Assembly: GCA_944324915.1 (NCBI GenBank)
Contig: CALUYD010000002.1
Location: 62,001 to 126,000, forward strand
Source of the DNA: Candidatus Gastranaerophilales bacterium
GTDB lineage: Bacteria > Cyanobacteriota > Vampirovibrionia > Gastranaerophilales > Gastranaerophilaceae
DNA: 64,000 nt
Direction of reading: 5' to 3'
Shown here: one piece after another, positions 1 through 64,000 of the stretch
Numbering within the stretch: the first letter of the stretch is position 1
Layout: every line of letters starts with the position of its first letter
The notes under the pieces: generated by a model
Told to the model about the DNA's origin: nothing
The model's input: only the letters and a program-made list of their open reading frames with translations
Databases searched by the model: none
Translations under genes and position numbers: made by a program

Positions 1-787
1 CCAAATTGCTCAAAAGAACGTACAAAATGCAAGCGCTTTATTATCAACAGCAGAAGGTAACCTAGATGTAATTGAAGACAACATTCAAAGAATTCGTGAT
101 TTAACATTACAAGCAAAAAATGGTACTTATTCAGCAGAAGAAATTCAAGCAATGCAAGATGAGGTAGCTGAAAGAATGGCTGAAATCGACCGTATTAATT
201 CATCTGCATCACATTCATCACTTCGTTTATTTGGCGATCAAGATGACGGTGGCGACCCTCAAGGTTTAGCAGTAGATGGTGCAACATTTCAAGTAGGTCC
301 TAATGATGGTGTTGATAACACTATTAAAGCAGGCGAAGAATTGTTCCAATCAGTTGAATTTTCTGCTCTAACAGGTGCTACAAACTTTAATCTTGTAACA
401 ATCTATGAAAAACAATTAGGTGGTACTCCAGCTAAAGATGTAACTTATGGTGTGCCTGCTTCAGGTCTACCTGGAACAGAAGCAGCGGGTGCTGTTGAGG
501 CAGGTGAATCACAATATGACCAAGCAATTAGAGCACTTGATCTTGCAATAGATAATATTACACAAAGAAAATCTATAATAGGTTCCGCAGGAAACCGTAT
601 GGATTCAGCGCTAAATTCTCTAACAACTCAATATGAAAACTTATCAAGTGCTAAATCAATTATTACTGATGCTGATATTGCAGAACAAGCCTCTAAATTT
701 ACTCAAGAATCAATTCTGCAACAAGTATCAACATCTCTATTAGCTCAAGCAAATCAAGCACCGTCAATAGCATTAAGTTTAGTATAA
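1..787 (+). CDS. flagellin, 3' part (5' end outside window)
   Basis: Structural subunit of the flagellar filament. The frame is open from base 2, well before the first in-window ATG at 152, and those upstream codons encode a typical flagellin N-terminal stretch (NVQNASALLSTAEGN, then IQRIRDLTLQAKNGTYS). The C-terminal D0/D1 helix is also typical (SALNSLTTQYENLSSAKS, DADIAEQASKFTQESIL, LLAQANQAPSIALSLV). The variable middle (roughly residues 85-160 of the visible part) is short and Gly/Asp rich, so this is a compact flagellin. The gene ends at a strong terminator, so it is the last or only gene of its transcript. The start codon lies upstream of the window. The family call is certain; the exact paralogue (fliC/hag) is not. 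Confidence 0.95.
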   Translation, partial: QIAQKNVQNASALLSTAEGNLDVIEDNIQRIRDLTLQAKNGTYSAEEIQAMQDEVAERMAEIDRINSSASHSSLRLFGDQDDGGDPQGLAVDGATFQVGPNDGVDNTIKAGEELFQSVEFSALTGATNFNLVTIYEKQLGGTPAKDVTYGVPASGLPGTEAAGAVEAGESQYDQAIRALDLAIDNITQRKSIIGSAGNRMDSALNSLTTQYENLSSAKSIITDADIAEQASKFTQESILQQVSTSLLAQANQAPSIALSLV

Positions 788-824
788 TAGGTAAAAAATA
801 TCTAACTGGTGATGGCAATACAGT

Positions 825-852
825 GGGTCGAATAACTTCGACCCTTTTTTTT
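825..852 (+). terminator. rho-independent terminator after flagellin
   Basis: Eight-base stem (GGGTCGAA / TTCGACCC) with a four-base loop followed directly by eight T residues, 38 bases after the flagellin stop codon. Confidence 0.9.
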
Positions 853-864
853 ATTTTAATTAAT

Positions 865-892
865 TTGTCTTGTTTGTTGTTTATTGTATAAT
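865..892 (+). promoter_or_regulatory. promoter of the ffh operon, probably leaderless
   Basis: TTGTCT at 865-870 and a perfect TATAAT at 887-892 are separated by 16 bases. The ffh ATG begins at 899, only six bases after the -10 box, which is where transcription should start. No Shine-Dalgarno sequence precedes the ATG. Position inferred from consensus only. Confidence 0.6.
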
Positions 893-898
893 TCTTGT

Positions 899-2251
899 AT
901 GTTTGATAGTTTATCTGAAAAATTACAGGAAATAATCGCAAAAACAAGAGGTCAAGCTCAATTAAGCGAAGAAAATATTCAAGATGCACTAAGAGAAATT
1001 AGAAGAGCATTATTAGGTGCTGATGTTTCTTTGAGTGTTGTAAAATCTTTTATTTCTTCAATAAAAGATAAAGCAATAGGTGAAGATGTCGTAAAATCAA
1101 CTAATCCTTCTCAAACATTAATTAAAATTGTTAATGATGAATTAATTAAACTTTTAGGAAATGATAATTCTCCGTTAAAACTTGATACAAACCCTTCAAT
1201 AATTATGATGTTGGGTTTGCAAGGTTCAGGTAAAACAACAAGTGCGGCAAAATTAGCTCTAAAATTAAAAAAAGAAGGCAAAAAACCGCTTTTAGTCGGA
1301 CTTGATACATATAGACCGGCTGCAATTTTACAATTAAAGACGTTAGCTAATGATAATAATATAGATTTTTTCAGTTTAGATGATGAAAAAGATGTTGTAA
1401 AAATAGCTAAAGCATCATTGAATTATGCAAAAGAAAATAATAATACGGTTTTAATATTTGATACAGCCGGAAGATTGCAGATTGATTCTGATATGATGGC
1501 TGAATTAATGCTAATTAATCATAGTTTTCAAATAAATGAAAAACTTTTAGTTGTTGATTCTATGATTGGTCAAAGCGCTATTGATGTTGCTCTTAATTTT
1601 AATGAACAATTAGGAATAGATGGTGTTATTTTAACTAAATTAGACGGCGATACAAAAGGCGGTTGTGCGCTAAGTATTGTTCAATCTATTAATAAGCCGA
1701 TTAAATTAATCGCAACAGGTGAAAACATTACTCCTTTAGAAGAATTTCATCCTGATAGAATGGCAAATCGCATTTTAGGTATGGGCGATATTGTGACATT
1801 GGTTGAAAGAGCTCAAAAAAATATCGATATAAAAGAAGCTAAAGCCCTTGAAGAAAAAATGCTAAAGGATGAATTTAGTTTTGAGGATTTCTTAAAAATT
1901 CAAAAACAAATTAAGGCCCTTGGTTCATTTGGCGGTATTTTATCAATGTTGCCTTTAGGAATTTCTAAAGATGATACGGATAAAATTTCACATGAAGGCG
2001 AAAAACAATTTAAAAAAATTGAAGTATTTATTCAATCAATGACTCCGCAAGAGCGCAAAAATCCTAATATTTTAAATGCTTCAAGAAAAAAAAGAATAGC
2101 AAAAGGCTCCGGCATGGATATAAACGAGCTAAATCAATTTATAACACAATTTGAAACTATGAGAAAAATGATGAAAGGTCTTGGCGGATTTATGAAAGGC
2201 AAAAAAGGAAAAATGCCTTTTGCGATGCCAAAACCACCTTTTAGAGGATAA
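899..2251 (+). CDS. ffh: signal recognition particle GTPase Ffh
   Basis: SRP54-type GTPase that binds signal peptides and 4.5S RNA and delivers ribosomes to FtsY at the membrane. The 450-residue product has the N-terminal helical bundle (MFDSLSEKLQ start is typical), the P-loop GLQGSGKTT at about 106-114, DTYRPAA, DTAGRL and TKLDGD in the G domain, and a Met-rich M domain ending MRKMMKGLGGFMKGK. I chose ATG 899, not the in-frame ATG at 884, because family members start MFDSL and the -10 box covers 887-892. It is followed after three bases by trkA rather than by rpsP, its common neighbour. The operon appears to run to 6803. Confidence 0.97.
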   Translation: MFDSLSEKLQEIIAKTRGQAQLSEENIQDALREIRRALLGADVSLSVVKSFISSIKDKAIGEDVVKSTNPSQTLIKIVNDELIKLLGNDNSPLKLDTNPSIIMMLGLQGSGKTTSAAKLALKLKKEGKKPLLVGLDTYRPAAILQLKTLANDNNIDFFSLDDEKDVVKIAKASLNYAKENNNTVLIFDTAGRLQIDSDMMAELMLINHSFQINEKLLVVDSMIGQSAIDVALNFNEQLGIDGVILTKLDGDTKGGCALSIVQSINKPIKLIATGENITPLEEFHPDRMANRILGMGDIVTLVERAQKNIDIKEAKALEEKMLKDEFSFEDFLKIQKQIKALGSFGGILSMLPLGISKDDTDKISHEGEKQFKKIEVFIQSMTPQERKNPNILNASRKKRIAKGSGMDINELNQFITQFETMRKMMKGLGGFMKGKKGKMPFAMPKPPFRG

Positions 2252-2254
2252 ATT

Positions 2255-3595
2255 ATGAAAGTTATAATTTATGGCGCAAACGAAATGGCAAATGCAGTAG
2301 CAACAGAATTATTTGAAGATTATGATGTTATTGTAATTGACCCTGAACAAAAGAAGTTGGATAGTTTATCAAGACTTGATATTGGTTTAATGTGCGCTGA
2401 TGCTACAAGTATTAAAATTTTAAAAGATGTTGAAATAGATAAGGCGAGTGCTTTTATAGCATTGTCTGATAATGATGAGCAAAATATTATTGCTTGTCTT
2501 ATGGCAAAACAAGTTTCAAGTGCGCAAACTATTTGTTTTGTTCAAAAGAAAGAGTCCCTAGAGTCTCTAGAAGCTCTAAAAGATGAATATAAAACAGGCT
2601 ATGCTCAATATATTGATAATGTCATTTGGCCTCAAAAATTATTAGTGCAAGAAATTTTTAAAATAATTACAGTGCCTGATGCGGTTGATGTTGAAAATTT
2701 TGCTCAAGGGCAAGCTCGTTTGTTTGAATATAGAATAAAAGAAGACTCAGAATTATTGGATAAACAATTGAAGGATTGCTATTTTAATTCTGAAGTTTTG
2801 GTTGTAGGTATTGTAAGAAACGATGAATTGTTTATTCCAAACGGTTCATCAACATTTTTGTTAAATGATAAAGTAATTTTAATGGGTACTCCAATCGGTC
2901 TTGATATAGCCGCAAGTGAGTTATTTGAATCAAAAGGAACAGTTAAAAAAATAGGTATAATCGGTGGCGGTTCGGTTGGTTATGAATTAGCCAAAGAACT
3001 TGAGCGTGCTTCAACAAATTTAAAAATAATTGAATCTGATTATGATAGATGTGAATTTTTATCTTTAAATTTGAAAAAAGCTCTTATTCTAAACGGTTCA
3101 GGAACAAGCCTTGAATTATTAGAGCAAGAAGAAATAGGAAAATGCGATGTTGTTATTGCTATAACAAATAATGATGAAAAAAATCTTTTATGCTCATTAT
3201 TGTCAAAACAATTAGGTGCTAAAAAGGTTATAACTCGCGTTTCTCAAGGAACTACCGCAAGTTTGTTTGAGCGTGTCGGAGTTGACGTTGCAATATCTCA
3301 AACAGAGGCTTGTGTAAATGAAATTAAAAATAGAGTTATTGATTCTCGTGCTGGCGTTATTGCAACAGTCGAGCGTGGGCAAGGTGAAATAATTGAAATA
3401 GTTTTAGATAAAGATTTTGTTGCAAGACCTTTGTTTGAAATTAAAATACCTTCTCCTTGCGTAATTGCAATTGTAAAACGTGGTTCAAAAGTTATAATTC
3501 CAAGAGGTTCTACTGTAATTCAACCTTTTGATACCTTGTTGGTATTTACAAAAACAGATTTTGTTGTTGCTGTTAAGGAATATTTTAAACAATGA
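2255..3595 (+). CDS. trkA: Trk potassium uptake regulatory subunit TrkA
   Basis: Cytosolic NAD(H)-binding ring protein that gates the TrkH potassium channel. The 446-residue length and two successive Rossmann (TrkA_N) plus TrkA_C units match full-length TrkA. The second unit has an intact glycine motif GIIGGGSVG at about 233-241. In the first unit the motif is degenerate (GANEMANAVA instead of GxGxxG), so nucleotide binding there may be weakened. ATAAATTATG start has an AGGA-type ribosome site overlapping the end of ffh. The TGA stop overlaps the trkH ATG (ATGA), indicating translational coupling. Confidence 0.95.
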   Translation: MKVIIYGANEMANAVATELFEDYDVIVIDPEQKKLDSLSRLDIGLMCADATSIKILKDVEIDKASAFIALSDNDEQNIIACLMAKQVSSAQTICFVQKKESLESLEALKDEYKTGYAQYIDNVIWPQKLLVQEIFKIITVPDAVDVENFAQGQARLFEYRIKEDSELLDKQLKDCYFNSEVLVVGIVRNDELFIPNGSSTFLLNDKVILMGTPIGLDIAASELFESKGTVKKIGIIGGGSVGYELAKELERASTNLKIIESDYDRCEFLSLNLKKALILNGSGTSLELLEQEEIGKCDVVIAITNNDEKNLLCSLLSKQLGAKKVITRVSQGTTASLFERVGVDVAISQTEACVNEIKNRVIDSRAGVIATVERGQGEIIEIVLDKDFVARPLFEIKIPSPCVIAIVKRGSKVIIPRGSTVIQPFDTLLVFTKTDFVVAVKEYFKQ

Positions 3596-5043
3596 GATAC
3601 GGTTTAGTAATTAATATTTTAGGAACAATAGCAAAAAATATCGGCGTATTGTTTATTTTTCCTATTTTATGTGCTGTTTTTTTAAAAGAATATAGCGAAA
3701 TTATGCCATTTTTAATAACAGGTATAATTGCAATTATATTTGGAACTTTATTTTCTTTAAAAAAAGTTGAACAAAAAGAAATTGATAGTATAAAAAAATC
3801 AGAATCTTTGAGCGTTGTATTGTTTTCTTGGATTTTGTTTTCAATAATTTGTGCTATACCATATTTATTTTATGGGATGGATGTAACAAATGCGTTTTTC
3901 GAATCTATGAGCGGTGTTACAACAACAGGCGCAAGTATATTGGTTGATTATTCGATATATCCGAAGACTTTATTTTTCTTTCGTTCTTTAACTCAATGGT
4001 TTGGTGGTATGGGTATAGTTGTATTATTTATTGCGGTTTTGCCAAGAATTTCGGTTGCCGGTCGTCAAATGTTTTACGCTGAAGCACCCGCACCAACAGA
4101 AGATAAGCCAACACCAAGAATCAGATATACTGCAAGTTGGTTGTGGGGGATATATCTTACTTTAACTTTTGCTGAAATTATTATTTTAAAATTATTGGGA
4201 TTAAATTATTTTGATTCAATAGTTACATCACTGTCTACAATTTCAACAGGTGGTTTTTCTCATTTATCAAACAGTATTTTAGGGTATAACAGTAATTTAG
4301 TTTCAATATGTGTTTTAATTTTTATGTTTGTTTCAGGTGTTAACTATATTTTGATATATAGGAGCTTAAAACAAAAAAAATTAACGCCAATATTTAAAAG
4401 TGAAGAATTTAGATGGTATTTAGTAATTACATTATTTTTGGGCTTATTTTTGACCTTGAGTTTAATTTTTAATTCAAATTATGAATTTAAAAAAGCGATA
4501 CTAAATTCATATTTCACAATAGTAACAACAATGACATCCACAGGGTTTGTTCTTGATAACTATATTAATTGGGATATAGTAAGTAAAGCTGTTTTATTTT
4601 TAGCATTTTTTACGGGAGGTTGTGCTACATCTACATCCGGTGGTATAAAAATTATCAGATGGATTTTTATAGGTAAATATTTAAAAAGAGAATTAAATAA
4701 AATAATTCATCCGCAAGGAGTTTATCCGATTAAACTTGAAGGCTCTGCAGTAAATCAGGATATTATTACTCAAATGGTAGCTTTTATTATATTTTATGTT
4801 GCTATATTTGCCCTTGGAGCTTTTATTATTGTTTTAATTGAGAAAAATTCAATTGTTGCAATTACATCAAGCGCAACAGCAATCGGAAATATTGGTCCTG
4901 CTTATGGAGCTTTGGGACCTATGGATAGTTTTAATATATTGCAGAATTCTACAAAATGGATATTGATTTTCTTGATGTTAATCGGACGATTGGAAATTAT
5001 TCCATTTTTAGCTATTTTAAACAAAGACTTGTGGAAAGACTAA
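3592..5043 (+). CDS. trkH: Trk potassium transporter membrane subunit TrkH
   Basis: Polytopic potassium-translocating subunit of the Trk/Ktr superfamily. The 483-residue hydrophobic protein contains the four pore-loop segments expected of the family, seen as TTTGA near residue 111, STGGF near 222, TSTGF near 315 and GNIGP near 431, each carrying the conserved filter glycine. Starts by four-base overlap with trkA, so the two subunits are made together. Ends one base before the next gene. The long N-terminal hydrophobic segment is usual for TrkH. Confidence 0.95.
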   Translation: MRYGLVINILGTIAKNIGVLFIFPILCAVFLKEYSEIMPFLITGIIAIIFGTLFSLKKVEQKEIDSIKKSESLSVVLFSWILFSIICAIPYLFYGMDVTNAFFESMSGVTTTGASILVDYSIYPKTLFFFRSLTQWFGGMGIVVLFIAVLPRISVAGRQMFYAEAPAPTEDKPTPRIRYTASWLWGIYLTLTFAEIIILKLLGLNYFDSIVTSLSTISTGGFSHLSNSILGYNSNLVSICVLIFMFVSGVNYILIYRSLKQKKLTPIFKSEEFRWYLVITLFLGLFLTLSLIFNSNYEFKKAILNSYFTIVTTMTSTGFVLDNYINWDIVSKAVLFLAFFTGGCATSTSGGIKIIRWIFIGKYLKRELNKIIHPQGVYPIKLEGSAVNQDIITQMVAFIIFYVAIFALGAFIIVLIEKNSIVAITSSATAIGNIGPAYGALGPMDSFNILQNSTKWILIFLMLIGRLEIIPFLAILNKDLWKD

Positions 5044-5044
5044 T

Positions 5045-5980
5045 ATGGAAAAAAATAATGATTTAAAAATTATTTTTGTTGGAATGCCCGATATGGCGCT
5101 AGTTTGTCTTGAGAATTTGTTGAATAAAGGCTTTAATATTGTAGGAGTTGTTCCTCCTAATAAAAACCATGAAACGTATAAATTTTTTGAAGGGTATGTT
5201 TTATCGAAAGGTTTAAATTTGATAAAATTCGATAAATCTTGCAATGAGCAAAATTGTATAGATAAAATAAAAGCGCTTGAAGCCGATATTGGGGTTGTTT
5301 GCTCTTATAATTATAAGTTATCTGCTGATTTTTTAAAAACAACAAAAATGGGCTATATTAATTCTCATCCTTCAATGTTGCCCAATTATAGAGGTGCAGC
5401 ACCATATTTTCATATTGTAAACAACGGCGAAAAAAAATCCGCTATAACGCTTCATTTTATGGATGAAACTTTTGATACGGGTGATATTGTATATCAGGAA
5501 GAATTTGACCTTTTGCCTAATGAAACAATGGGGACAATTTTTAATCGAACAAATTATATGATATCAGATGCTTTAATTAAAGTTTTGACTTCAATTCAAA
5601 ATAATGAAGAAATTAAAAGAATTCCTCAAGATAAAACAGGCTCTTATATTGATGCACCAAGGGTTGACGGTAACTTTAGAATAAGATGGAATAAATCTGT
5701 TGATGAAATTGAAAGGTTGATAAGAGCAACAAACCCTTTTTATAATGCTTTTTCATTTTTTAGAGGAGTAAATATCAAGATTATTAAAGCAAGAACAATA
5801 AAAAAAGAACATAATCTTAAATATGGACAAATTTCAATGGCAAATAATGAACATTTGCTTGTTGCAGCAAAAGACGGTTTTTTGGCATTAGAAATATTTC
5901 AAATTGGCAGTTGGGGTGTATTTAGCCCATCTGATTTTAATTATATTTTTTCACCAAAAATAGGTGAAATATTAGCATAG
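5045..5980 (+). CDS. formyltransferase family protein, Fmt-like
   Basis: Member of the folate-dependent formyltransferase fold. The catalytic region INSHPSMLPNYRGAAP (about residues 104-119) and the FDTGDI aspartate (about 146) reproduce the Asn-His-Asp triad of Fmt/GART enzymes, and the C-terminal part (RIRWNKSVDEIERLIRA) matches the Fmt C-terminal domain. 311 residues is the normal Fmt length. The N-terminus lacks the usual FxGTPxFA motif (it reads FVGMPDMAL), and overall divergence is high, so it could instead be a sugar-amine formyltransferase. Role as methionyl-tRNA formyltransferase is likely but not certain. Sits in the ffh-trkAH run, one base after trkH and seven before the AP endonuclease. 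Confidence 0.75.
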   Translation: MEKNNDLKIIFVGMPDMALVCLENLLNKGFNIVGVVPPNKNHETYKFFEGYVLSKGLNLIKFDKSCNEQNCIDKIKALEADIGVVCSYNYKLSADFLKTTKMGYINSHPSMLPNYRGAAPYFHIVNNGEKKSAITLHFMDETFDTGDIVYQEEFDLLPNETMGTIFNRTNYMISDALIKVLTSIQNNEEIKRIPQDKTGSYIDAPRVDGNFRIRWNKSVDEIERLIRATNPFYNAFSFFRGVNIKIIKARTIKKEHNLKYGQISMANNEHLLVAAKDGFLALEIFQIGSWGVFSPSDFNYIFSPKIGEILA

Positions 5981-5987
5981 GAGTGAT

Positions 5988-6803
5988 ATGGAAAAATTAC
6001 ATTTTTTGACAGCAGGTATACCTCAAAGCGCTAAAGACTATTCAAACGCTTTTTCAAAATTAGACGAAATGAACTTAGACGGTTTGGAAGTCGAATTTGT
6101 TCATGGGGTAAGATATAGTGAAAAAACAAGGGAATCAATTTTAAATCGTGGTGAAAAATTGATAACTCATCATGGACCTTATTATATAAATTTAAATGCT
6201 AAAGAAGAAGATAAAATCCAAGCAAGTATTAAAAGAGTCTTAGATACTGCTCGAGCAGGAGCGGATTTAGGAGCTTATTCAATAACATATCATGCTGCTT
6301 TTTATCTTGGAGATGATTCTAGTGTTACTACAAAAAAGATGATAGAAAGACATAGTGAAATTGTAGAAATTTTACAACAAGAAAACAACAATATCTGGAT
6401 TAGACCTGAAACCACAGGAAAAAGAAGTCAATGGGGAACATTGGATGAAATTATTGAAGTAGCTAAGAATTTTTCTCAAGTTTTGCCTTGTATAGATTTT
6501 GCTCATATTCATGCTAGAGAAGATGGCAAATTTAATACTTATGATGAATTTTGCTATATTTTAGAACACCTAGGAAATGAGCTTGGCGACATTGCTTTAA
6601 ATAATTTCCATGGGCACGTTGCAGGAATAGAATATGGTTTAAAAGGCGAAAAGAAACATTTAATTTTTGAAGAAGCCGATTTTAATTATAAAGATTTAAT
6701 GAGAGCGTTTAAAAAATTTGATATTAAAGGCGCTATTGTTTGCGAAAGTCCAAATATTGAAATAGATACGAAGATTTTAAAAGATTATTATATTAGCTTA
6801 TAG
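5988..6803 (+). CDS. AP endonuclease family 2 / xylose-isomerase-like TIM barrel protein (deoxyribonuclease IV-like)
   Basis: Probable base-excision repair endonuclease IV. The 271-residue protein has the spacing of metal-binding motifs of the Nfo family: HHGPYYINL, YHAAFYLG, an Asn-rich strand with RPET, CIDFAHIHAR, NFHGH and the C-terminal CESP glutamate. It resembles the divergent (archaeal-like) branch more than E. coli Nfo. A ribosome site (AGGAG) precedes ATG by six bases. Last gene of the ffh operon. A sugar isomerase of the same fold cannot be fully excluded. Confidence 0.75.
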   Translation: MEKLHFLTAGIPQSAKDYSNAFSKLDEMNLDGLEVEFVHGVRYSEKTRESILNRGEKLITHHGPYYINLNAKEEDKIQASIKRVLDTARAGADLGAYSITYHAAFYLGDDSSVTTKKMIERHSEIVEILQQENNNIWIRPETTGKRSQWGTLDEIIEVAKNFSQVLPCIDFAHIHAREDGKFNTYDEFCYILEHLGNELGDIALNNFHGHVAGIEYGLKGEKKHLIFEEADFNYKDLMRAFKKFDIKGAIVCESPNIEIDTKILKDYYISL

Positions 6804-6863
6804 TAAGGATAATTAAATATTTTTAAAAAATCTGTATCATGAAAACAAAAAAGAGGTAAAAAT

Positions 6864-7268
6864 ATGAAAGAAAGATTAGCAAAAGTAATTAAATGGTTTT
6901 TGATGATTTTGGGCGGATTATTTTTAATTCAGCTATTATTGGTTTTAGCTGTAATACATGGATTTATTGCTTTTAGCAAGGCTGATTTAAATTTTATTAA
7001 TACAAATAAGAAAATAAAACCAATTGAACCTATTGTTAAATATGTCGAAGATTACAGATTAAAAAACGGTAAATATCCTGAAAAAATTGAAGGAGTAAAA
7101 CTTAAAAAAGATATAGATTATAAATATGACGTATCAAACAATGGTAATTGTTATTCGATAGTTATAAATTCTAAGAAAGATAACTCAAAAAAACATTACC
7201 AATATTGCCAGCTAAATTCGCAAAATTCAAGTTCTAAATCAGAAAGTTATGTTGAATATAGAGAATAA
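6864..7268 (+). CDS. hypothetical protein with one N-terminal membrane segment
   Basis: 134 residues, unknown function. A strongly hydrophobic segment (about residues 11-37) anchors it, followed by a lysine-rich soluble part. The stretch VEDYRLKNGKYPEKI resembles the post-helix region of type II secretion pseudopilins (Y..NG.YP), but there is no prepilin cleavage site. Two cysteines (NCY and YCQ) could pair outside the membrane. Own ribosome site (AGAGG) and own terminator, so it is probably monocistronic. Confidence 0.7.
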   Translation: MKERLAKVIKWFLMILGGLFLIQLLLVLAVIHGFIAFSKADLNFINTNKKIKPIEPIVKYVEDYRLKNGKYPEKIEGVKLKKDIDYKYDVSNNGNCYSIVINSKKDNSKKHYQYCQLNSQNSSSKSESYVEYRE

Positions 7269-7270
7269 TT

Positions 7271-7305
7271 TTTCAAAAGAGCCTGTTTACAAGGCTCTTT
7301 TGAAA
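7271..7305 (+). terminator. terminator-like hairpin
   Basis: Perfect 13-base inverted repeat (TTTCAAAAGAGCC / GGCTCTTTTGAAA) with a nine-base loop directly after the 6864 gene. The T tract is inside the stem. Confidence 0.75.
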
Positions 7306-7395
7306 TAATTAATTTTTGATTAAAAATAAGGGCTTTTTGAAAAAAAGAGAGATAATAAGGATGTAAGAAGTAATATAAATGAAAGGACAGATGTT

Positions 7396-7854
7396 ATGAA
7401 ATTCTTAGTAAGAAAAGCCCCTCAAAACTTTATAAGAACCGTAAATGACGAAATCAGTTCTTTATTAAACAGACACTTCGACAGCTATTTTCCTGAAGCT
7501 CAGTATTGGGAAAATGAAATGGAAAAGTATTCAATGCCTATTGAAGTATCGGATAAAGGCAAAAAATTTGAACTAAAAGCAGAATTGCCGGGAGTTAAGA
7601 AAGAAAATCTTGATATAGATATTGATACAAATTATGTCGTAATCAATGCCAAAAAAGAAGAAGAAAACGAAGAAGAAGAAAAAAATTACAAGAAATCCGA
7701 ATTCAGATACGGCGAATTTTCAAGAACTGTTTATTTCCCTGAAGAAATTGATGTAGATAAGACAGAAGCTAAATTAGAACACGGTATATTGAAAATAGAG
7801 GCTCCCAAAAAGATTATAGAAAGCGAAAATAAGAAAAAATTAACAATAAAGTAA
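7396..7854 (+). CDS. small heat-shock protein, Hsp20/alpha-crystallin family
   Basis: ATP-independent holdase chaperone. The alpha-crystallin domain spans about residues 47-152, with AELPGVKKENLDIDI, the A-x-x-x-n-G-I-L signature as LEHGILKIEAPK, and a C-terminal KKLTIK strand. The N-terminal arm is short with a SLLNRHFDSYF patch. An acidic/lysine-rich insertion (EEENEEEEKN) sits in the dimerisation loop. Good ribosome site GAAAGGA. No CIRCE element is visible upstream; TTGAAA and GATAAT boxes before 7360 could be a sigma-70 promoter. Single-gene unit with its own terminator. Confidence 0.93.
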   Translation: MKFLVRKAPQNFIRTVNDEISSLLNRHFDSYFPEAQYWENEMEKYSMPIEVSDKGKKFELKAELPGVKKENLDIDIDTNYVVINAKKEEENEEEEKNYKKSEFRYGEFSRTVYFPEEIDVDKTEAKLEHGILKIEAPKKIIESENKKKLTIK

Positions 7855-7871
7855 TTTAATATTAATTATAT

Positions 7872-7906
7872 AAAAGAGGAATAATCCGATTGATTATTCC
7901 TCTTTT
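7872..7906 (+). terminator. terminator after hsp20
   Basis: Perfect 14-base stem (AAAAGAGGAATAAT / ATTATTCCTCTTTT) with a seven-base loop, 17 bases after the hsp20 stop. Confidence 0.85.
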
Positions 7907-7969
7907 GTTTGTATTGTATTATTTTATGTAGCTTTTAAAATATTATTATACAAATTAGAATGGAGTTTT

Positions 7970-9013
7970 ATGAAATATTTTATCGGTTCATACATTTTTA
8001 CAATATTAGGTCTTACTCTTGCTTATTTTTGGACACATCAAATGCACCCCGGAAATGAGCTTAGTGTATTTTTTATTGTTATAGTTTTGAGTATTTTAGA
8101 AATCAGTTTATCTTTTGATAATGCAGTTGTTAACGCTGCAAAACTTGAAAAAATGAGCCATATATGGCAAAGAAGATTTTTAACTTGGGGTATTTGGATA
8201 GCTGTTTTTGGTATGAGATTAATATTTCCGATAGCAGTTGTCGCAATATTTGCTCGTCTTGGATTTATAGACGTTATTAATATAGCAATAAATGACCCTG
8301 ATAAATATGCTCATTATTTGCATGTTTCGCACCCTCCGATTATTACATTCGGGGCAACATTTTTGATGTTATTATTTTTAACTTTCTTTATGAATCATAA
8401 TAAAGAGGTTCATTGGTTTGATTTTTTGGAAAATAAATTTGCGCTTTTAGGTAGAGTTAGAGGTTTAAATGTAGTTTTAACTTTATTAATGCTTTATGTT
8501 GCTCATAATTTTGTAGCTATGGAATATAAACATGAAGTTTTAGTTGCAGGAATTTGGGGGATAATTATATATCTTCTTGTGGATGGTTTGGCAGCTTCTT
8601 TAGAACATCACGCTGATAAAAAAGCTCAAATTGCAAATTGTTCACCAAGATTTCATTTGGCAAATTCTTGTTTTGTGAATTTTTTATATTTGGAATTGAT
8701 TGATGCTTCATTTTCACTAGATGGAGTTTTGGGAGCTTTTGCACTTAGTAAAGATGTTGTAATTATAGCAATAGGTTTATCAATAGGCGCGATGTTCGTT
8801 CGTTCGCTAACTATAATGCTTGTTGAAAAAAAGACTTTGCAAGAATATATTTATTTAGAACACGGAGCTCATTATGCAATCGGAGCTTTGGCTTTAATAA
8901 TGTTTGTTTCATCATTCCATGAAGTATCTGAAATAATAACAGGGCTTATCGGACTTGTATTTATTTTAGGTGCATTTATTTCTTCTTTAAAAGAAAACAA
9001 AAAAGAAGCTTAG
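7970..9013 (+). CDS. TerC/DUF475-type integral membrane protein
   Basis: 347-residue polytopic protein of the TerC superfamily, whose members include manganese exporters and tellurite-resistance proteins. The family's acidic intramembrane motifs are present: EISLSFDNAVVNA near residue 46 and the internal-repeat counterpart LELIDASFSLDGVLGAFA near 245. Length and the HHADKK loop resemble the DUF475 branch. Substrate is not determinable; no yybP-ykoY-like leader is seen in the short upstream region. Ribosome site GGAG seven bases before ATG. Convergent with pyk; the stops are one base apart with no terminator between. Confidence 0.85.
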   Translation: MKYFIGSYIFTILGLTLAYFWTHQMHPGNELSVFFIVIVLSILEISLSFDNAVVNAAKLEKMSHIWQRRFLTWGIWIAVFGMRLIFPIAVVAIFARLGFIDVINIAINDPDKYAHYLHVSHPPIITFGATFLMLLFLTFFMNHNKEVHWFDFLENKFALLGRVRGLNVVLTLLMLYVAHNFVAMEYKHEVLVAGIWGIIIYLLVDGLAASLEHHADKKAQIANCSPRFHLANSCFVNFLYLELIDASFSLDGVLGAFALSKDVVIIAIGLSIGAMFVRSLTIMLVEKKTLQEYIYLEHGAHYAIGALALIMFVSSFHEVSEIITGLIGLVFILGAFISSLKENKKEA

Positions 9014-9014
9014 G

Positions 9015-10442
9015 TTATGTTCCGATTTTATGAACTCTTATAAAATTGGTGCGTCCCGTAATTAATTTGGGAGCAGAACCTGTTATAATAACGTAATCGC
9101 CTTTTTTGAGTCCGATTTCATTTATTAAAAAATCATCAATATTTATAAGTAATTCAGAATTTAAAACATCATCCCATTTTTTACAAAAAGCAAAAACTCC
9201 CCAATTTAGTGCCATTCTTCTTTGGGTTTCTTCTATATCAGTTATCATAATTATGGGAACAGAGGGCTTTAATTTTGACATCAGACGGGTGGAATATCCG
9301 AAATGTGAAAAACTCAAAAGTGCTTTTGCATTTACATATTTCAACATTTTGTCGGCTCCGAAAGCAATAGCTTGGCGGGTTATTGCCATTTCTTCAGATA
9401 TTTTAAAATCGTTATCAAATGTATAAAATTTACTATTTTCAACAGTTTTAGCTATTTTTGCCATTGTTTCAACGGCTTCAACTGCAAACTTTCCGACGGA
9501 TGTTTCTCCGCTTAACATAACGGCATCTGCACCATCTAATATAGCATTTGCAACGTCAGAGCTTTCTGCTCTTGTTGGTATGGGTTCATTTATCATTGAT
9601 TCCAGCATTTGAGTTGCTACTATGACAGGTTTTTTCTGTTTATTACATTCTTCTATTATTTTCTTTTGGCAGATTGGAACTTCAACAGGGGAAAGTTCAA
9701 TCCCAAGATCACCCCTTGCTACCATAATGCAATCAGAAACTGAAACAATACTTTCAAGGTTTTCTATTGCTTGCGGTTTTTCAAGTTTTGAAACAACAGG
9801 TATATCGGATTTTAAATCATTTATATATTTTTTTGCCAATAAAACGTCTTCTTTTTGCCTTACAAAAGAAAGTGCAATGTAGTCTGCTTTATTTTCTATT
9901 GCGAATTTAATAAATTCTATATCTCTTTTAGTAACGGCATTTAAACTGTTTGTGCTGCCGGGAATGTTTAAACCTTTTCTTGATTTTAAAATACCGCCGT
10001 TTGTTATTTTTACGTAGACTTTATTATCTTTAACTTCTTCAACAATGGCTTGAATTTTTCCGTCATCTAATAATATCTTGTTTCCCTTGACTACATCGTT
10101 TGCAATCCCTTCGTAATCAACGGGAATAATATTATTTTCCTTGGAATTATGGGCAAATATAGCTTTTTGTCCGGTTTTTAATTCAATATCTTTTTTTAAA
10201 TTGCCAACTCTTATTTTAGGACCCTGAAGATCTATCATTATTGCTGCATTATAATCAAATTCCTTACAAACCAGTCTTATGGTTTTAAATTTTTCAAGAT
10301 GGTCTTGCATGGTTCCGTGGGACGTATTTAATCTAAAAACATTAACACCTGCTTTAAGAAGTTTTTTTATACCTTCTTTAGAATCAACGGCGGGACCGAT
10401 TGTTGCAATTATTTTTGTTCTTTTTTTAAATTTTAAATCCAT
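9015..10442 (-). CDS. pyk: pyruvate kinase
   Basis: Last step of glycolysis, phosphoenolpyruvate + ADP to pyruvate + ATP. 475 residues, typical of type II/I kinases without an extra C-terminal PEP-utiliser domain. Visible signatures: KIIATIGPAVDS at the start, FRLNTSHG, SFVRQKEDV, the catalytic SKLEKPQAIEN lysine, MVARGDLGIE metal site, and ATQMLESMI. Start ATG is preceded by AAGAGG seven bases away and by a TATAAT (complement of 10462-10467). Supplies pyruvate for the split formate-lyase at 18-20 kb. Confidence 0.97.
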   Translation of the reverse strand: MDLKFKKRTKIIATIGPAVDSKEGIKKLLKAGVNVFRLNTSHGTMQDHLEKFKTIRLVCKEFDYNAAIMIDLQGPKIRVGNLKKDIELKTGQKAIFAHNSKENNIIPVDYEGIANDVVKGNKILLDDGKIQAIVEEVKDNKVYVKITNGGILKSRKGLNIPGSTNSLNAVTKRDIEFIKFAIENKADYIALSFVRQKEDVLLAKKYINDLKSDIPVVSKLEKPQAIENLESIVSVSDCIMVARGDLGIELSPVEVPICQKKIIEECNKQKKPVIVATQMLESMINEPIPTRAESSDVANAILDGADAVMLSGETSVGKFAVEAVETMAKIAKTVENSKFYTFDNDFKISEEMAITRQAIAFGADKMLKYVNAKALLSFSHFGYSTRLMSKLKPSVPIIMITDIEETQRRMALNWGVFAFCKKWDDVLNSELLINIDDFLINEIGLKKGDYVIITGSAPKLITGRTNFIRVHKIGT

Positions 10443-10563
10443 AAAATACCTCTTTAAAGTAATTATATCATATAATTTTTTTTATTCTTCAGTATATAAG
10501 ATATATGTTGTATTTTTTAAGTTTTATGATTTAAAATGAAATATGAAAATGAAAGGAAAAATT

Positions 10564-11073
10564 ATGATAAATGAAAAAATGGAAAAAGCTTTTTTAGATC
10601 AAATAAATAAAGAGTTATTCTCTGAATATCTTTATTTATCAATGAAAGCGTATTTTTTAAATCTTAATTTAGTTGGTTTTGCTAATTGGATGGATGTTCA
10701 AGTTCAAGAAGAACATGCTCATGCAATGGGTATGTTTGATTATGTTGTTGAAAGAGGCGGATGTGTTACTCTTGAAGCAATTGAAAAACCGGAGTCTTGT
10801 TGGAACTCTCCATTGGATGCTTTTAGAGCAGTTTTAGAACATGAAAAATATGTTACATCAAGAATTAATGCACTTATGGATGTAGCAGAAGAAGAAAAAG
10901 ACAGAGCTGCTTTGATATTTTTAAATTGGTATTTAAAAGAACAAGTTGAAGAAGAAGCAAATGTTGGCGGTGTAATTGCTCAATTAGAAATGATTGGGGA
11001 TGATAAGAGCGGTTTATTTGCACTAGATAAAGAACTTGCAACAAGAACATTTGTTGCACCTGTTATAGGTTAA
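10564..11073 (+). CDS. ftnA: ferritin (FtnA-type)
   Basis: 24-mer iron-storage protein with ferroxidase activity. From ATG 10564 the 169-residue product aligns residue for residue with E. coli FtnA landmarks: E17, E49-E50, H53, a central glutamate in VLEHEKYV and EQVEEE near 126-131. I chose ATG 10564 because AAAGGA lies seven bases upstream; the upstream in-frame ATGs at 10543 and 10549 lack a site. Single gene with own terminator. A second, degenerate ferritin lies at 29443. Confidence 0.95.
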   Translation: MINEKMEKAFLDQINKELFSEYLYLSMKAYFLNLNLVGFANWMDVQVQEEHAHAMGMFDYVVERGGCVTLEAIEKPESCWNSPLDAFRAVLEHEKYVTSRINALMDVAEEEKDRAALIFLNWYLKEQVEEEANVGGVIAQLEMIGDDKSGLFALDKELATRTFVAPVIG

Positions 11074-11093
11074 TAGTTATAGGTTAATTGTTT

Positions 11094-11121
11094 AAAAAGC
11101 CCTGTTAAAGCAGGGCTTTTT
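11094..11121 (+). terminator. bidirectional terminator between ftnA and pnp
   Basis: Perfect 11-base stem (AAAAAGCCCTG / CAGGGCTTTTT) with six-base loop. The A and T tracts make it usable from both strands; it overlaps the last codons of the minus-strand gene. Confidence 0.9.
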
Positions 11122-11929
11122 ATATTTTTGAAATCATCATTTTTATTAATTTGCTTAGTTTTTTGCTTGTGGTTTTACCTGTATCAATAACTTCTTGATG
11201 AGATAGAGTCTTGTCGCTTACTCCTGTGGCGTGGTTTGTTATAGTGCTAAAACCTACGGTATTCATTTTTAAATAATTAGATACAATTGCTTCAGGAACA
11301 GAGCTCATTCCTACAACATCAGCTCCTAATAATCTAAATGCTTTAACTTCCGCTTTTGTTTCATAGCTTGGACCTGTTGTTGCAAGATATATGCCCTCTT
11401 TTAAATCGATATTTAATTCTCCGGCGCAATCAAGCGCTAATTTTTGCAATTCTTTAGTATAACAATTGCTCATATCAGGAAATCTTTCGCCTAGTGTATC
11501 ATCATTTTTTCCAATTAAAGGATTTGTTCCCATAAAATTGATATGGTCTGTAATTAGCATAATATCTCCTATATTAAGCTCTTTATGGGTTGCACCTGCG
11601 GCGTTTGTTATAAATAGAGTTTTTACTCCTAATTTTTTAAATATTTTAATGGGATAAGTTGCAGTTTGCAGAGAATTTCCTTCGTAAAAATGAAATCTTC
11701 CTTGCATAATAACACAGGTTTTTCCTTCAATTTCGCAGAATAATAATTCGCCTTTGTGTCCTTTAACATCGGATGAGCCAAAGTGAGGAATATCAGAATA
11801 TTTAATTCTTATACCTTCTAAATCATCACAAAAACAACCCAATCCGGAGCCCAATATAATTGCAACATCCAAATTAAGGTTGTTTGTTTTTAAATTTATA
11901 TAATCAAGAGTTTCTTTGATTTTTTCCAT
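11120..11929 (-). CDS. purine-nucleoside phosphorylase (PNP/MTAP family, PunA type)
   Basis: Phosphorolysis of (deoxy)inosine and (deoxy)guanosine for purine salvage. 269 residues, trimeric-type length. Motifs: AIILGSGLG phosphate loop, the family region ending in QGRFHFYEG, TNAAG, the base/ribose segment TGPSYETKAEV and the MSSVPEA segment, and the purine-binding STITNHATG. Lies 21 bases after the probable rpoZ on the same strand. A partner pyrimidine phosphorylase is at 60303. No clear Shine-Dalgarno sequence, suggesting coupling to rpoZ. Confidence 0.95.
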   Translation of the reverse strand: MEKIKETLDYINLKTNNLNLDVAIILGSGLGCFCDDLEGIRIKYSDIPHFGSSDVKGHKGELLFCEIEGKTCVIMQGRFHFYEGNSLQTATYPIKIFKKLGVKTLFITNAAGATHKELNIGDIMLITDHINFMGTNPLIGKNDDTLGERFPDMSNCYTKELQKLALDCAGELNIDLKEGIYLATTGPSYETKAEVKAFRLLGADVVGMSSVPEAIVSNYLKMNTVGFSTITNHATGVSDKTLSHQEVIDTGKTTSKKLSKLIKMMISKI

Positions 11930-11950
11930 AAAATTAATGTTAAAAAATAA

Positions 11951-12196
11951 TTAGCCAACTAAACCGTCATCATCAGATTCTGATGCTTTAACCATTATAG
12001 CATGTTGAACAGGTTTTTCTTTTTTAACATTTGAATCAAAAGGAATTTCAACATCAAAACCAAAATCATCTCTTGGTTTTTTCATTTGAGATTCATCAAC
12101 TAATTTTTTTGCTAATTCAATCAACTCATATACTAATTGGTATCTGTTTGGGGCTTTTTCATTTAAATCCCAAGCTGTTTTTGTAATTTGATTCAT
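11951..12196 (-). CDS. rpoZ: probable RNA polymerase omega subunit
   Basis: 81-residue protein whose central APNRYQLVYELIELAKKLV matches the omega helix that normally reads NRYELV...AxRAR, and whose C-terminal KEKPVQHAIMVKASE matches the KPVxxAxxExxxG strand-helix of omega. Between them a linker (MKKPRDDFGFDVEIP) is longer than in proteobacterial omega, as in cyanobacterial forms. Ribosome site AGGAG precedes ATG. If correct, omega folds onto the beta' C-terminus and aids assembly. Assignment is by motif only; a structural comparison would decide. Confidence 0.6.
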   Translation of the reverse strand: MNQITKTAWDLNEKAPNRYQLVYELIELAKKLVDESQMKKPRDDFGFDVEIPFDSNVKKEKPVQHAIMVKASESDDDGLVG

Positions 12197-12251
12197 AATT
12201 ATCTCCTATATAATAATCTTACAATGAGAAATAATTACATGCAAGGGGTTG

Positions 12252-12794
12252 TTAGTATTCATATTTATAATACAGCTTATCTGCGCTCTTTCGATAAATT
12301 TCATATTTTTCAGGGCTCATTAATCTTAAAAAACCATCAATTAAACCCACGTTATCTCTATCTCTTAATTGAATTTCGGTGTTTCTCATTTTTTTGGCAT
12401 TTCTTTTGTTTGAAATTGAAGCAGGAAGCGCTGTTCCTATTAGCATTGTGTTAGAAGATGCTAATTTTAATCTTTCAATTCTTTGATTTTGCGGACTAAA
12501 TTCCCAAATTCTTCCTAAAAGTTCATATTCTAAATTTTTTAAGCGTTCTGAATCAGAAAATTCGGGATAAGTTCTTGGAAAGTGTCTTTTTTCCATAACC
12601 TCAATAGCATGAAGGTCTTTTTCGCTAAAATTTACTTTATATGGCGAATTTGGTTTTGCGTTTATAATATCTTCTTTTGTGATTGTTATGGTTTGTGTTT
12701 CAGAGCAATAGCAGCACAACGGTATAAAAATTGAATAAAAAATTATAGCGTAGAGCGTGCAATATAAAATGCTAAATTTAACATACTTTATCAT
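12252..12794 (-). CDS. hypothetical secreted or membrane-anchored protein
   Basis: 180 residues, function unknown. N-terminal hydrophobic segment (residues 6-30) with CCYC looks like a signal or anchor. The soluble part carries a repeat-like pattern: MEKRHFPRTYPEFSDSERL, LEYELLGRIW, NQRIERLKLA. This E-K-x-x-F-x-x-T-Y ... R-x-x-x-L-E pattern recurs in secreted proteins of cyanobacteria and relatives (from memory, not verified). Followed 55 bases later by rpoZ on the same strand. Confidence 0.65.
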   Translation of the reverse strand: MIKYVKFSILYCTLYAIIFYSIFIPLCCYCSETQTITITKEDIINAKPNSPYKVNFSEKDLHAIEVMEKRHFPRTYPEFSDSERLKNLEYELLGRIWEFSPQNQRIERLKLASSNTMLIGTALPASISNKRNAKKMRNTEIQLRDRDNVGLIDGFLRLMSPEKYEIYRKSADKLYYKYEY

Positions 12795-12971
12795 CTAGTA
12801 AAGTTTAGGTCGTTTTTTTAGATATAAAATTAGCCTTTTTGAAAAACAAAAGTATATTATTAACTTTTGTAAATAAATAATTAAAATAATGAACATTTTT
12901 TAAAGTTTTTCTTTAGGCATGTCGATAGAAAACACTATACAAGGGATGATAAAATTAGATATTGGTGAAAA

Positions 12972-13541
12972 ATGAGAAAACTATTTTTAATTGTTTGTTT
13001 AGTGTTAAGTTTTTTAAGTGTCAATCTTAATATAGCCTTTGCACTTGATTATTCCAGAATTTCAACCAATCAAAAAATAGTTGCAGCGCTTGATGCGCTT
13101 AATTCTATAAACAGACGTGATGTAATTTCAATTTTAAACGGCAATAATGCAACAAGAAAACCAATAAGAGTTATGTTTCGCGATTTAGCAATGTTTAATT
13201 ATGAAGATGCTGAAGCAGTTACAGCCAGAACGAAAAATAATGGTCTTGTGATTTATATTTCATCAGAACACAGAGGTGCAAGCCCTGAATGTATCGCTTG
13301 TTTAATTGCTCATGAATCCCAACATCATACATATACAAATACAAGAGCAGAAGAATTAAGGGCTTGGATATCCGAAGCTCAAGCATGGAATGAATTTGTT
13401 AAAAAGGATAAGACTTTATTAACAGCAACTGAGCCATTAGCAAAAAGAGAAAATGTAATTGCAAAAATAAGAACAAAAGCAGGTGTTAGTGGCATTCAAA
13501 AATTAATTGCTACAAATCCTGTTTATGCCGGATTAAATTAA
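12972..13541 (+). CDS. secreted protein with HExxH zinc-protease motif
   Basis: 189 residues with a clear signal peptide (cleavage likely after NIAFA, residue 25). The mature part contains CLIAHESQHHTYTNTRAEE, an HExxH metal site (HESQH), followed 21 residues on by a glutamate (WISEAQAW) that could be the third ligand. This suggests a small extracytoplasmic metallopeptidase; no named family is recognised. Ribosome site GGTGAA. Converges with murI, overlapping its stop by four bases. Confidence 0.7.
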   Translation: MRKLFLIVCLVLSFLSVNLNIAFALDYSRISTNQKIVAALDALNSINRRDVISILNGNNATRKPIRVMFRDLAMFNYEDAEAVTARTKNNGLVIYISSEHRGASPECIACLIAHESQHHTYTNTRAEELRAWISEAQAWNEFVKKDKTLLTATEPLAKRENVIAKIRTKAGVSGIQKLIATNPVYAGLN

Positions 13542-14326
13542 ATTTTAACTAATTGTGCTTCTTTTACATCAAAGAATGTTTTTGCGCTCAAAATAAATTG
13601 TTTTGGGTCGTCTGAAACATAAAAATTCAATGAACTTCCTTTGTAATTTTCATCATAAGTTTCATTTTTTACTATTTGAGCAATTGTTTTGGCAGGATTA
13701 AAATATTCAACGTCTAAAATATTTTTAAATAGATTTATTAAATAAGGATAGTGAGTACATCCTAAAATAATTCTTTTTGCGTTATGTTTTTTTGCAATTT
13801 CAAGTTTTTCTTTGATTAAATCGATTGATTGAGGGTCGTTATATAATCTGTGTTCTACAATTTCAACAAAACCGCTGCAATCAATTCCATAAGTATTGAT
13901 TTTTGGATTGTATTTTTTTAATTCTGTTTCATATTTTTTTGAATTTATTGTTGCTTTTGTAGCTAAAATTGCAACGCTATCATTGTCTTTTAGCCCTTCT
14001 GTTGCATTTTTTGCAATAGATTGAATTAAAGGATAAATTTTAATTTTGTCTTTAAAAAAATCTACTAAATCATCATACGCTACCGCAGATGTTGTATTGC
14101 AAGCAAAAACAACTGTTTTAATGTTTTTTGATATGAAAAAATTTAAAATATCTTTTGTATATTTAAAAATTTCTTTTGGTGTTTTTGTGCCATAGGGTAC
14201 GTTTTTTGTATCTCCAAAGAAAAAATAATCTTTATTTGGCATAATTTTATATAGCTCTGATAAGACGCTCAAACCTCCAACGCCGCTATCTAATAAACCA
14301 ATGGAATTTTCTTTTTCGATTGTCAT
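13538..14326 (-). CDS. murI: glutamate racemase
   Basis: Makes D-glutamate for peptidoglycan. 262 residues. GLLDSGVGGLSVL near the N-terminus, first catalytic cysteine in FACNTTSA and second in LGCTHYPY are all present. ATG overlaps the stop of the upstream cell-wall amidase by four bases, so the two envelope genes are translationally coupled. Confidence 0.96.
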   Translation of the reverse strand: MTIEKENSIGLLDSGVGGLSVLSELYKIMPNKDYFFFGDTKNVPYGTKTPKEIFKYTKDILNFFISKNIKTVVFACNTTSAVAYDDLVDFFKDKIKIYPLIQSIAKNATEGLKDNDSVAILATKATINSKKYETELKKYNPKINTYGIDCSGFVEIVEHRLYNDPQSIDLIKEKLEIAKKHNAKRIILGCTHYPYLINLFKNILDVEYFNPAKTIAQIVKNETYDENYKGSSLNFYVSDDPKQFILSAKTFFDVKEAQLVKI

Positions 14327-16305
14327 TTATCTAAATACTCCAATATGCCCTCTACAATTGAATCAGCAATATCTTCTTTTCTTCCTTTTTTGATTAGTTT
14401 TGTTCTTTCGTCAAGATTTGATATAAAGCCTATTTCAATTAAAATTGCAGGTGCTTCTGTATGATTTATAACATAAAAACGAGATTTTATAACGCCTCTA
14501 TCAATTGTTTCCCATTTTCTAAGATTTTTTTCGCTTGCAAAATTTCCATGTACAACTTGAGCAAGTTTGTAGCTGTTATCTTTGAAATAGTGTGTTTCAA
14601 CGCCGTATGAATCTTCTTTAACGGTTGAATTAGTATGTATACTTACAAAAATATCAGGATTTATTTCGTTTGAATAATTAACCCTATCTTCCAGCGTCAA
14701 TGTTTCATCTTTTGATCTTGTCATATAAACATAGATATTTTTCTTCATTAATTTTTCTTGAACCATTTTTGCAACATCGAGGTTTAAATCTTTTTCATAT
14801 ATTCCACCGCCGATTGCACCGCTGTCTGCACCGCCATGACCCGGGTCAATCACTACTTTTTTCATAGATGAAATAGTTGGTTTTTCTTTTTGTTTTTTTG
14901 GTTTTTCGATTTTTTCAACTTCTTCTTTAGGAACGTAAATTACATTTATATTTTCATTTGAAACTTTAATTTCTTCTTTTTTATCTTGGGTATTTGTTGC
15001 AATAACTATTCCATCTTGAGGTGTAATCGGAGCTGTTTTAGGTTTATCTTTAAATACTAATTTGATTGATTTTGAATTAGATTCAACATTTGCATAAGCA
15101 AAATTTAAATCTTTAGCAGGAATTATAAATCTTGTTTTATCGCTTGATATTTTTAGTGCTTGAACTTTTATATCGGTAGTTTTTAGCATTTGCTCAAATA
15201 AAGCTAAATTATAATCTCCGAGATTATTAACATCTAAATAAAAATTATCATTCAATTCAAATACGTCATAAGTAACGCTTTTATTGAAGTTCATTTCTAT
15301 TAGTTTATATCCTGCTGATGTTGTTTGAGCTTTGTATGAGCTTACTGTTGCAGGGTTGTCTGAAAAAAGCGTATTAATTATAAAATTGCGATGAGATATA
15401 AATAAACTTTGACCATCCGGTGATATTACAAAGCGGTAATCTCTTACGTTGTCGCTATTAACGGTTAATTTAACTTTTCTTGAATTTATTTTATTTAAAG
15501 TAAGTGTTGCTTTTATTCCATTTTGGCTTGATGGAATTCTGTATGTTTTATTGTCTAATTTTGATAACATTGATGTGTTATCTAAAATAAGGCTCATTTG
15601 AGTATTATCAGGAGAATACTCAGCTCTTTGTTGTGCAATTGAGCCTAATCCTCTTAAGATTAATCCGTCTGAATTTTGACTTATTTGGCTTAGATAATAT
15701 TTTGTTTGAAAGCGAGGAATTATCTCTTTTGTTTCGCCATTATTATTATATGTAACAGTAGCACTTGTGTTTTGCAGTCCAGAGCCTGAGCCTGAATCGC
15801 CGTTTGGCGTATAGAATTTATATTGAATTGAATTATCAATTATATTTGGCGCATATTTTACGATTATATCTGTTCCGTTAGTATATGTTTTAAATTTTGC
15901 TAAATCAGTATTTTTGTTTGCCGTAAATACAACTCTTACTATATGAGGATTAACTGAAAATTGTGCAAGTTGGATGCTTTGCAACAGCGTCGAATTATGA
16001 ATTTTATATGTTCTATTAGTTCCTTCTAAAGTTGCATTTGGAATATCAATAACATATCTTGGAGGCGATGATATTGTAAAAGGGGTAATGTTGCTTATAA
16101 ATCTAACAGAGCCTGTTGAATTCATTGCAGGAACTTCAAGGGTTTGAAGCCCATTTTTATAATTACCTTGTCCTTTGATAAGGATTAATCTATCAGATGA
16201 ATCAATCGTAATATCTTTTATGCGAAAATTGTCGGCACAAAGCGCACTTTGTCCCGCCATTATCAATAAAAATAATGTAATTGTTAATATTCTAAGTAAA
16301 TTCAA
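14323..16305 (-). CDS. N-acetylmuramoyl-L-alanine amidase with AMIN-type N-terminus
   Basis: Periplasmic zinc amidase that cleaves the peptide from muramic acid, used in cell separation. 660 residues: signal peptide 1-24; beta-rich AMIN-like region(s) over roughly 25-430 (IKDITIDSSDRLILIKGQG and later repeats); a charged linker (KEEVEKIEKPKKQKEKP); Amidase_3 domain about 480-660. Zinc/catalytic positions are visible in DPGHGGADSGA, YEKDLNLDVA, VSIHTNS and LIEIGFISN. The long N-terminal portion is typical of cyanobacterial AmiC proteins. First gene of the amiC-murI pair, divergent from the sugar permeases. Confidence 0.93.
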   Translation of the reverse strand: MNLLRILTITLFLLIMAGQSALCADNFRIKDITIDSSDRLILIKGQGNYKNGLQTLEVPAMNSTGSVRFISNITPFTISSPPRYVIDIPNATLEGTNRTYKIHNSTLLQSIQLAQFSVNPHIVRVVFTANKNTDLAKFKTYTNGTDIIVKYAPNIIDNSIQYKFYTPNGDSGSGSGLQNTSATVTYNNNGETKEIIPRFQTKYYLSQISQNSDGLILRGLGSIAQQRAEYSPDNTQMSLILDNTSMLSKLDNKTYRIPSSQNGIKATLTLNKINSRKVKLTVNSDNVRDYRFVISPDGQSLFISHRNFIINTLFSDNPATVSSYKAQTTSAGYKLIEMNFNKSVTYDVFELNDNFYLDVNNLGDYNLALFEQMLKTTDIKVQALKISSDKTRFIIPAKDLNFAYANVESNSKSIKLVFKDKPKTAPITPQDGIVIATNTQDKKEEIKVSNENINVIYVPKEEVEKIEKPKKQKEKPTISSMKKVVIDPGHGGADSGAIGGGIYEKDLNLDVAKMVQEKLMKKNIYVYMTRSKDETLTLEDRVNYSNEINPDIFVSIHTNSTVKEDSYGVETHYFKDNSYKLAQVVHGNFASEKNLRKWETIDRGVIKSRFYVINHTEAPAILIEIGFISNLDERTKLIKKGRKEDIADSIVEGILEYLDK

Positions 16306-16399
16306 CGATTTTCCTCTAATTTTAATTTTATCACCATATTGATAATATTAACTAATACGGATTATTGAATTTTTATATGAATTAATATAGTATTTACTT

Positions 16400-17269
16400 A
16401 TGGATATGAAAAAAAGCATTGGAGCGTATTTGTTTTTGTTGCCTGCGGGCATTGTTTTATTGCTTTTTTTCTTTATACCTTTCTTTCAAACAATTCATTT
16501 GAGCTTTTTTGATTATTCAAATGACGTATATAGCCCATCTTTTGTGGGTTTTGAAAATTATATAGCATTAATTAAATCACCATTATTTTTAAAAACAATA
16601 TTAAATACTTTCTATTTTTTAATATTGTGTGTGCCTTTTTTGGTTATATTTCCTTTGTTTTTGGCAATTTTAATAAATCAAAATATCAGATTTAAAAATA
16701 CATATAAAATTTTAATTTATTTGCCTGTTGTAGTATCCATAGTTGTTGTTGCAATTGCTTTTAAATGGCTATATGCACCAAGCGGTTTATTGAATTTTTT
16801 TATTGAAAAATTAGGTTTAGCTCCAATAGGTTGGCTTAGCGATCCTAAGGTATCAATGATATCCGTTGCTTTAGTTACAATATTTAAGGGTGTCGGATAT
16901 TATATGATGATATATTTGAGCGCATTAATGAGTGTACCTAAAGAATTATATGAAGCAGCTGATGTTGATGGAATTGTTGGTTTTAAAAAGCACATGGCAA
17001 TTACCATACCTCATCTTATGCCGATGATAGCCTTAGTTTCTACAATAAGCTCTATTTCAGCTTTAAAGGTTTTTGTTGAAATTTATGTTATGACAAGAGG
17101 TGGTCCATTGGATTCAACAAAAACAATTGTTTATTATATCTATGAAAAAGCATTTGAAAATCTCGATATGGGGCTAGCTTCAGCGGGTGCTGTAATTTTA
17201 TTGTTTATCGTTATGGGTTTTTCAATGTTAAATATTTTTGTTTTTGAAAAGGATAAATATAGAGTATGA
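16400..17269 (+). CDS. sugar ABC transporter permease (UgpA/MalF-like)
   Basis: Inner-membrane subunit of a carbohydrate ABC importer (CUT1 family). 289 residues with six predicted hydrophobic spans and the cytoplasmic EAA loop reading YEAADVDGIVGF, which docks the ATPase. ATG lies eight bases after a TATAGT box (16386-16391) with no ribosome site, so the mRNA is probably leaderless. Overlaps the next permease by four bases. Neither a solute-binding protein nor an ATPase gene is adjacent; they must be encoded elsewhere (shared MsmK-type ATPase is common). Confidence 0.92.
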   Translation: MDMKKSIGAYLFLLPAGIVLLLFFFIPFFQTIHLSFFDYSNDVYSPSFVGFENYIALIKSPLFLKTILNTFYFLILCVPFLVIFPLFLAILINQNIRFKNTYKILIYLPVVVSIVVVAIAFKWLYAPSGLLNFFIEKLGLAPIGWLSDPKVSMISVALVTIFKGVGYYMMIYLSALMSVPKELYEAADVDGIVGFKKHMAITIPHLMPMIALVSTISSISALKVFVEIYVMTRGGPLDSTKTIVYYIYEKAFENLDMGLASAGAVILLFIVMGFSMLNIFVFEKDKYRV

Positions 17270-18123
17270 GGCTATTAAAGGGTAAAATCAATTATAAAAA
17301 TATTTTAATTCATACAGTTTTAATTGTTGTATGTATTTTATCTTTAGTGCCTTTTTTATGGTTACTATCTACTGCCCTAAAAGGCAGAAGTGAAAATATT
17401 TTTGCATATCCTCCGATATTTATTCCTCGCGATTTTACTTTTGATAATTTTATTCAAGTATTAAAACTTGTTCCTATTGTTAAATATGTTATAAATAGCT
17501 TTATTGTTGCTTTTTCAACTGTTGTATTAAATGTTATTTTATCCGCATTAGCAGCATATCCGCTAGCCAGAATGGAATTTAAAGGTAAAAAAATAGCTTT
17601 TTTTGCGATATTAGCAACAATAATGGTTCCTTTTCAAACTATAATGCTACCTGTATATATCATTACTCTTAAATTGCATCTTATTGATAGTTATTCTGAT
17701 ACAATGGGATATTTAGGCTTGATTTTACCTTTTGCAGTCAATGCTTTTGGAATATTTTTAATGCGTCAGGCTTTTATGGGTATTCCAAAAGAAATTGAAG
17801 AAAGCGCTATTGTAGATGGATGTAATTCTTTTCAGATTTTTTCAAAATTATTGTTGCCTATGGTAAAACCTACCATTGCGCTATTAGCTATTTTTACTTT
17901 TATCGGCTCTTGGGGTGAATTTTTATGGCCAAGCATTGTTTTAACAAATGAGCAATTATTTACTTTGCCTGTCGGAATAAATAATTTATCAAGTGCTTTT
18001 AGTGCTGATTATAGATTAATTGCAGCAGGTTCTATTGTTTCAATTATACCAATTATTGTTTTTTTTCTTGCACTTCAAAAATATTTTATTCAAGGCTCTA
18101 ACGATGGCGCAGTTAAAGGCTAG
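17266..18123 (+). CDS. sugar ABC transporter permease (UgpE/MalG-like)
   Basis: Second permease of the same CUT1 importer. 285 residues, six hydrophobic segments, EAA loop ESAIVDGCNSFQIF, and the family C-terminus KYFIQGSNDGAVKG, which is characteristic of the MalG/UgpE side. Starts in a four-base overlap with the preceding permease. Substrate unknown; the nearby GH13 enzyme at 24167 makes an alpha-glucan oligosaccharide plausible but this is only inference. Confidence 0.92.
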   Translation: MRLLKGKINYKNILIHTVLIVVCILSLVPFLWLLSTALKGRSENIFAYPPIFIPRDFTFDNFIQVLKLVPIVKYVINSFIVAFSTVVLNVILSALAAYPLARMEFKGKKIAFFAILATIMVPFQTIMLPVYIITLKLHLIDSYSDTMGYLGLILPFAVNAFGIFLMRQAFMGIPKEIEESAIVDGCNSFQIFSKLLLPMVKPTIALLAIFTFIGSWGEFLWPSIVLTNEQLFTLPVGINNLSSAFSADYRLIAAGSIVSIIPIIVFFLALQKYFIQGSNDGAVKG

Positions 18124-18165
18124 TTATATCGGGCTTTTTTGCTGAATAAATGAATTTATAAAAAT

Positions 18166-18206
18166 GTTGCAATTACAACTGTTGCAAAAATTTTTTGTGT
18201 TATAAT
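18166..18206 (+). promoter_or_regulatory. pfl promoter with palindromic operator
   Basis: GTTGCAATTACAAC (18166-18179) is a one-mismatch palindrome, followed after one base by a further half site GTTGCAA (18181-18187). A TATAAT -10 box at 18201-18206 is preceded by TGT, i.e. an extended -10. The palindrome covers the expected -35 region. A perfect version of the same palindrome lies at 53865 before the LeuD-like gene. Confidence 0.65.
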
Positions 18207-18242
18207 TTAATCATAAAATGGATTAAAAAAAAGGAGAAAATG

Positions 18243-20285
18243 ATGAATTTTAAACCTGGTAAATGGCAAACAGAAATTAATGTTCGTGATTTTATTCAAA
18301 AGAACTATACGCCATACGATGGTGACTCTAGCTTTTTAGCTGGCCCAACCGAAGCAACAACAAAACTATGGGAAAAATGCTGTGATTTATTCAAACAAGA
18401 AAGAGAAAACGGCGGCGTCTTGGATATGGATACAAAAGTTGTATCTACTATCGTTTCTCATGGTGCAGGATATATTGATAAAGACCTTGAAACAATCGTT
18501 GGTCTTCAAACAGACAAACCGCTAAAACGTTCACTACAACCATTTGGCGGTATCAGAATGGCTGAAACTTCTTGCAAATCTTATGGTTATGAAGTTGATC
18601 CTGAAGTTACTGAAATCTTCACAAAATACAGAAAAACTCACAACCAAGGTGTTTTCGATGCTTATACTCCTGAAATGAGAAAAGCACGTCACGCAGCAAT
18701 ATTAACAGGTCTTCCAGATGCTTACGGTCGTGGTCGTATCATTGGTGATTACAGACGTGTAGCACTTTATGGTATCGATAGATTAATTGAAGATAAAAAA
18801 GAGCAACACGCTTCTTTAGATGGCGAAATGACTCCTGAAAAAATTCAATTAAAAGAAGAAATTATGGAGCAAATCAGAGCTCTTCAAGAAATGAAAGAAT
18901 TGGGTGCTATTTATGGTTACGATATTTCAAAACCAGCTCAAAGCGCTAAAGAAGCTATCCAATGGTTATATTTCGGTTATTTATCAGCAGTAAAAGAACA
19001 AAACGGTGCTGCTATGTCAATCGGTAGAACATCAACTTTCCTTGATATTTATATCGAACATGACTTACAAAATGGTGTTATAACCGAACAACAAGCTCAA
19101 GAAATGATTGACCATTTCATTATGAAATTAAGACTTGTTAAATTTGCAAGAACTCCTGAATATAATTCATTATTCTCAGGCGATCCTACTTGGGTTACTG
19201 AATCAATCGGTGGTGTTGGTGTTGATGGTCGTCACATGGTTACTAAAAACTCATTCAGATACCTTCATACATTAGAAAACCTAGGTACAGCACCTGAACC
19301 AAATTTAACAGTTCTTTGGTCAAAAAGATTACCACACAACTTTAAACAATATGCAGCTCATATTTCAATCAAAACTTCATCAATTCAATATGAAAATGAT
19401 GATATGATGAGAGTTACACACGGTGATGATTACGCTATTGCATGTTGTGTATCATCAATGGTTGTTGGTAAAGAAATGCAATTCTTCGGCGCTCGTGCTA
19501 ACCTTGCAAAATGCTTATTATATGCAATCAATGGTGGCGTAGACGAAAGATTAAAAGAACAAGTTGGTCCAAAATATCGTCCGATTACATCTGAATATCT
19601 AAATATTGATGAAGTAATGGAAAGATACGAAGATATGATGGAATGGCTTGCAGGTCTTTATGTTAATACATTGAATGTAATTCACTATATGCATGATAAA
19701 TATTGCTATGAAAGATCTCAAATGGCTCTTCATGATAGAGATGTAAAACGTTATTTTGCAACAGGTATCGCTGGTTTATCAGTTGTTGCAGATTCACTTT
19801 CAGCAATTAAATATGCTAAAGTTAAAACAATTCGTGATGAAAACGGTCTAGTTGTTGATTACGAAGTTGAAGGCGATTATCCAAAATACGGTAACAACGA
19901 TGATAGAGCTGACCAATTTGCGGTAGATATTGTTAAAAAATTCATGAATATGATTAGAAAACACTATACATATAGAAATTCTATTCCTACAATGTCAATT
20001 TTAACAATTACATCTAACGTTGTTTACGGTAAAAAGACAGGTAACACTCCAGACGGTAGAAAAGCCGGTGTTCCTCTAGCTCCCGGTGCTAACCCAATGC
20101 ATGGACGTGATAGCAATGGTGCTGTTGCATCTTTAGCTTCAGTTGCAAAACTTCCATTCAACGATGCTCAAGACGGTATCTCAAATACATTCTCAATTAT
20201 TCCTAATGCATTAGGTAAAGACGAAGTATTTATGGGAGATTTAAATATTGAACTAGACTGCGGTTGCGCAACTTGTCAAGTGTAG
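18243..20285 (+). CDS. pflB: pyruvate formate-lyase, catalytic chain lacking the glycyl-radical domain
   Basis: Converts pyruvate + CoA to acetyl-CoA + formate. From ATG 18243 (AAGGAG six bases upstream) the product has 680 residues, against about 760 in E. coli. The catalytic cysteine pair is present as IACCVS (C401-C402), and the chain follows PflB through GANPMHGRD and [10 protein letters not shown]. It then stops with a family-atypical tail, [16 protein letters not shown], carrying a CxCxxC motif (C673, C675, C678). The missing glycyl-radical domain is encoded by the next gene. This is a true split rather than an obvious frameshift: several stops, a ribosome site and a new ATG lie between. 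Codon use (many AAC/TTC/ATC) suggests high expression. No activase gene (pflA) is in the window. Confidence 0.95.
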
Positions 20286-20308
20286 TAAATAATAAAAAGG
20301 AAAATAAA

Positions 20309-20551
20309 ATGAATACAACTCAACAAGAAGAAAACTTAATTAGTTTACTTGATGGTTATGTTGAAAAAGGCGGACATCATCTAAATGTTAATGTTTTCAA
20401 TCGTGAAACATTATTGGATGCTCAAGCTCATCCTGAAAAATATCCTCAATTAACAGTTAGAGTTTCAGGATATGCAGTTAACTTCATCAAATTAACAAAA
20501 GAACAACAAGATGATGTTATCTCAAGAACATTCCATTCATCACTTAATTAA
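20309..20551 (+). CDS. stand-alone glycyl-radical domain of pyruvate formate-lyase (GrcA-like)
   Basis: 80-residue protein equal to the C-terminal domain of PflB. It contains [38 protein letters not shown] and the radical-bearing loop RVSGYAV (Gly54), then the usual end [14 protein letters not shown]. Own ribosome site AAAAAGGA seven bases before ATG, 23 bases after the stop of the catalytic chain. E. coli GrcA/YfiD is a similar spare domain that rescues oxygen-cleaved PFL; here the spare appears to be the only copy next to a chain that lacks one, so both gene products are presumably needed for activity. Confidence 0.93.
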
Positions 20552-20566
20552 GTAAATAAAATAACT

Positions 20567-20596
20567 AAAAGACCTGCTATATAGCAGGTCTTTTTT
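20567..20596 (+). terminator. terminator of the pfl operon
   Basis: Perfect 14+14 palindrome (AAAAGACCTGCTAT and its complement, no unpaired loop bases required) ending in six T residues. Confidence 0.92.
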
Positions 20597-20614
20597 AAAT
20601 AAAATTTTTTATAA

Positions 20615-21031
20615 TTAAACTCTTTCTTTTATTTCAGATAATATTTCATCTAATATTTTTGCGCTATCGTAAACCATATTTACACAATGATTTTTCCTTT
20701 CTTGAGAATGGAAGTCTTTAAAATTTTTGGTTAAAATTTTACAACAAGTAATTTTGTGTTTTTGAGTAAATCTTTGATAAAAATCTTTAGCTAAAGCTCT
20801 TGAAGTATTATCTTTATATTTTCCATGCAAATATCCTAAAACAATTTGTGCACCCGCAACAGCACCGCAAAGACAACCGTTTCCCATACCGCCTGAAAAA
20901 CTTGTTGCTATTGATACAATATTTTCATCTATTAATCCTAAATCAGCTGCTGCACGCACGATTGATTCAGAACATGAATAACCTTCTTCTAGAAAATATT
21001 TTGGTGCTAAATCGTAAATTTTTTTATCCAT
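20615..21031 (-). CDS. C_GCAxxG_C_C family redox-type protein
   Basis: 138-residue member of the family named for its cysteine pattern. Seen here: YSCSESI, then GNGCLCGAVAGA, KITCCKIL and NHCVNMV, giving the spaced C, GCxCGA, CC and C positions. Members are small cytosolic redox or metal-binding proteins of anaerobes with no firmly established role. Last gene of the pgpH-ybeY-dgkA run, ten bases after dgkA. Confidence 0.85.
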   Translation of the reverse strand: MDKKIYDLAPKYFLEEGYSCSESIVRAAADLGLIDENIVSIATSFSGGMGNGCLCGAVAGAQIVLGYLHGKYKDNTSRALAKDFYQRFTQKHKITCCKILTKNFKDFHSQERKNHCVNMVYDSAKILDEILSEIKERV

Positions 21032-21041
21032 AGCTTCCCTT

Positions 21042-21419
21042 CTAATAATATAAATCGTAAATTTTGCTACCGTATATAATTAATGATATTGTAGCGCTCA
21101 CTACTGCGCTAATTAAAACAGCCCCTGCTCCAATATCTTTGGATAATTTTGCAAGTTTTGCCCATTTATTTTTATAATATGCATCTATTACAAATTCAAT
21201 CACTGAGTTAAACATTTCGCATACCAACACAAGCGTATTTGCAAAAAGTATTATGCAAAATTCAACCAATGTCACCCTTAGGAAAAATGCTAAGGCAAAT
21301 GTTAGAATTGCAATGACTAAATGTTTTCTAAAATTTCTTTGTGAGCGAAAAGCAAGCCTTACTCCGTTTAGAGCAAACATAACGCTTTTTTGAAAACTTC
21401 TTGATTGAAATTTATTCAT
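21042..21419 (-). CDS. dgkA: diacylglycerol/undecaprenol kinase family protein
   Basis: 125-residue membrane kinase of the DgkA family, which in Gram-positives phosphorylates undecaprenol for cell-wall synthesis. Three hydrophobic helices, the N-terminal surface segment (FALNGVRLAFRSQRNFR) and the catalytic helix with NSVIEFVID and the following AKLSKDIGAGAVL are typical. Overlaps the ybeY stop by four bases, an arrangement (ybeY-dgkA) common in Gram-positive and cyanobacterial genomes. Confidence 0.93.
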   Translation of the reverse strand: MNKFQSRSFQKSVMFALNGVRLAFRSQRNFRKHLVIAILTFALAFFLRVTLVEFCIILFANTLVLVCEMFNSVIEFVIDAYYKNKWAKLAKLSKDIGAGAVLISAVVSATISLIIYGSKIYDLYY

Positions 21420-21889
21420 AATTTTTCCATAACTTGATTTTGTATCCTTACAACAAAATCGTAATCCTTTTTTGTTAAATGGTCAAATCCTAATAAATGT
21501 AGAATTCCATGACAGATGAGGGTTAAAATTTCATTTTCTAAAGAAATTTTTGCTTGTTTTTCTGCTGTATCAACCGATACTATTATCTGCCCTAAGTCTG
21601 CAGTTTTTCTATATATTATAGAATTTTCATCATCGCAAAATAAAGAAAAAGTTATAACATCAGTAGGACAATCTTTATCTCGGTAAGCTCTATTGATTTC
21701 TTGTATTGTTTTATCGTTGCAAAAAGAAATATCAAATCTAACTTTGTTTATATCTTTGCTAAAGATTGAACTTGATTTTAATTCTTTCATATTTAGCATT
21801 AAATCAAGCATTTTTTTTATTTTTGGTCTGTAATTTTTTAAAATAATTTTAACTTTGTCTTGTTTTTCCAGAGTAAAAGAGCTATTCAT
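21416..21889 (-). CDS. ybeY: endoribonuclease YbeY (16S rRNA 3' maturation)
   Basis: Zinc-dependent endoribonuclease for rRNA maturation and quality control. The signature HGILHLLGFDH near the C-terminus supplies three zinc-binding histidines. Start set at ATG 21889 (MNSSFTLEK), which overlaps the pgpH stop by eight bases and is preceded by a GAAAGAAG stretch; this gives 157 residues, the family length, whereas the longer reading frame would add 20 basic residues. Part of the classic pgpH-ybeY-dgkA cluster. Confidence 0.94.
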   Translation of the reverse strand: MNSSFTLEKQDKVKIILKNYRPKIKKMLDLMLNMKELKSSSIFSKDINKVRFDISFCNDKTIQEINRAYRDKDCPTDVITFSLFCDDENSIIYRKTADLGQIIVSVDTAEKQAKISLENEILTLICHGILHLLGFDHLTKKDYDFVVRIQNQVMEKL

Positions 21890-24089
21890 TATCTTCTTTC
21901 TTGTGTGATTTTTGTTGTAGTTCTTGAATTTTTCTTTCAAATTCTTCATCTTGAGTATTTTGAATAGTGAATTTATTTTTATCTTTTAATTCGTTCATCA
22001 CTTTTTCTTGATATTTAATTCTTTCATGTTGCATACCACGAAGAATTTTGTTGAATGTCATAGCAATGATTTTTATATCTTTCAATGTTAGAGGGCTATC
22101 TGATAATTGACCGTCATTTAATCTTTCAGTAAAAATTTTATTTACTATTGCTTCAATTTCTTCTTGTGTCGGTTTTTTAAGGGTTCTAACAGCGCTTTCT
22201 AGTGCGTCTGCAAGCATTAGAATTGCAGTTTCTTTCGTTTGCGGTTTTGGGCCTGGGTATCTGAATTGTCCTTCAGTAACATTTTCAGCGCCTTCTTGTT
22301 CAATTGCTTTATTGTAAAAATGTCCTGCAAGGCTTTCGCCGTGGTGTTGTTGAATAAAATCGATTATAACTTGCGGTAAACCATATTTTTTAGCTATTTC
22401 AACACCGTCTTTAGTGTGAAGCGTAATAACCATTTTACTTTGTCTTGGAGTTAGGGTTGTATGCGGATTTTCAACTCCAAAATATGATTGGTTTTCAATA
22501 AAAAATAATGGTCTTTGAAGTTTTCCAATGTCATGATAGAAAGCTCCAACCCTAGCCAATATTGAATTTGCACCAATTGCAGCGGCCGCTGCTTCACATA
22601 GATTAGCTACCATTAAAGAATGATGAAAAGTCCCGGGGGCTGAACTTCTCATTTTAGTTAGTAATTCTTGATTTTGATCGGCTAATTCTATAAGAGCATA
22701 GGGCGAAACAATTTTACATAGCTTTTCAATAATTGGTATGAAAAATACCACAATCATTGATGAAAATAATCCGTTTATTATTCCTATGAAAGGATTTTGA
22801 ACATGCATATGAAGCATTCTTGAAAATGCTTGTGTTTGCACTTCAAAAAATGCTATAAAAAACATTGCAAAAAACATTACTAACCCAACTTGAAAACAAC
22901 ACCAAATAATATCAAATCTTTTTGAATATGAAATTTTTGATACTAAATAGCTTGATGATAATATTGCACAAACAAATGTGAATGTAAGTTGTGCGTCAAA
23001 AAATAATGTTACTGATAATATTGCAAGTAACAATATTGAAACCAAAAATGCTAAAACAGGATTTGTAAATATTGCTAATAGCATTGTGAATGCGCTAAAA
23101 GGCATTAAATAATTTGATGTTGCGTTGGTATGAGATAAAAATACACATATAAAGGTTAAAATAATTGATGATAATGCAATATAGAGCATATATCTTGGTG
23201 TATAGTATTTCTTTTCGTATTGTTTAATGTATAAAATTAATGAATACATTGTTAAACAAACTAAAGCAAAAATGCCAAATACACCTGTTTTATTTAATTC
23301 AAAGGCATTGTAGCCTGATTGTTTTAGGGCATCTTTTTTAAGAGTGCTTACTTTTTCGCCCTCTTGAAGAATAGTATCTCCCTTTTTAAATGTTACTGTG
23401 TAGGGTTTAACGGCGTTTCTAGCGTTTTTTCTTGCAATTTCTGTTGCATAATCATCCATAATTAAATTAGGGATGATACTATGTTCAATCAAACTTATAA
23501 TTAGCGGATATTGTGCTTTTTTTGTGTGTGTTCCAAGGATTTTGTTTATTTCTGCTTCGGACGCAAAACTTCCTATGTCACTATCAAAAACACCTATTGC
23601 TAAAAGTTCTTTTAATACTTGGTGAGTACTTGCAAATGCTGATGATAGCGATGAATCGTTAGATGATAAAATGTAAGAAATTGCGTTATTTTTTCTTGTA
23701 ATATTGCTCACATTTAATAAATTATAAAGTTCTTTCTTTTTTGTTTCTGTTGAAACTTTTTCATTTTTTATTTTTTCGATTTTTGATATAGCTCTATCTA
23801 AATCGCTTTCAATGTAACTTTCTTCAACAGGTACAATTATGGGCTTTATTTTGTTTGCAACTTCTCTTTTGATTAATTCTGTTCTTTGCCTGTCTACTAC
23901 TTGAAAGGTGTTTTTTGCGATAATTGTTTTTGTTGCAATACCATTTTTTACAATGTCTTGCAATAGATAATATCTAACTGATAATAAGGATGTGATTATT
24001 ATTGCTACAAGTAAAAAAGCGCTTATTGAAGCAGGTTTTGATGATTGAAATATGTCGTCTCCTTTTAGAGTAGAAAAAATATTTTTCAT
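21882..24089 (-). CDS. 7TM receptor-HD hydrolase, PgpH-type (cyclic-di-AMP phosphodiesterase family)
   Basis: 735 residues. Order: N-terminal membrane helix; extracytoplasmic 7TMR-HDED domain about 45-260; seven-helix membrane block about 265-470; cytosolic HD domain about 480-690 with FHHSLMVANL, FYHDIGKLQRP, HHGESLAGH and LADALESAVR; basic coiled C-terminus. PgpH enzymes degrade c-di-AMP, a regulator of potassium transport; the Trk genes at 2-5 kb are natural but unproven targets. First gene of a four-gene minus-strand operon. Confidence 0.92.
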   Translation of the reverse strand: MKNIFSTLKGDDIFQSSKPASISAFLLVAIIITSLLSVRYYLLQDIVKNGIATKTIIAKNTFQVVDRQRTELIKREVANKIKPIIVPVEESYIESDLDRAISKIEKIKNEKVSTETKKKELYNLLNVSNITRKNNAISYILSSNDSSLSSAFASTHQVLKELLAIGVFDSDIGSFASEAEINKILGTHTKKAQYPLIISLIEHSIIPNLIMDDYATEIARKNARNAVKPYTVTFKKGDTILQEGEKVSTLKKDALKQSGYNAFELNKTGVFGIFALVCLTMYSLILYIKQYEKKYYTPRYMLYIALSSIILTFICVFLSHTNATSNYLMPFSAFTMLLAIFTNPVLAFLVSILLLAILSVTLFFDAQLTFTFVCAILSSSYLVSKISYSKRFDIIWCCFQVGLVMFFAMFFIAFFEVQTQAFSRMLHMHVQNPFIGIINGLFSSMIVVFFIPIIEKLCKIVSPYALIELADQNQELLTKMRSSAPGTFHHSLMVANLCEAAAAAIGANSILARVGAFYHDIGKLQRPLFFIENQSYFGVENPHTTLTPRQSKMVITLHTKDGVEIAKKYGLPQVIIDFIQQHHGESLAGHFYNKAIEQEGAENVTEGQFRYPGPKPQTKETAILMLADALESAVRTLKKPTQEEIEAIVNKIFTERLNDGQLSDSPLTLKDIKIIAMTFNKILRGMQHERIKYQEKVMNELKDKNKFTIQNTQDEEFERKIQELQQKSHKKEDNE

Positions 24090-24166
24090 AATTGATTTAA
24101 CCTAAGATACCCATAATACTTAAATTATTATACAATAAATTTATTTTTCTTATATACTTTTATATT

Positions 24167-25696
24167 ATGAGAAGAATATTATTTTTGGGGATAGTTTTAT
24201 TATTTTCTTGCACTGTTCAAGCAAGGGAGAATATAAGAGAGCTTTTTAAAAACAATGAAGCTGTAATTTATACTATAAACATAAGAAATTTTGCCTCTGT
24301 TGATAAAAATTCAAATGGCATTATCGATGTTGAAAAAGGTGAAAAAATAGGTACTTTTTTATCTGCTAAGGATAAACTTAAAGAATTATCCAGAAATGGC
24401 ATAAATACAATTTATTTGCTTCCTATTACTCCAAGCGGAAAATTAAAAGCCTTAGGTAGCGCAGGGTCTTTGTATGCTATGGATGAATTTAATAAAATTG
24501 CAGATGAATTAGATGAAAAAAATAACGATAAAACCGTATATCAAGAAGCAAAAGAATTTATTGATGAAGCACATGCGCTTGATATGAACGTTATTGTCGA
24601 CTTGCCAAGCTGCGGTTCTTTTGATATGACTCTAAAAAGACCCGAATGGTTTATGTTGAACGATAGAAAAGAACCTCAAATTCCTGCTGATTGGACAGAT
24701 GTTCGACTTTTTAAAATTTATAATGACGATAAGACCTTGAATGAAGCAAATTTAAATAATTTTAAGTCTTTTGTTGATATGGCTATAAATTTAGGCTTTG
24801 ATGGAATTAGAGCCGATGTTGCAGCAATTAAACCTAAAGAGTTTTGGGCTGATGTTATTAGCTATGCAAGAGAAAAGAATAAAGACTTTTTCTTTTTAGC
24901 AGAAGCAAATATTGAATGGGATAATCCTGCTAAGGGTTTAGTTGAAAATTATTCAAGTGTTGATGAATTGTTAGATGCAGGATTTGATAGTTATTATGCT
25001 TCTTGGAGTGATTTTAAAAATATAAAAACAAAAGAAGAATTTGATAATAAAATTATCAAAAATCAAAAAGTGCTGGATAGAAATAAAGGTAAATCAACAA
25101 TTTCCGCTTTTGCAACACATGATCAGCAAGCACCAATATTAAGAGGTGTCAATTATTGGAATATGATTTTATGGCTGAATGCGACATTACCTTCTAACAT
25201 GTATTTTTTGGATGGTTTTAGCGTTGGAGATGATTATACATATTCTTACGAAGGTAAAAAAACTCTAAAAAGCTACACTGATGATGAATATTATTTTGTT
25301 CATTCCGGAATGTTTGATATATTTAATTATAGCGCTCCGATTAGAGCAAAATATCCAAGATTAAAACAAAAATACTTAAGAGCGATTGATTTTAGAAAAA
25401 GAAATCAAGATTTAATCAATAATGGAAAATTTACTCTTTTAAAAACAAACAACGAAAAAGTTTTTGCTTATTCAATCGTTAATAAAGAAAAAGAGCTTGT
25501 TGTAATTGGTTCTTTGGATGAAAAAAATGAGCAAAAAGCTATAATTAAAACAAGATATCTTGAAAAAGAGAATTTATTTTCTCTGATAAATACAAAAAAA
25601 CACCCTCAATTAAATCAAGAAAATATAGAAGCTACCTTAGAGCCGCTAGAGTTGCAAGTGTATATGATTAATCTAGTAAATTCTCAAGCAGATTAG
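24167..25696 (+). CDS. secreted alpha-amylase family (GH13) enzyme
   Basis: 509 residues with a signal peptide (cleavage near TVQA, residue 18). The GH13 barrel has the nucleophile motif FDGIRADVAAI, the general acid in FFLAEAN and the transition-state HD in FATHDQQAP, so the catalytic triad is complete. Two N-terminal asparagine/aspartate positions (DKNSNGIID) resemble a calcium site. It resembles trehalose-synthase or oligosaccharide hydrolases more than starch amylases; substrate not determinable. TATACT box lies eight bases before ATG with no ribosome site: probably leaderless. Its end overlaps the convergent RHH gene by 29 bases. Confidence 0.9.
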   Translation: MRRILFLGIVLLFSCTVQARENIRELFKNNEAVIYTINIRNFASVDKNSNGIIDVEKGEKIGTFLSAKDKLKELSRNGINTIYLLPITPSGKLKALGSAGSLYAMDEFNKIADELDEKNNDKTVYQEAKEFIDEAHALDMNVIVDLPSCGSFDMTLKRPEWFMLNDRKEPQIPADWTDVRLFKIYNDDKTLNEANLNNFKSFVDMAINLGFDGIRADVAAIKPKEFWADVISYAREKNKDFFFLAEANIEWDNPAKGLVENYSSVDELLDAGFDSYYASWSDFKNIKTKEEFDNKIIKNQKVLDRNKGKSTISAFATHDQQAPILRGVNYWNMILWLNATLPSNMYFLDGFSVGDDYTYSYEGKKTLKSYTDDEYYFVHSGMFDIFNYSAPIRAKYPRLKQKYLRAIDFRKRNQDLINNGKFTLLKTNNEKVFAYSIVNKEKELVVIGSLDEKNEQKAIIKTRYLEKENLFSLINTKKHPQLNQENIEATLEPLELQVYMINLVNSQAD

Positions 25697-25856
25697 CGTT
25701 TTCTTGAGCTTTTTTAGGAGAATTTATTCTTGCTTTTTTAATGTATGCTCTCAATGCTTCTCTTATAAGCTCAGAGCGTGTTCTTTGCTCTGTTTGAGCC
25801 ATTTCATCTATTGATTTTAAAAAAGCATCCTTCATAGAAATCAAAATTCTTGCCAT
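25668..25856 (-). CDS. ribbon-helix-helix (CopG/Arc-type) transcriptional repressor
   Basis: 62-residue protein: strand ARILISMKDAFLKSIDEMA, helix QRTRSELIREALRAYIKKA, short tail. This is the standard RHH dimeric DNA-binding fold, common as antitoxin or autoregulator. AAAGGAG ribosome site. No toxin lies beside it on the same strand, but it is divergent (118 bases apart) from the RelA/SpoT-domain gene whose start carries an 18-bp palindrome that could be its operator. Confidence 0.88.
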   Translation of the reverse strand: MARILISMKDAFLKSIDEMAQTEQRTRSELIREALRAYIKKARINSPKKAQENANLLENLLD

Positions 25857-25951
25857 AAGATATTACTCCTTTTAAATCTATAATATCATATTTTGTGAAT
25901 TTTTGTAAAAAATAACCCAATTTGATTAATTTTAAGCTCTAAATAGCCGAT

Positions 25952-25969
25952 TAACCTTATATAAGGTTA
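25952..25969. promoter_or_regulatory. 18-bp perfect palindrome at the start of the RelA/SpoT-domain gene
   Basis: TAACCTTATATAAGGTTA is a perfect palindrome five bases before the ATG at 25975. It contains a TATATA element (possible -10) and AAGG (possible ribosome site), so binding or self-pairing there would block expression. Function inferred. Confidence 0.65.
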
Positions 25970-25974
25970 GAAAA

Positions 25975-28527
25975 ATGTCTTTTGATTATTCAAAATTTAA
26001 TATCGGCTTAAATGGTGTTAATGGTGTCTCATCAACATCTTCAAGCAGTGCTTTATCTGAAGCAGAAGAAAATTATTTTTCTCAAAATTCAGATACTAAT
26101 AGCGTTGCGCTTGATGTTAAATATGATATTGAAGATGAAAATATACAAAATATTATTTATAAAACCTTAAACAATCAAATAGTTGAATTGGAAAATCAAT
26201 ATAATGAATCGAAAAACTCAAACGGTTGGATATCAGGCGCTTGGGATTGGGTAAAAAATACTTTTAATTTTGGCGCTTCTTCAAATAAAGCGCTTGATGA
26301 AATAAATAAAGCAAAAGATGAGCTTGAAAAATTTGAAAATAAAGAATCTGATTTAAAAGAGGTTTATAAAAATATAACAGGTAGAGAGTTAACTTCTGAT
26401 GAAATCGAGCTTTTAGCTAGTGGCGAGCTAACTTTAAAAGATTCAACCTTAGCAGGTGAAAAGCTCTATAATTACACACAAGGTCAGCAAATGTCAGTCG
26501 ATGTTGTGGCTGATATAGCTTCAGGTATAGTGTCTGTCGGCGTTGTGGCACTAGGGACTACTTTAGGAATTTGCGCTGCTCCATTTACAGCAGGAGCTTC
26601 ACTTGGAATGATAGGAGCAGGAATCGGTTTAGCTGCAACATCAGGTGCAGTGGTTAAGACTGCCCTAAAAGCATCAGATTGTATAGGAAATGAAAAGGAA
26701 TATACTTTAGCTGATTTTGGATATGACACAATAACAGGTAGTATAAACGGTGCTATGGGTCCAATTTCAAATGCTCTAGGTGGTGCTGGCGGTACTGCTG
26801 TAATGAAAGCGCTTGGTTGCGAAGCATTAGAAACCACAACAAAGAGTCTTTTAGGGCAAACATCAGCAAAATTGTTATCAAGAGCGGTGGATTGTGCCAT
26901 AGATGGCGGTTTATCAGGGGCTGCAGACGGTTTTTCCCGTGCTTTAGCTGAGGGTCGAATTGATGATATTCCAAAGGATATGTTAGTTAATTCTCTTGGT
27001 GGTGTTGTAGCTTCTCCTTTGATTGATGGCGGTTTTAATCTTTTTTCTAAAATCGGAAATAAAATCGGAAGTAGTATTATTAGCTTGCAAAGCGATGTTT
27101 TAGCTGATACATTAGCAAAACAAACAAGCGATTTATTGCAGGCTGAAATGGCTCAAGAAGTAATTGAGCAGGCAAATAAAGAGCTTGGTGAAGCTATATC
27201 TGATGAAGTAAGCGATACAATCCAAAAAGAAGTTGTTGAACAAGCTACGCAAGAAATTACACAAACTGTTTCAAAAGAAACAAGTGAAATAATACAAGAA
27301 GAAGCAACACAACAAATAGTGCAAGAATTAAGCGATGAAGTAATTAAAGAAAATGCGCAAAAAAAATTACTATCTACACTTGATTTTGAAAAATTAAAAT
27401 TATCTCAAGATAACCTAAATGAAGCCTTGGATAGCGCTTATTATTTAGCTGAATTGTATGAAGAATCTAGTGCTGTTGCTACCGATGATATTGAAAGAAT
27501 TTTCTCTCAATTAAAATCTGTTAAAGATGTGGATGGTAGACCCAAGAGCTTTGAATCTACATTTAAGAAGATAACAAATAAATTTCAAGACGGTAAAATT
27601 TCATCTCTTGATGTTGATACTGCTTATGAAGCAGTCAGTGACGCTCTTGGTACAAGAGTGCAGATGAAAAGCATTGGTGTAAATGAAGCAAAAGAAGTTA
27701 TTGAAGAAGCCTTCAGCGATACTGATGTAACTTATGAACAATTTATAGCTTATATGAATGGCAATAAAGCCGTTTGTCCTGAAGAAATTGTTAATATTAT
27801 AGAAGGTTGTGAAAATTATGTTGTAGATGAGCTTAAAGCAATTCAAAACAATGAAGTTTATGAAGCCTTGCTAAATGCAATAAAAAATAATGAAATTACA
27901 ATAACAGAATTTAATAATTATGGAAATGGCGAAATTTCTTATTTTACAAATAGTCAACTTGCAGCAATAGCTGAAACTTATTATGAAGTAACGGGTGAAA
28001 AATTAAAAGTAGCTACAAAAAAACAAAGTAGTCAAATTGGCTTAATTGATGAATTTAACTCCGGAGAGACTCAATATGCAATTATTAATAATGATAAAGC
28101 TATTAAATCTTCCGGTTATGGTTCAGCTCAAATGAATATTCTTCATGAATTGCCGGATAATTCAATAGGTCTTGGTGAATTGCAAATCAGAGGTACGGAA
28201 TTAAATGCAGTTGCTGATGTTGAACATATTCCTTACGATATAAGAACAGGAAAAATAAGTAAAAATGATCCAAAATATTCTTCTGTTTACAAAGTAGTAA
28301 AAAGTTTATCAAATGATGCTTATAAAAAGTATAATGAATATTTAAATCAAGTGTATAAATATACAAGGCTTAATGAGCTTGGTTTAATGCCAAGCAGTGA
28401 TAATGTATCTGATTTAATTATGAAAGAACCTAAAATACAAGATTTTATGTCTGAATTTGGACTTAGCGATGAAGAATTGTACAAATTGAGCATAGAAGGA
28501 CTTAGTGAATTAAAAAAAGCTAAATAG
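25975..28527 (+). CDS. large multidomain protein with C-terminal RelA/SpoT-like nucleotide pyrophosphokinase domain
   Basis: 850 residues, not a known named protein. Ser-rich N-terminus (1-45); charged helical part (46-165); long Gly/Ala-rich hydrophobic block (about 170-365) like membrane-inserting regions of polymorphic toxins; coiled coil rich in Glu/Gln/Thr (about 375-465). The remaining part carries RelA/SpoT synthetase landmarks: GRPKSFESTFKKITNK (521-536), SDALGTRVQM (555-564; D556, R561), IKSSGYGSAQMNI (710-722) and GELQIRG (734-740; E735) followed by EHIPYD. About 145 residues are inserted between the second and third motif, and the usual GYRxxH histidine is not conserved. No HD hydrolase domain. 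Could make (p)ppGpp or a related alarmone or modify RNA, as known for toxSAS/Tas1-type toxins. Immediately followed by a small gene. Confidence 0.7.
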   Translation: MSFDYSKFNIGLNGVNGVSSTSSSSALSEAEENYFSQNSDTNSVALDVKYDIEDENIQNIIYKTLNNQIVELENQYNESKNSNGWISGAWDWVKNTFNFGASSNKALDEINKAKDELEKFENKESDLKEVYKNITGRELTSDEIELLASGELTLKDSTLAGEKLYNYTQGQQMSVDVVADIASGIVSVGVVALGTTLGICAAPFTAGASLGMIGAGIGLAATSGAVVKTALKASDCIGNEKEYTLADFGYDTITGSINGAMGPISNALGGAGGTAVMKALGCEALETTTKSLLGQTSAKLLSRAVDCAIDGGLSGAADGFSRALAEGRIDDIPKDMLVNSLGGVVASPLIDGGFNLFSKIGNKIGSSIISLQSDVLADTLAKQTSDLLQAEMAQEVIEQANKELGEAISDEVSDTIQKEVVEQATQEITQTVSKETSEIIQEEATQQIVQELSDEVIKENAQKKLLSTLDFEKLKLSQDNLNEALDSAYYLAELYEESSAVATDDIERIFSQLKSVKDVDGRPKSFESTFKKITNKFQDGKISSLDVDTAYEAVSDALGTRVQMKSIGVNEAKEVIEEAFSDTDVTYEQFIAYMNGNKAVCPEEIVNIIEGCENYVVDELKAIQNNEVYEALLNAIKNNEITITEFNNYGNGEISYFTNSQLAAIAETYYEVTGEKLKVATKKQSSQIGLIDEFNSGETQYAIINNDKAIKSSGYGSAQMNILHELPDNSIGLGELQIRGTELNAVADVEHIPYDIRTGKISKNDPKYSSVYKVVKSLSNDAYKKYNEYLNQVYKYTRLNELGLMPSSDNVSDLIMKEPKIQDFMSEFGLSDEELYKLSIEGLSELKKAK

Positions 28528-28538
28528 TGTGATATAAT
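28511..28538 (+). promoter_or_regulatory. possible internal promoter for the 28553 gene
   Basis: TTAAAA at 28511-28516 and perfect TATAAT at 28533-28538 are 16 bases apart, over the end of the RelA/SpoT-domain gene. It would give the small downstream gene its own supply of mRNA. Confidence 0.45.
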
Positions 28539-28552
28539 CAAAAGGGTAAAAT

Positions 28553-28990
28553 ATGAACGTAAACAATAACAAACAAAATTATACATTAAATTTTAAAGCA
28601 CTCACAAAAGAGCAAATTATGGAATTACCGCAAGAAGAACGAATTAAAAATATGGTAATAAAGGCAAAAGATGCTATTTATGATTATAGCTTAAGAGGTC
28701 TGCCCGAAAATGGTAAATTTAAAGACTATTCTATTGCTTTTAGCGTGCCTTGTACAAATAATCTTGGTGTATTAGAAATAGGGTATGATTCTAAAGACCC
28801 TATAAATAAAAGATATTTATCTGTTGGTGTTCATCATAAAAATTCCGATAGAATGGAATTTAGTTTGATTATGACCGGAACAAAACAAGAAATTTTAGAT
28901 AGATTAAAATCTAAGGATGATGTTGAAGAATTGGCTCAAACTGTTAAAGAATTGTCTGATAGAACGGATGATTATTATTCAAGTTTGTAA
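28553..28990 (+). CDS. hypothetical 145-residue protein, candidate partner/immunity for the RelA/SpoT-domain protein
   Basis: No recognised family. Starts 25 bases after the RelA/SpoT-domain gene with an AAAGGG ribosome site. The soluble, acidic protein has an N-terminal YTLNFKALTKEQ (the F-K-A resembling the F-x-G motif of other unknown proteins here), a central region rich in beta strands (YSIAFSVPCTN, LEIGYDSKD, YLSVGVHHKN, MEFSLIMTG) and a helical C-terminus. Size, solubility and position fit an immunity protein or antitoxin, but that is positional inference only. Confidence 0.65.
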   Translation: MNVNNNKQNYTLNFKALTKEQIMELPQEERIKNMVIKAKDAIYDYSLRGLPENGKFKDYSIAFSVPCTNNLGVLEIGYDSKDPINKRYLSVGVHHKNSDRMEFSLIMTGTKQEILDRLKSKDDVEELAQTVKELSDRTDDYYSSL

Positions 28991-29023
28991 TTATAGCCTA
29001 ATTATCCAATTTTTATTTTTTAA

Positions 29024-29060
29024 CTCCCGTGCAAAAATCTAAAAAGATTTTAAAAGGGAG
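29024..29060 (+). promoter_or_regulatory. hairpin sequestering the superoxide reductase ribosome site
   Basis: CTCCC (29024-29028) pairs with GGGAG (29056-29060), and AAAATCT (29034-29040) with AGATTTT (29045-29051), separated by a small internal loop. GGGAG is the core of the GGGAGG ribosome site of the gene starting at 29066. Confidence 0.5.
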
Positions 29061-29065
29061 GAAAT

Positions 29066-29443
29066 ATGACACATTTATCAGAATTGTACAAATGCAGAGT
29101 TTGTGAAAATGTAGTTGAAGTTGTACGTCAAGGGGTAGGAACATTAGTTTGCTGCGATGAGAGCATGATACTTTTAGAAGAACATCAAGCTAACATTGAT
29201 GATGCTCACTATGCTCATATTGAACATTTGGATGATATTACAAAGAAAATTGAATTTAATCATCCAATGACAAAAGAACATTATCTTGAATTTATTGAAG
29301 TTGTATCAAATGACGGTAAATATATAAAAAGAAAACATTTAAAAATTGATGAAAAACCGGAATTAACTTTCAAATGTGAATGCAGGGAAGGTTTTTATGT
29401 AAGAGTTTATTGTAATATTCATGGAGTAATGGTAACAAAATAA
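29066..29443 (+). CDS. dfx: desulfoferrodoxin (superoxide reductase, 2Fe type)
   Basis: Reduces superoxide to hydrogen peroxide without releasing oxygen. 125 residues in two domains: a desulforedoxin rubredoxin-like iron site (C10, C13, C29, C30) and a neelaredoxin domain with the His4Cys iron site, seen as AHIEHLDD, FNHPMTKEHYLEFIEV and CNIHG (C116, H119). The usual EKHVP motif is replaced by AHIEH, which removes the standard lysine near the active iron. Followed by a ferritin-like gene sharing one base of the stop/start, so iron and superoxide handling are coupled. Confidence 0.93.
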   Translation: MTHLSELYKCRVCENVVEVVRQGVGTLVCCDESMILLEEHQANIDDAHYAHIEHLDDITKKIEFNHPMTKEHYLEFIEVVSNDGKYIKRKHLKIDEKPELTFKCECREGFYVRVYCNIHGVMVTK

Positions 29444-29925
29444 TGGATACAAAATTACTTCAGGCTTTTAATAAGCAAATAAATCATGAATTTTACAGTG
29501 CATATCTTTATTTTGCAATGTCAACTTATTTTAGTGAAATCTCAATGCAAGGTTTTTGCGATTTTATGAAGCATAAAACTTCTCAAAAATTAAATTCAGC
29601 GCAAAAAGATTATGAATATTTAATTTTAAGGGATGAAAAACTTGTTTTTTCTAAAATCGAAGAACCCTCTGTTGATTGGATAAATGTGTCTGATGTGTTT
29701 ACATCTGCGCTATCTCATGAAGAATTTATGCTAACTCAAGTGAACGAGCTATATTCGGTTGCAAAAGAAGCTGATGATATTGCAGCTATGGAGTTTATTT
29801 CTTCGATGTTAGATGAGCAAATAAGATGTGTCGGACATTTTAGAAAATTAGTTTTCAGAATTAAAAACGCAAATGTAATTAGTGCAAATATTGAACATTT
29901 AGATAGCGTTATTAATTCGCTTTAG
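29443..29925 (+). CDS. ferritin-like protein with degenerate ferroxidase site
   Basis: 160 residues with the four-helix ferritin fold and landmarks of FtnA (E16 in NHEFYSAYLYFAMS, late DEQIRCVGHF). The second-helix metal site that reads EEHAHA in the 10564 ferritin is TSQKLNSA here, so the Glu and His ligands equivalent to E50 and H53 are missing. It is therefore unlikely to oxidise iron at a normal diiron centre. Its start overlaps the dfx stop (TAATG). Possible roles: partner chain in mixed ferritin shells, or a non-catalytic iron or protein partner of superoxide reductase. Ends inside the convergent nth gene. Confidence 0.85.
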   Translation: MDTKLLQAFNKQINHEFYSAYLYFAMSTYFSEISMQGFCDFMKHKTSQKLNSAQKDYEYLILRDEKLVFSKIEEPSVDWINVSDVFTSALSHEEFMLTQVNELYSVAKEADDIAAMEFISSMLDEQIRCVGHFRKLVFRIKNANVISANIEHLDSVINSL

Positions 29926-30562
29926 ATTTATATTCTTTGCAAAAACCGCAAATCGAACATTTTTCGCATTGTGGTTTTTGCACTTTGCAAATGTTTTGTC
30001 CATGGGTTACTAAGAGCGTATTAAAATCAATCCAATATTTCTTGGGTAATTTTTTTCTTAAAGCCATTTCTGTTTCATCAGGAGTTTTGGTGTTAACATA
30101 TCCTAAAAGATTGGTAATTCTATGAACATGGACATCAACGCAAATTGCAGGAATATTAAAACCTTTTGCTAAAACTAAATTTGCGGTTTTTCTTCCGACA
30201 CCTTTGAATTTTGTCAATTCTTCAATAGTATTTGGAACTTTTGAATTGTACTTTTCAATGAGTTCACAAGATAAATCTATAATTTGCTTGGCTTTGTTTT
30301 GATAAAATCCAACAGGATAGATGGCTTCTTGCAAGGTTTTTAAGTCAACTTTTGAAAAATCTTTAGGAGTTGAACCTAGTTCAAGCATTCTTTTTGTAGC
30401 TTTTATTGTGATTTTATCATTTGTTCTAAGAGATAAAATGCAGCAAATAAGAACCAAATAGGGATTTTTAACATTTTCCATAAAGTCAACAAATTCGCTA
30501 TGTTGAACCCTATTTTCAAGATAATCGTTTTTTAGATTTAAAACAATTTTATCAATATCCAT
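29912..30562 (-). CDS. nth: endonuclease III (DNA glycosylase/AP lyase)
   Basis: Removes oxidised pyrimidines. 216 residues from ATG 30562. Helix-hairpin-helix KFKGVGRKTANLVLA with the catalytic lysine, VDVHVHR with the catalytic aspartate, and the C-terminal cluster C-x6-C-x2-C-x5-C (CKVQKPQCEKCSICGFC) for [4Fe-4S]. A TTG start at 30592 would add ten hydrophobic residues; ATG 30562 is preferred. TATTAT sits six bases before this ATG with no ribosome site: probably leaderless. Divergent from trxA, 31 bases apart; overlaps the ferritin-like gene by 14 bases at its 3' end. Confidence 0.94.
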   Translation of the reverse strand: MDIDKIVLNLKNDYLENRVQHSEFVDFMENVKNPYLVLICCILSLRTNDKITIKATKRMLELGSTPKDFSKVDLKTLQEAIYPVGFYQNKAKQIIDLSCELIEKYNSKVPNTIEELTKFKGVGRKTANLVLAKGFNIPAICVDVHVHRITNLLGYVNTKTPDETEMALRKKLPKKYWIDFNTLLVTHGQNICKVQKPQCEKCSICGFCKEYKSKAN

Positions 30563-30593
30563 GATAAAATAATAATAAGGAGAAAAAATCAAA

Positions 30594-30920
30594 ATGGCAA
30601 CAATAGAAGAACTTACAGATAATACTTTTAATCAAAATGTTTTAGAAAAAAAAGGTGTAATTGTGGTTGATTTTTGGGCGCAATGGTGCGGACCTTGCAG
30701 AAAAATGACACCTTTATTAGAACAAATTCAAGCTGAATTTAAAGATGAAATAAAAATATATAAAATTGACGCCGACAAAAATGTAAATTCCGCAAAAGAA
30801 TACGGAATTTCATCCTTGCCAAGCGTTTTAATTTTTAAAGATGGCGAATTTAAAGAAATAATGGTTGGCTTAATGCAAAAAAGCGCTATTATTTCTAATA
30901 TTAAAAAATATATGGCTTAA
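30594..30920 (+). CDS. trxA: thioredoxin
   Basis: Cytosolic dithiol reductase, 108 residues. Active site WAQWCGPCRK with the standard WCGPC, cis-proline in SLPSVLIF, and the usual C-terminal helix. Ribosome site AAGGAGA. Converges with the glutaredoxin gene, the stops overlapping by four bases. Confidence 0.97.
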   Translation: MATIEELTDNTFNQNVLEKKGVIVVDFWAQWCGPCRKMTPLLEQIQAEFKDEIKIYKIDADKNVNSAKEYGISSLPSVLIFKDGEFKEIMVGLMQKSAIISNIKKYMA

Positions 30921-31177
30921 TCAAAAGTAATTTGTTTTGTGTTGTATTTTTCAACCAAATCAGAGTAACCGCCAATATTTTTGCCGTCAATTATAATTTG
31001 AGGAAAAGTAGCAAGAGAACTTAAATTATATTCTTTTGTTAATTTTAAGCGCATTTCATCTTCGTTATCATCGCAAGGAATTTCCTTGAATTTAACATTG
31101 TGCTCATTTAAAAAGAATTTTGCTTTTTGGCAATAAGGGCAATAATCAAGAGTATAAATTTCAATATTTTTAGACAT
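30917..31177 (-). CDS. glutaredoxin
   Basis: 86-residue thioredoxin-fold protein with the dithiol site YCPYCQKAKF (C13, C16), the cis-Pro region TFPQIIIDG and the GGYSDL glutathione-binding end. A classical Grx3-type enzyme. Good ribosome site AGGAG. Whether the organism makes glutathione or uses another thiol is not visible. Confidence 0.94.
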   Translation of the reverse strand: MSKNIEIYTLDYCPYCQKAKFFLNEHNVKFKEIPCDDNEDEMRLKLTKEYNLSSLATFPQIIIDGKNIGGYSDLVEKYNTKQITFD

Positions 31178-31246
31178 AATTTCTCCTTTTTTTTGATTTT
31201 AATTTAAAAAGAAATAATTTTAATTGCCTAAAAATATATATTGTTG

Positions 31247-31708
31247 TTATTCTTTAATTCTATTTAAAACTTGTTGTGCTTGGTCTTTTTCTTCTTTTGG
31301 AATATCGAGTTTGATATAATCTTCAAAATATTCAATAGCTGAAATTTTATCATTTCTTCCAAGAAATAAAATTCCAAGTTTTTTATAAGGAAGTGCAAAT
31401 TTTTCATTAAGCATTGTTGCTTTTAAATATGCACCAATTGCTTTATCTATTTGATTATCGGCTTGATAGGCTTCGCCTAACATATAATAAAGCAAGTGAT
31501 TTCTTGTATTTTCTGTTACTAATTCTAAATTAGATATGGCACTTGAATAATTGCCAAGCTCCATAAAAATTCTTGCAAGTTCATAATTGTATTCAACATT
31601 ATCCGGTTCATCATCGGTTGCAATTTGAAGCATTTCAAGCGCATCATCATATCTGCAATCTTGGATAAGTTCTCTTATGTAATCTATTCTTGATATATTT
31701 TCTTCCAT
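31247..31708 (-). CDS. TPR-repeat protein
   Basis: 153 residues from ATG 31708 (MEENISRIDYIRELI); the longer frame beginning at 31822 runs back into the upstream gene and is unlikely to be used. Three to four tetratricopeptide repeats are visible (YDDALEMLQIATDDEPDN, YELARIFMELGNYSSAISN, YYMLGEAYQADNQIDKAI, YKKLGILFLGRNDKISAIE). A protein-interaction scaffold; partner unknown. Starts 40 bases after the C39 protease gene on the same strand. Confidence 0.85.
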   Translation of the reverse strand: MEENISRIDYIRELIQDCRYDDALEMLQIATDDEPDNVEYNYELARIFMELGNYSSAISNLELVTENTRNHLLYYMLGEAYQADNQIDKAIGAYLKATMLNEKFALPYKKLGILFLGRNDKISAIEYFEDYIKLDIPKEEKDQAQQVLNRIKE

Positions 31709-31748
31709 ATTTTTATTATTACATAAAATTTTATTTTGTAATAATAAA

Positions 31749-32636
31749 TTATGTTTCAAGAATATAAATTCCGCATAAACCCCTTGTGATTTGCTCTTCG
31801 GTAAAACCGTTTGTAAAGCCATCTACCATGTGTTGTTTATAATAATTTTCAATATTTGGGTCGTTTACGATATATTTTCCATCTTCTGTTTTCCCTGCAA
31901 TTACAATAAAATGTCCGGCATCGGTAAATAATGAACTGCTATTCATTCTTGCAATTACAGGTTTCCCTGATTCAAGTGCTTCATCTAGGTTTGTTTTGCC
32001 ATTCTCATTTAATTCTTGACAAGCAATACCCCAACCTTCATAAGTTGTCAACTTTAATCCAAGATTTTTAATACCTGCATGCATAGCAGATGCCGGATTA
32101 TCACCTCTATAACCATTGGTTAGCATATCGGGCGTTATTTCTTCACCTGTTAGGTATGAAGCAACCATTGCAAGGCTTGTAATTCCACAGCCTGAACTTC
32201 TTATAGTTCCTGTTGCAAAAGGTTGAGTGTATGTAGTTTGAAAATATTGCGGAACATCAGAACGATTGTTGAAACTTTCATAATCATACATACTGTATAA
32301 TTGTTGATAAAATTTTAAATTTTGTTCGTTATCAACCGTAGACAAAAATTCGCTTAGGGTTTGGTTGTTCTTTTGGTATTTTTTATTATACTTTTCAAAG
32401 TAATCAAGTGCGGAAAGATTTAGAGTTTCTTGTTCTTCTTCATTTTTTGCTTCTTCTAGCGCGTCTAGGTATTCATTATCTTGAGATAACACTTCTTCTT
32501 GTGTTGTTTTTGGGGTTGTGTCTGTTATATCGTTATTTGGTATTACAGATACTTGAATGTTATCCATGGTTTTACTAAGCCTTTGGATATTAGAAAGAAT
32601 AGTTGTATTATTGGTATTAATATTATTTTGTCCCAT
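31749..32636 (-). CDS. papain-like C39 family (Peptidase_C39_2) protein
   Basis: 295 residues. The first ~120 are low-complexity Asn/Thr/Glu rich without a signal peptide; the catalytic domain follows with Q130 or Q133 (VPQYFQ, oxyanion), C150 (IRSSGCGITSLAMVAS), H242 (DAGHFIVIAG) and D259 (IVNDPN). This is the layout of C39-like double-glycine-type or phytochelatin-like cysteine peptidases. No ABC transporter is fused or adjacent, so it is not a bacteriocin exporter. Absence of a signal peptide suggests export by another route or a cytosolic role. Confidence 0.85.
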   Translation of the reverse strand: MGQNNINTNNTTILSNIQRLSKTMDNIQVSVIPNNDITDTTPKTTQEEVLSQDNEYLDALEEAKNEEEQETLNLSALDYFEKYNKKYQKNNQTLSEFLSTVDNEQNLKFYQQLYSMYDYESFNNRSDVPQYFQTTYTQPFATGTIRSSGCGITSLAMVASYLTGEEITPDMLTNGYRGDNPASAMHAGIKNLGLKLTTYEGWGIACQELNENGKTNLDEALESGKPVIARMNSSSLFTDAGHFIVIAGKTEDGKYIVNDPNIENYYKQHMVDGFTNGFTEEQITRGLCGIYILET

Positions 32637-32814
32637 TTTCCACCTGCCTAATATTTTATGACGGTACTTTTTGGGGAATTCTTGAAAAAATTTTTTTATT
32701 TTTGGTGATTTCTTAAAAAAAATTTACAAAAATAAAAGATATTTAAAAAATTCTGCAAGATTAAGGGATTATTTTAACCTTGTTTTTAAAAAATAGAATA
32801 ATTATAATTATTCT

Positions 32815-33273
32815 ATGAAAAAAATTATTGTAGTTATTTTAATATTACTTTTTTCATTGGGTGTATTTGTTAGTTATGACAAGCATTTTAAATATTATCT
32901 TGGTAAAGAATATAAAAATGAAATTACACTTTTGCTTGAAAATGAAATTCCAAAAAGCATGAAAGAAGTAGATGGGCTTTTTAAAAAAATTGAAAATGAG
33001 AAAGATTCTCTTGATAAGAAAAATCTTGCAGATTTAGGAATAAATACGATTTTATTTGATTTTTATTCTGAATTGATAGAGGTGACACAAAAATATACAG
33101 ATATTAAAAAAGACCTTCCAAATACTGATTTTGATGTTGATTTAATAATGGTTTTATATCCTTACTTGAAAGCAAATAATGTAGATATAAAAAAACTTAA
33201 ATCTTTTCTTGATTATTGCGATACAATGCAAACAGAAATTGACAATAAATATCTAAAGCCTGTAAATAAATAG
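32815..33273 (+). CDS. hypothetical membrane-anchored protein
   Basis: 152 residues, function unknown. N-terminal hydrophobic segment (residues 3-20, KKIIVVILILLFSLGVFV) then a helical, highly charged exterior part (LFKKIENEKDSLDKKN, VTQKYTDIKKDLP). A TTGTTT and TATAAT pair with 17-base spacing ends six bases before ATG, with no ribosome site: a clear leaderless candidate. Ends in a hairpin shared with the convergent M23 gene. Confidence 0.7.
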   Translation: MKKIIVVILILLFSLGVFVSYDKHFKYYLGKEYKNEITLLLENEIPKSMKEVDGLFKKIENEKDSLDKKNLADLGINTILFDFYSELIEVTQKYTDIKKDLPNTDFDVDLIMVLYPYLKANNVDIKKLKSFLDYCDTMQTEIDNKYLKPVNK

Positions 33274-33285
33274 CAGGCTTTAGAT
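33251..33285. terminator. hairpin between convergent genes
   Basis: Perfect 12-base inverted repeat (ATCTAAAGCCTG / CAGGCTTTAGAT) with an 11-base loop spanning the end of the 32815 gene. No T tract, so it may act as a transcript end protector or weak terminator for both strands. Confidence 0.6.
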
Positions 33286-33291
33286 AAATTA

Positions 33292-33990
33292 TTAAAATTT
33301 GAAATATTTTTGAGGGTTTACGTGCTTACCTTCCTCTAGTACCTCTAGATGTAAATGCGCTCCGGTAGAAGAGCCGGCCCCAGCAGTTCCTTTTTTGCCT
33401 CCAGATTTAGCAATTTCTGTATTTTTGCCAACTTTATCGCCCTTTTTGATATTTATTTTGCTTAAGTGTGCGTATTTTGTTTTGATTTCTTTCCCATCAA
33501 TTTTGCCGTGATTGATAATAATTAAATTGCCATATCCGCCAGCCAATCCAGCATATTCAACGACACCTTCTGCCTGTGCTTTAACAGAAGTTCCTTGTGG
33601 TATGGCTATATCCACACCATTATGATGTTTTTTTGTATTTTGGATTGGGTGAGTTCTCCATCCATAGGGTGAACTTATCTTGGGATTATTTACCGGATTA
33701 TCCCACAATGTTTTATTAACATTAGTTGTCATTTTTTCTTTTAAACCATATTCTTTAATTTTTTTCTCTAACTTTTCATTATCTGCATATAATATGTCTG
33801 CAGGTGTTGCTTTATCTTTTAAAATATCTAGTAATTCATTTTTTCTTTTTTGTTTTGTTGTTTGTAATTCCTTTTGTTTGTTTGATTTTTCAAATAAAAT
33901 TTCTTTATTTGTTTTGTTAGTTACTCCTCCATTCTTAAATGTAAATTTACCGTCGTCATCTCTTGGGTGGTCTTGTTCATTCCAAACCAT
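33292..33990 (-). CDS. M23 (LytM-type) metallopeptidase with phage-like N-terminus
   Basis: 232 residues from ATG 33990, which has a near-perfect AAAGGAGG ribosome site; the in-frame extension to 34056 has none. The C-terminal ~130 residues form the M23 domain with zinc motifs HHNGVDI and GAHLHLEV and intermediate SSPYGWRTHP. The first 25 residues (WNEQDHPRDDDGKFTFKNGG) match the D-x-x-R-x-x-x-G-x-F-T start often seen in phage head or lysis-associated proteins. No signal peptide. Glycine endopeptidase activity on peptidoglycan is likely. Beside tRNA-Gly. Confidence 0.88.
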   Translation of the reverse strand: MVWNEQDHPRDDDGKFTFKNGGVTNKTNKEILFEKSNKQKELQTTKQKRKNELLDILKDKATPADILYADNEKLEKKIKEYGLKEKMTTNVNKTLWDNPVNNPKISSPYGWRTHPIQNTKKHHNGVDIAIPQGTSVKAQAEGVVEYAGLAGGYGNLIIINHGKIDGKEIKTKYAHLSKINIKKGDKVGKNTEIAKSGGKKGTAGAGSSTGAHLHLEVLEEGKHVNPQKYFKF

Positions 33991-34130
33991 AAAATCCTCC
34001 TTTTTTATTTTTGAACAAAAAAATAGAGAGTATACGATAATTATTTTAATTATCATCTACTCTCTACTATATTTACTATTTATATATTTAGTATATATTA
34101 TTATGTCATTTTTTTCAAGATAGCATAATA

Positions 34131-34156
34131 AAAGACACCCTTTCTTGGGTGTCTTT
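34131..34156. terminator. terminator of tRNA-Gly
   Basis: Perfect ten-base stem (AAAGACACCC / GGGTGTCTTT) with six-base loop, two bases beyond the encoded CCA end of the tRNA on the minus strand, followed on that strand by a T-rich stretch. Confidence 0.85.
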
Positions 34157-34158
34157 TA

Positions 34159-34233
34159 TGGAGCGGGAGACGAGGCTCGAACTCGCGACATCTTCCTTGG
34201 CAAGGAAGCATTCTACCACTGAATTACTCCCGC
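34159..34233 (-). tRNA. tRNA-Gly (anticodon GCC)
   Basis: On the minus strand the 7-bp acceptor GCGGGAG pairs with CTCCCGC, followed by discriminator T and an encoded CCA. Anticodon stem CTTCC/GGAAG encloses TTGCCAA (anticodon GCC, plus-strand 34199-34201), and the T loop has GTTCGAGCC. 75 nt including CCA. Only RNA gene in the window. Confidence 0.95.
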
Positions 34234-34391
34234 AAATTGTGTTTGCTTATTCATAATACAATATCAAAAAAAATAATCAAGTATTTTTATAAAAATTAAG
34301 TTGTTAAATTTTGTAAATTAGAAAAAATATTATGAACAATTTAATTTATTTTTCGTTTTAGATAATGTAAACAAAAGCAATGGGGGCAAAA

Positions 34392-34673
34392 ATGAAAATA
34401 GGAAAAGGTTTGTGTGTTTTAACAATGTTAGTTTGTGCTTTGTGTTTTATTCAAGCTCAAGCAAATGAAAGATATGAAAATAATCCGTATTTTGCAACAA
34501 GCTCCCGCTATGATTATATGTATGCAAATCCGCCAAAACAAAGTCTTGGAGCGTATGGAAGATACATTATGTCAAGCTCAAAAGTAAGATATGTTCACTC
34601 GCCTTCAAGATTAAAAGGTGCAAAACATGCTGCAAGGATAAATGCTTATAATTTGGCTGCTTACGGTTATTAA
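34392..34673 (+). CDS. small secreted protein, unknown function
   Basis: 93 residues from ATG 34392 (GGGGGC six to seven bases upstream; an ATG at 34380 sits inside that site). Signal peptide with cleavage after QAQA (residue 24). The mature part is Tyr/Ala/Asn/Arg rich (YFATSSRYDYMYANPP, SLGAYGRYIM, AARINAYNLAAYGY), resembling small surface or matrix proteins. Followed 21 bases later by a second secreted small protein, likely one transcript. Confidence 0.75.
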   Translation: MKIGKGLCVLTMLVCALCFIQAQANERYENNPYFATSSRYDYMYANPPKQSLGAYGRYIMSSSKVRYVHSPSRLKGAKHAARINAYNLAAYGY

Positions 34674-34694
34674 AAATAACAAGAGGGAGTAAAA

Positions 34695-34979
34695 ATGAAA
34701 AAGAATATTTTATTAGCTTTACTTTTTTGTTTTGTATTTTTTGGGCTGAATTATGCTCAAGCAGCACCTCATAATCCGCCTCATAAAGGTATAAAACATC
34801 AAAAAATGCACAGACCTCCTATACATAATCATCATAGATATGGGCATGTTAGAAATTGCTTCGATTATGGCTTCTATGGATATTACGGCGGATACTATCC
34901 TTATGGATATTTACCTCCAAGAGCATATTATCGACCATGTCGCAGCGGTTTTGGAGCAATTTTTAATATTTCCATCTAG
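34695..34979 (+). CDS. small secreted His/Tyr/Gly-rich protein
   Basis: 94 residues, signal peptide (cleavage after AQA, residue 23). Mature part begins with histidine-rich repeats (PHNPPHKGIKHQKMHRPP, HNHHRYGH) and then a Gly-Tyr-rich run. The histidines could bind metals; the Gly-Tyr part resembles structural proteins. Function not assigned. GAGGGAG ribosome site. Ends at a terminator. Confidence 0.75.
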   Translation: MKKNILLALLFCFVFFGLNYAQAAPHNPPHKGIKHQKMHRPPIHNHHRYGHVRNCFDYGFYGYYGGYYPYGYLPPRAYYRPCRSGFGAIFNISI

Positions 34980-34989
34980 TTTGCTAAAA

Positions 34990-35015
34990 TAAAAGAGGTA
35001 TTTTTACCTCTTTTA
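34990..35015 (+). terminator. terminator after the secreted-protein pair
   Basis: Perfect 11-base stem (TAAAAGAGGTA / TACCTCTTTTA) with a four-T loop and a following T-rich stretch. Confidence 0.85.
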
Positions 35016-35049
35016 TTTTTTATTTTCTTTGTGCTAATATCAACGTATT

Positions 35050-37707
35050 ATGATGAAAACAGTTGATGAAATAAGAGAAGGTTTTTTAAGTTTTTTCGAA
35101 AAAAAACATAATTCTACACGTGTTAAAAGCTCAAGTTTAATACCTGATAATCCGACTTTACTTTTAACGAGTGCCGGTATGGTTCAATTTGTTCCATATT
35201 ATTTAGGCATTGAAAAATGCCCATATATACCGGCAAGAGCGACAACTTGTCAAAAATGTGCTCGTGCAGGCGGTAAAGATTCTGATATTGAAAATGTTGG
35301 AAGAACACCTCGCCACCATACATTTTTCGAAATGTTGGGTAATTTTGCTTGGGGTGATTATTACAAAAAAGAAGTTATTCCTTGGGCTTGGGAATTTGTA
35401 ACAAGTCCTGAATACCTTGGATTAGATAAAAATCGTCTTTGGGTAACAATTTTTGAAACAGACGATGAAGCCTATGAAATTTGGAAAAATTCAACAGACA
35501 TTGATCCAAATAGAATTATAAGAAAAGGCAAAAAAGATAATTTCTGGGGACCTCCGGGGCTAACAGGTTCATGTGGACCATGTAGCGAAATTCATTATGA
35601 CCTTGGTGAACATTTAAAATGTAGCGATGATTGCTCTATCGCAACTTGCGAATGTGATAGATGGGTTGAAATTTGGAATATGGTGTTCACTGAATTATTC
35701 CAAGATGAAGAAGGAAATCAAAGCCCTCTTGATAAGAAAAATGTTGATACAGGAATGGGGCTAGAGCGTATTGCAATGGTTTGCCAAGGGGTTGAATCAA
35801 CATTTGAAACAGACGTATTAAAACATATTTTAAATAAAGTTTGTGAAATTACAGGTAAAAAATATAAAGAAAATCCAAAAACGGATATTTCTTTAAGAAT
35901 TGTAGTTGACCATGCAAGATGTGTTTCATTTATGATTGCAGATGGTATTATGCCATCAAATGAAGGCAGAGGCTATGTTTTAAGAATGATTTTAAGACGT
36001 GCCTTGCGTCATGGTTATCTATTAGGTCTTGATTTACCTTTTATGGCGCCTATTGTGGATACCGTAATTGAAAAATATTGCGCTCAATATCCTGAATTAA
36101 AAGAAAATGAAAAGAAAATCAAAGATACAATTTTAAAAGAAGAAGAACGTTTCAAACAAACCTTGGATAAGGGCTATCAATTAATTGAAAATGCTATCGA
36201 AAAAGCTATTAATGACGGCTCTAAAAAAATCATAGGTGAAGATGCTTTTAAATTGTATGATACTTACGGATTTCCTTTTGAATTAACAAAAGAAATTGCG
36301 CTTGAAAAAGGCGTTGATGTTGATGAAGAAGGTTTTAAATCTGCTATGCAAGAGCAAAAAGATAGAGCTCGTGCGTCAGCTCAAAAGGTGGTTATTACTG
36401 ATGATTTAAATTATATCAATAATCCTGCTACTGATTTTGTCGGATATGAAAAATTCGAACAAAAAGCAAAAGTCTTATCTATTGTTGATGAAAAGGGTAA
36501 TAATCTTGATGAAGCAACAAATGGAGTATTTGATATAATTTTAGATACAACTCCATTTTATGCTGAATGTGGCGGGCAAGTTGGCGATAGCGGTGTTTTT
36601 GAATTGAATGGCGCAAGCCTTGAAGTAGTGAAAACTTTTAAAGTTCAAGATATATACGTCCATCGTGTAATTATTAATGATGAAACAATTAAAAAAGGCG
36701 ATGAAGTTAGGGCTAAAATTGATGTTTTAAGAAGAAAAGAAATTACCAAACATCACTCTTTGGCTCATTTGTTGCAAGCGGCATTACAAAAAGTATTAGG
36801 TCGTGAAGTTCACCAAGCAGGTTCTGCGGTTGATGAATTTAGAACAAGATACGATTTCACTTTTGATAGAGCAATGACAAAAGAAGAAATCCAAAAGGTT
36901 CAAAATCAGCTTAATTCTTGGATTAATATGAATTTGAAAAGAACAACTCAAGTAATGTCATTGGATGAAGCAAATGCAACAGGCGCTATGGCTTTATTTG
37001 GTGAAAAATATGGCGAATTTGTTAGAGTTGTAAGTTTCTCTGATGATGAAAATTGCTATTCTAAAGAACTTTGTGCAGGTTGTCATGTTGATTCAACGCT
37101 TGAGCTTAGAATGGCAAAAATTGTTTCTGAATCAGCATGTAGTGCTGGTGTTAGAAGAATTGAAGTAGTTTGTTCTAATGCTGCTTTTGAATTATTAAAT
37201 TCAAAAGCTGATGTGCTAGATGAATTATCGCATATAAACAAACTTCCAGCCGATAAAATTCAAGAAAAAATTGATAAATTAACTCAAGAAGTTAAAGATT
37301 TATCATCAAAAATTGGTGATATGGAAGCTCAAAGAGCAAAAGATAGCTTTAATACATTTATTTCAAAGGCAAAAGAAGTAAATGGCTCTAAAGTTTTAAT
37401 TTCAAAAATTGAAGATTTTGCTCCAAATGCTATAAAACTTGGTATTGATTTACTTGCAAGTAAACTTGGCGAGTGTGTTGTAGTATTTTGTTCTATGAAA
37501 AAAGACGGTAGTGTCTTTGTTGTATCAAAAGTTACAGATAAACTTACAAGTAAAATCCAAGCAGGTAAATTAGTTGGAGAAATTACTCGTGCTTTAGGCG
37601 GAAATGGCGGTGGAAAACCTCAATTAGCACAAGGAATGGGTAAAGTTCAACAAGGAATTGATGATATTTTATTAAAAATTGAACAAGATATAATAAGTCA
37701 ATTATAA
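35050..37707 (+). CDS. alaS: alanyl-tRNA synthetase
   Basis: 885 residues, full length. Class II catalytic core with RxxHxTFFEMLGNF (RHHTFFEMLGNF), the GPPGLTGSCGPCSEIHYD active-site segment, the editing domain HxxxH as HHSLAHLLQAAL with the CAGCHV partner, and the C-Ala domain with the GGGKPQLAQG glycine-rich end. ATG 35050 (or 35053) lies nine bases after a TAATAT box with no ribosome site. Shares a terminator with the convergent Xre gene. Confidence 0.98.
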   Translation: MMKTVDEIREGFLSFFEKKHNSTRVKSSSLIPDNPTLLLTSAGMVQFVPYYLGIEKCPYIPARATTCQKCARAGGKDSDIENVGRTPRHHTFFEMLGNFAWGDYYKKEVIPWAWEFVTSPEYLGLDKNRLWVTIFETDDEAYEIWKNSTDIDPNRIIRKGKKDNFWGPPGLTGSCGPCSEIHYDLGEHLKCSDDCSIATCECDRWVEIWNMVFTELFQDEEGNQSPLDKKNVDTGMGLERIAMVCQGVESTFETDVLKHILNKVCEITGKKYKENPKTDISLRIVVDHARCVSFMIADGIMPSNEGRGYVLRMILRRALRHGYLLGLDLPFMAPIVDTVIEKYCAQYPELKENEKKIKDTILKEEERFKQTLDKGYQLIENAIEKAINDGSKKIIGEDAFKLYDTYGFPFELTKEIALEKGVDVDEEGFKSAMQEQKDRARASAQKVVITDDLNYINNPATDFVGYEKFEQKAKVLSIVDEKGNNLDEATNGVFDIILDTTPFYAECGGQVGDSGVFELNGASLEVVKTFKVQDIYVHRVIINDETIKKGDEVRAKIDVLRRKEITKHHSLAHLLQAALQKVLGREVHQAGSAVDEFRTRYDFTFDRAMTKEEIQKVQNQLNSWINMNLKRTTQVMSLDEANATGAMALFGEKYGEFVRVVSFSDDENCYSKELCAGCHVDSTLELRMAKIVSESACSAGVRRIEVVCSNAAFELLNSKADVLDELSHINKLPADKIQEKIDKLTQEVKDLSSKIGDMEAQRAKDSFNTFISKAKEVNGSKVLISKIEDFAPNAIKLGIDLLASKLGECVVVFCSMKKDGSVFVVSKVTDKLTSKIQAGKLVGEITRALGGNGGGKPQLAQGMGKVQQGIDDILLKIEQDIISQL

Positions 37708-37734
37708 AAAAGCCTCCAATTAGGAGGCTTTTTT
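37706..37734. terminator. bidirectional terminator, copy 1 of an inverted 29-bp pair
   Basis: 12-base stem AAAAAAGCCTCC / GGAGGCTTTTTT, loop AATTA. The whole 29-base element occurs as its exact reverse complement at 38994-39022. Confidence 0.9.
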
Positions 37735-37951
37735 ATTCAAAATCTAGTAAAGCTGTTATTTTAACATTTAGATAATTTGCAAGTTCATCAATTTTTGCTA
37801 AAGACATATTAGCTTTTCCTCTTTCGATGTTTGCAATGTAGTTTTGCGATACATTCATAATTTCAGCTAATTGTTCTTGTGTTAAATCTTTTTTTATTCT
37901 TTCAATTTTGACATTTTTGCCGAATTTTTTTAATAATGTTGCCTTATCCAT
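37733..37951 (-). CDS. Xre-family HTH transcriptional regulator
   Basis: 72 residues, almost entirely an HTH_3 domain: LKKFGKNVKIERIKKDLTQ, EQLAEIMNVSQNYIANIERG recognition helix, then ANYLNVKITALLDF. Small single-domain regulators of this type act as dimers on inverted repeats. The divergent intergenic region carries four ACTTATA half sites, so it probably represses itself and the prepilin-like gene. Confidence 0.92.
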   Translation of the reverse strand: MDKATLLKKFGKNVKIERIKKDLTQEQLAEIMNVSQNYIANIERGKANMSLAKIDELANYLNVKITALLDFE

Positions 37952-38018
37952 ACTTATAAGTATATAAATATTGACTTATAAATATAATAATGCTATAAGT
38001 TATAATATATAACTTATA
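37952..38018. promoter_or_regulatory. divergent Xre operator/promoter region
   Basis: Half site ACTTATA or its complement occurs five times: as the palindrome ACTTATAAGT (37952-37961), singly at 37974-37980, and as an 11-3-11 inverted repeat TATAAGTTATA...TATAACTTATA (37994-38018). A promoter TTGACT (37971-37976) with TATAAG 17 bases on lies between and inside these sites, in the direction of the 38038 gene. Confidence 0.7.
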
Positions 38019-38037
38019 AATTATATTAGGAATGGTG

Positions 38038-38838
38038 ATGAAAAAAATTTTAGGGTTTACTTTGGCTGAAATTATGATAGTTTTGGTCGTAATTGGAGTA
38101 TTAAGCGCGATATTATTGCCTGTTGCGATTAATTCAACTCCTAATGAAGATGTTATGAAATTTAAAAAGGGTCATAATGCTCTATTGAGTACCATTAGAG
38201 AGCTTGTTAATTCTGATAAATATTATTTAGATGGTGATTTGGGGATTAGAGCTAATGGCGATAGGATAGATGGAACACATGATGGTGATAAGGTGTATTT
38301 ATGTAATTCTATTGCTGAGATGATGAGTGTTAATGAAGTTAATTGCGCAGACAAAGATGGTACTAGTTCTTCTAGCAGAGGCACAGCACAGGCAGAGTTA
38401 GTGCAAACCAAATACGATACAGTTGAAAATATGAAACCAAAATTAGATGATTATTGCTTTGAAACTGCTAGTAGTATTGGTGCTGAAATTACAACATCGG
38501 ATGATATAATCTATTATCAAATAAGTCCTGAAAATCCTTTTGGTGTTTTATGGCAAACTCAAGATTCCGCTGACACAACGAATAGAGCAAACTGTATTTA
38601 TGAATTTGGAGAAGAAGCATGCAATACTTCTGTTAGATTATTTTCTCCTCCTAATGGTCCAATTTATCATCAAGATGGTAATGGTTTTGATAGAGTATAT
38701 AAAGTTTTTTGCATGGATATAGATGGAATTGATAATGGCGAAGACCCTTTTGGCTACGGAATTCGAGCTGACGGTAAAGTGTTATTTGGTGCAAGAGCAG
38801 AACAATGGCTTCAAAAATCAATTCAAGAAAAGGAATAA
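38038..38838 (+). CDS. prepilin-like protein with type IV (class III) signal
   Basis: 266 residues from ATG 38038 (TTAGGA six bases upstream). N-terminus KKILG|FTLAEIMIVLVVIGVL is a prepilin-peptidase site (Gly-Phe, Glu at +5) followed by the hydrophobic pilin helix. The exterior part has paired cysteines and a C-terminal acidic Gly-Asp motif (DIDGIDNGEDPFGYGIRADG), which I associate with numerous pseudopilin-like proteins of Gastranaerophilales. Not a major pilin by size. Probably controlled by the divergent Xre protein. Confidence 0.88.
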   Translation: MKKILGFTLAEIMIVLVVIGVLSAILLPVAINSTPNEDVMKFKKGHNALLSTIRELVNSDKYYLDGDLGIRANGDRIDGTHDGDKVYLCNSIAEMMSVNEVNCADKDGTSSSSRGTAQAELVQTKYDTVENMKPKLDDYCFETASSIGAEITTSDDIIYYQISPENPFGVLWQTQDSADTTNRANCIYEFGEEACNTSVRLFSPPNGPIYHQDGNGFDRVYKVFCMDIDGIDNGEDPFGYGIRADGKVLFGARAEQWLQKSIQEKE

Positions 38839-38840
38839 TT

Positions 38841-39008
38841 ATGACAAGAAAAGAAAAATTTGCACTAACATTTTTTCTAATATCAATGGTATTAATGTGG
38901 AGCTCTATGATTTATACAATAAACCAATTAAGACCGATAGGATATGTTTTTCCTATTGAAAAATTTTTCAAAAATATCAAATGTGAATTAATTAAAAAAG
39001 CCTCCTAA
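38841..39008 (+). CDS. small single-pass membrane protein
   Basis: 55 residues starting at ATG 38841 with AAGGA ribosome site, two bases after the prepilin-like gene. One hydrophobic span (ALTFFLISMVLMWSSMIYTI) and a short basic exterior tail. The TAA stop lies inside the following terminator stem. Unknown role, perhaps accessory to the prepilin-like protein. Conserved start not checked. Confidence 0.6.
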   Translation: MTRKEKFALTFFLISMVLMWSSMIYTINQLRPIGYVFPIEKFFKNIKCELIKKAS

Positions 39009-39022
39009 TTGGAGGCTTTTTT
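38994..39022. terminator. bidirectional terminator, copy 2 of an inverted 29-bp pair
   Basis: AAAAAAGCCTCC / GGAGGCTTTTTT stem with loop TAATT. Exact reverse complement, including loop, of 37706-37734. Ends transcription of the prepilin module and of the minus-strand gltD-like gene. Confidence 0.9.
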
Positions 39023-39044
39023 AATTTTGTTATTTTATTATTTA

Positions 39045-40418
39045 TTAACCAAGTGCTTCAATAATTGCTTTAGCTGCTCGTTTTCCTGCACCCATAGCAT
39101 TAATTGCAGTAGATGGTCCTAATGGAGCAACGTCTCCGCCTGCATAAATATCTTTTATTGAAGTTTCGCCTTTTTCGTTAATTACAATGTAGCCTTTGTT
39201 ATCTGTATTTAACTCAAGATTTTCATTTTCAGCGCTTCTTTGAATAATTGGGTTTGGACCTGTTCCTAATGAAACAATTACGCTATCAAGCTCTACATCA
39301 ACAAATTTTCCTGTTGGCATAGGTTTTTGTCTTCCTGAAGCGTCAGGTTCACCTAGTTCCATAATTTCAAATCTCATTGATTTTACCCAGCCATCTTTAC
39401 CAAATATTTCAACCGGCGCATGTAAGAATTGAAAATCAACGCCTTCTTCTTTAGCGTGGCGAATTTCTTCAAGACGAGCAGGAAGTTCTTTTTCTGTTCT
39501 TCGATAAAAGATGTAAACTTTTTCATATCCTACACGAACTGCTGTTCTTGCTGCATCCATTGCAACGTTTCCACCACCAATGATAGCTGTTGTTTTACCA
39601 ACTTTTAATGGTGTTGGAGTATCTGGACTTTGAGCATGCATTAAATTAACTCTTGTTAAAAATTCGTTTGCACTATATACGCCGTTTAAGTTTTCTCCAG
39701 GAATATTCATCATTTTTGGAAGTCCGGCGCCTGAGCAGATGAAGATTGCTTCATAGCCTTCTTCTTGAAGTTGTTTGATTGTAATTGATTTACCAACAAT
39801 AACATTTTTGAAGAATTTAACCCCCATATCTTTTAGAGATTCAATTTCTCTATCTAAAACATTTCTTGGAAGTCTGAATGGAGGAATGCCATATCTTAAA
39901 ACACCGCCAAATTCGTGTAATGCTTCAAAAATAGATACTTCAAAACCTGCGTTTCTTAAATCGGCTGCTGCTGTCATACCGGCACAACCTGAGCCTACAA
40001 TAGCTACTTTTTTGCCGTTTGGTTTAATTTCAACTTTTTTAGCTTCAGTGTTATCACCAACATATCTTTCAAGAGCACCAATTGCAACGCTTTGTCCTTT
40101 GATTCCTAAAATGCAATTACCTTCACATTGTTTTTCTTGAGGGCAAACTCTACCGCAAACAGAAGGTAACATTGAAGATTGGCGGATAATATCTCCTGCG
40201 CCTTCAAGATTATTTTCTTTGATTTCCTTGATGAAAGCAGGAATATCGATATTAACAGGACAACCTTGTTTACATCTTGCGTTTTTGCATGATAAACATC
40301 TTGATGCTTCCAATGCTGCTTGTTGCGCTGTGAAATTTTCTTCAACTGCATTAAAGTTATGACGTCTTTCAAATCTGTCTTGTTCTTTTTGTCTTTGTCT
40401 TTCTACTTTCTCAGCCAC
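39045..40418 (-). CDS. NADPH-dependent glutamate synthase small-subunit type flavoprotein (GltD/GltA homotetrameric family)
   Basis: 457 residues. N-terminal di-[4Fe-4S] region with CLSCKNARCKQGCPVNIDI and VCGRVCPQEKQCEGNCILG, then FAD site VAIVGSGCAGMTAAADL and NAD(P)H site AIIGGGNVAMDAARTA, and the C-terminal YAGGDVAPLGPSTAINAM. The family feeds electrons to glutamate synthase or forms NfnB/SudA subunits of electron-bifurcating enzymes; no large subunit or NfnA is adjacent, so the exact role is open. Single gene between terminator and divergent HAD gene. Confidence 0.9.
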   Translation of the reverse strand: MAEKVERQRQKEQDRFERRHNFNAVEENFTAQQAALEASRCLSCKNARCKQGCPVNIDIPAFIKEIKENNLEGAGDIIRQSSMLPSVCGRVCPQEKQCEGNCILGIKGQSVAIGALERYVGDNTEAKKVEIKPNGKKVAIVGSGCAGMTAAADLRNAGFEVSIFEALHEFGGVLRYGIPPFRLPRNVLDREIESLKDMGVKFFKNVIVGKSITIKQLQEEGYEAIFICSGAGLPKMMNIPGENLNGVYSANEFLTRVNLMHAQSPDTPTPLKVGKTTAIIGGGNVAMDAARTAVRVGYEKVYIFYRRTEKELPARLEEIRHAKEEGVDFQFLHAPVEIFGKDGWVKSMRFEIMELGEPDASGRQKPMPTGKFVDVELDSVIVSLGTGPNPIIQRSAENENLELNTDNKGYIVINEKGETSIKDIYAGGDVAPLGPSTAINAMGAGKRAAKAIIEALG

Positions 40419-40487
40419 TTTGTAAGCTCCTTATTTAAGTTATATTTTATTTTATTGTATAATAAAAATAAATCATGAGGTATAGTT

Positions 40488-41291
40488 GTGACAAAAGTTA
40501 AACTTTGGGTTAGCGATATTGACGGGACGATAATGAACTATGATGGTTCATACACTAAAAGAATGTCTGATTTAATCGAAAAAATTAAAAAAAGCGATGC
40601 AAAATTAGTTCTTGCAACAGGAAGAATGTTTATGGGTGCTGATTATACTGCAAGAAAATTTAATCTTGATAATCCTGTTATTTGCTATCAAGGAGCAGTT
40701 GTTAGAACAAGAAAAGAAATCCTATGGCAAAAACCGCTAAAAAATGAAATTGCTCAAGAAATAATCGATTATCTAAGAAAAAGAAATATTCATACCCACG
40801 TTTATAACAATGATATTTTATATGTTGAAGATGATAATAAAAAAATAATGCATGATTATTGCTATAATAGAGGTACTACCTATGAAGTAGTTAAGAGTTT
40901 TGATGATATAAAATTAAATAATGTGCCTAAATTATTAGGTGTTATTTTAGATGAAAATTTAATGCAAGAAGTTAAAAAAGATTTACAAGAACGATACAAA
41001 GGCATTTTAACTATTGTTCAAAGCTCTAAAATTTATCTTGAAATTAATGATATTGAGGCTTCAAAAGGTAAAGCGCTGGATTTTTTAAAGGAATATTGGA
41101 ATTTATCTGATGATGAAGTTATAGCTTCAGGCGATCAAGATAACGATATTGATTTATTAAAACATGCAGGTTTAAGAGCATGCGTTGGCTCTAACAGTCA
41201 GAAATTAAAAGAAATTGCACAATATCATCTAAAAAGCGTTGATAGTGATGAATTAGTTGATTTAATAGAAAGTTTGGTTTTATGCGAATAG
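40488..41291 (+). CDS. Cof-type HAD-IIB phosphatase
   Basis: 267 residues beginning with GTG (GAGG seven bases upstream). Motif I SDIDGTIM (nucleophile D), motif II LATGRM, motif III lysine before EYWNL, motif [13 protein letters not shown]. These broad-specificity phosphatases act on sugar phosphates or flavin/thiamin intermediates. Overlaps ispF by ten bases. Confidence 0.93.
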
Positions 41292-41758
41292 GTATAGGAT
41301 ATGATATTCATAAACTAACTGAAAACAGAGATTTAATTTTAGGCGGTGTTAAAATTCCTTATGAATTAGGGCTTTTAGGGCATAGCGATGCTGATGTATT
41401 AGTGCATGCGATTATTGATTCTATGCTTGGAGCGCTAGCGCTCAGAGATATTGGCTATCATTTTCCTGATACTGATGAAAAATATAAAAATGCAAACAGT
41501 ATGAATTTATTATCTGAAACATTGAAATTAATTAAAAATGAAGGCTATAAGATAGTAAATATTGATTCAAATATAATTTGTCAAAAACCTAAATTAATGA
41601 ATTATATTGATGAAATGAGAAAAAATATCTCGCAAGTTTTAAATATTGAGCTAAATCAAATTTCAATTAAAGCAAAGACTAATGAAAAAATGGATTCAAC
41701 AGGAAACGGCATCGCTATCGTTGCTAATGCCGTTTGCTTATTAGAGTCTGATGTTTGA
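41282..41758 (+). CDS. ispF: 2-C-methyl-D-erythritol 2,4-cyclodiphosphate synthase
   Basis: MEP isoprenoid pathway enzyme, 158 residues. Zinc ligands D8 and H10 (GYDIHKL), H-x-x-x pattern in [21 protein letters not shown] and [11 protein letters not shown]. Start in a ten-base overlap with the HAD gene. Shows that isoprenoids here come from the MEP route, feeding e.g. the UbiA enzyme at 46529. Confidence 0.97.
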
Positions 41759-42154
41759 TTAACGCAATCCAAACATTAATCTGTTGTAGCTTCCCAATGA
41801 TGATAAACTGTCCATTCCGTCTTTTGGTTTAGAGAATGAATTGTTTTGAGTATATCCTTGGGGGTAAAAATATCCGCTTTGGGCATATAATTTTTCTGTT
41901 TGCTTTGGAGTATCTTCACTGTTATTTGCTTCAAGTTGTTTTATTGCAAGTTTTAGACAAGTTCTTGCTTCTTGAAAACTTATATTATATGTTTTAGAAA
42001 TTTTGGATATAAAATTATCAGGTACATAAGATGTAGGTAAACCTTGTTCAACAAGTTCATCAACTATTTCTTCGCAAGCCAAGAAACGATTTTGGTCATT
42101 AACTTGTGAAGTGTTATCATTTTGATTTTGTACTATGTGAATTTGTTGAGTCAT
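41759..42154 (-). CDS. hypothetical protein
   Basis: 131 residues, unknown. Asn/Gln-rich N-terminus, then a helical core (NRFLACEEIVDELVEQGL, FQEARTCLKLAIKQLEA) and a disordered Gln/Ser/Tyr tail ending RLMFGLR. No signal peptide or membrane span. Stop directly abuts the ispF stop. Ribosome site AAGG (on the minus strand 7-10 bases before ATG). Confidence 0.65.
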   Translation of the reverse strand: MTQQIHIVQNQNDNTSQVNDQNRFLACEEIVDELVEQGLPTSYVPDNFISKISKTYNISFQEARTCLKLAIKQLEANNSEDTPKQTEKLYAQSGYFYPQGYTQNNSFSKPKDGMDSLSSLGSYNRLMFGLR

Positions 42155-42263
42155 CTTATCGACCTTTTGAAAACTACTTACATATATATAAAAACATTTA
42201 TATAACTAGTATTTCAAAAGTATATACTTTTTTAACATTTCTTAATATATAATATGGCAATAA

Positions 42264-42287
42264 AAAAACCGGTCAATGCCGGTTTTT
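42264..42287. terminator. terminator after LRR-like gene (bidirectional)
   Basis: Nine-base stem AAAAACCGG / CCGGTTTTT with six-base loop, two bases beyond the 3' end of the minus-strand gene. Confidence 0.85.
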
Positions 42288-42289
42288 AA

Positions 42290-43126
42290 TTAGCTTTGAA
42301 TTTTATTTACGATATCACCTAATATATCCATTGTTTTTTGGAAAATATCTGAGTTGTACCAATCTGTAAAGGTATCAAATTTTTCGCTTAGTTCGCTATC
42401 TGTAATATGGACTGCAATTTCTGTGTTTTTGCAGATTGAATCTTTAATACTTTTAATATCGCAATTATAAAGAGCAATTTTTTGCGCTTTTTTCAATTTT
42501 GGAAGCGATTTAAGAGTTGAATTTGCAACAAACAAGTTGTTAACTTCCCTAAGTTCTTTTAGGGCTTTTATATCAATTTTTTTGTTTTCATCAGATGAGC
42601 AAATAAAAATATCTTGAGCATTTTCAAGCTCTGACAAATCTTCAATAGGGCAATCTATTATGCATAATTTTCCGACATTTTCAAGATTATCTAAATCTTT
42701 CAAAGCTGAATTTTGAGCAATCAAAATCCCTGCTTCTTTTAGTTTTGGAAGCGATTTTACAGATGAATTTTCAAGGGCGATTGAGCCTACTGCTTTTAGT
42801 TTTGGTAATTTTTTTAATTTTGAATTAACAAGAATTTTGCCTGCTGCTCTTAAGTTTGGCATTTCTGTTATTTCATTTTCTTCATATAGCTTTATTTCTT
42901 GCGAAACTTCAAGAGGAAATGTTGTAAGAGATGATTTTCTTGCATCAAATACGCCAACACAAGCTATAACATTTTCGATTAATTTATCTTCATCAATTCC
43001 AAGCTCTTTGAATGTGGCTTCTTTTGGTTGAGAATAATGGGAAATTATAATTTTATTATCCTTGTTAACGGATGCTTTAATTCCGTATTTTTCAAATATT
43101 TCCACACAAGATTTAACATCGTTCAT
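42290..43126 (-). CDS. leucine-rich-repeat-like protein
   Basis: 278 residues from ATG 43126 (GGAG nine bases upstream); a GTG at 43141 with AAGGAT ahead would add five residues. After a ~95-residue head, seven or so repeats of about 20 residues are visible: LKKLPKLKAVGSIALENS, VKSLPKLKEAGILIAQNS, LKDLDNLENVGKLCI, LKSLPKLKKAQKIALYNC. The pattern (L-K-x-L-P-x-L-K...I-x-L-x-N-S) gives a beta-solenoid such as a bacterial LRR. No signal peptide, so cytosolic or exported by another system. Function unknown. Confidence 0.75.
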   Translation of the reverse strand: MNDVKSCVEIFEKYGIKASVNKDNKIIISHYSQPKEATFKELGIDEDKLIENVIACVGVFDARKSSLTTFPLEVSQEIKLYEENEITEMPNLRAAGKILVNSKLKKLPKLKAVGSIALENSSVKSLPKLKEAGILIAQNSALKDLDNLENVGKLCIIDCPIEDLSELENAQDIFICSSDENKKIDIKALKELREVNNLFVANSTLKSLPKLKKAQKIALYNCDIKSIKDSICKNTEIAVHITDSELSEKFDTFTDWYNSDIFQKTMDILGDIVNKIQS

Positions 43127-43197
43127 TACTAAAGTCTCCACTTTTTATCCTTCATTAAACTTTTCTCTTAAAACTTTTATTCCCTGAAAATAAAATT

Positions 43198-45435
43198 TTA
43201 TATCATAGATATTTTATTTTCTTTATAGTCGTAGAGAATTTTTTTGTTTTTATTTATGCCGTAATAAAAATTATTTTTTGGAATTTCATCTAATTTGAAA
43301 TTTATTTCTTTTTTAAATTCTCCATCAATTACAATATAGTTATCAAATAGATAATCAACATTTTTGAATGCTTTTTTGTAATTTCCAAAACATAATATAA
43401 ATTCTGCTTTATTTATTCCAAGCTCTTGAGCTAGAGGAGTTTCAAGGTTTGGTCCGGCAGGAATTGAACGAGTCGGGTTTTTAGGGTTTGAAATAGTATT
43501 AAAACACCTCAACAAACAAATTCTAAGTTCATTTTTATATATTTCATATTCGCAAAGCCCTTTAGTTAAGACTATTAAGTTATTTGCGCATATAAAATTT
43601 TGCATAGGATACGAGTTGCTCTTAAGTTCAATCGGTCTTTTTGCGGGCATGAAATCTTGCATTTTGTAATTTGAATCGATTTTTCTTTCAATTATTCCTA
43701 TGGCATCTTGTGCTATTGTTGTTTTGATTTCATCTTTTGAAATCAAAACAAGTTGTATTTTGTGGTTTTTAGTTTTGTTGTTAATTTTTGAATTGAATTT
43801 AATAAAATCAGATTGATTATCAATAATTGCGCTTAATTCAATATCTTTAAAATATAATTTAAGCGAGCTTTGAATTGTTCCATTGTATTCAATTTCGGTT
43901 TTTTTAAGTTTAATTTCTTTATATTCTCCATAAGGAGCAAAATTATAGCTATCGCCTTTATCTTTGATATCAGTCAATTTAAGCTCAAAAAATTCTGATG
44001 TTTTTTTGTTTTTAATAAAAATTTTATTGTTTTTTATTTCTAATTTTATAAAATCATTTTCAATTGAATTATTTGTAACTTTATTTTTCTTTATAGGTTT
44101 TTTAATTTTAACTGTGTTAAATTCAAAATTATTGTTGTTTGATATTTCTATGATTTGAGTATAAATATTACATATATCTTCTGTTACAGGGATTTTATAG
44201 ATGTCATACAATAATTCATCGCAAAAACCTCTTTTTGTTTCTATTATTTGAGAATTTTTCAAAATATAAGGTAAATCAACTTGAATTTTTTTGATTTTAG
44301 AATTTGAAAGATTTAAAATTCCTATTTTATCTGTGCTTTTATTTTGAATTTTATGTTTTAGCTTAAAATTTCCTATTATTCTTTTTTTAATAGCATTTAG
44401 CGCTAGTTCGCATTTTTCAAAACGTGAATCAACGCTTTTTGCTACACTATCAATTGAACAACCGTAAATACCATCATGGGCGTGATTTTTGATTAAAGTT
44501 TTATAAATTTCTTCAATATTTTCTTCATATTTTTCTTTTAAATAATGATTTATAGGTTCAATTATTCTTGATAATTTATTTTGAATTTCATTATTTTTTA
44601 TTTTTTGAGGTATTCTTGCGCTATATACACCGCTTAAAATGTATGTATTTGAGTTATCTAAAAATTCTTTTTCTTTTGTGTGGTTTTCAAATTTTGCTTT
44701 TTTAAAATATTCAAAAGGACTGCTTAGAATAATTTCATAATCTTCAAGTTTTGAATTAACAAATTGAATTTTTTTATTTGCATCTTTGAGCATTCCTAAA
44801 TGATCTGCGCCAATTGGCAAAAGCAGAGTGTTTTTTGAATATTTTGAAATTTTATCAAGATAATTTTTAATTCCTTCAATATTTATTTCATCTTGATGAA
44901 AGAAATCATTAAAATAGCCTTGAACAAGCCAAGTAGTATTAATATTATTTTTTATAAAATTACAATTATTGTTAATTTTTTTAGGATTTATTCCTCTCCA
45001 AATGAGGGCTTTGTCGATATTTTTAAAATTAAGTGCGCAAAATGCGGAATTTGAAATTCCGAAAATATCTGAAAGATAGCCTATATGTTCTTTTTGGTTA
45101 AATTCTTTTGATAGTTCCATTCCTATATCAAGATTTTTAAGCATAGAAATAAAATTTACCAAATAGCTATCCGCACTTACAAAATATGGACCAATTGCAA
45201 GTTTTTTTTGTTTTATTAGAGATATAATTTCTTCTTTTTTATTTTTTCTATATTTTAAATAGTCTAAAAGAGCTATAACTTGACCGTCTAAATAAAAAAA
45301 CGGAGCATTATTTTTCTTTAATTCATCTAAAACTATATCAAATACATCAAGAAATCTAAGATTGAAATCTTCTTTATCTCGATACCATTCTCTATCCCAA
45401 TGTGTGTGCAAATATGCATAAACTCGCTTTTTCAT
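43198..45435 (-). CDS. glycoside hydrolase family 38 (alpha-mannosidase-like)
   Basis: 745 residues. Catalytic domain with the GH38 metal site HTHWDREWY (H10, H12, D14), the metal/nucleophile-type aspartate D123 in GYLSDIFGIS, LIWRGI, and KNHAHDGIYGCSID for the second histidine ligand, followed by a beta-rich C-terminal half. No signal peptide, so it acts inside on imported mannosides or on host-glycan fragments. Lysine/asparagine-rich composition is extreme even for this genome. Single gene. Confidence 0.9.
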   Translation of the reverse strand: MKKRVYAYLHTHWDREWYRDKEDFNLRFLDVFDIVLDELKKNNAPFFYLDGQVIALLDYLKYRKNKKEEIISLIKQKKLAIGPYFVSADSYLVNFISMLKNLDIGMELSKEFNQKEHIGYLSDIFGISNSAFCALNFKNIDKALIWRGINPKKINNNCNFIKNNINTTWLVQGYFNDFFHQDEINIEGIKNYLDKISKYSKNTLLLPIGADHLGMLKDANKKIQFVNSKLEDYEIILSSPFEYFKKAKFENHTKEKEFLDNSNTYILSGVYSARIPQKIKNNEIQNKLSRIIEPINHYLKEKYEENIEEIYKTLIKNHAHDGIYGCSIDSVAKSVDSRFEKCELALNAIKKRIIGNFKLKHKIQNKSTDKIGILNLSNSKIKKIQVDLPYILKNSQIIETKRGFCDELLYDIYKIPVTEDICNIYTQIIEISNNNNFEFNTVKIKKPIKKNKVTNNSIENDFIKLEIKNNKIFIKNKKTSEFFELKLTDIKDKGDSYNFAPYGEYKEIKLKKTEIEYNGTIQSSLKLYFKDIELSAIIDNQSDFIKFNSKINNKTKNHKIQLVLISKDEIKTTIAQDAIGIIERKIDSNYKMQDFMPAKRPIELKSNSYPMQNFICANNLIVLTKGLCEYEIYKNELRICLLRCFNTISNPKNPTRSIPAGPNLETPLAQELGINKAEFILCFGNYKKAFKNVDYLFDNYIVIDGEFKKEINFKLDEIPKNNFYYGINKNKKILYDYKENKISMI

Positions 45436-45625
45436 AGTATTATTTTAAAACTTTTTTAATATCAAAAAATACTATAAACAATTGAATAAAATTTATAAAA
45501 TATCCTCTATTCGATTGCAATTTTTTTATATTACATAACATGGATGAGTTTTAAAATTTTAAATGTTGTATTATAAAAAAGCAAAGAAAATTAGTATATC
45601 CCCCATTAATTTAGAAGAGTTAAAA

Positions 45626-45889
45626 ATGAAAGACAGAAAGACACAAAGAACTTTAGAAACAGAAATTTTGAACTGCAAAAAAAGACTTAAAGAACTTGCG
45701 CCTTACATTGAGGAGGATGAAGAAAAGTCTAAAGAGTACAATAAAGTTATTGTACAAAAGGCAATATTGGTTGATAGGTACAAAAAATTATGTTACAGAC
45801 CTTCTTTTGCTCAAAGAATAAAAGAAGCGCTAGCTTGCAATCCTTTTGAGAAAAAAGAAAAACTTATTTGTGACTACTTTTTATCTTAA
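45626..45889 (+). CDS. hypothetical small cytosolic protein
   Basis: 87 residues from ATG 45626; an upstream ATG at 45563 in the same frame has no ribosome site and the upstream part overlaps a TATTAT box (45570-45575). Charged, helical (TQRTLETEILNCKKRLKEL, IEEDEEKSKEYNKVIVQKA) with three cysteines. Function unknown. Followed by a terminator. Confidence 0.55.
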   Translation: MKDRKTQRTLETEILNCKKRLKELAPYIEEDEEKSKEYNKVIVQKAILVDRYKKLCYRPSFAQRIKEALACNPFEKKEKLICDYFLS

Positions 45890-45905
45890 TTAAAGTATGG
45901 TTATA

Positions 45906-45938
45906 AAAAAAGCGCATTTTGGATAAATGCGCTTTTTT
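45906..45938 (+). terminator. strong terminator
   Basis: Perfect 14-base stem AAAAAAGCGCATTT / AAATGCGCTTTTTT with five-base loop; can also serve the convergent PEBP gene. Confidence 0.92.
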
Positions 45939-45960
45939 ATGTTTTGGTTTTTATTTTTTG

Positions 45961-46515
45961 TTATTTTCTTTCGTATAGTCCTGTGATTGTTGATTTAGCT
46001 ATTGAATGAGCTATGACTTTCTTTTCAACTTCTGTGGGGGCTTCATTTTTATCAACATCAAGTTTTTCAACATCAAGAGCATAAATTGTAAAATTATAAT
46101 GATGTATTCCATGGCCTTTTGGAGGGCAAGCTCCGCCATAGCCTATTGTTTTAAAATCTGTTATTGTTTCTGTTGCACCTTTAATTTTTTCTCCTTGTGC
46201 AACTGATTTTACACTAAGTGGAATATTTACAACAAGCCAATGATACCATCCGGTGGGAGTCGGCGCATCAGGGTCATGACAGATTATAGCAAAACTTTTT
46301 GTATTTATTGGAGGAGTATTCCAGCTTAATTGAGGAGATACATTTGAACCATTACAACCATATCCGTTGTATATTTGTGCATTTGGTAATTGAGAATTAT
46401 GAACTATTTCGTTGCTTGTTAGTTTAAAAGTACTTTCTTCGACTTTATCTATTGCGCTAGACACTATTATTCCTCCTAAATATAAACAAACTATTAATAA
46501 TATAATCTTTCTCAT
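45961..46515 (-). CDS. PEBP-like protein, YbhB/YbcL family, secreted
   Basis: 184 residues with a signal peptide (to about residue 21). Conserved PEBP segments: CNGSNVSPQLSW, HDPDAPTPTGWYHWLVVNIP, GYGGACPPKGHGIHHYNF. Members bind phospholipid or phosphate-like ligands; bacterial roles are not settled. Signal peptide suggests a periplasmic or surface form. Starts 14 bases after the UbiA gene on the same strand. Confidence 0.92.
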   Translation of the reverse strand: MRKIILLIVCLYLGGIIVSSAIDKVEESTFKLTSNEIVHNSQLPNAQIYNGYGCNGSNVSPQLSWNTPPINTKSFAIICHDPDAPTPTGWYHWLVVNIPLSVKSVAQGEKIKGATETITDFKTIGYGGACPPKGHGIHHYNFTIYALDVEKLDVDKNEAPTEVEKKVIAHSIAKSTITGLYERK

Positions 46516-46528
46516 ATTTCCTCTTTTA

Positions 46529-47509
46529 TTACATCATTGCGCCAATTGCCGCAAAAATTGCGAAAAATGATGAAAAATTTCGAGCAAGGTAAAATCTGAA
46601 CATGAAGTAATCAAATCTTTCTTCTTTGATTTCTTTCCAATTTTCAAACATACCCCAATACCAACGAGGCTCAAATTTAACATCTTTTATATTTATATAA
46701 TCTTTTATTGATTCGTTCAACTTTGTTGCAATTGGTAAAGTTAAAAATACACTTAACATATATGGGTTAAACATTCCTTTTAATACGCCAAAAACAACAA
46801 TATAATAAGCTAAAATCATCATCCATTTCATTGCTGTTATGGCTCTTTTTTTGGTTTTCAACATTCTTGCTAAAGTATTTTTATTTTCTTTTTCGTCAAA
46901 TTCCCAATCCATAATATTATGAGTGTGTAAAAGAATAATTGTTGTTAAAAATATTGCCCAAGATAATAAAAATAAACTTGAGTTAAATTCTCCGCTTAAA
47001 GCGTAATATCCGCCCATTATCATTAATGGGCCAAAAATTAATCCAACAATTATTTCAGACATATAATACTTGGATGAAATCGGATAAAACAATGTTAATA
47101 ATGCGCCAATAAGTGCAAATAAAAGCACTTTCCAATCTGTTGTGTATGCAAAATAAAAACCTATTAATAATGCTGAGCCAAATAATAATGTTAATATTAA
47201 TTTAACTTGATTAAGTGAATATGTACCGTTTCTGATTAATCTTGCTTTTTTTTCAAGACTAAAATGCATATTTTCAAAATTATAGCCTTGATTTAACTTG
47301 GTTTTAACATCTATGTAGCAATCAAATAAATTTGCTCCCAAATGAACAAAACAAAGTGCAACAATTAACAGTAAAAAATTAATTATGCTGAATTTTTCAC
47401 TATAAAAAGCATAAGAAAATATAATAAAACATGCCCCTAGTGTCATATTTAGACTATAAAATCGAGTAAGCTCCATAAAGTTTTTTAAATTTAATAATAA
47501 GTTATCCAT
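46529..47509 (-). CDS. UbiA-family prenyltransferase
   Basis: 326 residues from ATG 47509 (GGGGA seven bases upstream). Polytopic, about eight hydrophobic helices. First Asp-rich motif appears as GANLFDCYIDVKTK (N-x-x-D-x-x-x-D) and the second as HNIMDWEFDEKENK. Transfers a prenyl group to an aromatic or lipid acceptor (MenA-, UbiA- or DGGGP-synthase-like). The acceptor is not determinable. Co-directional with the PEBP gene. Confidence 0.9.
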   Translation of the reverse strand: MDNLLLNLKNFMELTRFYSLNMTLGACFIIFSYAFYSEKFSIINFLLLIVALCFVHLGANLFDCYIDVKTKLNQGYNFENMHFSLEKKARLIRNGTYSLNQVKLILTLLFGSALLIGFYFAYTTDWKVLLFALIGALLTLFYPISSKYYMSEIIVGLIFGPLMIMGGYYALSGEFNSSLFLLSWAIFLTTIILLHTHNIMDWEFDEKENKNTLARMLKTKKRAITAMKWMMILAYYIVVFGVLKGMFNPYMLSVFLTLPIATKLNESIKDYINIKDVKFEPRWYWGMFENWKEIKEERFDYFMFRFYLARNFSSFFAIFAAIGAMM

Positions 47510-47681
47510 CTTAAAATCCCCAAGTATTTTGACCATTATATTATACAATATATTTTAAAATTTCAAGTTCGTATTAAGTATTAAGAATTATTAACAAAAT
47601 ATATTTTTATAAGCAATATTACTATAACGAAAAACTTTATTAATTTATAGGGGAACACACAAAATTAATAGGGGGTTTATT

Positions 47682-48572
47682 ATGACAGTTGGAGCAACAA
47701 CAGGAGTAGGGACTACGCCTGCAACTAATCCTGTAAATGAGGATTTTAAGATTAAAGATTATACTTTTTTAAAATCTGATTTAGAAGAAATGCAAGAAAT
47801 AATGAATAGTGGCGATTTATCTCAAGCTAATGAAAAAAGAGATGAAATGGCGGCAACTATTATGGGAATGTATGCTCAAAATGGCGCATCTATTTCTGAA
47901 GATGAAGCACTTGCTTTGGTTGATTTGAATTATGAAAGCGTTAAAGAAGAACTATTAGCAGCGCAAGCTGAAGCAGAAGAATTTGAAATCAAGGATTATG
48001 GGTTTTTGAGAACCGATTTGGAATTAATGAATGCAAAATTCAATGACGGCAATCAATATCAAGCCTTAGATATGAGATCTGAAATGGCACAAACTATCAT
48101 GGATATGTATGCTGAAAATGGTTCATCAATTTCTAAAGATGAAGCACTTGCTTTGGTTGATTTAAATTATAGAAGTATTTCTGGTAATGTTTCAGTGGTT
48201 CAAACTATACAGAATACTACAAAGTCTGCTGATTCATTTTGGAATAATGTTCCAATAGTGAACTTGTTTATTGATGATACATCAGCTGAAGATTTATTTG
48301 ATTATATGGATGACGGAAAATTGGACAAAGAGCGTGTATCAAAGGATAATACGGAAAAAGCAGCAAAAACTGTTGCAGTAGGTACTGCTGCAGGTGCAGC
48401 GATAGGTATTGGAGTTGCTGCATTGTCCGGAACTAAAGTAGGTTCTGCAATAGGTGCATTTGTTGGTTCTCTCGTTCCTGGTGCCGGTACGGCAATTGGT
48501 ATGGCAGTGGGTGCAGGAATTGGATTATTGGTAGGCGGAATTTCATATTTTCTTTCAAATCGAAAAGACTAA
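47682..48572 (+). CDS. glycine-zipper protein with an internal tandem duplication
   Basis: 296 residues, unknown function. Residues 21-87 and 100-166 are near copies (each has IKDY.FL, DLE.M, M..MYA.NG and S.DEALALVDLNY), reflecting a recent duplication. The C-terminal third is a long Gly/Ala hydrophobic block (AAGAAIGIGVAALSG, GAFVGSLVPGAGTAIGMAVG) like glycine-zipper membrane domains. No signal peptide. AGGGGG ribosome site. Could be a membrane-inserting effector or a scaffold; no partner gene is adjacent. Confidence 0.75.
   Translation: MTVGATTGVGTTPATNPVNEDFKIKDYTFLKSDLEEMQEIMNSGDLSQANEKRDEMAATIMGMYAQNGASISEDEALALVDLNYESVKEELLAAQAEAEEFEIKDYGFLRTDLELMNAKFNDGNQYQALDMRSEMAQTIMDMYAENGSSISKDEALALVDLNYRSISGNVSVVQTIQNTTKSADSFWNNVPIVNLFIDDTSAEDLFDYMDDGKLDKERVSKDNTEKAAKTVAVGTAAGAAIGIGVAALSGTKVGSAIGAFVGSLVPGAGTAIGMAVGAGIGLLVGGISYFLSNRKD
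47901..48170 (+). repeat. duplicated segment, 33-nt core at 47901-47933 and 48138-48170
   Basis: The 33-nt cores differ at a single position (TTG versus TTA of Leu). The protein repeats extend over about 67 residues. The low divergence at synonymous sites implies a recent or gene-converted duplication. Confidence 0.9.
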
Positions 48573-48596
48573 ATGTTATAACTTTATATGTTGATA

Positions 48597-48630
48597 AAAT
48601 AATACCTGTATAATGCAGGTATTATTTTTT
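48597..48630 (+). terminator. terminator after glycine-zipper gene
   Basis: 12-base stem AAATAATACCTG / CAGGTATTATTT with seven-base loop and a following six-T run. Confidence 0.9.
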
Positions 48631-48899
48631 ATTAATAAATGTTACATTTATAAAAATTATTTTTTTAAACATACGTTTTTTATATCAATTCATAAAACTT
48701 TACAAAATATCGCTGAAAGTATTAATTTTAAAACTTTTCAGCGATATTGTAATATCTAAATGTGTTTTATATTTAAAAAAATAATTTTAATAAAATAGCG
48801 AAAATCTTTATTTTTCTTGAATTTTTCGCCTTTTTTGACTTGCATTGAAAAATTCAACATGTATGATTGTTTATACTGAAGTAAAAAATAAGGAAAACT
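48631..48899. other. 269-bp gene-free region with a long hairpin before infA
   Basis: No reading frame of note. A 15-base stem with one bulge (48706-48720 pairing with 48733-48748; loop 48721-48732) lies in the middle, without a T tract. TTGACT at 48835-48840 and several TATACT/TATGAT candidates at 48862-48877 may form the ribosomal-operon promoter, but spacing is poor. AAGGA at 48890 serves infA. Confidence 0.5.
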
Positions 48900-49115
48900 A
48901 TGTCAAAAGACGTAATAGAACTAGAAGGTACAATACTTGAATCATTGCCTAACGCGATGTTTAGAGTTGAACTTGAAAACGGGCATGAGATTTTAGCTCA
49001 TATTTCAGGAAAAATCAGAAAAAACTTCATAAGAATTTTGCCGGGCGATAAGGTAAAAGTTGAAATGACACCTTACGACCTAAGCAGAGGAAGAATTACA
49101 TACAGATTAAAATAA
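48900..49115 (+). CDS. infA: translation initiation factor IF-1
   Basis: 71-residue S1-like OB fold that occupies the ribosomal A site during initiation. Sequence ([47 protein letters not shown]) is standard. First gene of a ten-gene ribosomal operon; SD AAGGA before ATG. Not preceded by secY-adk-map as is common in Firmicutes. Confidence 0.98.
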
Positions 49116-49127
49116 AAGGATAAAAAA

Positions 49128-49241
49128 ATGAAAGTAAGAGCATCAGTAAAAAAAATCTGTAAAGACTGCCAAATCATTAAAAGACGTGGCAGAGTTACAG
49201 TAGTGTGCAAACACCCAAAACACAAACAAAGACAAGGTTAA
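49128..49241 (+). CDS. rpmJ: 50S ribosomal protein L36 (C+ form)
   Basis: 37 residues with the zinc-ribbon ligands C11, C14, C27 and H32 ([13 protein letters not shown]). Typical start [16 protein letters not shown] ribosome site. Too short for ordinary gene callers. Presence of the zinc-binding form shows that a Zn-free paralogue may exist elsewhere. Confidence 0.97.
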
Positions 49242-49257
49242 TAATAGGAGAAGATAA

Positions 49258-49626
49258 ATGGCAAGACTAGCAGGGGTAGATTTACCTCGTAATAAAAGAA
49301 TGATTATAGCACTTACATATATCTACGGCATTGGACCAACCAGAAGTGCAAAAATCTTAGCTGCATGCGACATTTCTCAAGATTTGAGAACTGACGATTT
49401 GACAGATGATGATATTAAAAAATTAAGAAATGAAATTGCTAATTACACAATCGAAGGCGACCTAAAAAGAGAAGAATCACTTCATATTAAACGTTTAGGT
49501 GAAATCGGTTCTTATCGTGGTATTCGCCATAGAAGAAAATTACCTGTTCGTGGTCAAAGAACAAAAACAAATGCAAGAACACGCAGAGGTAAAAAAACAG
49601 GCCCAATCGCTAACAAGAAAAAATAG
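49258..49626 (+). CDS. rpsM: 30S ribosomal protein S13
   Basis: 122 residues, normal length. Starts [14 protein letters not shown], contains the helix-turn-helix-like [14 protein letters not shown] and the conserved [19 protein letters not shown] basic C-terminus. Head-region protein contacting tRNA and S19. AGGAG ribosome site. Confidence 0.99.
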
Positions 49627-49676
49627 GGTCTGCTAAATTATAGGACTTAAAAGTAATTAACTAAAAGGAAAGTAAA

Positions 49677-50063
49677 ATGGCTAAACCACAAAAAACTAAA
49701 AAGAAAGAAAGAAAGAATATATTGCAAGGTGTGGTTCATATTCAATCCACATTTAATAATACAATAGTAACTTCTACAGATACTCAAGGTAACGCTGTTG
49801 CTTGGGCTTCTGCTGGTGGCTGCGGTTTTAAAGGTGCTAGAAAAGGTACTCCGTTTGCTGCTCAATCTGCTGCAGAAATTGTAGCTAAAAAATCAATCGA
49901 TCAAGGCATGAAAAAAGTTGAAGTATACGTTAAAGGCCCTGGTTCAGGTAGAGAAACTGCAATAAGAGCTATCCAAGGAGCAGGTCTTGAAATTACATTA
50001 ATTAAAGATGTTACTCCAATTCCTCACAATGGTTGCCGTCCACCTAAAAAGAGACGTGTTTAA
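49677..50063 (+). CDS. rpsK: 30S ribosomal protein S11
   Basis: 128 residues. [54 protein letters not shown] and the end [12 protein letters not shown] are all typical. Platform protein. AAGGAAAG ribosome site. Confidence 0.99.
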
Positions 50064-50097
50064 TAGTTAGTTAAAGATTATACAAATAGGAGCTAAA

Positions 50098-50700
50098 ATG
50101 GCTAAATATACAGGACCAACTAATAAATTATTCAGAAACTATGGTGTTAAAGATTTATCTAACCGTAAATTAACAACATCTATGAGACAGCATGCGTCTG
50201 GTCAACATGGTGCTGCAAGAAAGAAAAGTTCTGATTATGCTCTTCAATTAAAAGCAAAACAAACAATCAGAATGACTTATTTAGTTAGCGAAAAACAATT
50301 CGCAAAATATTATGAAAATGCTTCAAGAAAAACAGGCGTAACAGGTACAATCATGTTACAAACTCTTGAATCAAGATTAGATAATGTATTATACAGAGCA
50401 GGTTTTGCTATCACAAGACGTCAAGCAAGACAAATTGTAAACCACGCTCATGTGCTTGTAAACGGTAAAAAAGTTGACATCCCATCTTATTTATTGAAAG
50501 CAGGCGACGTTGTTACAGTTAGAGAAAACTCTAAAGAATTCGTTAAAAATGTAATGGAACAAATCGACTTAGCTCTAAGCTATGCTTGGTTAACAGTTGA
50601 TAGAAACGAATTATCTGTTACATTTGATAGAATTCCACAAAGAGAAGAGTTAGACCCTGAATTTAAAGAACAACTCGTTATTGAATACTACTCTAAATAA
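50098..50700 (+). CDS. rpsD: 30S ribosomal protein S4
   Basis: 200 residues; S4 RNA-binding motif LDNVLYRAGFAITRRQAR plus YTGPTNKLFRNYG start. Assembly initiator and, in many bacteria, translational repressor of this operon. Its presence between rpsK and rpoA follows the alpha-operon order of most bacteria rather than that of cyanobacteria, where rpsD lies elsewhere. Confidence 0.99.
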   Translation: MAKYTGPTNKLFRNYGVKDLSNRKLTTSMRQHASGQHGAARKKSSDYALQLKAKQTIRMTYLVSEKQFAKYYENASRKTGVTGTIMLQTLESRLDNVLYRAGFAITRRQARQIVNHAHVLVNGKKVDIPSYLLKAGDVVTVRENSKEFVKNVMEQIDLALSYAWLTVDRNELSVTFDRIPQREELDPEFKEQLVIEYYSK

Positions 50701-50721
50701 TAATTGGGAGAGAATAAAATT

Positions 50722-51699
50722 ATGGAACTTAAAATTAAAAACATTAATACAACAACTTCATCTGATGGTTCACAATACGGTAAATTCGTTATTGAACCAC
50801 TTGAAAGAGGCTACGGTGCTACTATTGGTAATGCACTTAGAAGAGTTTTACTATCTAGCTTAGAAGGTGCAGCTGTAACTTCTGTAAGAATTGAAGGTAT
50901 CACTCACGAATACACATCAATTCCCGGTGTTGTTGAAGATGTTATTGATATTATGTTAAATCTTAAATCTGTTGTTGTTAAAACTGATACAGCAGAGCCA
51001 CAACATTTAAGATTAGACGCTACAAAACCCGGCCCTGTTCTTGCAGGCGATATCGAATTACCGGCTGGTGTTAAAATCGTTAACCCTGATTGCGTAATTT
51101 GTACATTGTCAGAAGGCGGTTCAATCCATGCCGATATTACCGTTGAAGTAGGCAAAGGTTATGTTGCTGTTGATGTTTTAAAAGAACATAAAAACGGGCT
51201 TCCAATCGATTTATTGCCGATTGATGCGGTATTTATGCCAATCAGAAGAGTTAGCTACAATGTTGAGCCTGCTCGTGTTGGTGAATCATTGGATTTTGAC
51301 AAATTAACTCTTGAAATTTGGTCTAACGGTTCAATCGAAGTTGGTGCAGCGTTATCAAAGGCTTCTAACTTATTAATTGAACACTTCAGCCAAATTGCAG
51401 GAATTTCAGGAACTCCTGTTCAAGTTAAACAAGAAGTTGTTGAAGAAGCAGTAAATGAAGAAGTTGTTGCTCCGACATTATCAATTGAAGATTTAGAACT
51501 TTCAGTTCGTGCTTATAATTGCTTAAAAAGAGCTTCAATCAATTCAATGACTGAATTATTGAAAAAATCAGAACATGATTTATTAAATATTAAAAACTTT
51601 GGTAAAAAATCATCAGACGAAGTTATCGAAAAACTTCATCAAATGGGTCTTGATCTTCAACCAAACCCTGAAGATGCTGATGACTTGGAATTAATATAA
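50722..51699 (+). CDS. rpoA: RNA polymerase alpha subunit
   Basis: 325 residues from ATG 50722 (GGGAGAG ten bases upstream; the in-frame TTG at 50704 lies within that site). N-terminal assembly domain (FVIEPLERGYGATIGNALRR) and C-terminal domain with RAYNCLKRASINSMTELL, LLNIKNFGKKSSDEVIEK for UP-element and activator contact. Linker is Val/Glu rich. Confidence 0.99.
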   Translation: MELKIKNINTTTSSDGSQYGKFVIEPLERGYGATIGNALRRVLLSSLEGAAVTSVRIEGITHEYTSIPGVVEDVIDIMLNLKSVVVKTDTAEPQHLRLDATKPGPVLAGDIELPAGVKIVNPDCVICTLSEGGSIHADITVEVGKGYVAVDVLKEHKNGLPIDLLPIDAVFMPIRRVSYNVEPARVGESLDFDKLTLEIWSNGSIEVGAALSKASNLLIEHFSQIAGISGTPVQVKQEVVEEAVNEEVVAPTLSIEDLELSVRAYNCLKRASINSMTELLKKSEHDLLNIKNFGKKSSDEVIEKLHQMGLDLQPNPEDADDLELI

Positions 51700-51727
51700 T
51701 ATAGTCTAATAAAAAAGGAAAAATAAA

Positions 51728-52156
51728 ATGAGACACGGTCGTAAAATTCATAAGTTATCAAAAGCAGCTGATCAAAGAAAAGCGCTATTGCGTACTTTGG
51801 CATCTCAACTGTTTTTAAACGGCGAAATTACAACTACAATGGCTAGAGCAAAAGCTCTTAAACCATTTGCAGAATCAATCATTACTTTTGCTAAAAAAGG
51901 TGATTTAGCTGCTCGTCGTGAAGCTAAAAAAGACATTTATGATATCGAAACAGAAAAATATATTGATGTTGAAACAGGCGAATTATTTGATACATTGCCT
52001 GAAGGTAAAAAATTGCCAAAACAAACTGTTTTAAGACAATTATTCTCTGTAATCGGTAAAAAATACGCTACACGTAATGGTGGTTATACAAGAATCTTAA
52101 GATTAACACCACGTCGTGGCGATAACGCAGAAATGGCATTAATTCAGTTAGTTTAA
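51728..52156 (+). CDS. rplQ: 50S ribosomal protein L17
   Basis: 142 residues, about 15-25 more than the usual length because of an acidic insertion (YDIETEKYIDVETGELFDTL) before the conserved C-terminal GYTRILRLTPRRGDNA. N-terminus MRHGRKIHKLSKAADQRK is canonical. Stop shares one base with the truA start (TAATG). Confidence 0.98.
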   Translation: MRHGRKIHKLSKAADQRKALLRTLASQLFLNGEITTTMARAKALKPFAESIITFAKKGDLAARREAKKDIYDIETEKYIDVETGELFDTLPEGKKLPKQTVLRQLFSVIGKKYATRNGGYTRILRLTPRRGDNAEMALIQLV

Positions 52157-52941
52157 TGCTAAATCGTTACATTATCCGCTTTGAATTTCTTGGAACTGAT
52201 TTTTTTGGAAGCCAAAAGCAGCCGGATAAAAGAACAGTCCAAGGCGAAATAGAAAAAGCACTTTGTACATTGACAAAAGATAAAATTAATATCATTTTAG
52301 CAGGAAGAACTGACGCTAAAGTCAGCGCAAAATCTCAAGTTGCACATTTTGATTTAAAAGAAAAAATTGAATATATTGATAATTTTCTCTATAAATTAAA
52401 TTGTATTCTTCCTGATGATGTCAAAGTTTTTGAGCTTAGTGAAACATCTTGTGATTTTCATGCTCAAAAAAATGCAAAATATAAGCATTACAGATATGTA
52501 ATATTAAATAATCGTGTTGCTTCCGTTTTTAATAATTACGCTCTGTTTTATCCTTATAAAGAACTAAATATAGAAAGACTTAACCTATCTTTATCGTATT
52601 TGGTCGGACATCATGATTTTTCATCTTTTAAATCTAATTCTGATAACCCATATAACGATTGCATTATTTACTATGCAAAAGCTAAAAAAGAAAAGATTGA
52701 AAGAAATAATTTTATCTTTATAGATATTATAGGAAATAGATTTCTCTATAATATGGTAAGAACAATAATTGGCCAACTTCTTTTGATTGAGCGAAACGAC
52801 TTAAACCCAAGTGTAATGGATGAAGTTTTAAAATCAAAAGACAGAACAAAAGCAGCAAATGTCATGGACGCACAGCCTTTGTTTTTGGAGTATGTTGGCT
52901 ATGATAATGTAGACGAATATATTAAAAAAATAAACTCATAA
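52156..52941 (+). CDS. truA: tRNA pseudouridine(38-40) synthase TruA
   Basis: 261 residues. Catalytic aspartate D53 in LAGRTDAKVSAKSQVAHF, plus the family region YMVRTIIG-like FLYNMVRTIIGQLL. Modifies anticodon-stem positions 38-40. Location inside the ribosomal operon between rplQ and rplM is the cyanobacterial order. Overlaps rplQ by one base. Confidence 0.96.
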   Translation: MLNRYIIRFEFLGTDFFGSQKQPDKRTVQGEIEKALCTLTKDKINIILAGRTDAKVSAKSQVAHFDLKEKIEYIDNFLYKLNCILPDDVKVFELSETSCDFHAQKNAKYKHYRYVILNNRVASVFNNYALFYPYKELNIERLNLSLSYLVGHHDFSSFKSNSDNPYNDCIIYYAKAKKEKIERNNFIFIDIIGNRFLYNMVRTIIGQLLLIERNDLNPSVMDEVLKSKDRTKAANVMDAQPLFLEYVGYDNVDEYIKKINS

Positions 52942-52955
52942 AAGGAAGGTAAATA

Positions 52956-53396
52956 ATGAAAACATTTAGTGCAAAACCACTAGAAGTAGAAAGAAAATGG
53001 TATCTTATTGATGCTGATGGCGCTACTTTAGGTAGATTAGCAGTAGAAGTTGCAAATATTTTAAGAGGTAAAAATAAACCTCAATATACACCAAATGTTG
53101 ATACAGGTGATTTTGTAATTGTTATCAATGCTGATAAAATCCAAGTATCAGGTAAAAAAGAAACTGATAAATTATACAGATCTCACTCAGGTTTCCCTGG
53201 TGGTTTCAAAGAAATCAGCTTCAAAGCTATGATGGAAAAAGTTCCTACAAGAGCTATTGAAAAAGCAGTTAAAGGTATGCTTCCTCACAATACTCTTGGT
53301 GATGAACAATTCCAAAAATTAAAAGTTTACGCTGGTTCAGAGCACCCACATGCAGCTCAAAAACCTGTTGTATATGAATTAAAAGGAGATAAGTAA
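52956..53396 (+). CDS. rplM: 50S ribosomal protein L13
   Basis: 146 residues. [45 protein letters not shown] and [12 protein letters not shown] are typical. AAGGAAGG ribosome site. Stop overlaps the rpsI ATG by one base. Confidence 0.99.
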
Positions 53397-53797
53397 TGGC
53401 TGATAACAAAAATGAAATCGTAAAAACAGGTCGCAGAAAATGTTCAATTGCTGTTGCTAAGGTTGTATCTGGTAAAGGCAGAATTTTTGTTAACGGCAAA
53501 ACATTAAAAGGTTACTTTGGTAACAGACCATCATTAGAAATGTCTATTTTTAGACCATTAGTTTTAACTGAAAATCAAGATAAATTTGATATCAGAGTTA
53601 AAGCTATCGGCGGTGGTGTTTCAGCTCAAGCTGACGCTATCCAATTAGCTATTTCTCGTGCGTTAGTTGAAATGAACGAAGAATATAGACCAACTTTAAA
53701 ACAAGAAGGTTTGTTAACTCGTGACGCTCGTATTAAAGAACGTAAAAAATACGGTCGCAAACGCGCAAGAAAAAGATTCCAATTCTCAAAAAGATAG
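53396..53797 (+). CDS. rpsI: 30S ribosomal protein S9
   Basis: 133 residues. TGRRKCSIAVAKVV, VKAIGGGVSAQADAIQLA, LTRDARIKERKKYGRK and the C-terminal RFQFSKR that reaches the P-site tRNA. Last gene of the operon (no rpmE follows as in cyanobacteria). Confidence 0.99.
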   Translation: MADNKNEIVKTGRRKCSIAVAKVVSGKGRIFVNGKTLKGYFGNRPSLEMSIFRPLVLTENQDKFDIRVKAIGGGVSAQADAIQLAISRALVEMNEEYRPTLKQEGLLTRDARIKERKKYGRKRARKRFQFSKR

Positions 53798-53813
53798 AAA
53801 TCAATTTTATACA

Positions 53814-53841
53814 AAAAACCGCTCCAAAAGAGCGGTTTTTA
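53814..53841 (+). terminator. terminator of the ribosomal operon
   Basis: 11-base stem AAAAACCGCTC / GAGCGGTTTTT with five-base loop, followed by an A and further T residues. Confidence 0.92.
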
Positions 53842-53864
53842 TTTTGCTAAAAATTCAATTTTTT

Positions 53865-53906
53865 GTTGTAATTACAACCATAAAATAATAAAATATACTA
53901 TATAAT
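53865..53906 (+). promoter_or_regulatory. promoter with perfect GTTGTAATTACAAC operator
   Basis: GTTGTAATTACAAC (53865-53878) is a perfect 14-bp palindrome. TTACAA inside it (53872-53877) and TATACT at 53894-53899 are 16 bases apart, so the palindrome covers the likely -35 box. A second -10 candidate TATAAT lies at 53901-53906. Matches the pfl operator at 18166 except for one base. Confidence 0.7.
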
Positions 53907-53928
53907 GAATTATGTAAAAGGAGCAAAA

Positions 53929-54441
53929 ATGTCGCAAGAATACGTTAAAAAAGGCAAGGCTTTTAAATTTGGGGATAATATTTCAACAGATCATATTGCG
54001 CCTGGGCGCTTGTTTCATTTAAGAAACGATTTAGTTGAATTTTCAAAACATGTTTTAGAAGACGCTGACCCAACTTTTGCTTCAAAAGTGCAAAAAGGTG
54101 ATTTTGTTGTTGCAGGAAATAATTTTGGACTAGGTTCAAGCAGAGAACATGCTCCTCAAATTATAAAAATAGCAGGCGTTGGTGCTGTTATTGCAAAATC
54201 ATTTGCAAGAATTTTTTATAGAAATGCAATTAATATCGGTTTGTTAGCTATTGAATGTGATACAGATAAAATTGATGCAGGAGATGAACTAGAGCTTGAC
54301 ATTAAAAAAGGTATCTTAAAAGATATAACTAAAAATATTGAACTTGAGATAACTCCATTGCCTGATGTTATGATTAAATTATTAGCTGATGGCGGTCTGG
54401 TTGAGCATCTAAATAAGAATGGAGATTTTAAACTTGTCTAA
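53929..54441 (+). CDS. 3-isopropylmalate dehydratase/aconitase-type small subunit (LeuD-like)
   Basis: 170 residues from ATG 53929 (AAAGGAG seven bases upstream; an ATG at 53905 has none). Swivel-domain motif FGDNISTDHIAPGR, NFGLGSSREHAPQ, AKSFARIFYRNAINIG and the rest match LeuD and homoaconitase small subunits. The substrate-loop after PGR reads LFHLRN, which does not settle the substrate. No large subunit is adjacent. With the following IDH-like gene it may act in leucine or 2-oxoglutarate synthesis. Confidence 0.9.
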   Translation: MSQEYVKKGKAFKFGDNISTDHIAPGRLFHLRNDLVEFSKHVLEDADPTFASKVQKGDFVVAGNNFGLGSSREHAPQIIKIAGVGAVIAKSFARIFYRNAINIGLLAIECDTDKIDAGDELELDIKKGILKDITKNIELEITPLPDVMIKLLADGGLVEHLNKNGDFKLV

Positions 54442-55447
54442 AATACATAATATTACACTTATTGATGGCGATGGTATAGGTCCTGAAATAACTGAAGCAG
54501 TTGTAAAAATAATTGAAGCAGCAGGCGTTAAGATTAATTGGGATAAGCAATTAGCGGGAATTAGAGCTTATGAAAAATATAATTCTGTTTTACCGGATGA
54601 AACAATAAAATCGATAGAAAAAAATAAAATTGCACTGAAAGCCCCTATTACAACACCTATCGGAACAGGTTTTAAATCGGTAAATGTTCAATTAAGAAGA
54701 CATTTTGATTTATATGCAAATGTTAGACCAAGCAAAAATATTCCATCAATCAAAACTCCTTTTGATAATGTGGATTTGGTGATTGTTCGAGAAAACACTG
54801 AAGATATTTATGCAGGGATTGAAAATGTAATCGATAATGATACAATCCATGGCGTTAAATTAATCACAAAAAAAGGATGTGAAAGAATTTGTAAATTTGC
54901 TTTTGATTATGCAATAAAAAATAATCGAAAAAAAGTTGGTGTAGTTACAAAAGCAAATATTTCAAAACTTGCTGATGGTATGTTTTTAAATACTTTTAGA
55001 GAAGTGTTGCAAAACTACCCTCAAATTGAAACTCATGAAATCTTAGTTGATAATTTATGTATGCAATTAGTTCAAAATCCTTCTCAATTTGATGTTTTGG
55101 TTATGCCTAATTTATATGGTGATATAGTATCAGATTTATGTGCAGGTTTAATTGGTGGTCTTGGAGTTGCTCAAAGTGCAAATATAGGATATGATTGCGC
55201 TATTTTTGAAGCAGTCCATGGAAGTGCTCCTGATATTGCAAATAAAGGTATAGCAAACCCCACAGGGTTATTGAGAAGTGCGGTTATGATGTTGAATTAT
55301 ATAGATGAAAAAGATTCAGCTAAAAAAATTGAAAACGCTCTTTTTGAAGTTATGAAAGAGGGAAAATATTTAACTAAAGACTTGGGCGGATCTGCCACAA
55401 CAAAAGAATTTAGTGAAGAAATTATAAAAAAGTTATCAGTTAATTAA
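54434..55447 (+). CDS. isocitrate/isopropylmalate dehydrogenase family (NAD-IDH-like)
   Basis: Decarboxylating beta-hydroxyacid dehydrogenase. Start taken as TTG 54434 with GGAG ten bases upstream; an ATG at 54419 would add five residues. 337 residues. Substrate region SVNVQLRRHFDLYANVRP is of the type seen in NAD isocitrate dehydrogenase (xxLRxxFDLYANVRP) rather than LeuB (ALRKxLxLFANLRP). Other signatures: IDGDGIGPEI, IVRENTEDIYAGIE, MPNLYGDIVSDLCAG, EAVHGSAPDIANKG. Overlaps the LeuD-like stop. The isocitrate reading is inference. Confidence 0.85.
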   Translation: MSKIHNITLIDGDGIGPEITEAVVKIIEAAGVKINWDKQLAGIRAYEKYNSVLPDETIKSIEKNKIALKAPITTPIGTGFKSVNVQLRRHFDLYANVRPSKNIPSIKTPFDNVDLVIVRENTEDIYAGIENVIDNDTIHGVKLITKKGCERICKFAFDYAIKNNRKKVGVVTKANISKLADGMFLNTFREVLQNYPQIETHEILVDNLCMQLVQNPSQFDVLVMPNLYGDIVSDLCAGLIGGLGVAQSANIGYDCAIFEAVHGSAPDIANKGIANPTGLLRSAVMMLNYIDEKDSAKKIENALFEVMKEGKYLTKDLGGSATTKEFSEEIIKKLSVN

Positions 55448-55459
55448 GGAGATAAAAAT

Positions 55460-55996
55460 ATGACAAAATGGGTATGTGCAGTATGTGGTTACACAGTAGA
55501 ACAAGAAGAAAAACCGGAAGTATGTCCATTATGTAAGGCAACAAAATTCAATAAAGTTGAAGAAGGTGTTGGTTTTGCATGTGAACACAAAATCGGAGAT
55601 GGTATTGTAGAAGATGCTGAAGTTACAAAAGGCTTAAAAGAACACTTTATGGGTGAATGCTCTGAAGTCGGTATGTATCTTGCAATGTCAAGAGTAGCTG
55701 ATAGAGAAGGTTATCCTGAAGTTGCTGAAGCATATAAAAGAATAGCTTTTGAAGAAGCAGAACATGCTGCAAAATTTGCTGAATTATTAGGTGAAGTTGT
55801 AAGTGCCTCAACAAAAGAAAATCTTCAAGCTAGAGTTGACGCTGAAACAGGCGCTTGCAAAGCAAAATTAGATATTGCAGTTAGAGCAAAACAATTAGGC
55901 TATGACGCTATTCATGATACAGTTCATGAAATGGCAAAAGACGAAGCTCGTCATGGTGCAGCATTTAAAGGTCTTTTAAACAGATATTTTAATTAA
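55460..55996 (+). CDS. rubrerythrin with N-terminal rubredoxin domain (reverse-type)
   Basis: NADH-linked hydrogen peroxide reductase of anaerobes. 178 residues. Rubredoxin centre C6, C9, C22 and C25 at the N-terminus, diiron four-helix domain behind it ([45 protein letters not shown]). The rubredoxin part first, catalytic part second is the order of reverse rubrerythrins. AAGGAG site 12 bases after the IDH-like stop. Shares the promoter with the palindromic operator. Confidence 0.95.
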
Positions 55997-56014
55997 TTAA
56001 TAAGTTAAAATATA

Positions 56015-56043
56015 AAAAATCGCCTCTTTGGGGCGATTTTTTT
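56015..56043. terminator. terminator after rubrerythrin (bidirectional)
   Basis: Ten-base stem AAAAATCGCC / GGCGATTTTT with seven-base loop and extra T residues; overlaps the last codon of the minus-strand yraN. Confidence 0.9.
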
Positions 56044-56401
56044 ATAGGGAAATATTTTCAATAAAATCAATTTTTTTTATTTCATTTTTTTCTAAAAGTA
56101 TACCTATGGCATCTATCTGATAGGCTTTATATGCTTTATTTGAACTATTTATATATTTCATAGCGCAAGAATATATTTGATTTAATTTAGCAGGGGTTAT
56201 GGCTTCTAGTGCCTTTCCAAAGTATTCTTGAGTTCTTGTTTTAACTTCTACAAAATGCAGTATGTTTGATTTTAGCGCAATAATATCAATTTCAGCTATT
56301 TTTGAATATCTGTAATTTGTTTCTAAGATTTTATAGCCTTTTTTTATTAAGAAATTTTGTGCTATTTCTTCGCCATATTTACCAATTGTTTTATTTGTCA
56401 T
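56042..56401 (-). CDS. yraN: YraN family protein (UPF0102)
   Basis: 119 residues with the restriction-endonuclease-like fold: NKTIGKYGEEIAQNFLIKKGY, IDIIALKSNILHFVEVKTR (PD-(D/E)xK-type active site D...E-V-K). Family members are linked to DNA uptake and processing but not biochemically defined in most bacteria. Divergent from gatA with 39 bases between starts. Confidence 0.93.
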   Translation of the reverse strand: MTNKTIGKYGEEIAQNFLIKKGYKILETNYRYSKIAEIDIIALKSNILHFVEVKTRTQEYFGKALEAITPAKLNQIYSCAMKYINSSNKAYKAYQIDAIGILLEKNEIKKIDFIENISL

Positions 56402-56440
56402 AAAATAATTTTAAGACAAATATTATATGGAGTAAAATTA

Positions 56441-57901
56441 ATGGAATTGCTTAAAAAGACTGCGCTTGAGCAACATAAAGCTCTTATAAACAAAGAAGTT
56501 AGCGCGCTTGAACTTACAAAAGCCTCAATTGAAAGAATAGAAAAACTAGATTCTACATTAGGTTCATTTAATTCAACAACATTTGATTCTGCGATAGAAA
56601 CAGCTAAAAAAGTTGATGAAAAAATAGCTAAAAATGAAGAAATACCAATGCTTGCGGGTATTCCTACCGCATTAAAAGATAATATGAACATGATTGGTTC
56701 AAAAACAACATGCTCATCAAAAATTTTAGAAAATTTTGTATCACCTTATGATGCTACAATTACAACTAAATTAAAAGAAAATCTTGTTCCGATATTGGGA
56801 AAAGCAAACCTGGATGAATTTGCAATGGGTTCAAGTAATGAAAATTCAGCATTTAAAATCGTTAGAAATCCATATAATTTAGATAAAGTCCCTGGTGGTT
56901 CTTCAGGCGGTTCTGCTGCTAGCGTTAGTGCAAGCGAAGTTACTTTATCATTAGGTTCTGATACAGGCGGTTCTATAAGACTTCCTGCGTCTTTCTGCGG
57001 TATTAATGGTTTTAAACCTACTTATGGTAGAGTTTCAAGATATGGTTTAATTGCTTTTGCTTCTTCATTGGACCAAATCGGACCATTCGGAAGAAGTATA
57101 GAAGATATTACTCTTTTATATGAGGCAATAGCAGGTTACGATTCTAAGGATTCAACATCATTAAAACTTGAAGTAGGAGATATTTTTAATAACCTTAAAA
57201 AAGATATTAAAGGCTTAAAAGTTGGGGTTATTAAAGAATTAATGGCAGAAGGTGTTGAAGATGATGTAAAAACTTCAGTAGAAAATGCTATAAAAACTTA
57301 TGAAAAATTAGGTGCTGAAATTATTGAAATCTCATTACCTTTATTAAAACATTCAATCGGTGTTTATTATATTGTTGCAACTGCTGAAGCAAGCTCAAAT
57401 TTAGCTCGTTTTGACGGTGTTAAATATGGATATAGAGCGCAAAATTGCGAAAACTTATTAGATATGTATTGTAAAACTCGCGCTGAAGGCTTTGGACCCG
57501 AAGTTAAAAGAAGAATAATGCTTGGAACTTATGCTTTATCAAGCGGTTACTATGATGCATATTATAAAAAAGCTCAACAATTAAGAAGATTAATCGCAAA
57601 TGATTTTAATAAAGCATTTGAAAAAGTAGATATTTTGGTTTCTCCAACTTGTCCTACAACTGCTTTTGACTTAAATTCAAGAGCAGATAACCCACTAGCA
57701 ATGTATTTAACAGATATCGCCACAATTTCATCTAACCTTGTTGGCGCTCCTGCGTTATCTATGCCTTGTGGTTTTGATAAAAATGGTATGCCGATTGGTT
57801 TACAAGTTATTGCTAAAAACTTAGATGAATTAACTTTATTGCAAAGTGCTTATGCGCTAGAGCAAGAACTTGGTGTTTATACTCAAAGACCAAATATTTA
57901 A
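56441..57901 (+). CDS. gatA: aspartyl/glutamyl-tRNA amidotransferase subunit A
   Basis: 486 residues from ATG 56441 (GGAG eight bases upstream). Amidase signature with catalytic Lys in TALKDNM, Ser-rich PGGSSGGSAASVSA (cis-Ser and nucleophile) and TGGSIRLPASFCG. Makes Gln-tRNA(Gln)/Asn-tRNA(Asn) with GatB and GatC, which are not in the window, as often in cyanobacterial relatives. Single gene with its own terminator. Confidence 0.97.
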   Translation: MELLKKTALEQHKALINKEVSALELTKASIERIEKLDSTLGSFNSTTFDSAIETAKKVDEKIAKNEEIPMLAGIPTALKDNMNMIGSKTTCSSKILENFVSPYDATITTKLKENLVPILGKANLDEFAMGSSNENSAFKIVRNPYNLDKVPGGSSGGSAASVSASEVTLSLGSDTGGSIRLPASFCGINGFKPTYGRVSRYGLIAFASSLDQIGPFGRSIEDITLLYEAIAGYDSKDSTSLKLEVGDIFNNLKKDIKGLKVGVIKELMAEGVEDDVKTSVENAIKTYEKLGAEIIEISLPLLKHSIGVYYIVATAEASSNLARFDGVKYGYRAQNCENLLDMYCKTRAEGFGPEVKRRIMLGTYALSSGYYDAYYKKAQQLRRLIANDFNKAFEKVDILVSPTCPTTAFDLNSRADNPLAMYLTDIATISSNLVGAPALSMPCGFDKNGMPIGLQVIAKNLDELTLLQSAYALEQELGVYTQRPNI

Positions 57902-57915
57902 AAATAAAAATTCAT

Positions 57916-57944
57916 AAAAAAAGCTCTTAATTGAGCTTTTTTTT
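57916..57944 (+). terminator. terminator after gatA
   Basis: 11-base stem AAAAAAAGCTC / GAGCTTTTTTT with a six-base loop TTAATT and eight T residues. Confidence 0.9.
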
Positions 57945-57996
57945 GCGCAAAAAATTTTATTCAGATGTTTTAATACATTTGCTAAGGAATATAAAA

Positions 57997-59148
57997 ATGA
58001 AAATAACAAGTATTAATAACAATATCGTATATCGAAGAAATAATGCAAAAAATAGCAATATAACAAGACCTTCAGTTTCATATAATAATTTTGATAAATT
58101 AGATATTAAAAAAGCCGATAAAATCTCTTTCACAGGAAGAGAAGAAATTTTATTAAAGTTAGAAGCAAAAAAATTATTGTTTGAAGCTAAAAGAATTTTT
58201 TCAGAACTTAAAGATTTAAGAGATAATTCTTATGTTGTTTTAGCTAATTCTGTTGATATTAAGAAATTTGCAGATGAAGTTTTAGAAAAATCTCCAAGCA
58301 TTTTAGATGATGCAAGAAAAAAATATAACCATGGAAAATTAAGAAAATTTAAACCAATTATGGATGATAAAGATAGGGTTGCAAGAGATTATTTACAGTT
58401 AGGTGATAAATTTGTTATTGAAGATTATAAAGATTATCGTCTTGAAGAAAAAGTAATATATGATGAGAATTCAATAAGCATGTTTAAAAGAAATCCGCAA
58501 ACAGGTAAGTTTGATATGTGGGTTTTTGATATTGAAGATGGTTCTTTAGTTCAATTTGGTAGAGATGTTATAATAAATGAAGTTAAAAATAGTTATAGTG
58601 CAAAAGAACAGCTAATTTTTGAAGATAATAAGCTCTACACTTGTGATTTAGATTATATTTACATAGATGGTCAAGACGAATATTCAACTCAACAATATGA
58701 ATTTTCAAATAATAATTTAAGCAGTTATTTCTTAGGTAAAAAAGTAGATTATAATAACGCTTCAGTTAAGGCAAGTGAGTATTATGTATTTGATGGACCT
58801 GTTTTATTGAATGCTTATAAAAAATATTCATCATTTGATGATGGTTCTATGCAATTTGGTGAAACATACGGATATGATGAAAATGGTGAAGGAACCTCTT
58901 GTTTGGTTGGTTTAAAACGTCAAGCAGATGGTGCAAGTACAACTAAAAAAGCTTTCTATTTTAATGAAAACGGATTAAATAATGTAAGGGTTAATATTAC
59001 TGCAAAAGAAAATTTAGATGGAAAAATCTCTACTTTTTCAGCTAGAATGTATACTTTTGATGATGTTGAACCGATAGAATGTTTTATAGGTGCTTCTCAA
59101 GCAACCGATACTGATGTAAGATGTGAAAGAGCGGTTAAATTAAAGTAG
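57997..59148 (+). CDS. hypothetical protein, paralogue 1 of a tandem pair
   Basis: 383 residues from ATG 57997 (AAGGAA nine bases upstream). N-terminus MKITSINNN and the segment KISFTGREE (F45-T-G47) resemble the start of the next gene. After a helical part (RIFSELKDLRDNSYVVLA) come repeated beta segments like DxYxLEEKVIYDENSISMF, GQDEYSTQQYEFSNNNL, YVFDGPVLLNAYKKYSS, a D-G/N-x-L pattern similar to MORN-like or toxin-system repeats. Function unknown; no signal peptide. Confidence 0.75.
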   Translation: MKITSINNNIVYRRNNAKNSNITRPSVSYNNFDKLDIKKADKISFTGREEILLKLEAKKLLFEAKRIFSELKDLRDNSYVVLANSVDIKKFADEVLEKSPSILDDARKKYNHGKLRKFKPIMDDKDRVARDYLQLGDKFVIEDYKDYRLEEKVIYDENSISMFKRNPQTGKFDMWVFDIEDGSLVQFGRDVIINEVKNSYSAKEQLIFEDNKLYTCDLDYIYIDGQDEYSTQQYEFSNNNLSSYFLGKKVDYNNASVKASEYYVFDGPVLLNAYKKYSSFDDGSMQFGETYGYDENGEGTSCLVGLKRQADGASTTKKAFYFNENGLNNVRVNITAKENLDGKISTFSARMYTFDDVEPIECFIGASQATDTDVRCERAVKLK

Positions 59149-59154
59149 TTTATT

Positions 59155-60306
59155 ATGAAAATAAATTCAATAAAAATTTATAATAACTATAATTTAAATT
59201 CTGCAAACAGGCAAAAAGCCCATGGAGTGCAAGTTCAAGCTGATAAAATTTCTTTAAATAATATTCAATTTAAGGGTGCTGCTGATGTTTTTATTGGTTT
59301 AAATGAAAACATTGGAATAAGAAGACAAGCCTTTGAATTACAAAAAGAAGCAGAAACAGTCAAGAAAAAAGCCTCTGAAATAATTAAAGCAGGAGATTTT
59401 AGAATTAATCATTTAGCAGGGAAAGTGCTGGATAATTCAAGACAAATTTCTGCTCAATCAAAAGAAGTTTTAGAAGAAGCAATTACAAATATTAAAGCCT
59501 TAAAAGATAACGGTTATGTGATAGATATAGATAATAACATTACAAGGACTTTTACTATTGATAAAAATGGCACAGGCGTTTTAAATGAATTAGAAGGCGA
59601 TAAACTTGTAAGACAATCTATATATAACGGTAGAGAATTAATTGTTTTTGATTATAGTGATGAAAATTCAACTAACTATTGCGTTTTTGATTTAAAAACA
59701 AAACAATTAATTGAATTTGCTCAAGGCTTAAAAATAGAAGGCAAAGTTCGAACAATTGAAAACAGATACTGTTATAAAGATGGTCAATTATCAACATATG
59801 AATATAAATATCGAACAGAAGATAAACAAAATAAAAGTGCGCTAGATAGATATGTTTTTGATGACGGTAATTTATCTGAATTTTATAAAAATTATTTCAA
59901 AGATTTTAAAGGACTCGAAAGAAGTATCTCTGAATTTGTTTTTCATCAAAATAAATTAGTTGAGTATAAATATATTTCAAGCGTACAAGAAGATGTTGGC
60001 GAAAATTCTTTGGAAGATTATTTATTTCAAAATGGTGTTTTAAAATCTTGCGACAAGGGAAATGTCGTAAAATATGGCATTTCTGATGTTACAAAGAAAA
60101 GATATGAATTTTTAAATGGTGAAATATCAAGGGTTGAATTAGGCGTTGATGTTGATGAGGATAGTACAAAAAGAATAAAACAAGCGTTTGATTTTACATC
60201 ACAAGGCAAGAAATTATTCAAATATACTCAAGATTTTCAAATGGATTTAAAACAAAATCCCGCCTCTAAAGAAGACGGGACATCTAAAAAATCTATTTAT
60301 TTTTAA
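59155..60306 (+). CDS. hypothetical protein, paralogue 2 of a tandem pair
   Basis: Also 383 residues and similar throughout: MKINSIKIYN start, NNIQFKGAAD (F39-K-G41), a helical stretch (FELQKEAETVKKKASEI), then repeats such as YRTEDKQNKSALDRYVFDDG, NLSEFYKNYFKDFKGLE and YKDGQLSTYEYKY. Seven bases after paralogue 1, so they form one transcript after a local duplication. Function unknown. Confidence 0.75.
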   Translation: MKINSIKIYNNYNLNSANRQKAHGVQVQADKISLNNIQFKGAADVFIGLNENIGIRRQAFELQKEAETVKKKASEIIKAGDFRINHLAGKVLDNSRQISAQSKEVLEEAITNIKALKDNGYVIDIDNNITRTFTIDKNGTGVLNELEGDKLVRQSIYNGRELIVFDYSDENSTNYCVFDLKTKQLIEFAQGLKIEGKVRTIENRYCYKDGQLSTYEYKYRTEDKQNKSALDRYVFDDGNLSEFYKNYFKDFKGLERSISEFVFHQNKLVEYKYISSVQEDVGENSLEDYLFQNGVLKSCDKGNVVKYGISDVTKKRYEFLNGEISRVELGVDVDEDSTKRIKQAFDFTSQGKKLFKYTQDFQMDLKQNPASKEDGTSKKSIYF

Positions 60307-61601
60307 TATATTAATTTTGGTTTTCTAGGTTTTATTTTTGATATTTCAATTGCTTCATAGGCGATTTTTGTTGCATCATTTAATTTTGCTTCATTAACAT
60401 CATCAAAATATAATTCCATAATGCAATCGCCTTGTGTAACTTTATCACCTATTTTTTTATTTAAAATTATTCCTGCGCCATAGTTTATGTTATCTGTTTT
60501 TTTGTCACGTCCTGCGCCTAATAGTTTCGCAGCATAAGCTACGTCTAGTGCAATCAGCTTTTTAATATATCCGCTTTTTTGAGCTTTAATTTCGATTTTA
60601 TTTTTACCTATTTTAAATAGAGAGTAATCATTTATTATATTAGTGTCACCTTTTTGATGTTCTATGATTTCTTTAAATTTATTTAATGCAGCACTATTTT
60701 TAATAACTTCATCAACCATTTTTTTTGCTTCTTTTTTGCTTTTTGCTTTTTTGCAATTTAGCAGCGTTTTTGTTGCTAATTCAAGAGTAATATCATATAA
60801 ATCTTTTTTGTAATTACCTTTTAAAAATTCTAGTGCTTCAATTACTTCTAGACTGTTGCCTACTGTATAACCCAAAGGTTGCTCCATTGAGCTTATTACA
60901 ACATCAATATTTCTATTTAATAATTTACCTGTTTTAATCATTAAATCGCCTAATTCTTTTGCTTCTTTAGGAGTTTTTAAGAATGCGCCAGAACCGTATT
61001 TAACATCTAATACGATTGAATTTGCGCCTGATGCGATTTTTTTTGAAACAACAGAAGCACAAATCAATGATTTATTATCAACTGTTGCGCTAACATCACG
61101 AAGTGCATAAATTTTTCCGTCTGCCGGAGTTAAATTTGGGCTTTGAGATGATATTGCGACTTTTATATCTTTTATTTGATTGTAAAATTCTTCGTTTGTT
61201 AATTCTACTTTGAAATTCGGAATAGCTTCAAGTTTATCTATTGTGCCGCCCGTAAAACCAAGGCCTCTACCTGATAATTTAGCGGTATAAATTCCTAATT
61301 CAGCTAAAATAGGTATTAATACAAGAGTTACTTTATCGCCAACTCCTCCTGTTGAGTGTTTGTCTGCAATATCATTTGAAATTGATGAAAAATCCAAAAT
61401 ATCGCCTGAATTAACAAAGGCTTCTGTCATATATGCTGTTTCTTGGTCATTTAAACCTTTTAAGCATACTGCCATAAGCCAAGCAGACATTTGATAATCT
61501 TCAACTTCGCCTTTTGTATATCCGTTTACCAAAAAATTAATTTCTTCTTTTGTGTGTGTTTTGCCTTCTTTTTTCTTTTGAATTAAATCGACAGCTCTCA
61601 T
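60303..61601 (-). CDS. pdp: pyrimidine-nucleoside (thymidine) phosphorylase
   Basis: 432 residues. KHSTGGVGDKVTLVLIPIL phosphate loop, LSGRGLGFTGGTIDKLEAI, DVKYGSGAFLKTP and the C-terminal NYGAGIILNKKIGDKV biotinyl-like domain match Pdp/DeoA. Salvages uridine/thymidine to base and sugar phosphate. Last gene of the symporter-rlmH-pdp operon. Converges with the tandem hypothetical gene, overlapping by four bases. Confidence 0.96.
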   Translation of the reverse strand: MRAVDLIQKKKEGKTHTKEEINFLVNGYTKGEVEDYQMSAWLMAVCLKGLNDQETAYMTEAFVNSGDILDFSSISNDIADKHSTGGVGDKVTLVLIPILAELGIYTAKLSGRGLGFTGGTIDKLEAIPNFKVELTNEEFYNQIKDIKVAISSQSPNLTPADGKIYALRDVSATVDNKSLICASVVSKKIASGANSIVLDVKYGSGAFLKTPKEAKELGDLMIKTGKLLNRNIDVVISSMEQPLGYTVGNSLEVIEALEFLKGNYKKDLYDITLELATKTLLNCKKAKSKKEAKKMVDEVIKNSAALNKFKEIIEHQKGDTNIINDYSLFKIGKNKIEIKAQKSGYIKKLIALDVAYAAKLLGAGRDKKTDNINYGAGIILNKKIGDKVTQGDCIMELYFDDVNEAKLNDATKIAYEAIEISKIKPRKPKLIY

Positions 61602-61610
61602 ATTTTATCC

Positions 61611-62027
61611 TCATTTATGATATGGTTCATTATTTAAAATTTTATACGCTCTATAAATTTGCTCCATTAAAATCAAAACGGCTTCTTGGTGCAAAAAAGT
61701 TAACTTTGACATTGAAAATTTGAAATTAGATTTATTTCTGACATTTTGATTTAGACCTTCCGCTCCGCCAATTAGAAACATTATTTCATTATAATATCCG
61801 TCTTGTTCTATTTCTTTTAGTTTATGTGCAAAATCAACGCTGGATAACTGTTTTCCTTCTATTTCCATTGTGATTATAAATGTGTTTTGTTTATTTTTTA
61901 TATATTCTTCAATGTTTGATGTTTCTATTATTTCAACTCTGCCTAAAAGGCGCTTTTGGTATTCTAAAGCGCCTTTTAGATAAAAACTTTCTTTTAATTT
62001 TCCTTCAAGTATAACTTTGATATTCAA
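61611..62027 (-). CDS. rlmH: 23S rRNA (pseudouridine1915-N3) methyltransferase RlmH
   Basis: SPOUT methyltransferase, 138 residues (slightly short). FLIGGAEGLNQNVRN, LTFLHQEAVLILMEQIYRA and the C-terminal YHK end (NEPYHK) that binds SAM/rRNA are present. Second gene of the operon, two bases after the symporter, nine before pdp. Confidence 0.95.
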   Translation of the reverse strand: MNIKVILEGKLKESFYLKGALEYQKRLLGRVEIIETSNIEEYIKNKQNTFIITMEIEGKQLSSVDFAHKLKEIEQDGYYNEIMFLIGGAEGLNQNVRNKSNFKFSMSKLTFLHQEAVLILMEQIYRAYKILNNEPYHK

Positions 62028-62029
62028 GT

Positions 62030-63349
62030 TTATGCCTTTTGTTCTACTTGTTTACCGCATAAAAGTTCGTAATCAAGTTCATTTTCATTATCTGCAATAA
62101 TTGCTGCAACAACTGCATCTGATGTTATGTTGCATATTGTTCTGAACATATCTATAAATCTTTCTAAAGTAAATAACAATGAAAAACCGATTACTAGTTG
62201 TTCAGGAGTTAAACCGATACCATTTAAAATTAGAGCAATTGTGATTAAGCCTGCTCCAGGAATACCTGCTGAAGTTGATGAAGCGATTATTGCTAAAAAT
62301 GCAATTTCAACTATTAATAATGGTGTTAATTCAATTCCATACATTTGAGTTAAAAATATAACGGCAATGGTTTGCATAATAGCTGTACCATCCATATTTA
62401 AGGTAGCACCCAAAGGCAAAACAAATGAGCAAACTCTGTTTGAAATACCTCTCTTTTCGCAACATGTGATTGTCAAAGGTAATGTTGCAGAAGATGATGC
62501 AGTACCGAAAGCAACCATTATAGCTTCAGAAATTGCACCGAATAATTTTCCTGCAGGTACTTTTGAGAATACTTTTAACATTAGAGGATAAACTACAAAG
62601 AATTGAATAGCTATTGCAATATAGAATGCTAATATATATTTTGAAATGTTTGAAAATACATCAATACCAAAACTTCCCACTGCACTTGCGGTTAAGGCAA
62701 ATACACCCGGGGCTGCTAAATACATAATCCAATCAGTTACTTTCATTGTTGCTGCAAAAATACTTTCAAATAGTGAAATTAAAGGTCTTGAAATTTCACC
62801 TGCTTTTGTTAGAGCTATTGCAAAGATTGTTGTAAATAATATTACAGGAATCATGTTGCCTGAAGCTAAGGAAGCAAAAGGATTTTTGGGTATCATATTC
62901 ATAAAAATATTAGCCAAATTTTCTCTTTGGTATTCGATAGCGTTAGCAACATATCCTTGAATATTTTGTATTATGCTTTGATTTACTAGTTCTTTTGCTC
63001 CTACTCCGGGGTGTAATAAAATTGCAACAGCTGAAGCAATGCTGACTGCTGCAATTGTTATAATACCGTAATATAAAAGCATTTTTGAACCAAATTTAGT
63101 TAATTGCTTAGAATCACCTATATTTGATATACCAATTACGATAGCACTTATTACTAAAGGCAGAACTACCATTTGAATAATATTTATGAAACCTTCTCCC
63201 ACGAAGTGCAACACTTTATATAATTGCGGAAAATCTGCTTGAGGCATTTGCCAGCCAACAATTATCCCTAAAAGTAATCCTATAAATATATGTCCGTTTC
63301 TTTTAAGACCCAATAACAGCGCAATTATAACTTGCATGTGTAAACCCAT
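62030..63349 (-). CDS. dicarboxylate/amino-acid:cation symporter (DAACS family)
   Basis: 439 residues of the GltPh/DctA fold. Signature hairpin-1 serine-rich stretch TASSSATLPLTITCCEKRG, LGATLNMDGTAIMQ with NMDGT cation site, and the ASSTSAGIPGAGLI hairpin 2. Imports glutamate, aspartate or C4-dicarboxylates. ATG 63349 is preceded by GAGGA nine bases upstream. First gene of the symporter-rlmH-pdp operon. Confidence 0.94.
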   Translation of the reverse strand: MGLHMQVIIALLLGLKRNGHIFIGLLLGIIVGWQMPQADFPQLYKVLHFVGEGFINIIQMVVLPLVISAIVIGISNIGDSKQLTKFGSKMLLYYGIITIAAVSIASAVAILLHPGVGAKELVNQSIIQNIQGYVANAIEYQRENLANIFMNMIPKNPFASLASGNMIPVILFTTIFAIALTKAGEISRPLISLFESIFAATMKVTDWIMYLAAPGVFALTASAVGSFGIDVFSNISKYILAFYIAIAIQFFVVYPLMLKVFSKVPAGKLFGAISEAIMVAFGTASSSATLPLTITCCEKRGISNRVCSFVLPLGATLNMDGTAIMQTIAVIFLTQMYGIELTPLLIVEIAFLAIIASSTSAGIPGAGLITIALILNGIGLTPEQLVIGFSLLFTLERFIDMFRTICNITSDAVVAAIIADNENELDYELLCGKQVEQKA

Positions 63350-63467
63350 CGATAAGTGTCCTCATAATACTATTTTGATTTATTCTACTATGTTTTAGAT
63401 AATTTTGCAAAGAAATTCAAACAAAAAACTGATTTAATTTAAGTAATCATAAGATTATTATTAACCT

Positions 63468-63650
63468 ATGGAAAATAAAAATAATTTAAATTTTTTGGGA
63501 ATAATGTTTGAATGTTGTAATGTATATGGAAGAATATACAAAAATAAAGAAGGCACTCATTACCAAGGAAGATGCCCAAGATGTCTGCGAGAAATAAAAA
63601 TCAGAATTGGCGAAGAAGGTACAAAAAACAGGTTCTTTAGAGCTCATTAA
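63468..63650 (+). CDS. small zinc-ribbon-like protein
   Basis: 60 residues. Conserved-looking core [20 protein letters not shown] then [15 protein letters not shown] and [10 protein letters not shown]: two cysteines at the start and a CPRC pair give a likely Zn site. I have seen similar short proteins with a V-Y-G-R-I-Y...G-R-C-P-x-C pattern in cyanobacteria and planctomycetes but cannot name a family. TATTAT lies six bases before ATG with no ribosome site: probably leaderless. Confidence 0.65.
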
Positions 63651-63711
63651 AAAAATAAACCCTTGAGCAAATAACACAAGGGATAAATACAAAGGAATAT
63701 TTTTATTTGGC

Positions 63712-64000
63712 TTAGCCACTAAATGTTTTAAATACTGTTTCGATTGTATCTTCAATAACCTTGGATACTGAATCCATTTCTGTTTGTATTGCGTTATGTT
63801 CTGTGTCTAATTGATTGATTTGTAATTCAAGGGCTCTATCTTCTTCTTGAATTTTTTCTGTTTCTTTGTTTAGTTTTTCAACTTCTCTTTCGTATAACAT
63901 TTTTTTGTATTCATATTCATTCATTGCTTCTTGATACAATGTTTCATCTTCAGTTGATGTAGTTGAGATTGAATATGTGCTTCCAATCATTTCGGGTACA
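63712..64000 (-). CDS. coiled-coil protein, possibly continuing beyond the window
   Basis: At least 92 residues from ATG 63990; the same frame stays open to the edge (codons for V, P, E precede M), so the start may lie outside. Coiled coil with heptads (YEYKKMLYEREVEKLNKETE, IQEEDRALELQINQLDTEH, IQTEMDSVSKVIEDTIETVF). Function unknown. Single cysteine-free chain with Thr/Ser-rich N-terminus. Confidence 0.6.
   Translation of the reverse strand, partial: VPEMIGSTYSISTTSTEDETLYQEAMNEYEYKKMLYEREVEKLNKETEKIQEEDRALELQINQLDTEHNAIQTEMDSVSKVIEDTIETVFKTFSG

What the first reader, a model, noticed from the sequence alone, without database searches (positions are those of the whole stretch)
25975..28990. 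Large membrane-active-looking protein with a cryptic RelA/SpoT domain, plus small partner gene
The C-terminal third (residues about 521-755) keeps the synthetase landmarks: R522/K524-S525 motif, D556 and R561 (SDALGTRV), K711/GYGS, and E735-L-Q-I-R-G. The usual histidine of GYRxxH is lost and about 145 residues are inserted between motifs 2 and 3. Upstream lie a 190-residue Gly/Ala hydrophobic block and a coiled coil, as in polymorphic toxins. A 145-residue gene of unknown family follows 25 bases later and has its own TATAAT. RelA/SpoT-type toxins (toxSAS, Tas1) are known, but not, to my knowledge, in this architecture in this lineage. It may be a new alarmone or RNA-modifying toxin with an immunity protein.
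Basis: partly seen in the sequence, partly recalled or inferred. Interest (0 to 1): 0.82.

Follow-up and report, generated by a model that had tools for sequence, protein, structure and literature searches.

The report
Swappable toxin with alarmone-synthetase payload
A gut bacterium carries a two-gene cassette whose big protein joins a reusable front half to an enzyme domain of the RelA/SpoT (alarmone-making) family, nearly always followed by a small partner gene, which is the layout of a weapon with its antidote; the idea is known from other bacteria, but this enzyme variant, its front half and its partner look new.

Summary
ORF 25975-28527 (850 aa) ends in a RelA/SpoT-type pyrophosphokinase domain. 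Its landmarks are nearly invariant in 46 homologues, its profile finds SasA/RelQ/RelP in the PDB, and its AlphaFold model (pLDDT 90) matches small alarmone synthetases (Z 11-12; unrelated folds 5). The guanosine-sensing His of syn3 is a nearly invariant Gln, and a conserved insert of about 120 residues separates syn2 from syn3. The 145-aa partner follows this domain in 42 of 46 loci, and all 42 partners found in 826 kb sit there. The front half occurs on other proteins with other payloads. At the same chromosomal site one congener has the same front half with an ADP-ribosyltransferase payload and a different small gene, two have an unrelated two-gene cassette, and 19 have an empty site. Best reading: a polymorphic toxin with a toxSAS-like payload and cognate immunity gene. 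Exported alarmone-synthetase toxins are known (Tas1/Apk1, Apk2, EAS), so this is a new variant of a known kind, found so far only in Gastranaerophilales-type genomes. Export route, acceptor, toxicity and immunity are untested. The partners' N-terminal "NFKG" tag is unexplained.

The parts
25860..29035 (+). whole cassette (toxin gene + partner) inserted between the RHH/amylase-like genes and the desulfoferrodoxin gene; ends approximate
   Evidence: DNA alignment to empty sites in 8 congeners: left flank matches to about 25857-25911, right flank from about 28994-29080
25975..28527 (+). 850-aa modular protein (putative polymorphic toxin)
   Evidence: ORF; homologues
25975..26154 (+). Ser/Asn-rich N-terminal tail (residues 1-60); candidate export signal, function not shown
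   Evidence: sequence; no Pfam family over this stretch at E up to 1
26482..27069 (+). Gly/Ala-rich hydrophobic block (residues 170-365), part of the reusable N-module
   Evidence: homologues with other C-termini
27067..27414 (+). Glu/Gln-rich, coiled-coil-like linker (residues 365-480)
27415..28524 (+). payload module (residues 481-850) with synthetase (SAS/RelA-SpoT) fold
27538..27570 (+). syn1: R522-x-K524-x3-S528-x3-K532 (ATP-donor side by homology)
   Evidence: 45-46 of 46 homologues
27640..27657 (+). syn2: D556-A-L-G559-T-R561
   Evidence: D 44/46, R 43/46
27712..28074 (+). family-specific insert of about 120 residues between syn2 and syn3, with conserved N648-Y649-G, Y656, Q661
   Evidence: compared with YwaC/SasA; conservation
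28105..28137 (+). syn3: K711-x2-G714-Y715-G-S-A-Q719-M-N721; Gln replaces the usual His
   Evidence: Q 44/46, Y 45/46
28177..28191 (+). syn4: E735-L-Q737-I-R739
   Evidence: E 46/46, Q 46/46
28222..28254 (+). syn5-like E750-H751-x2-Y754-D755-x4-K760
   Evidence: 46/46 for E, H, Y
28553..28990 (+). 145-aa partner, putative immunity protein; predicted alpha-beta4-alpha-alpha fold; residues 1-15 low confidence
   Evidence: downstream of 42 of 46 payload domains; model pLDDT 84.5

Best explanation
A polymorphic toxin-immunity cassette. The N-module (tail, Gly/Ala hydrophobic block, coiled coil) is a reusable export/translocation part. The C-terminal 370 residues are the payload, a RelA/SpoT-type 3'-pyrophosphokinase. 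It should bind ATP with R522/K524/S528/K532 and Mg2+ with D556/E735, and transfer pyrophosphate to the 3'-OH of an acceptor stacked on Y715, most likely a small adenine or guanine nucleotide. This would drain the nucleotide pools of a neighbouring cell. The 145-aa protein most likely binds and blocks the payload in the producing cell and its kin. Shown here: domain identity and fold, catalytic-residue conservation, modularity, payload swap at one site, and strict pairing with the partner. Inferred: activity, toxicity, acceptor, export and immunity.
For: Synthetase motifs are conserved in 46 homologues. The profile hits SasA, RelQ and RelP-type chains. The AF2 model (pLDDT 89.9, pTM 0.88) matches SAS chains with Foldseek probability 1.00, Z 11.7 to RelP, 11.2 to the exported synthetase 8vx3, 10.6 to CapRel and 8.7 to the toxin Tas1, against 5.1 for the first unrelated fold. 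42 of 46 payload ORFs are followed by the partner, and all 42 partner ORFs in 826 kb are so placed; of the exceptions one is cut by a contig end, one is followed by two short frames that look like a broken partner, and one is catalytically degenerate. Payload and partner distances correlate, r 0.89, 0 of 2000 permutations. Payloads sit on different N-termini in proteins of about 300-4355 aa. N-module homologues carry other payloads, e.g. an ADP-ribosyltransferase exoenzyme, E 1e-18. At the same amylase/desulfoferrodoxin site G017 has the same N-module (48% aa identity over residues 6-488; 68% DNA) with the ADP-ribosyltransferase and a different small gene, while 19 congeners have the two flanking genes only 86-460 bp apart. 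The genome has its own separate 740-aa RSH frame, so housekeeping (p)ppGpp is covered.
Against: No known export or trafficking domain was found in the N-module, and there is no signal peptide by eye. No activity or toxicity data exist. Partners often carry an N-terminal NFKG-like tag that also occurs on unrelated proteins in this genome, which is odd for a purely cytosolic immunity protein. In a few relatives the payload lies inside a giant protein rather than at its C-terminus.
Confidence: 0.75

Rival explanations
1. The partner is not an immunity protein but a payload-specific chaperone/adaptor (or co-exported factor), and the large protein is an effector aimed at non-kin cells, possibly eukaryotic cells of the gut.
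For: Partners often carry an N-terminal Asn-rich NFKG-like tag shared with unrelated proteins. The own genome has flagellar-type type III export genes, with two full FlhA and FliF/FliE/FliH/FliP, and no T6SS sheath VipB. Payloads on related N-modules include an ADP-ribosyltransferase.
Against: The partner tracks the payload domain, not the N-module; N-module proteins with other payloads lack it. Class I type III chaperones are typically acidic (my knowledge), but partners are near neutral (mean net charge +0.8), and the predicted order of elements differs.
Confidence: 0.2
2. An intracellular toxin-antitoxin or phage-defence module of the toxSAS/CapRel type that pyrophosphorylates tRNA and never leaves the cell.
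For: Fold match to CapRel, Z 10.6. Short relatives of about 450-500 aa with a partner exist. No export domain was recognised.
Against: The shared N-module with swapped payloads, and the ADP-ribosyltransferase at the same site. The payload is strongly acidic, net -24 here and mean -12.6, unlike what I would expect of a tRNA binder. No PADLOC match.
Confidence: 0.15
3. A catalytically inactive RelA/SpoT-like fold used for nucleotide binding or structure.
For: Loss of the syn3 His; sub-threshold Pfam score.
Against: All donor-site and catalytic residues (R, K, S, K, D, E, Q) are kept in 44-46 of 46 divergent homologues. Apk2, an active (p)ppApp synthetase, also lacks the SxH motif (PMC12226406).
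Confidence: 0.05

Closest known systems
Tas1/Apk1-Tis1 (P. aeruginosa T6SS effector, (p)ppApp synthetase; PDB 6ox6)
   Same: SAS-fold payload at the C-terminus of a delivered protein with an immunity gene next to it; Z 8.7
   Different: No PAAR/T6SS part here and no VipB in the genome; extra insert of about 120 residues; partner not similar to any PDB chain by sequence
Apk2-IapK-Aph1 (MuF polymorphic toxins of temperate phages; PMC12226406)
   Same: Polymorphic toxin with adenosine 3'-pyrophosphokinase payload; syn3 departs from the guanosine-type SxH (GxN there, S/A/TxQ here)
   Different: No MuF domain and no phage homologues; only one downstream partner, no pyrophosphohydrolase gene next to it
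Exported alarmone synthetases, EAS (PMC12691689; PDB 8vx3)
   Same: RSH synthetase domains on export modules, some with an adjacent immunity gene; fold Z 11.2
   Different: None of the export domains listed there (WXG/LXG, XopAD, MuF, DUF4157, PAAR/Rhs) nor a signal peptide was seen; that paper's text mentions neither cyanobacteria nor Melainabacteria
toxSAS toxin-antitoxin modules FaRel2, CapRel, PhRel (PMC11782079)
   Same: SAS-fold toxin paired with a neutralising protein; CapRel Z 10.6
   Different: There the toxin is small or fused to its antitoxin; here it sits on a large modular protein; no pZFD-like antitoxin recognised
RelP/RelQ/SasA housekeeping small alarmone synthetases
   Same: Best fold and profile matches
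   Different: Those are about 200-aa stand-alone enzymes with syn3 GYxSxH

Membership tests
RelA/SpoT synthetase (SAS) superfamily | syn motifs RxK..S..K, DxxGxR, GY, ExQxR, EH..Y | tested here: met
   invariant or nearly so in 46 homologues
RelA/SpoT synthetase (SAS) superfamily | synthetase fold | tested here: met
   AF2 pLDDT 89.9; SAS chains probability 1.00 and Z 11-12
RelA/SpoT synthetase (SAS) superfamily | score above the Pfam PF04607 gathering cut-off | tested here: not met
   22.2 bits (26.6 for the domain alone) against 27; membership rests on motifs, profile and fold
(p)ppGpp synthetase (RSH type) | syn3 SxH that recognises guanosine | tested here: not met
   Q719 in 44 of 46; role of SxH from PMC12226406
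(p)ppGpp synthetase (RSH type) | makes (p)ppGpp | not testable with these tools
   needs biochemistry
polymorphic toxin | conserved N-module with interchangeable C-terminal payloads | tested here: met
polymorphic toxin | small gene directly downstream, specific to the payload | tested here: met
   42 of 46, and 42 of 42
polymorphic toxin | recognisable secretion/trafficking domain | tested here: inconclusive
   no Pfam match in the N-module; may be an undescribed module
polymorphic toxin | toxicity neutralised by the partner | not testable with these tools
   needs experiment
Apk2 (MuF) | N-terminal MuF domain | tested here: not met
   no such Pfam match at E up to 1
Apk1/Tas1 | PAAR/T6SS delivery | tested here: not met
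   no PAAR in the protein; no VipB in a 99.98% complete genome
Apk1/Tas1 | Tis1-type immunity protein | tested here: inconclusive
   6ox6 not among sequence or fold matches of the partner; absence from those lists is not exclusion
EAS | exported from the cell | not testable with these tools
   no signal peptide seen; route unknown
tRNA-targeting toxSAS (FaRel2, CapRel) | pyrophosphorylates the tRNA CCA end | not testable with these tools
   the payload's acidity argues weakly against

The most novel reading that the evidence does not exclude
The nearly invariant Gln in place of the guanosine-sensing His, together with the conserved 120-residue insert (NNYG...Y...Q) between syn2 and syn3, defines a synthetase class that pyrophosphorylates an acceptor other than GTP/GDP or ATP/ADP, delivered through an undescribed export signal of gut Gastranaerophilales.
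Probability: 0.2. Interest if true: 0.8.

Novelty: new variant of a known kind. Interest (0 to 1): 0.57.

Why it matters
It would extend antagonism by alarmone synthetases to non-photosynthetic gut cyanobacteria, where I found no such weapon described in the library searched. It supplies a clear family of about 46 aligned payloads with intact catalytic residues but a different acceptor-site signature, a new candidate immunity family, and a new reusable N-module that already shows other payloads. The payload swap and the empty sites at one chromosomal position make the toxin-immunity reading directly testable.

Tried and rejected
Phage and plasmid origin: no payload homologues in IMG/VR, phage or plasmid records. 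NCBIfam, PADLOC and PHROGs: no meaningful match. Partner family: no meaningful Pfam or PDB sequence match; structure hits (PUR-alpha/whirly-like, Z at most 6.9) are too weak to name. Partner's own promoter: not above chance. Repeats at the cassette ends: nothing that stands out. T6SS: VipB absent. "Orphan" partners in G010 and G022 turned out to sit next to payload domains. The DUF445 and other weak Pfam hits in the coiled-coil region were taken as composition artefacts. The genome-contig scan used the single sequence and found only near-identical copies, so presence outside the phylum was not tested with the profile.

Full report
What is there. The window holds ORF 25975-28527 (850 aa) and, 25 nt later, ORF 28553-28990 (145 aa), both on the + strand. 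Pfam sees only a sub-threshold RelA_SpoT match at residues 521-598 (E 1.8e-4); nothing matches the 145-aa protein. NCBIfam, PADLOC and PHROGs add nothing useful.

Is the RelA/SpoT domain real? Yes. Relatives of the C-terminal 370 residues were found in related genomes and aligned. The family profile retrieves SasA/YwaC (E 4e-7), RelP-type and RelQ chains from the PDB, with syn1-2 and syn3-5 aligned in order. Two de novo repeat proteins also appear in that list and are short-repeat artefacts. Sixteen of 27 members hit PF04607 (best 2e-9). The AF2 model has pLDDT 89.9 and pTM 0.88. Foldseek's first 32 hits are SAS/RSH enzymes, and structural Z is 11.7 for RelP, 11.2 for the exported synthetase 8vx3, 10.6 for CapRel and 8.7 for Tas1, against 5.1 for the first unrelated fold.

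Active-site anatomy. In 46 aligned homologues (the window and its near-identical copy included) R522, K524, K532, E735, Q737, E750, H751 and Y754 are invariant, and S528, D556, G714 and Y715 are kept in 44-45. The residue equivalent to the guanosine-sensing His of GYxSxH is Gln in 44 and Asn in 2. In Apk2, an active (p)ppApp synthetase, this motif is GxN instead of SxH (PMC12226406), so loss of the His does not mean loss of activity. An insert of about 120 residues relative to SasA lies between syn2 and syn3 and has its own conserved residues (N648, Y649, Y656, Q661). The payload is acidic (net -24; family mean -12.6), which I read as favouring a nucleotide over tRNA as acceptor; this is inference.

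Modularity. Payload homologues sit on proteins of about 300-4355 aa with different N-termini. N-module homologues (residues about 6-480) sit on other large proteins without the payload; one ends in an ADP-ribosyltransferase exoenzyme domain (E 1e-18, above cut-off), another matches ABC1 kinases, and two (L063, L068) show an HELGH motif by eye. The payload domain was found in 124 of 386 genomes of the phylum, nearly all of one family. Named records of the two closest relatives are Candidatus Gastranaerophilales MAGs.

The site. The cassette lies between an amylase-like gene with a small RHH gene and a desulfoferrodoxin-like gene (named by eye). In 19 congeners the two flanking genes are 86-460 bp apart. 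DNA alignment of eight of these joins window position about 25857-25911 to about 28994-29080. In G017 the site carries the same N-module (48% protein identity to residue 488) with the ADP-ribosyltransferase payload and a 96-aa downstream gene. In G002 and G020 it carries an unrelated 430-486-aa protein followed by a 116-138-aa gene. G016 has both an occupied (C6) and an empty (C51) site and is probably a mixed MAG. This is a cassette hot spot with payload exchange, as expected of polymorphic toxins.

The partner. Of 46 payload ORFs, 42 have the partner directly downstream (from short overlaps to about 350 nt), and all 42 partner ORFs in 826 kb are in that place. Of the four exceptions one is cut by a contig end, one (L148) is followed by two short frames that look like a broken partner, one (L150) is followed by a 122-aa gene of no recognised family, and one (L145) is catalytically degenerate and lacks a partner. 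Partner and payload distances correlate (r 0.89; 0 of 2000 permutations); linked genes share history, so this alone does not prove interaction. The predicted partner fold is alpha-beta4-alpha-alpha (pLDDT 84.5) with only weak matches.

Export. I found no signal peptide by eye and no known trafficking domain. The genome has two full-length FlhA genes, with FliP, FliF, FliE and FliH among their neighbours, several TolC-type proteins and no VipB. I cannot tell which, if any, route is used.

Comparison with what is known. RSH synthetase payloads on T6SS, T7SS, T3SS, MuF and eCIS modules are described (PMC12691689; PMC12226406), and toxSAS antitoxins block either the acceptor or the donor site (PMC11782079). 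The present system works like these but fits none of the named subfamilies: no PAAR, MuF, LXG, XopAD or DUF4157 domain was recognised, syn3 differs, there is a large insert, and the partner has no recognised relative. Hence: new variant of a known kind.

Unresolved. The partner's Asn-rich N-terminus ending in an NFKG-like motif recurs in many partners, in the small gene behind the ADP-ribosyltransferase (MNFQSS), and at codons 9-13 of at least four other proteins of this genome. If it is an export tag, the simple picture of a cytosolic immunity protein needs revision. Confidence: synthetase fold with an intact donor site 0.95; polymorphic toxin with payload-specific immunity 0.75; small-nucleotide acceptor about 0.6.

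Noticed in passing
L223:1471-2865, L225:555-1535, L230:930-1538, L236:924-1547 (own genome); L061:3414-3704; many partner genes: A short N-terminal tag, M[KRQN][ILV]N...[NS]F[KQTS][GSA], ends at about codon 9-16 of otherwise unrelated proteins; possibly a lineage-specific sorting or export signal.
   Followed up: partly
L248:1233-3095, L249:1063-2775: In G002 and G020 the same chromosomal site holds an unrelated two-gene cassette (430-486 aa plus 116-138 aa) with no meaningful Pfam match; perhaps another effector-partner pair.
   Followed up: partly
L061:3414-7298 (G017): Same N-module with an ADP-ribosyltransferase exoenzyme payload and a 96-aa downstream gene at the equivalent site.
   Followed up: yes
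L068:217-5019 (own genome, contig 29): A second N-module protein of 1600 aa in the same genome with an HELGH motif near its C-terminus, suggesting a metallopeptidase payload.
   Followed up: no
L145:6087-6977 and L150:6987-7940: Short (296-317 aa) divergent relatives of the payload. L145 lacks the insert, the GY motif and a partner and sits beside nadD-, yqeK- and recR-like genes; L150 keeps most motifs but has Lys for S528 and Asn for Q719.
   Followed up: partly
L058:4631-11764, L059:2073-15140: Giant proteins (2377 and 4355 aa) carry the payload domain in the middle, not at the end; still followed by the partner gene.
   Followed up: partly
L148:9332-9711: The partner gene behind a complete N-module plus payload protein in another genus appears broken into two frames.
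   Followed up: no
L216:7896-14524 and L215:2891-8928 (own genome): Two separate full-length FlhA/SctV genes, one next to fliP (and fliQ/fliR/flhB-like genes by eye), the other with fliF, fliE, fliH and a lytic transglycosylase.
   Followed up: partly
window 31749-32636 (-): C39/C70-like cysteine peptidase, with no signal peptide noticed, near the cassette; possible effector.
   Followed up: no
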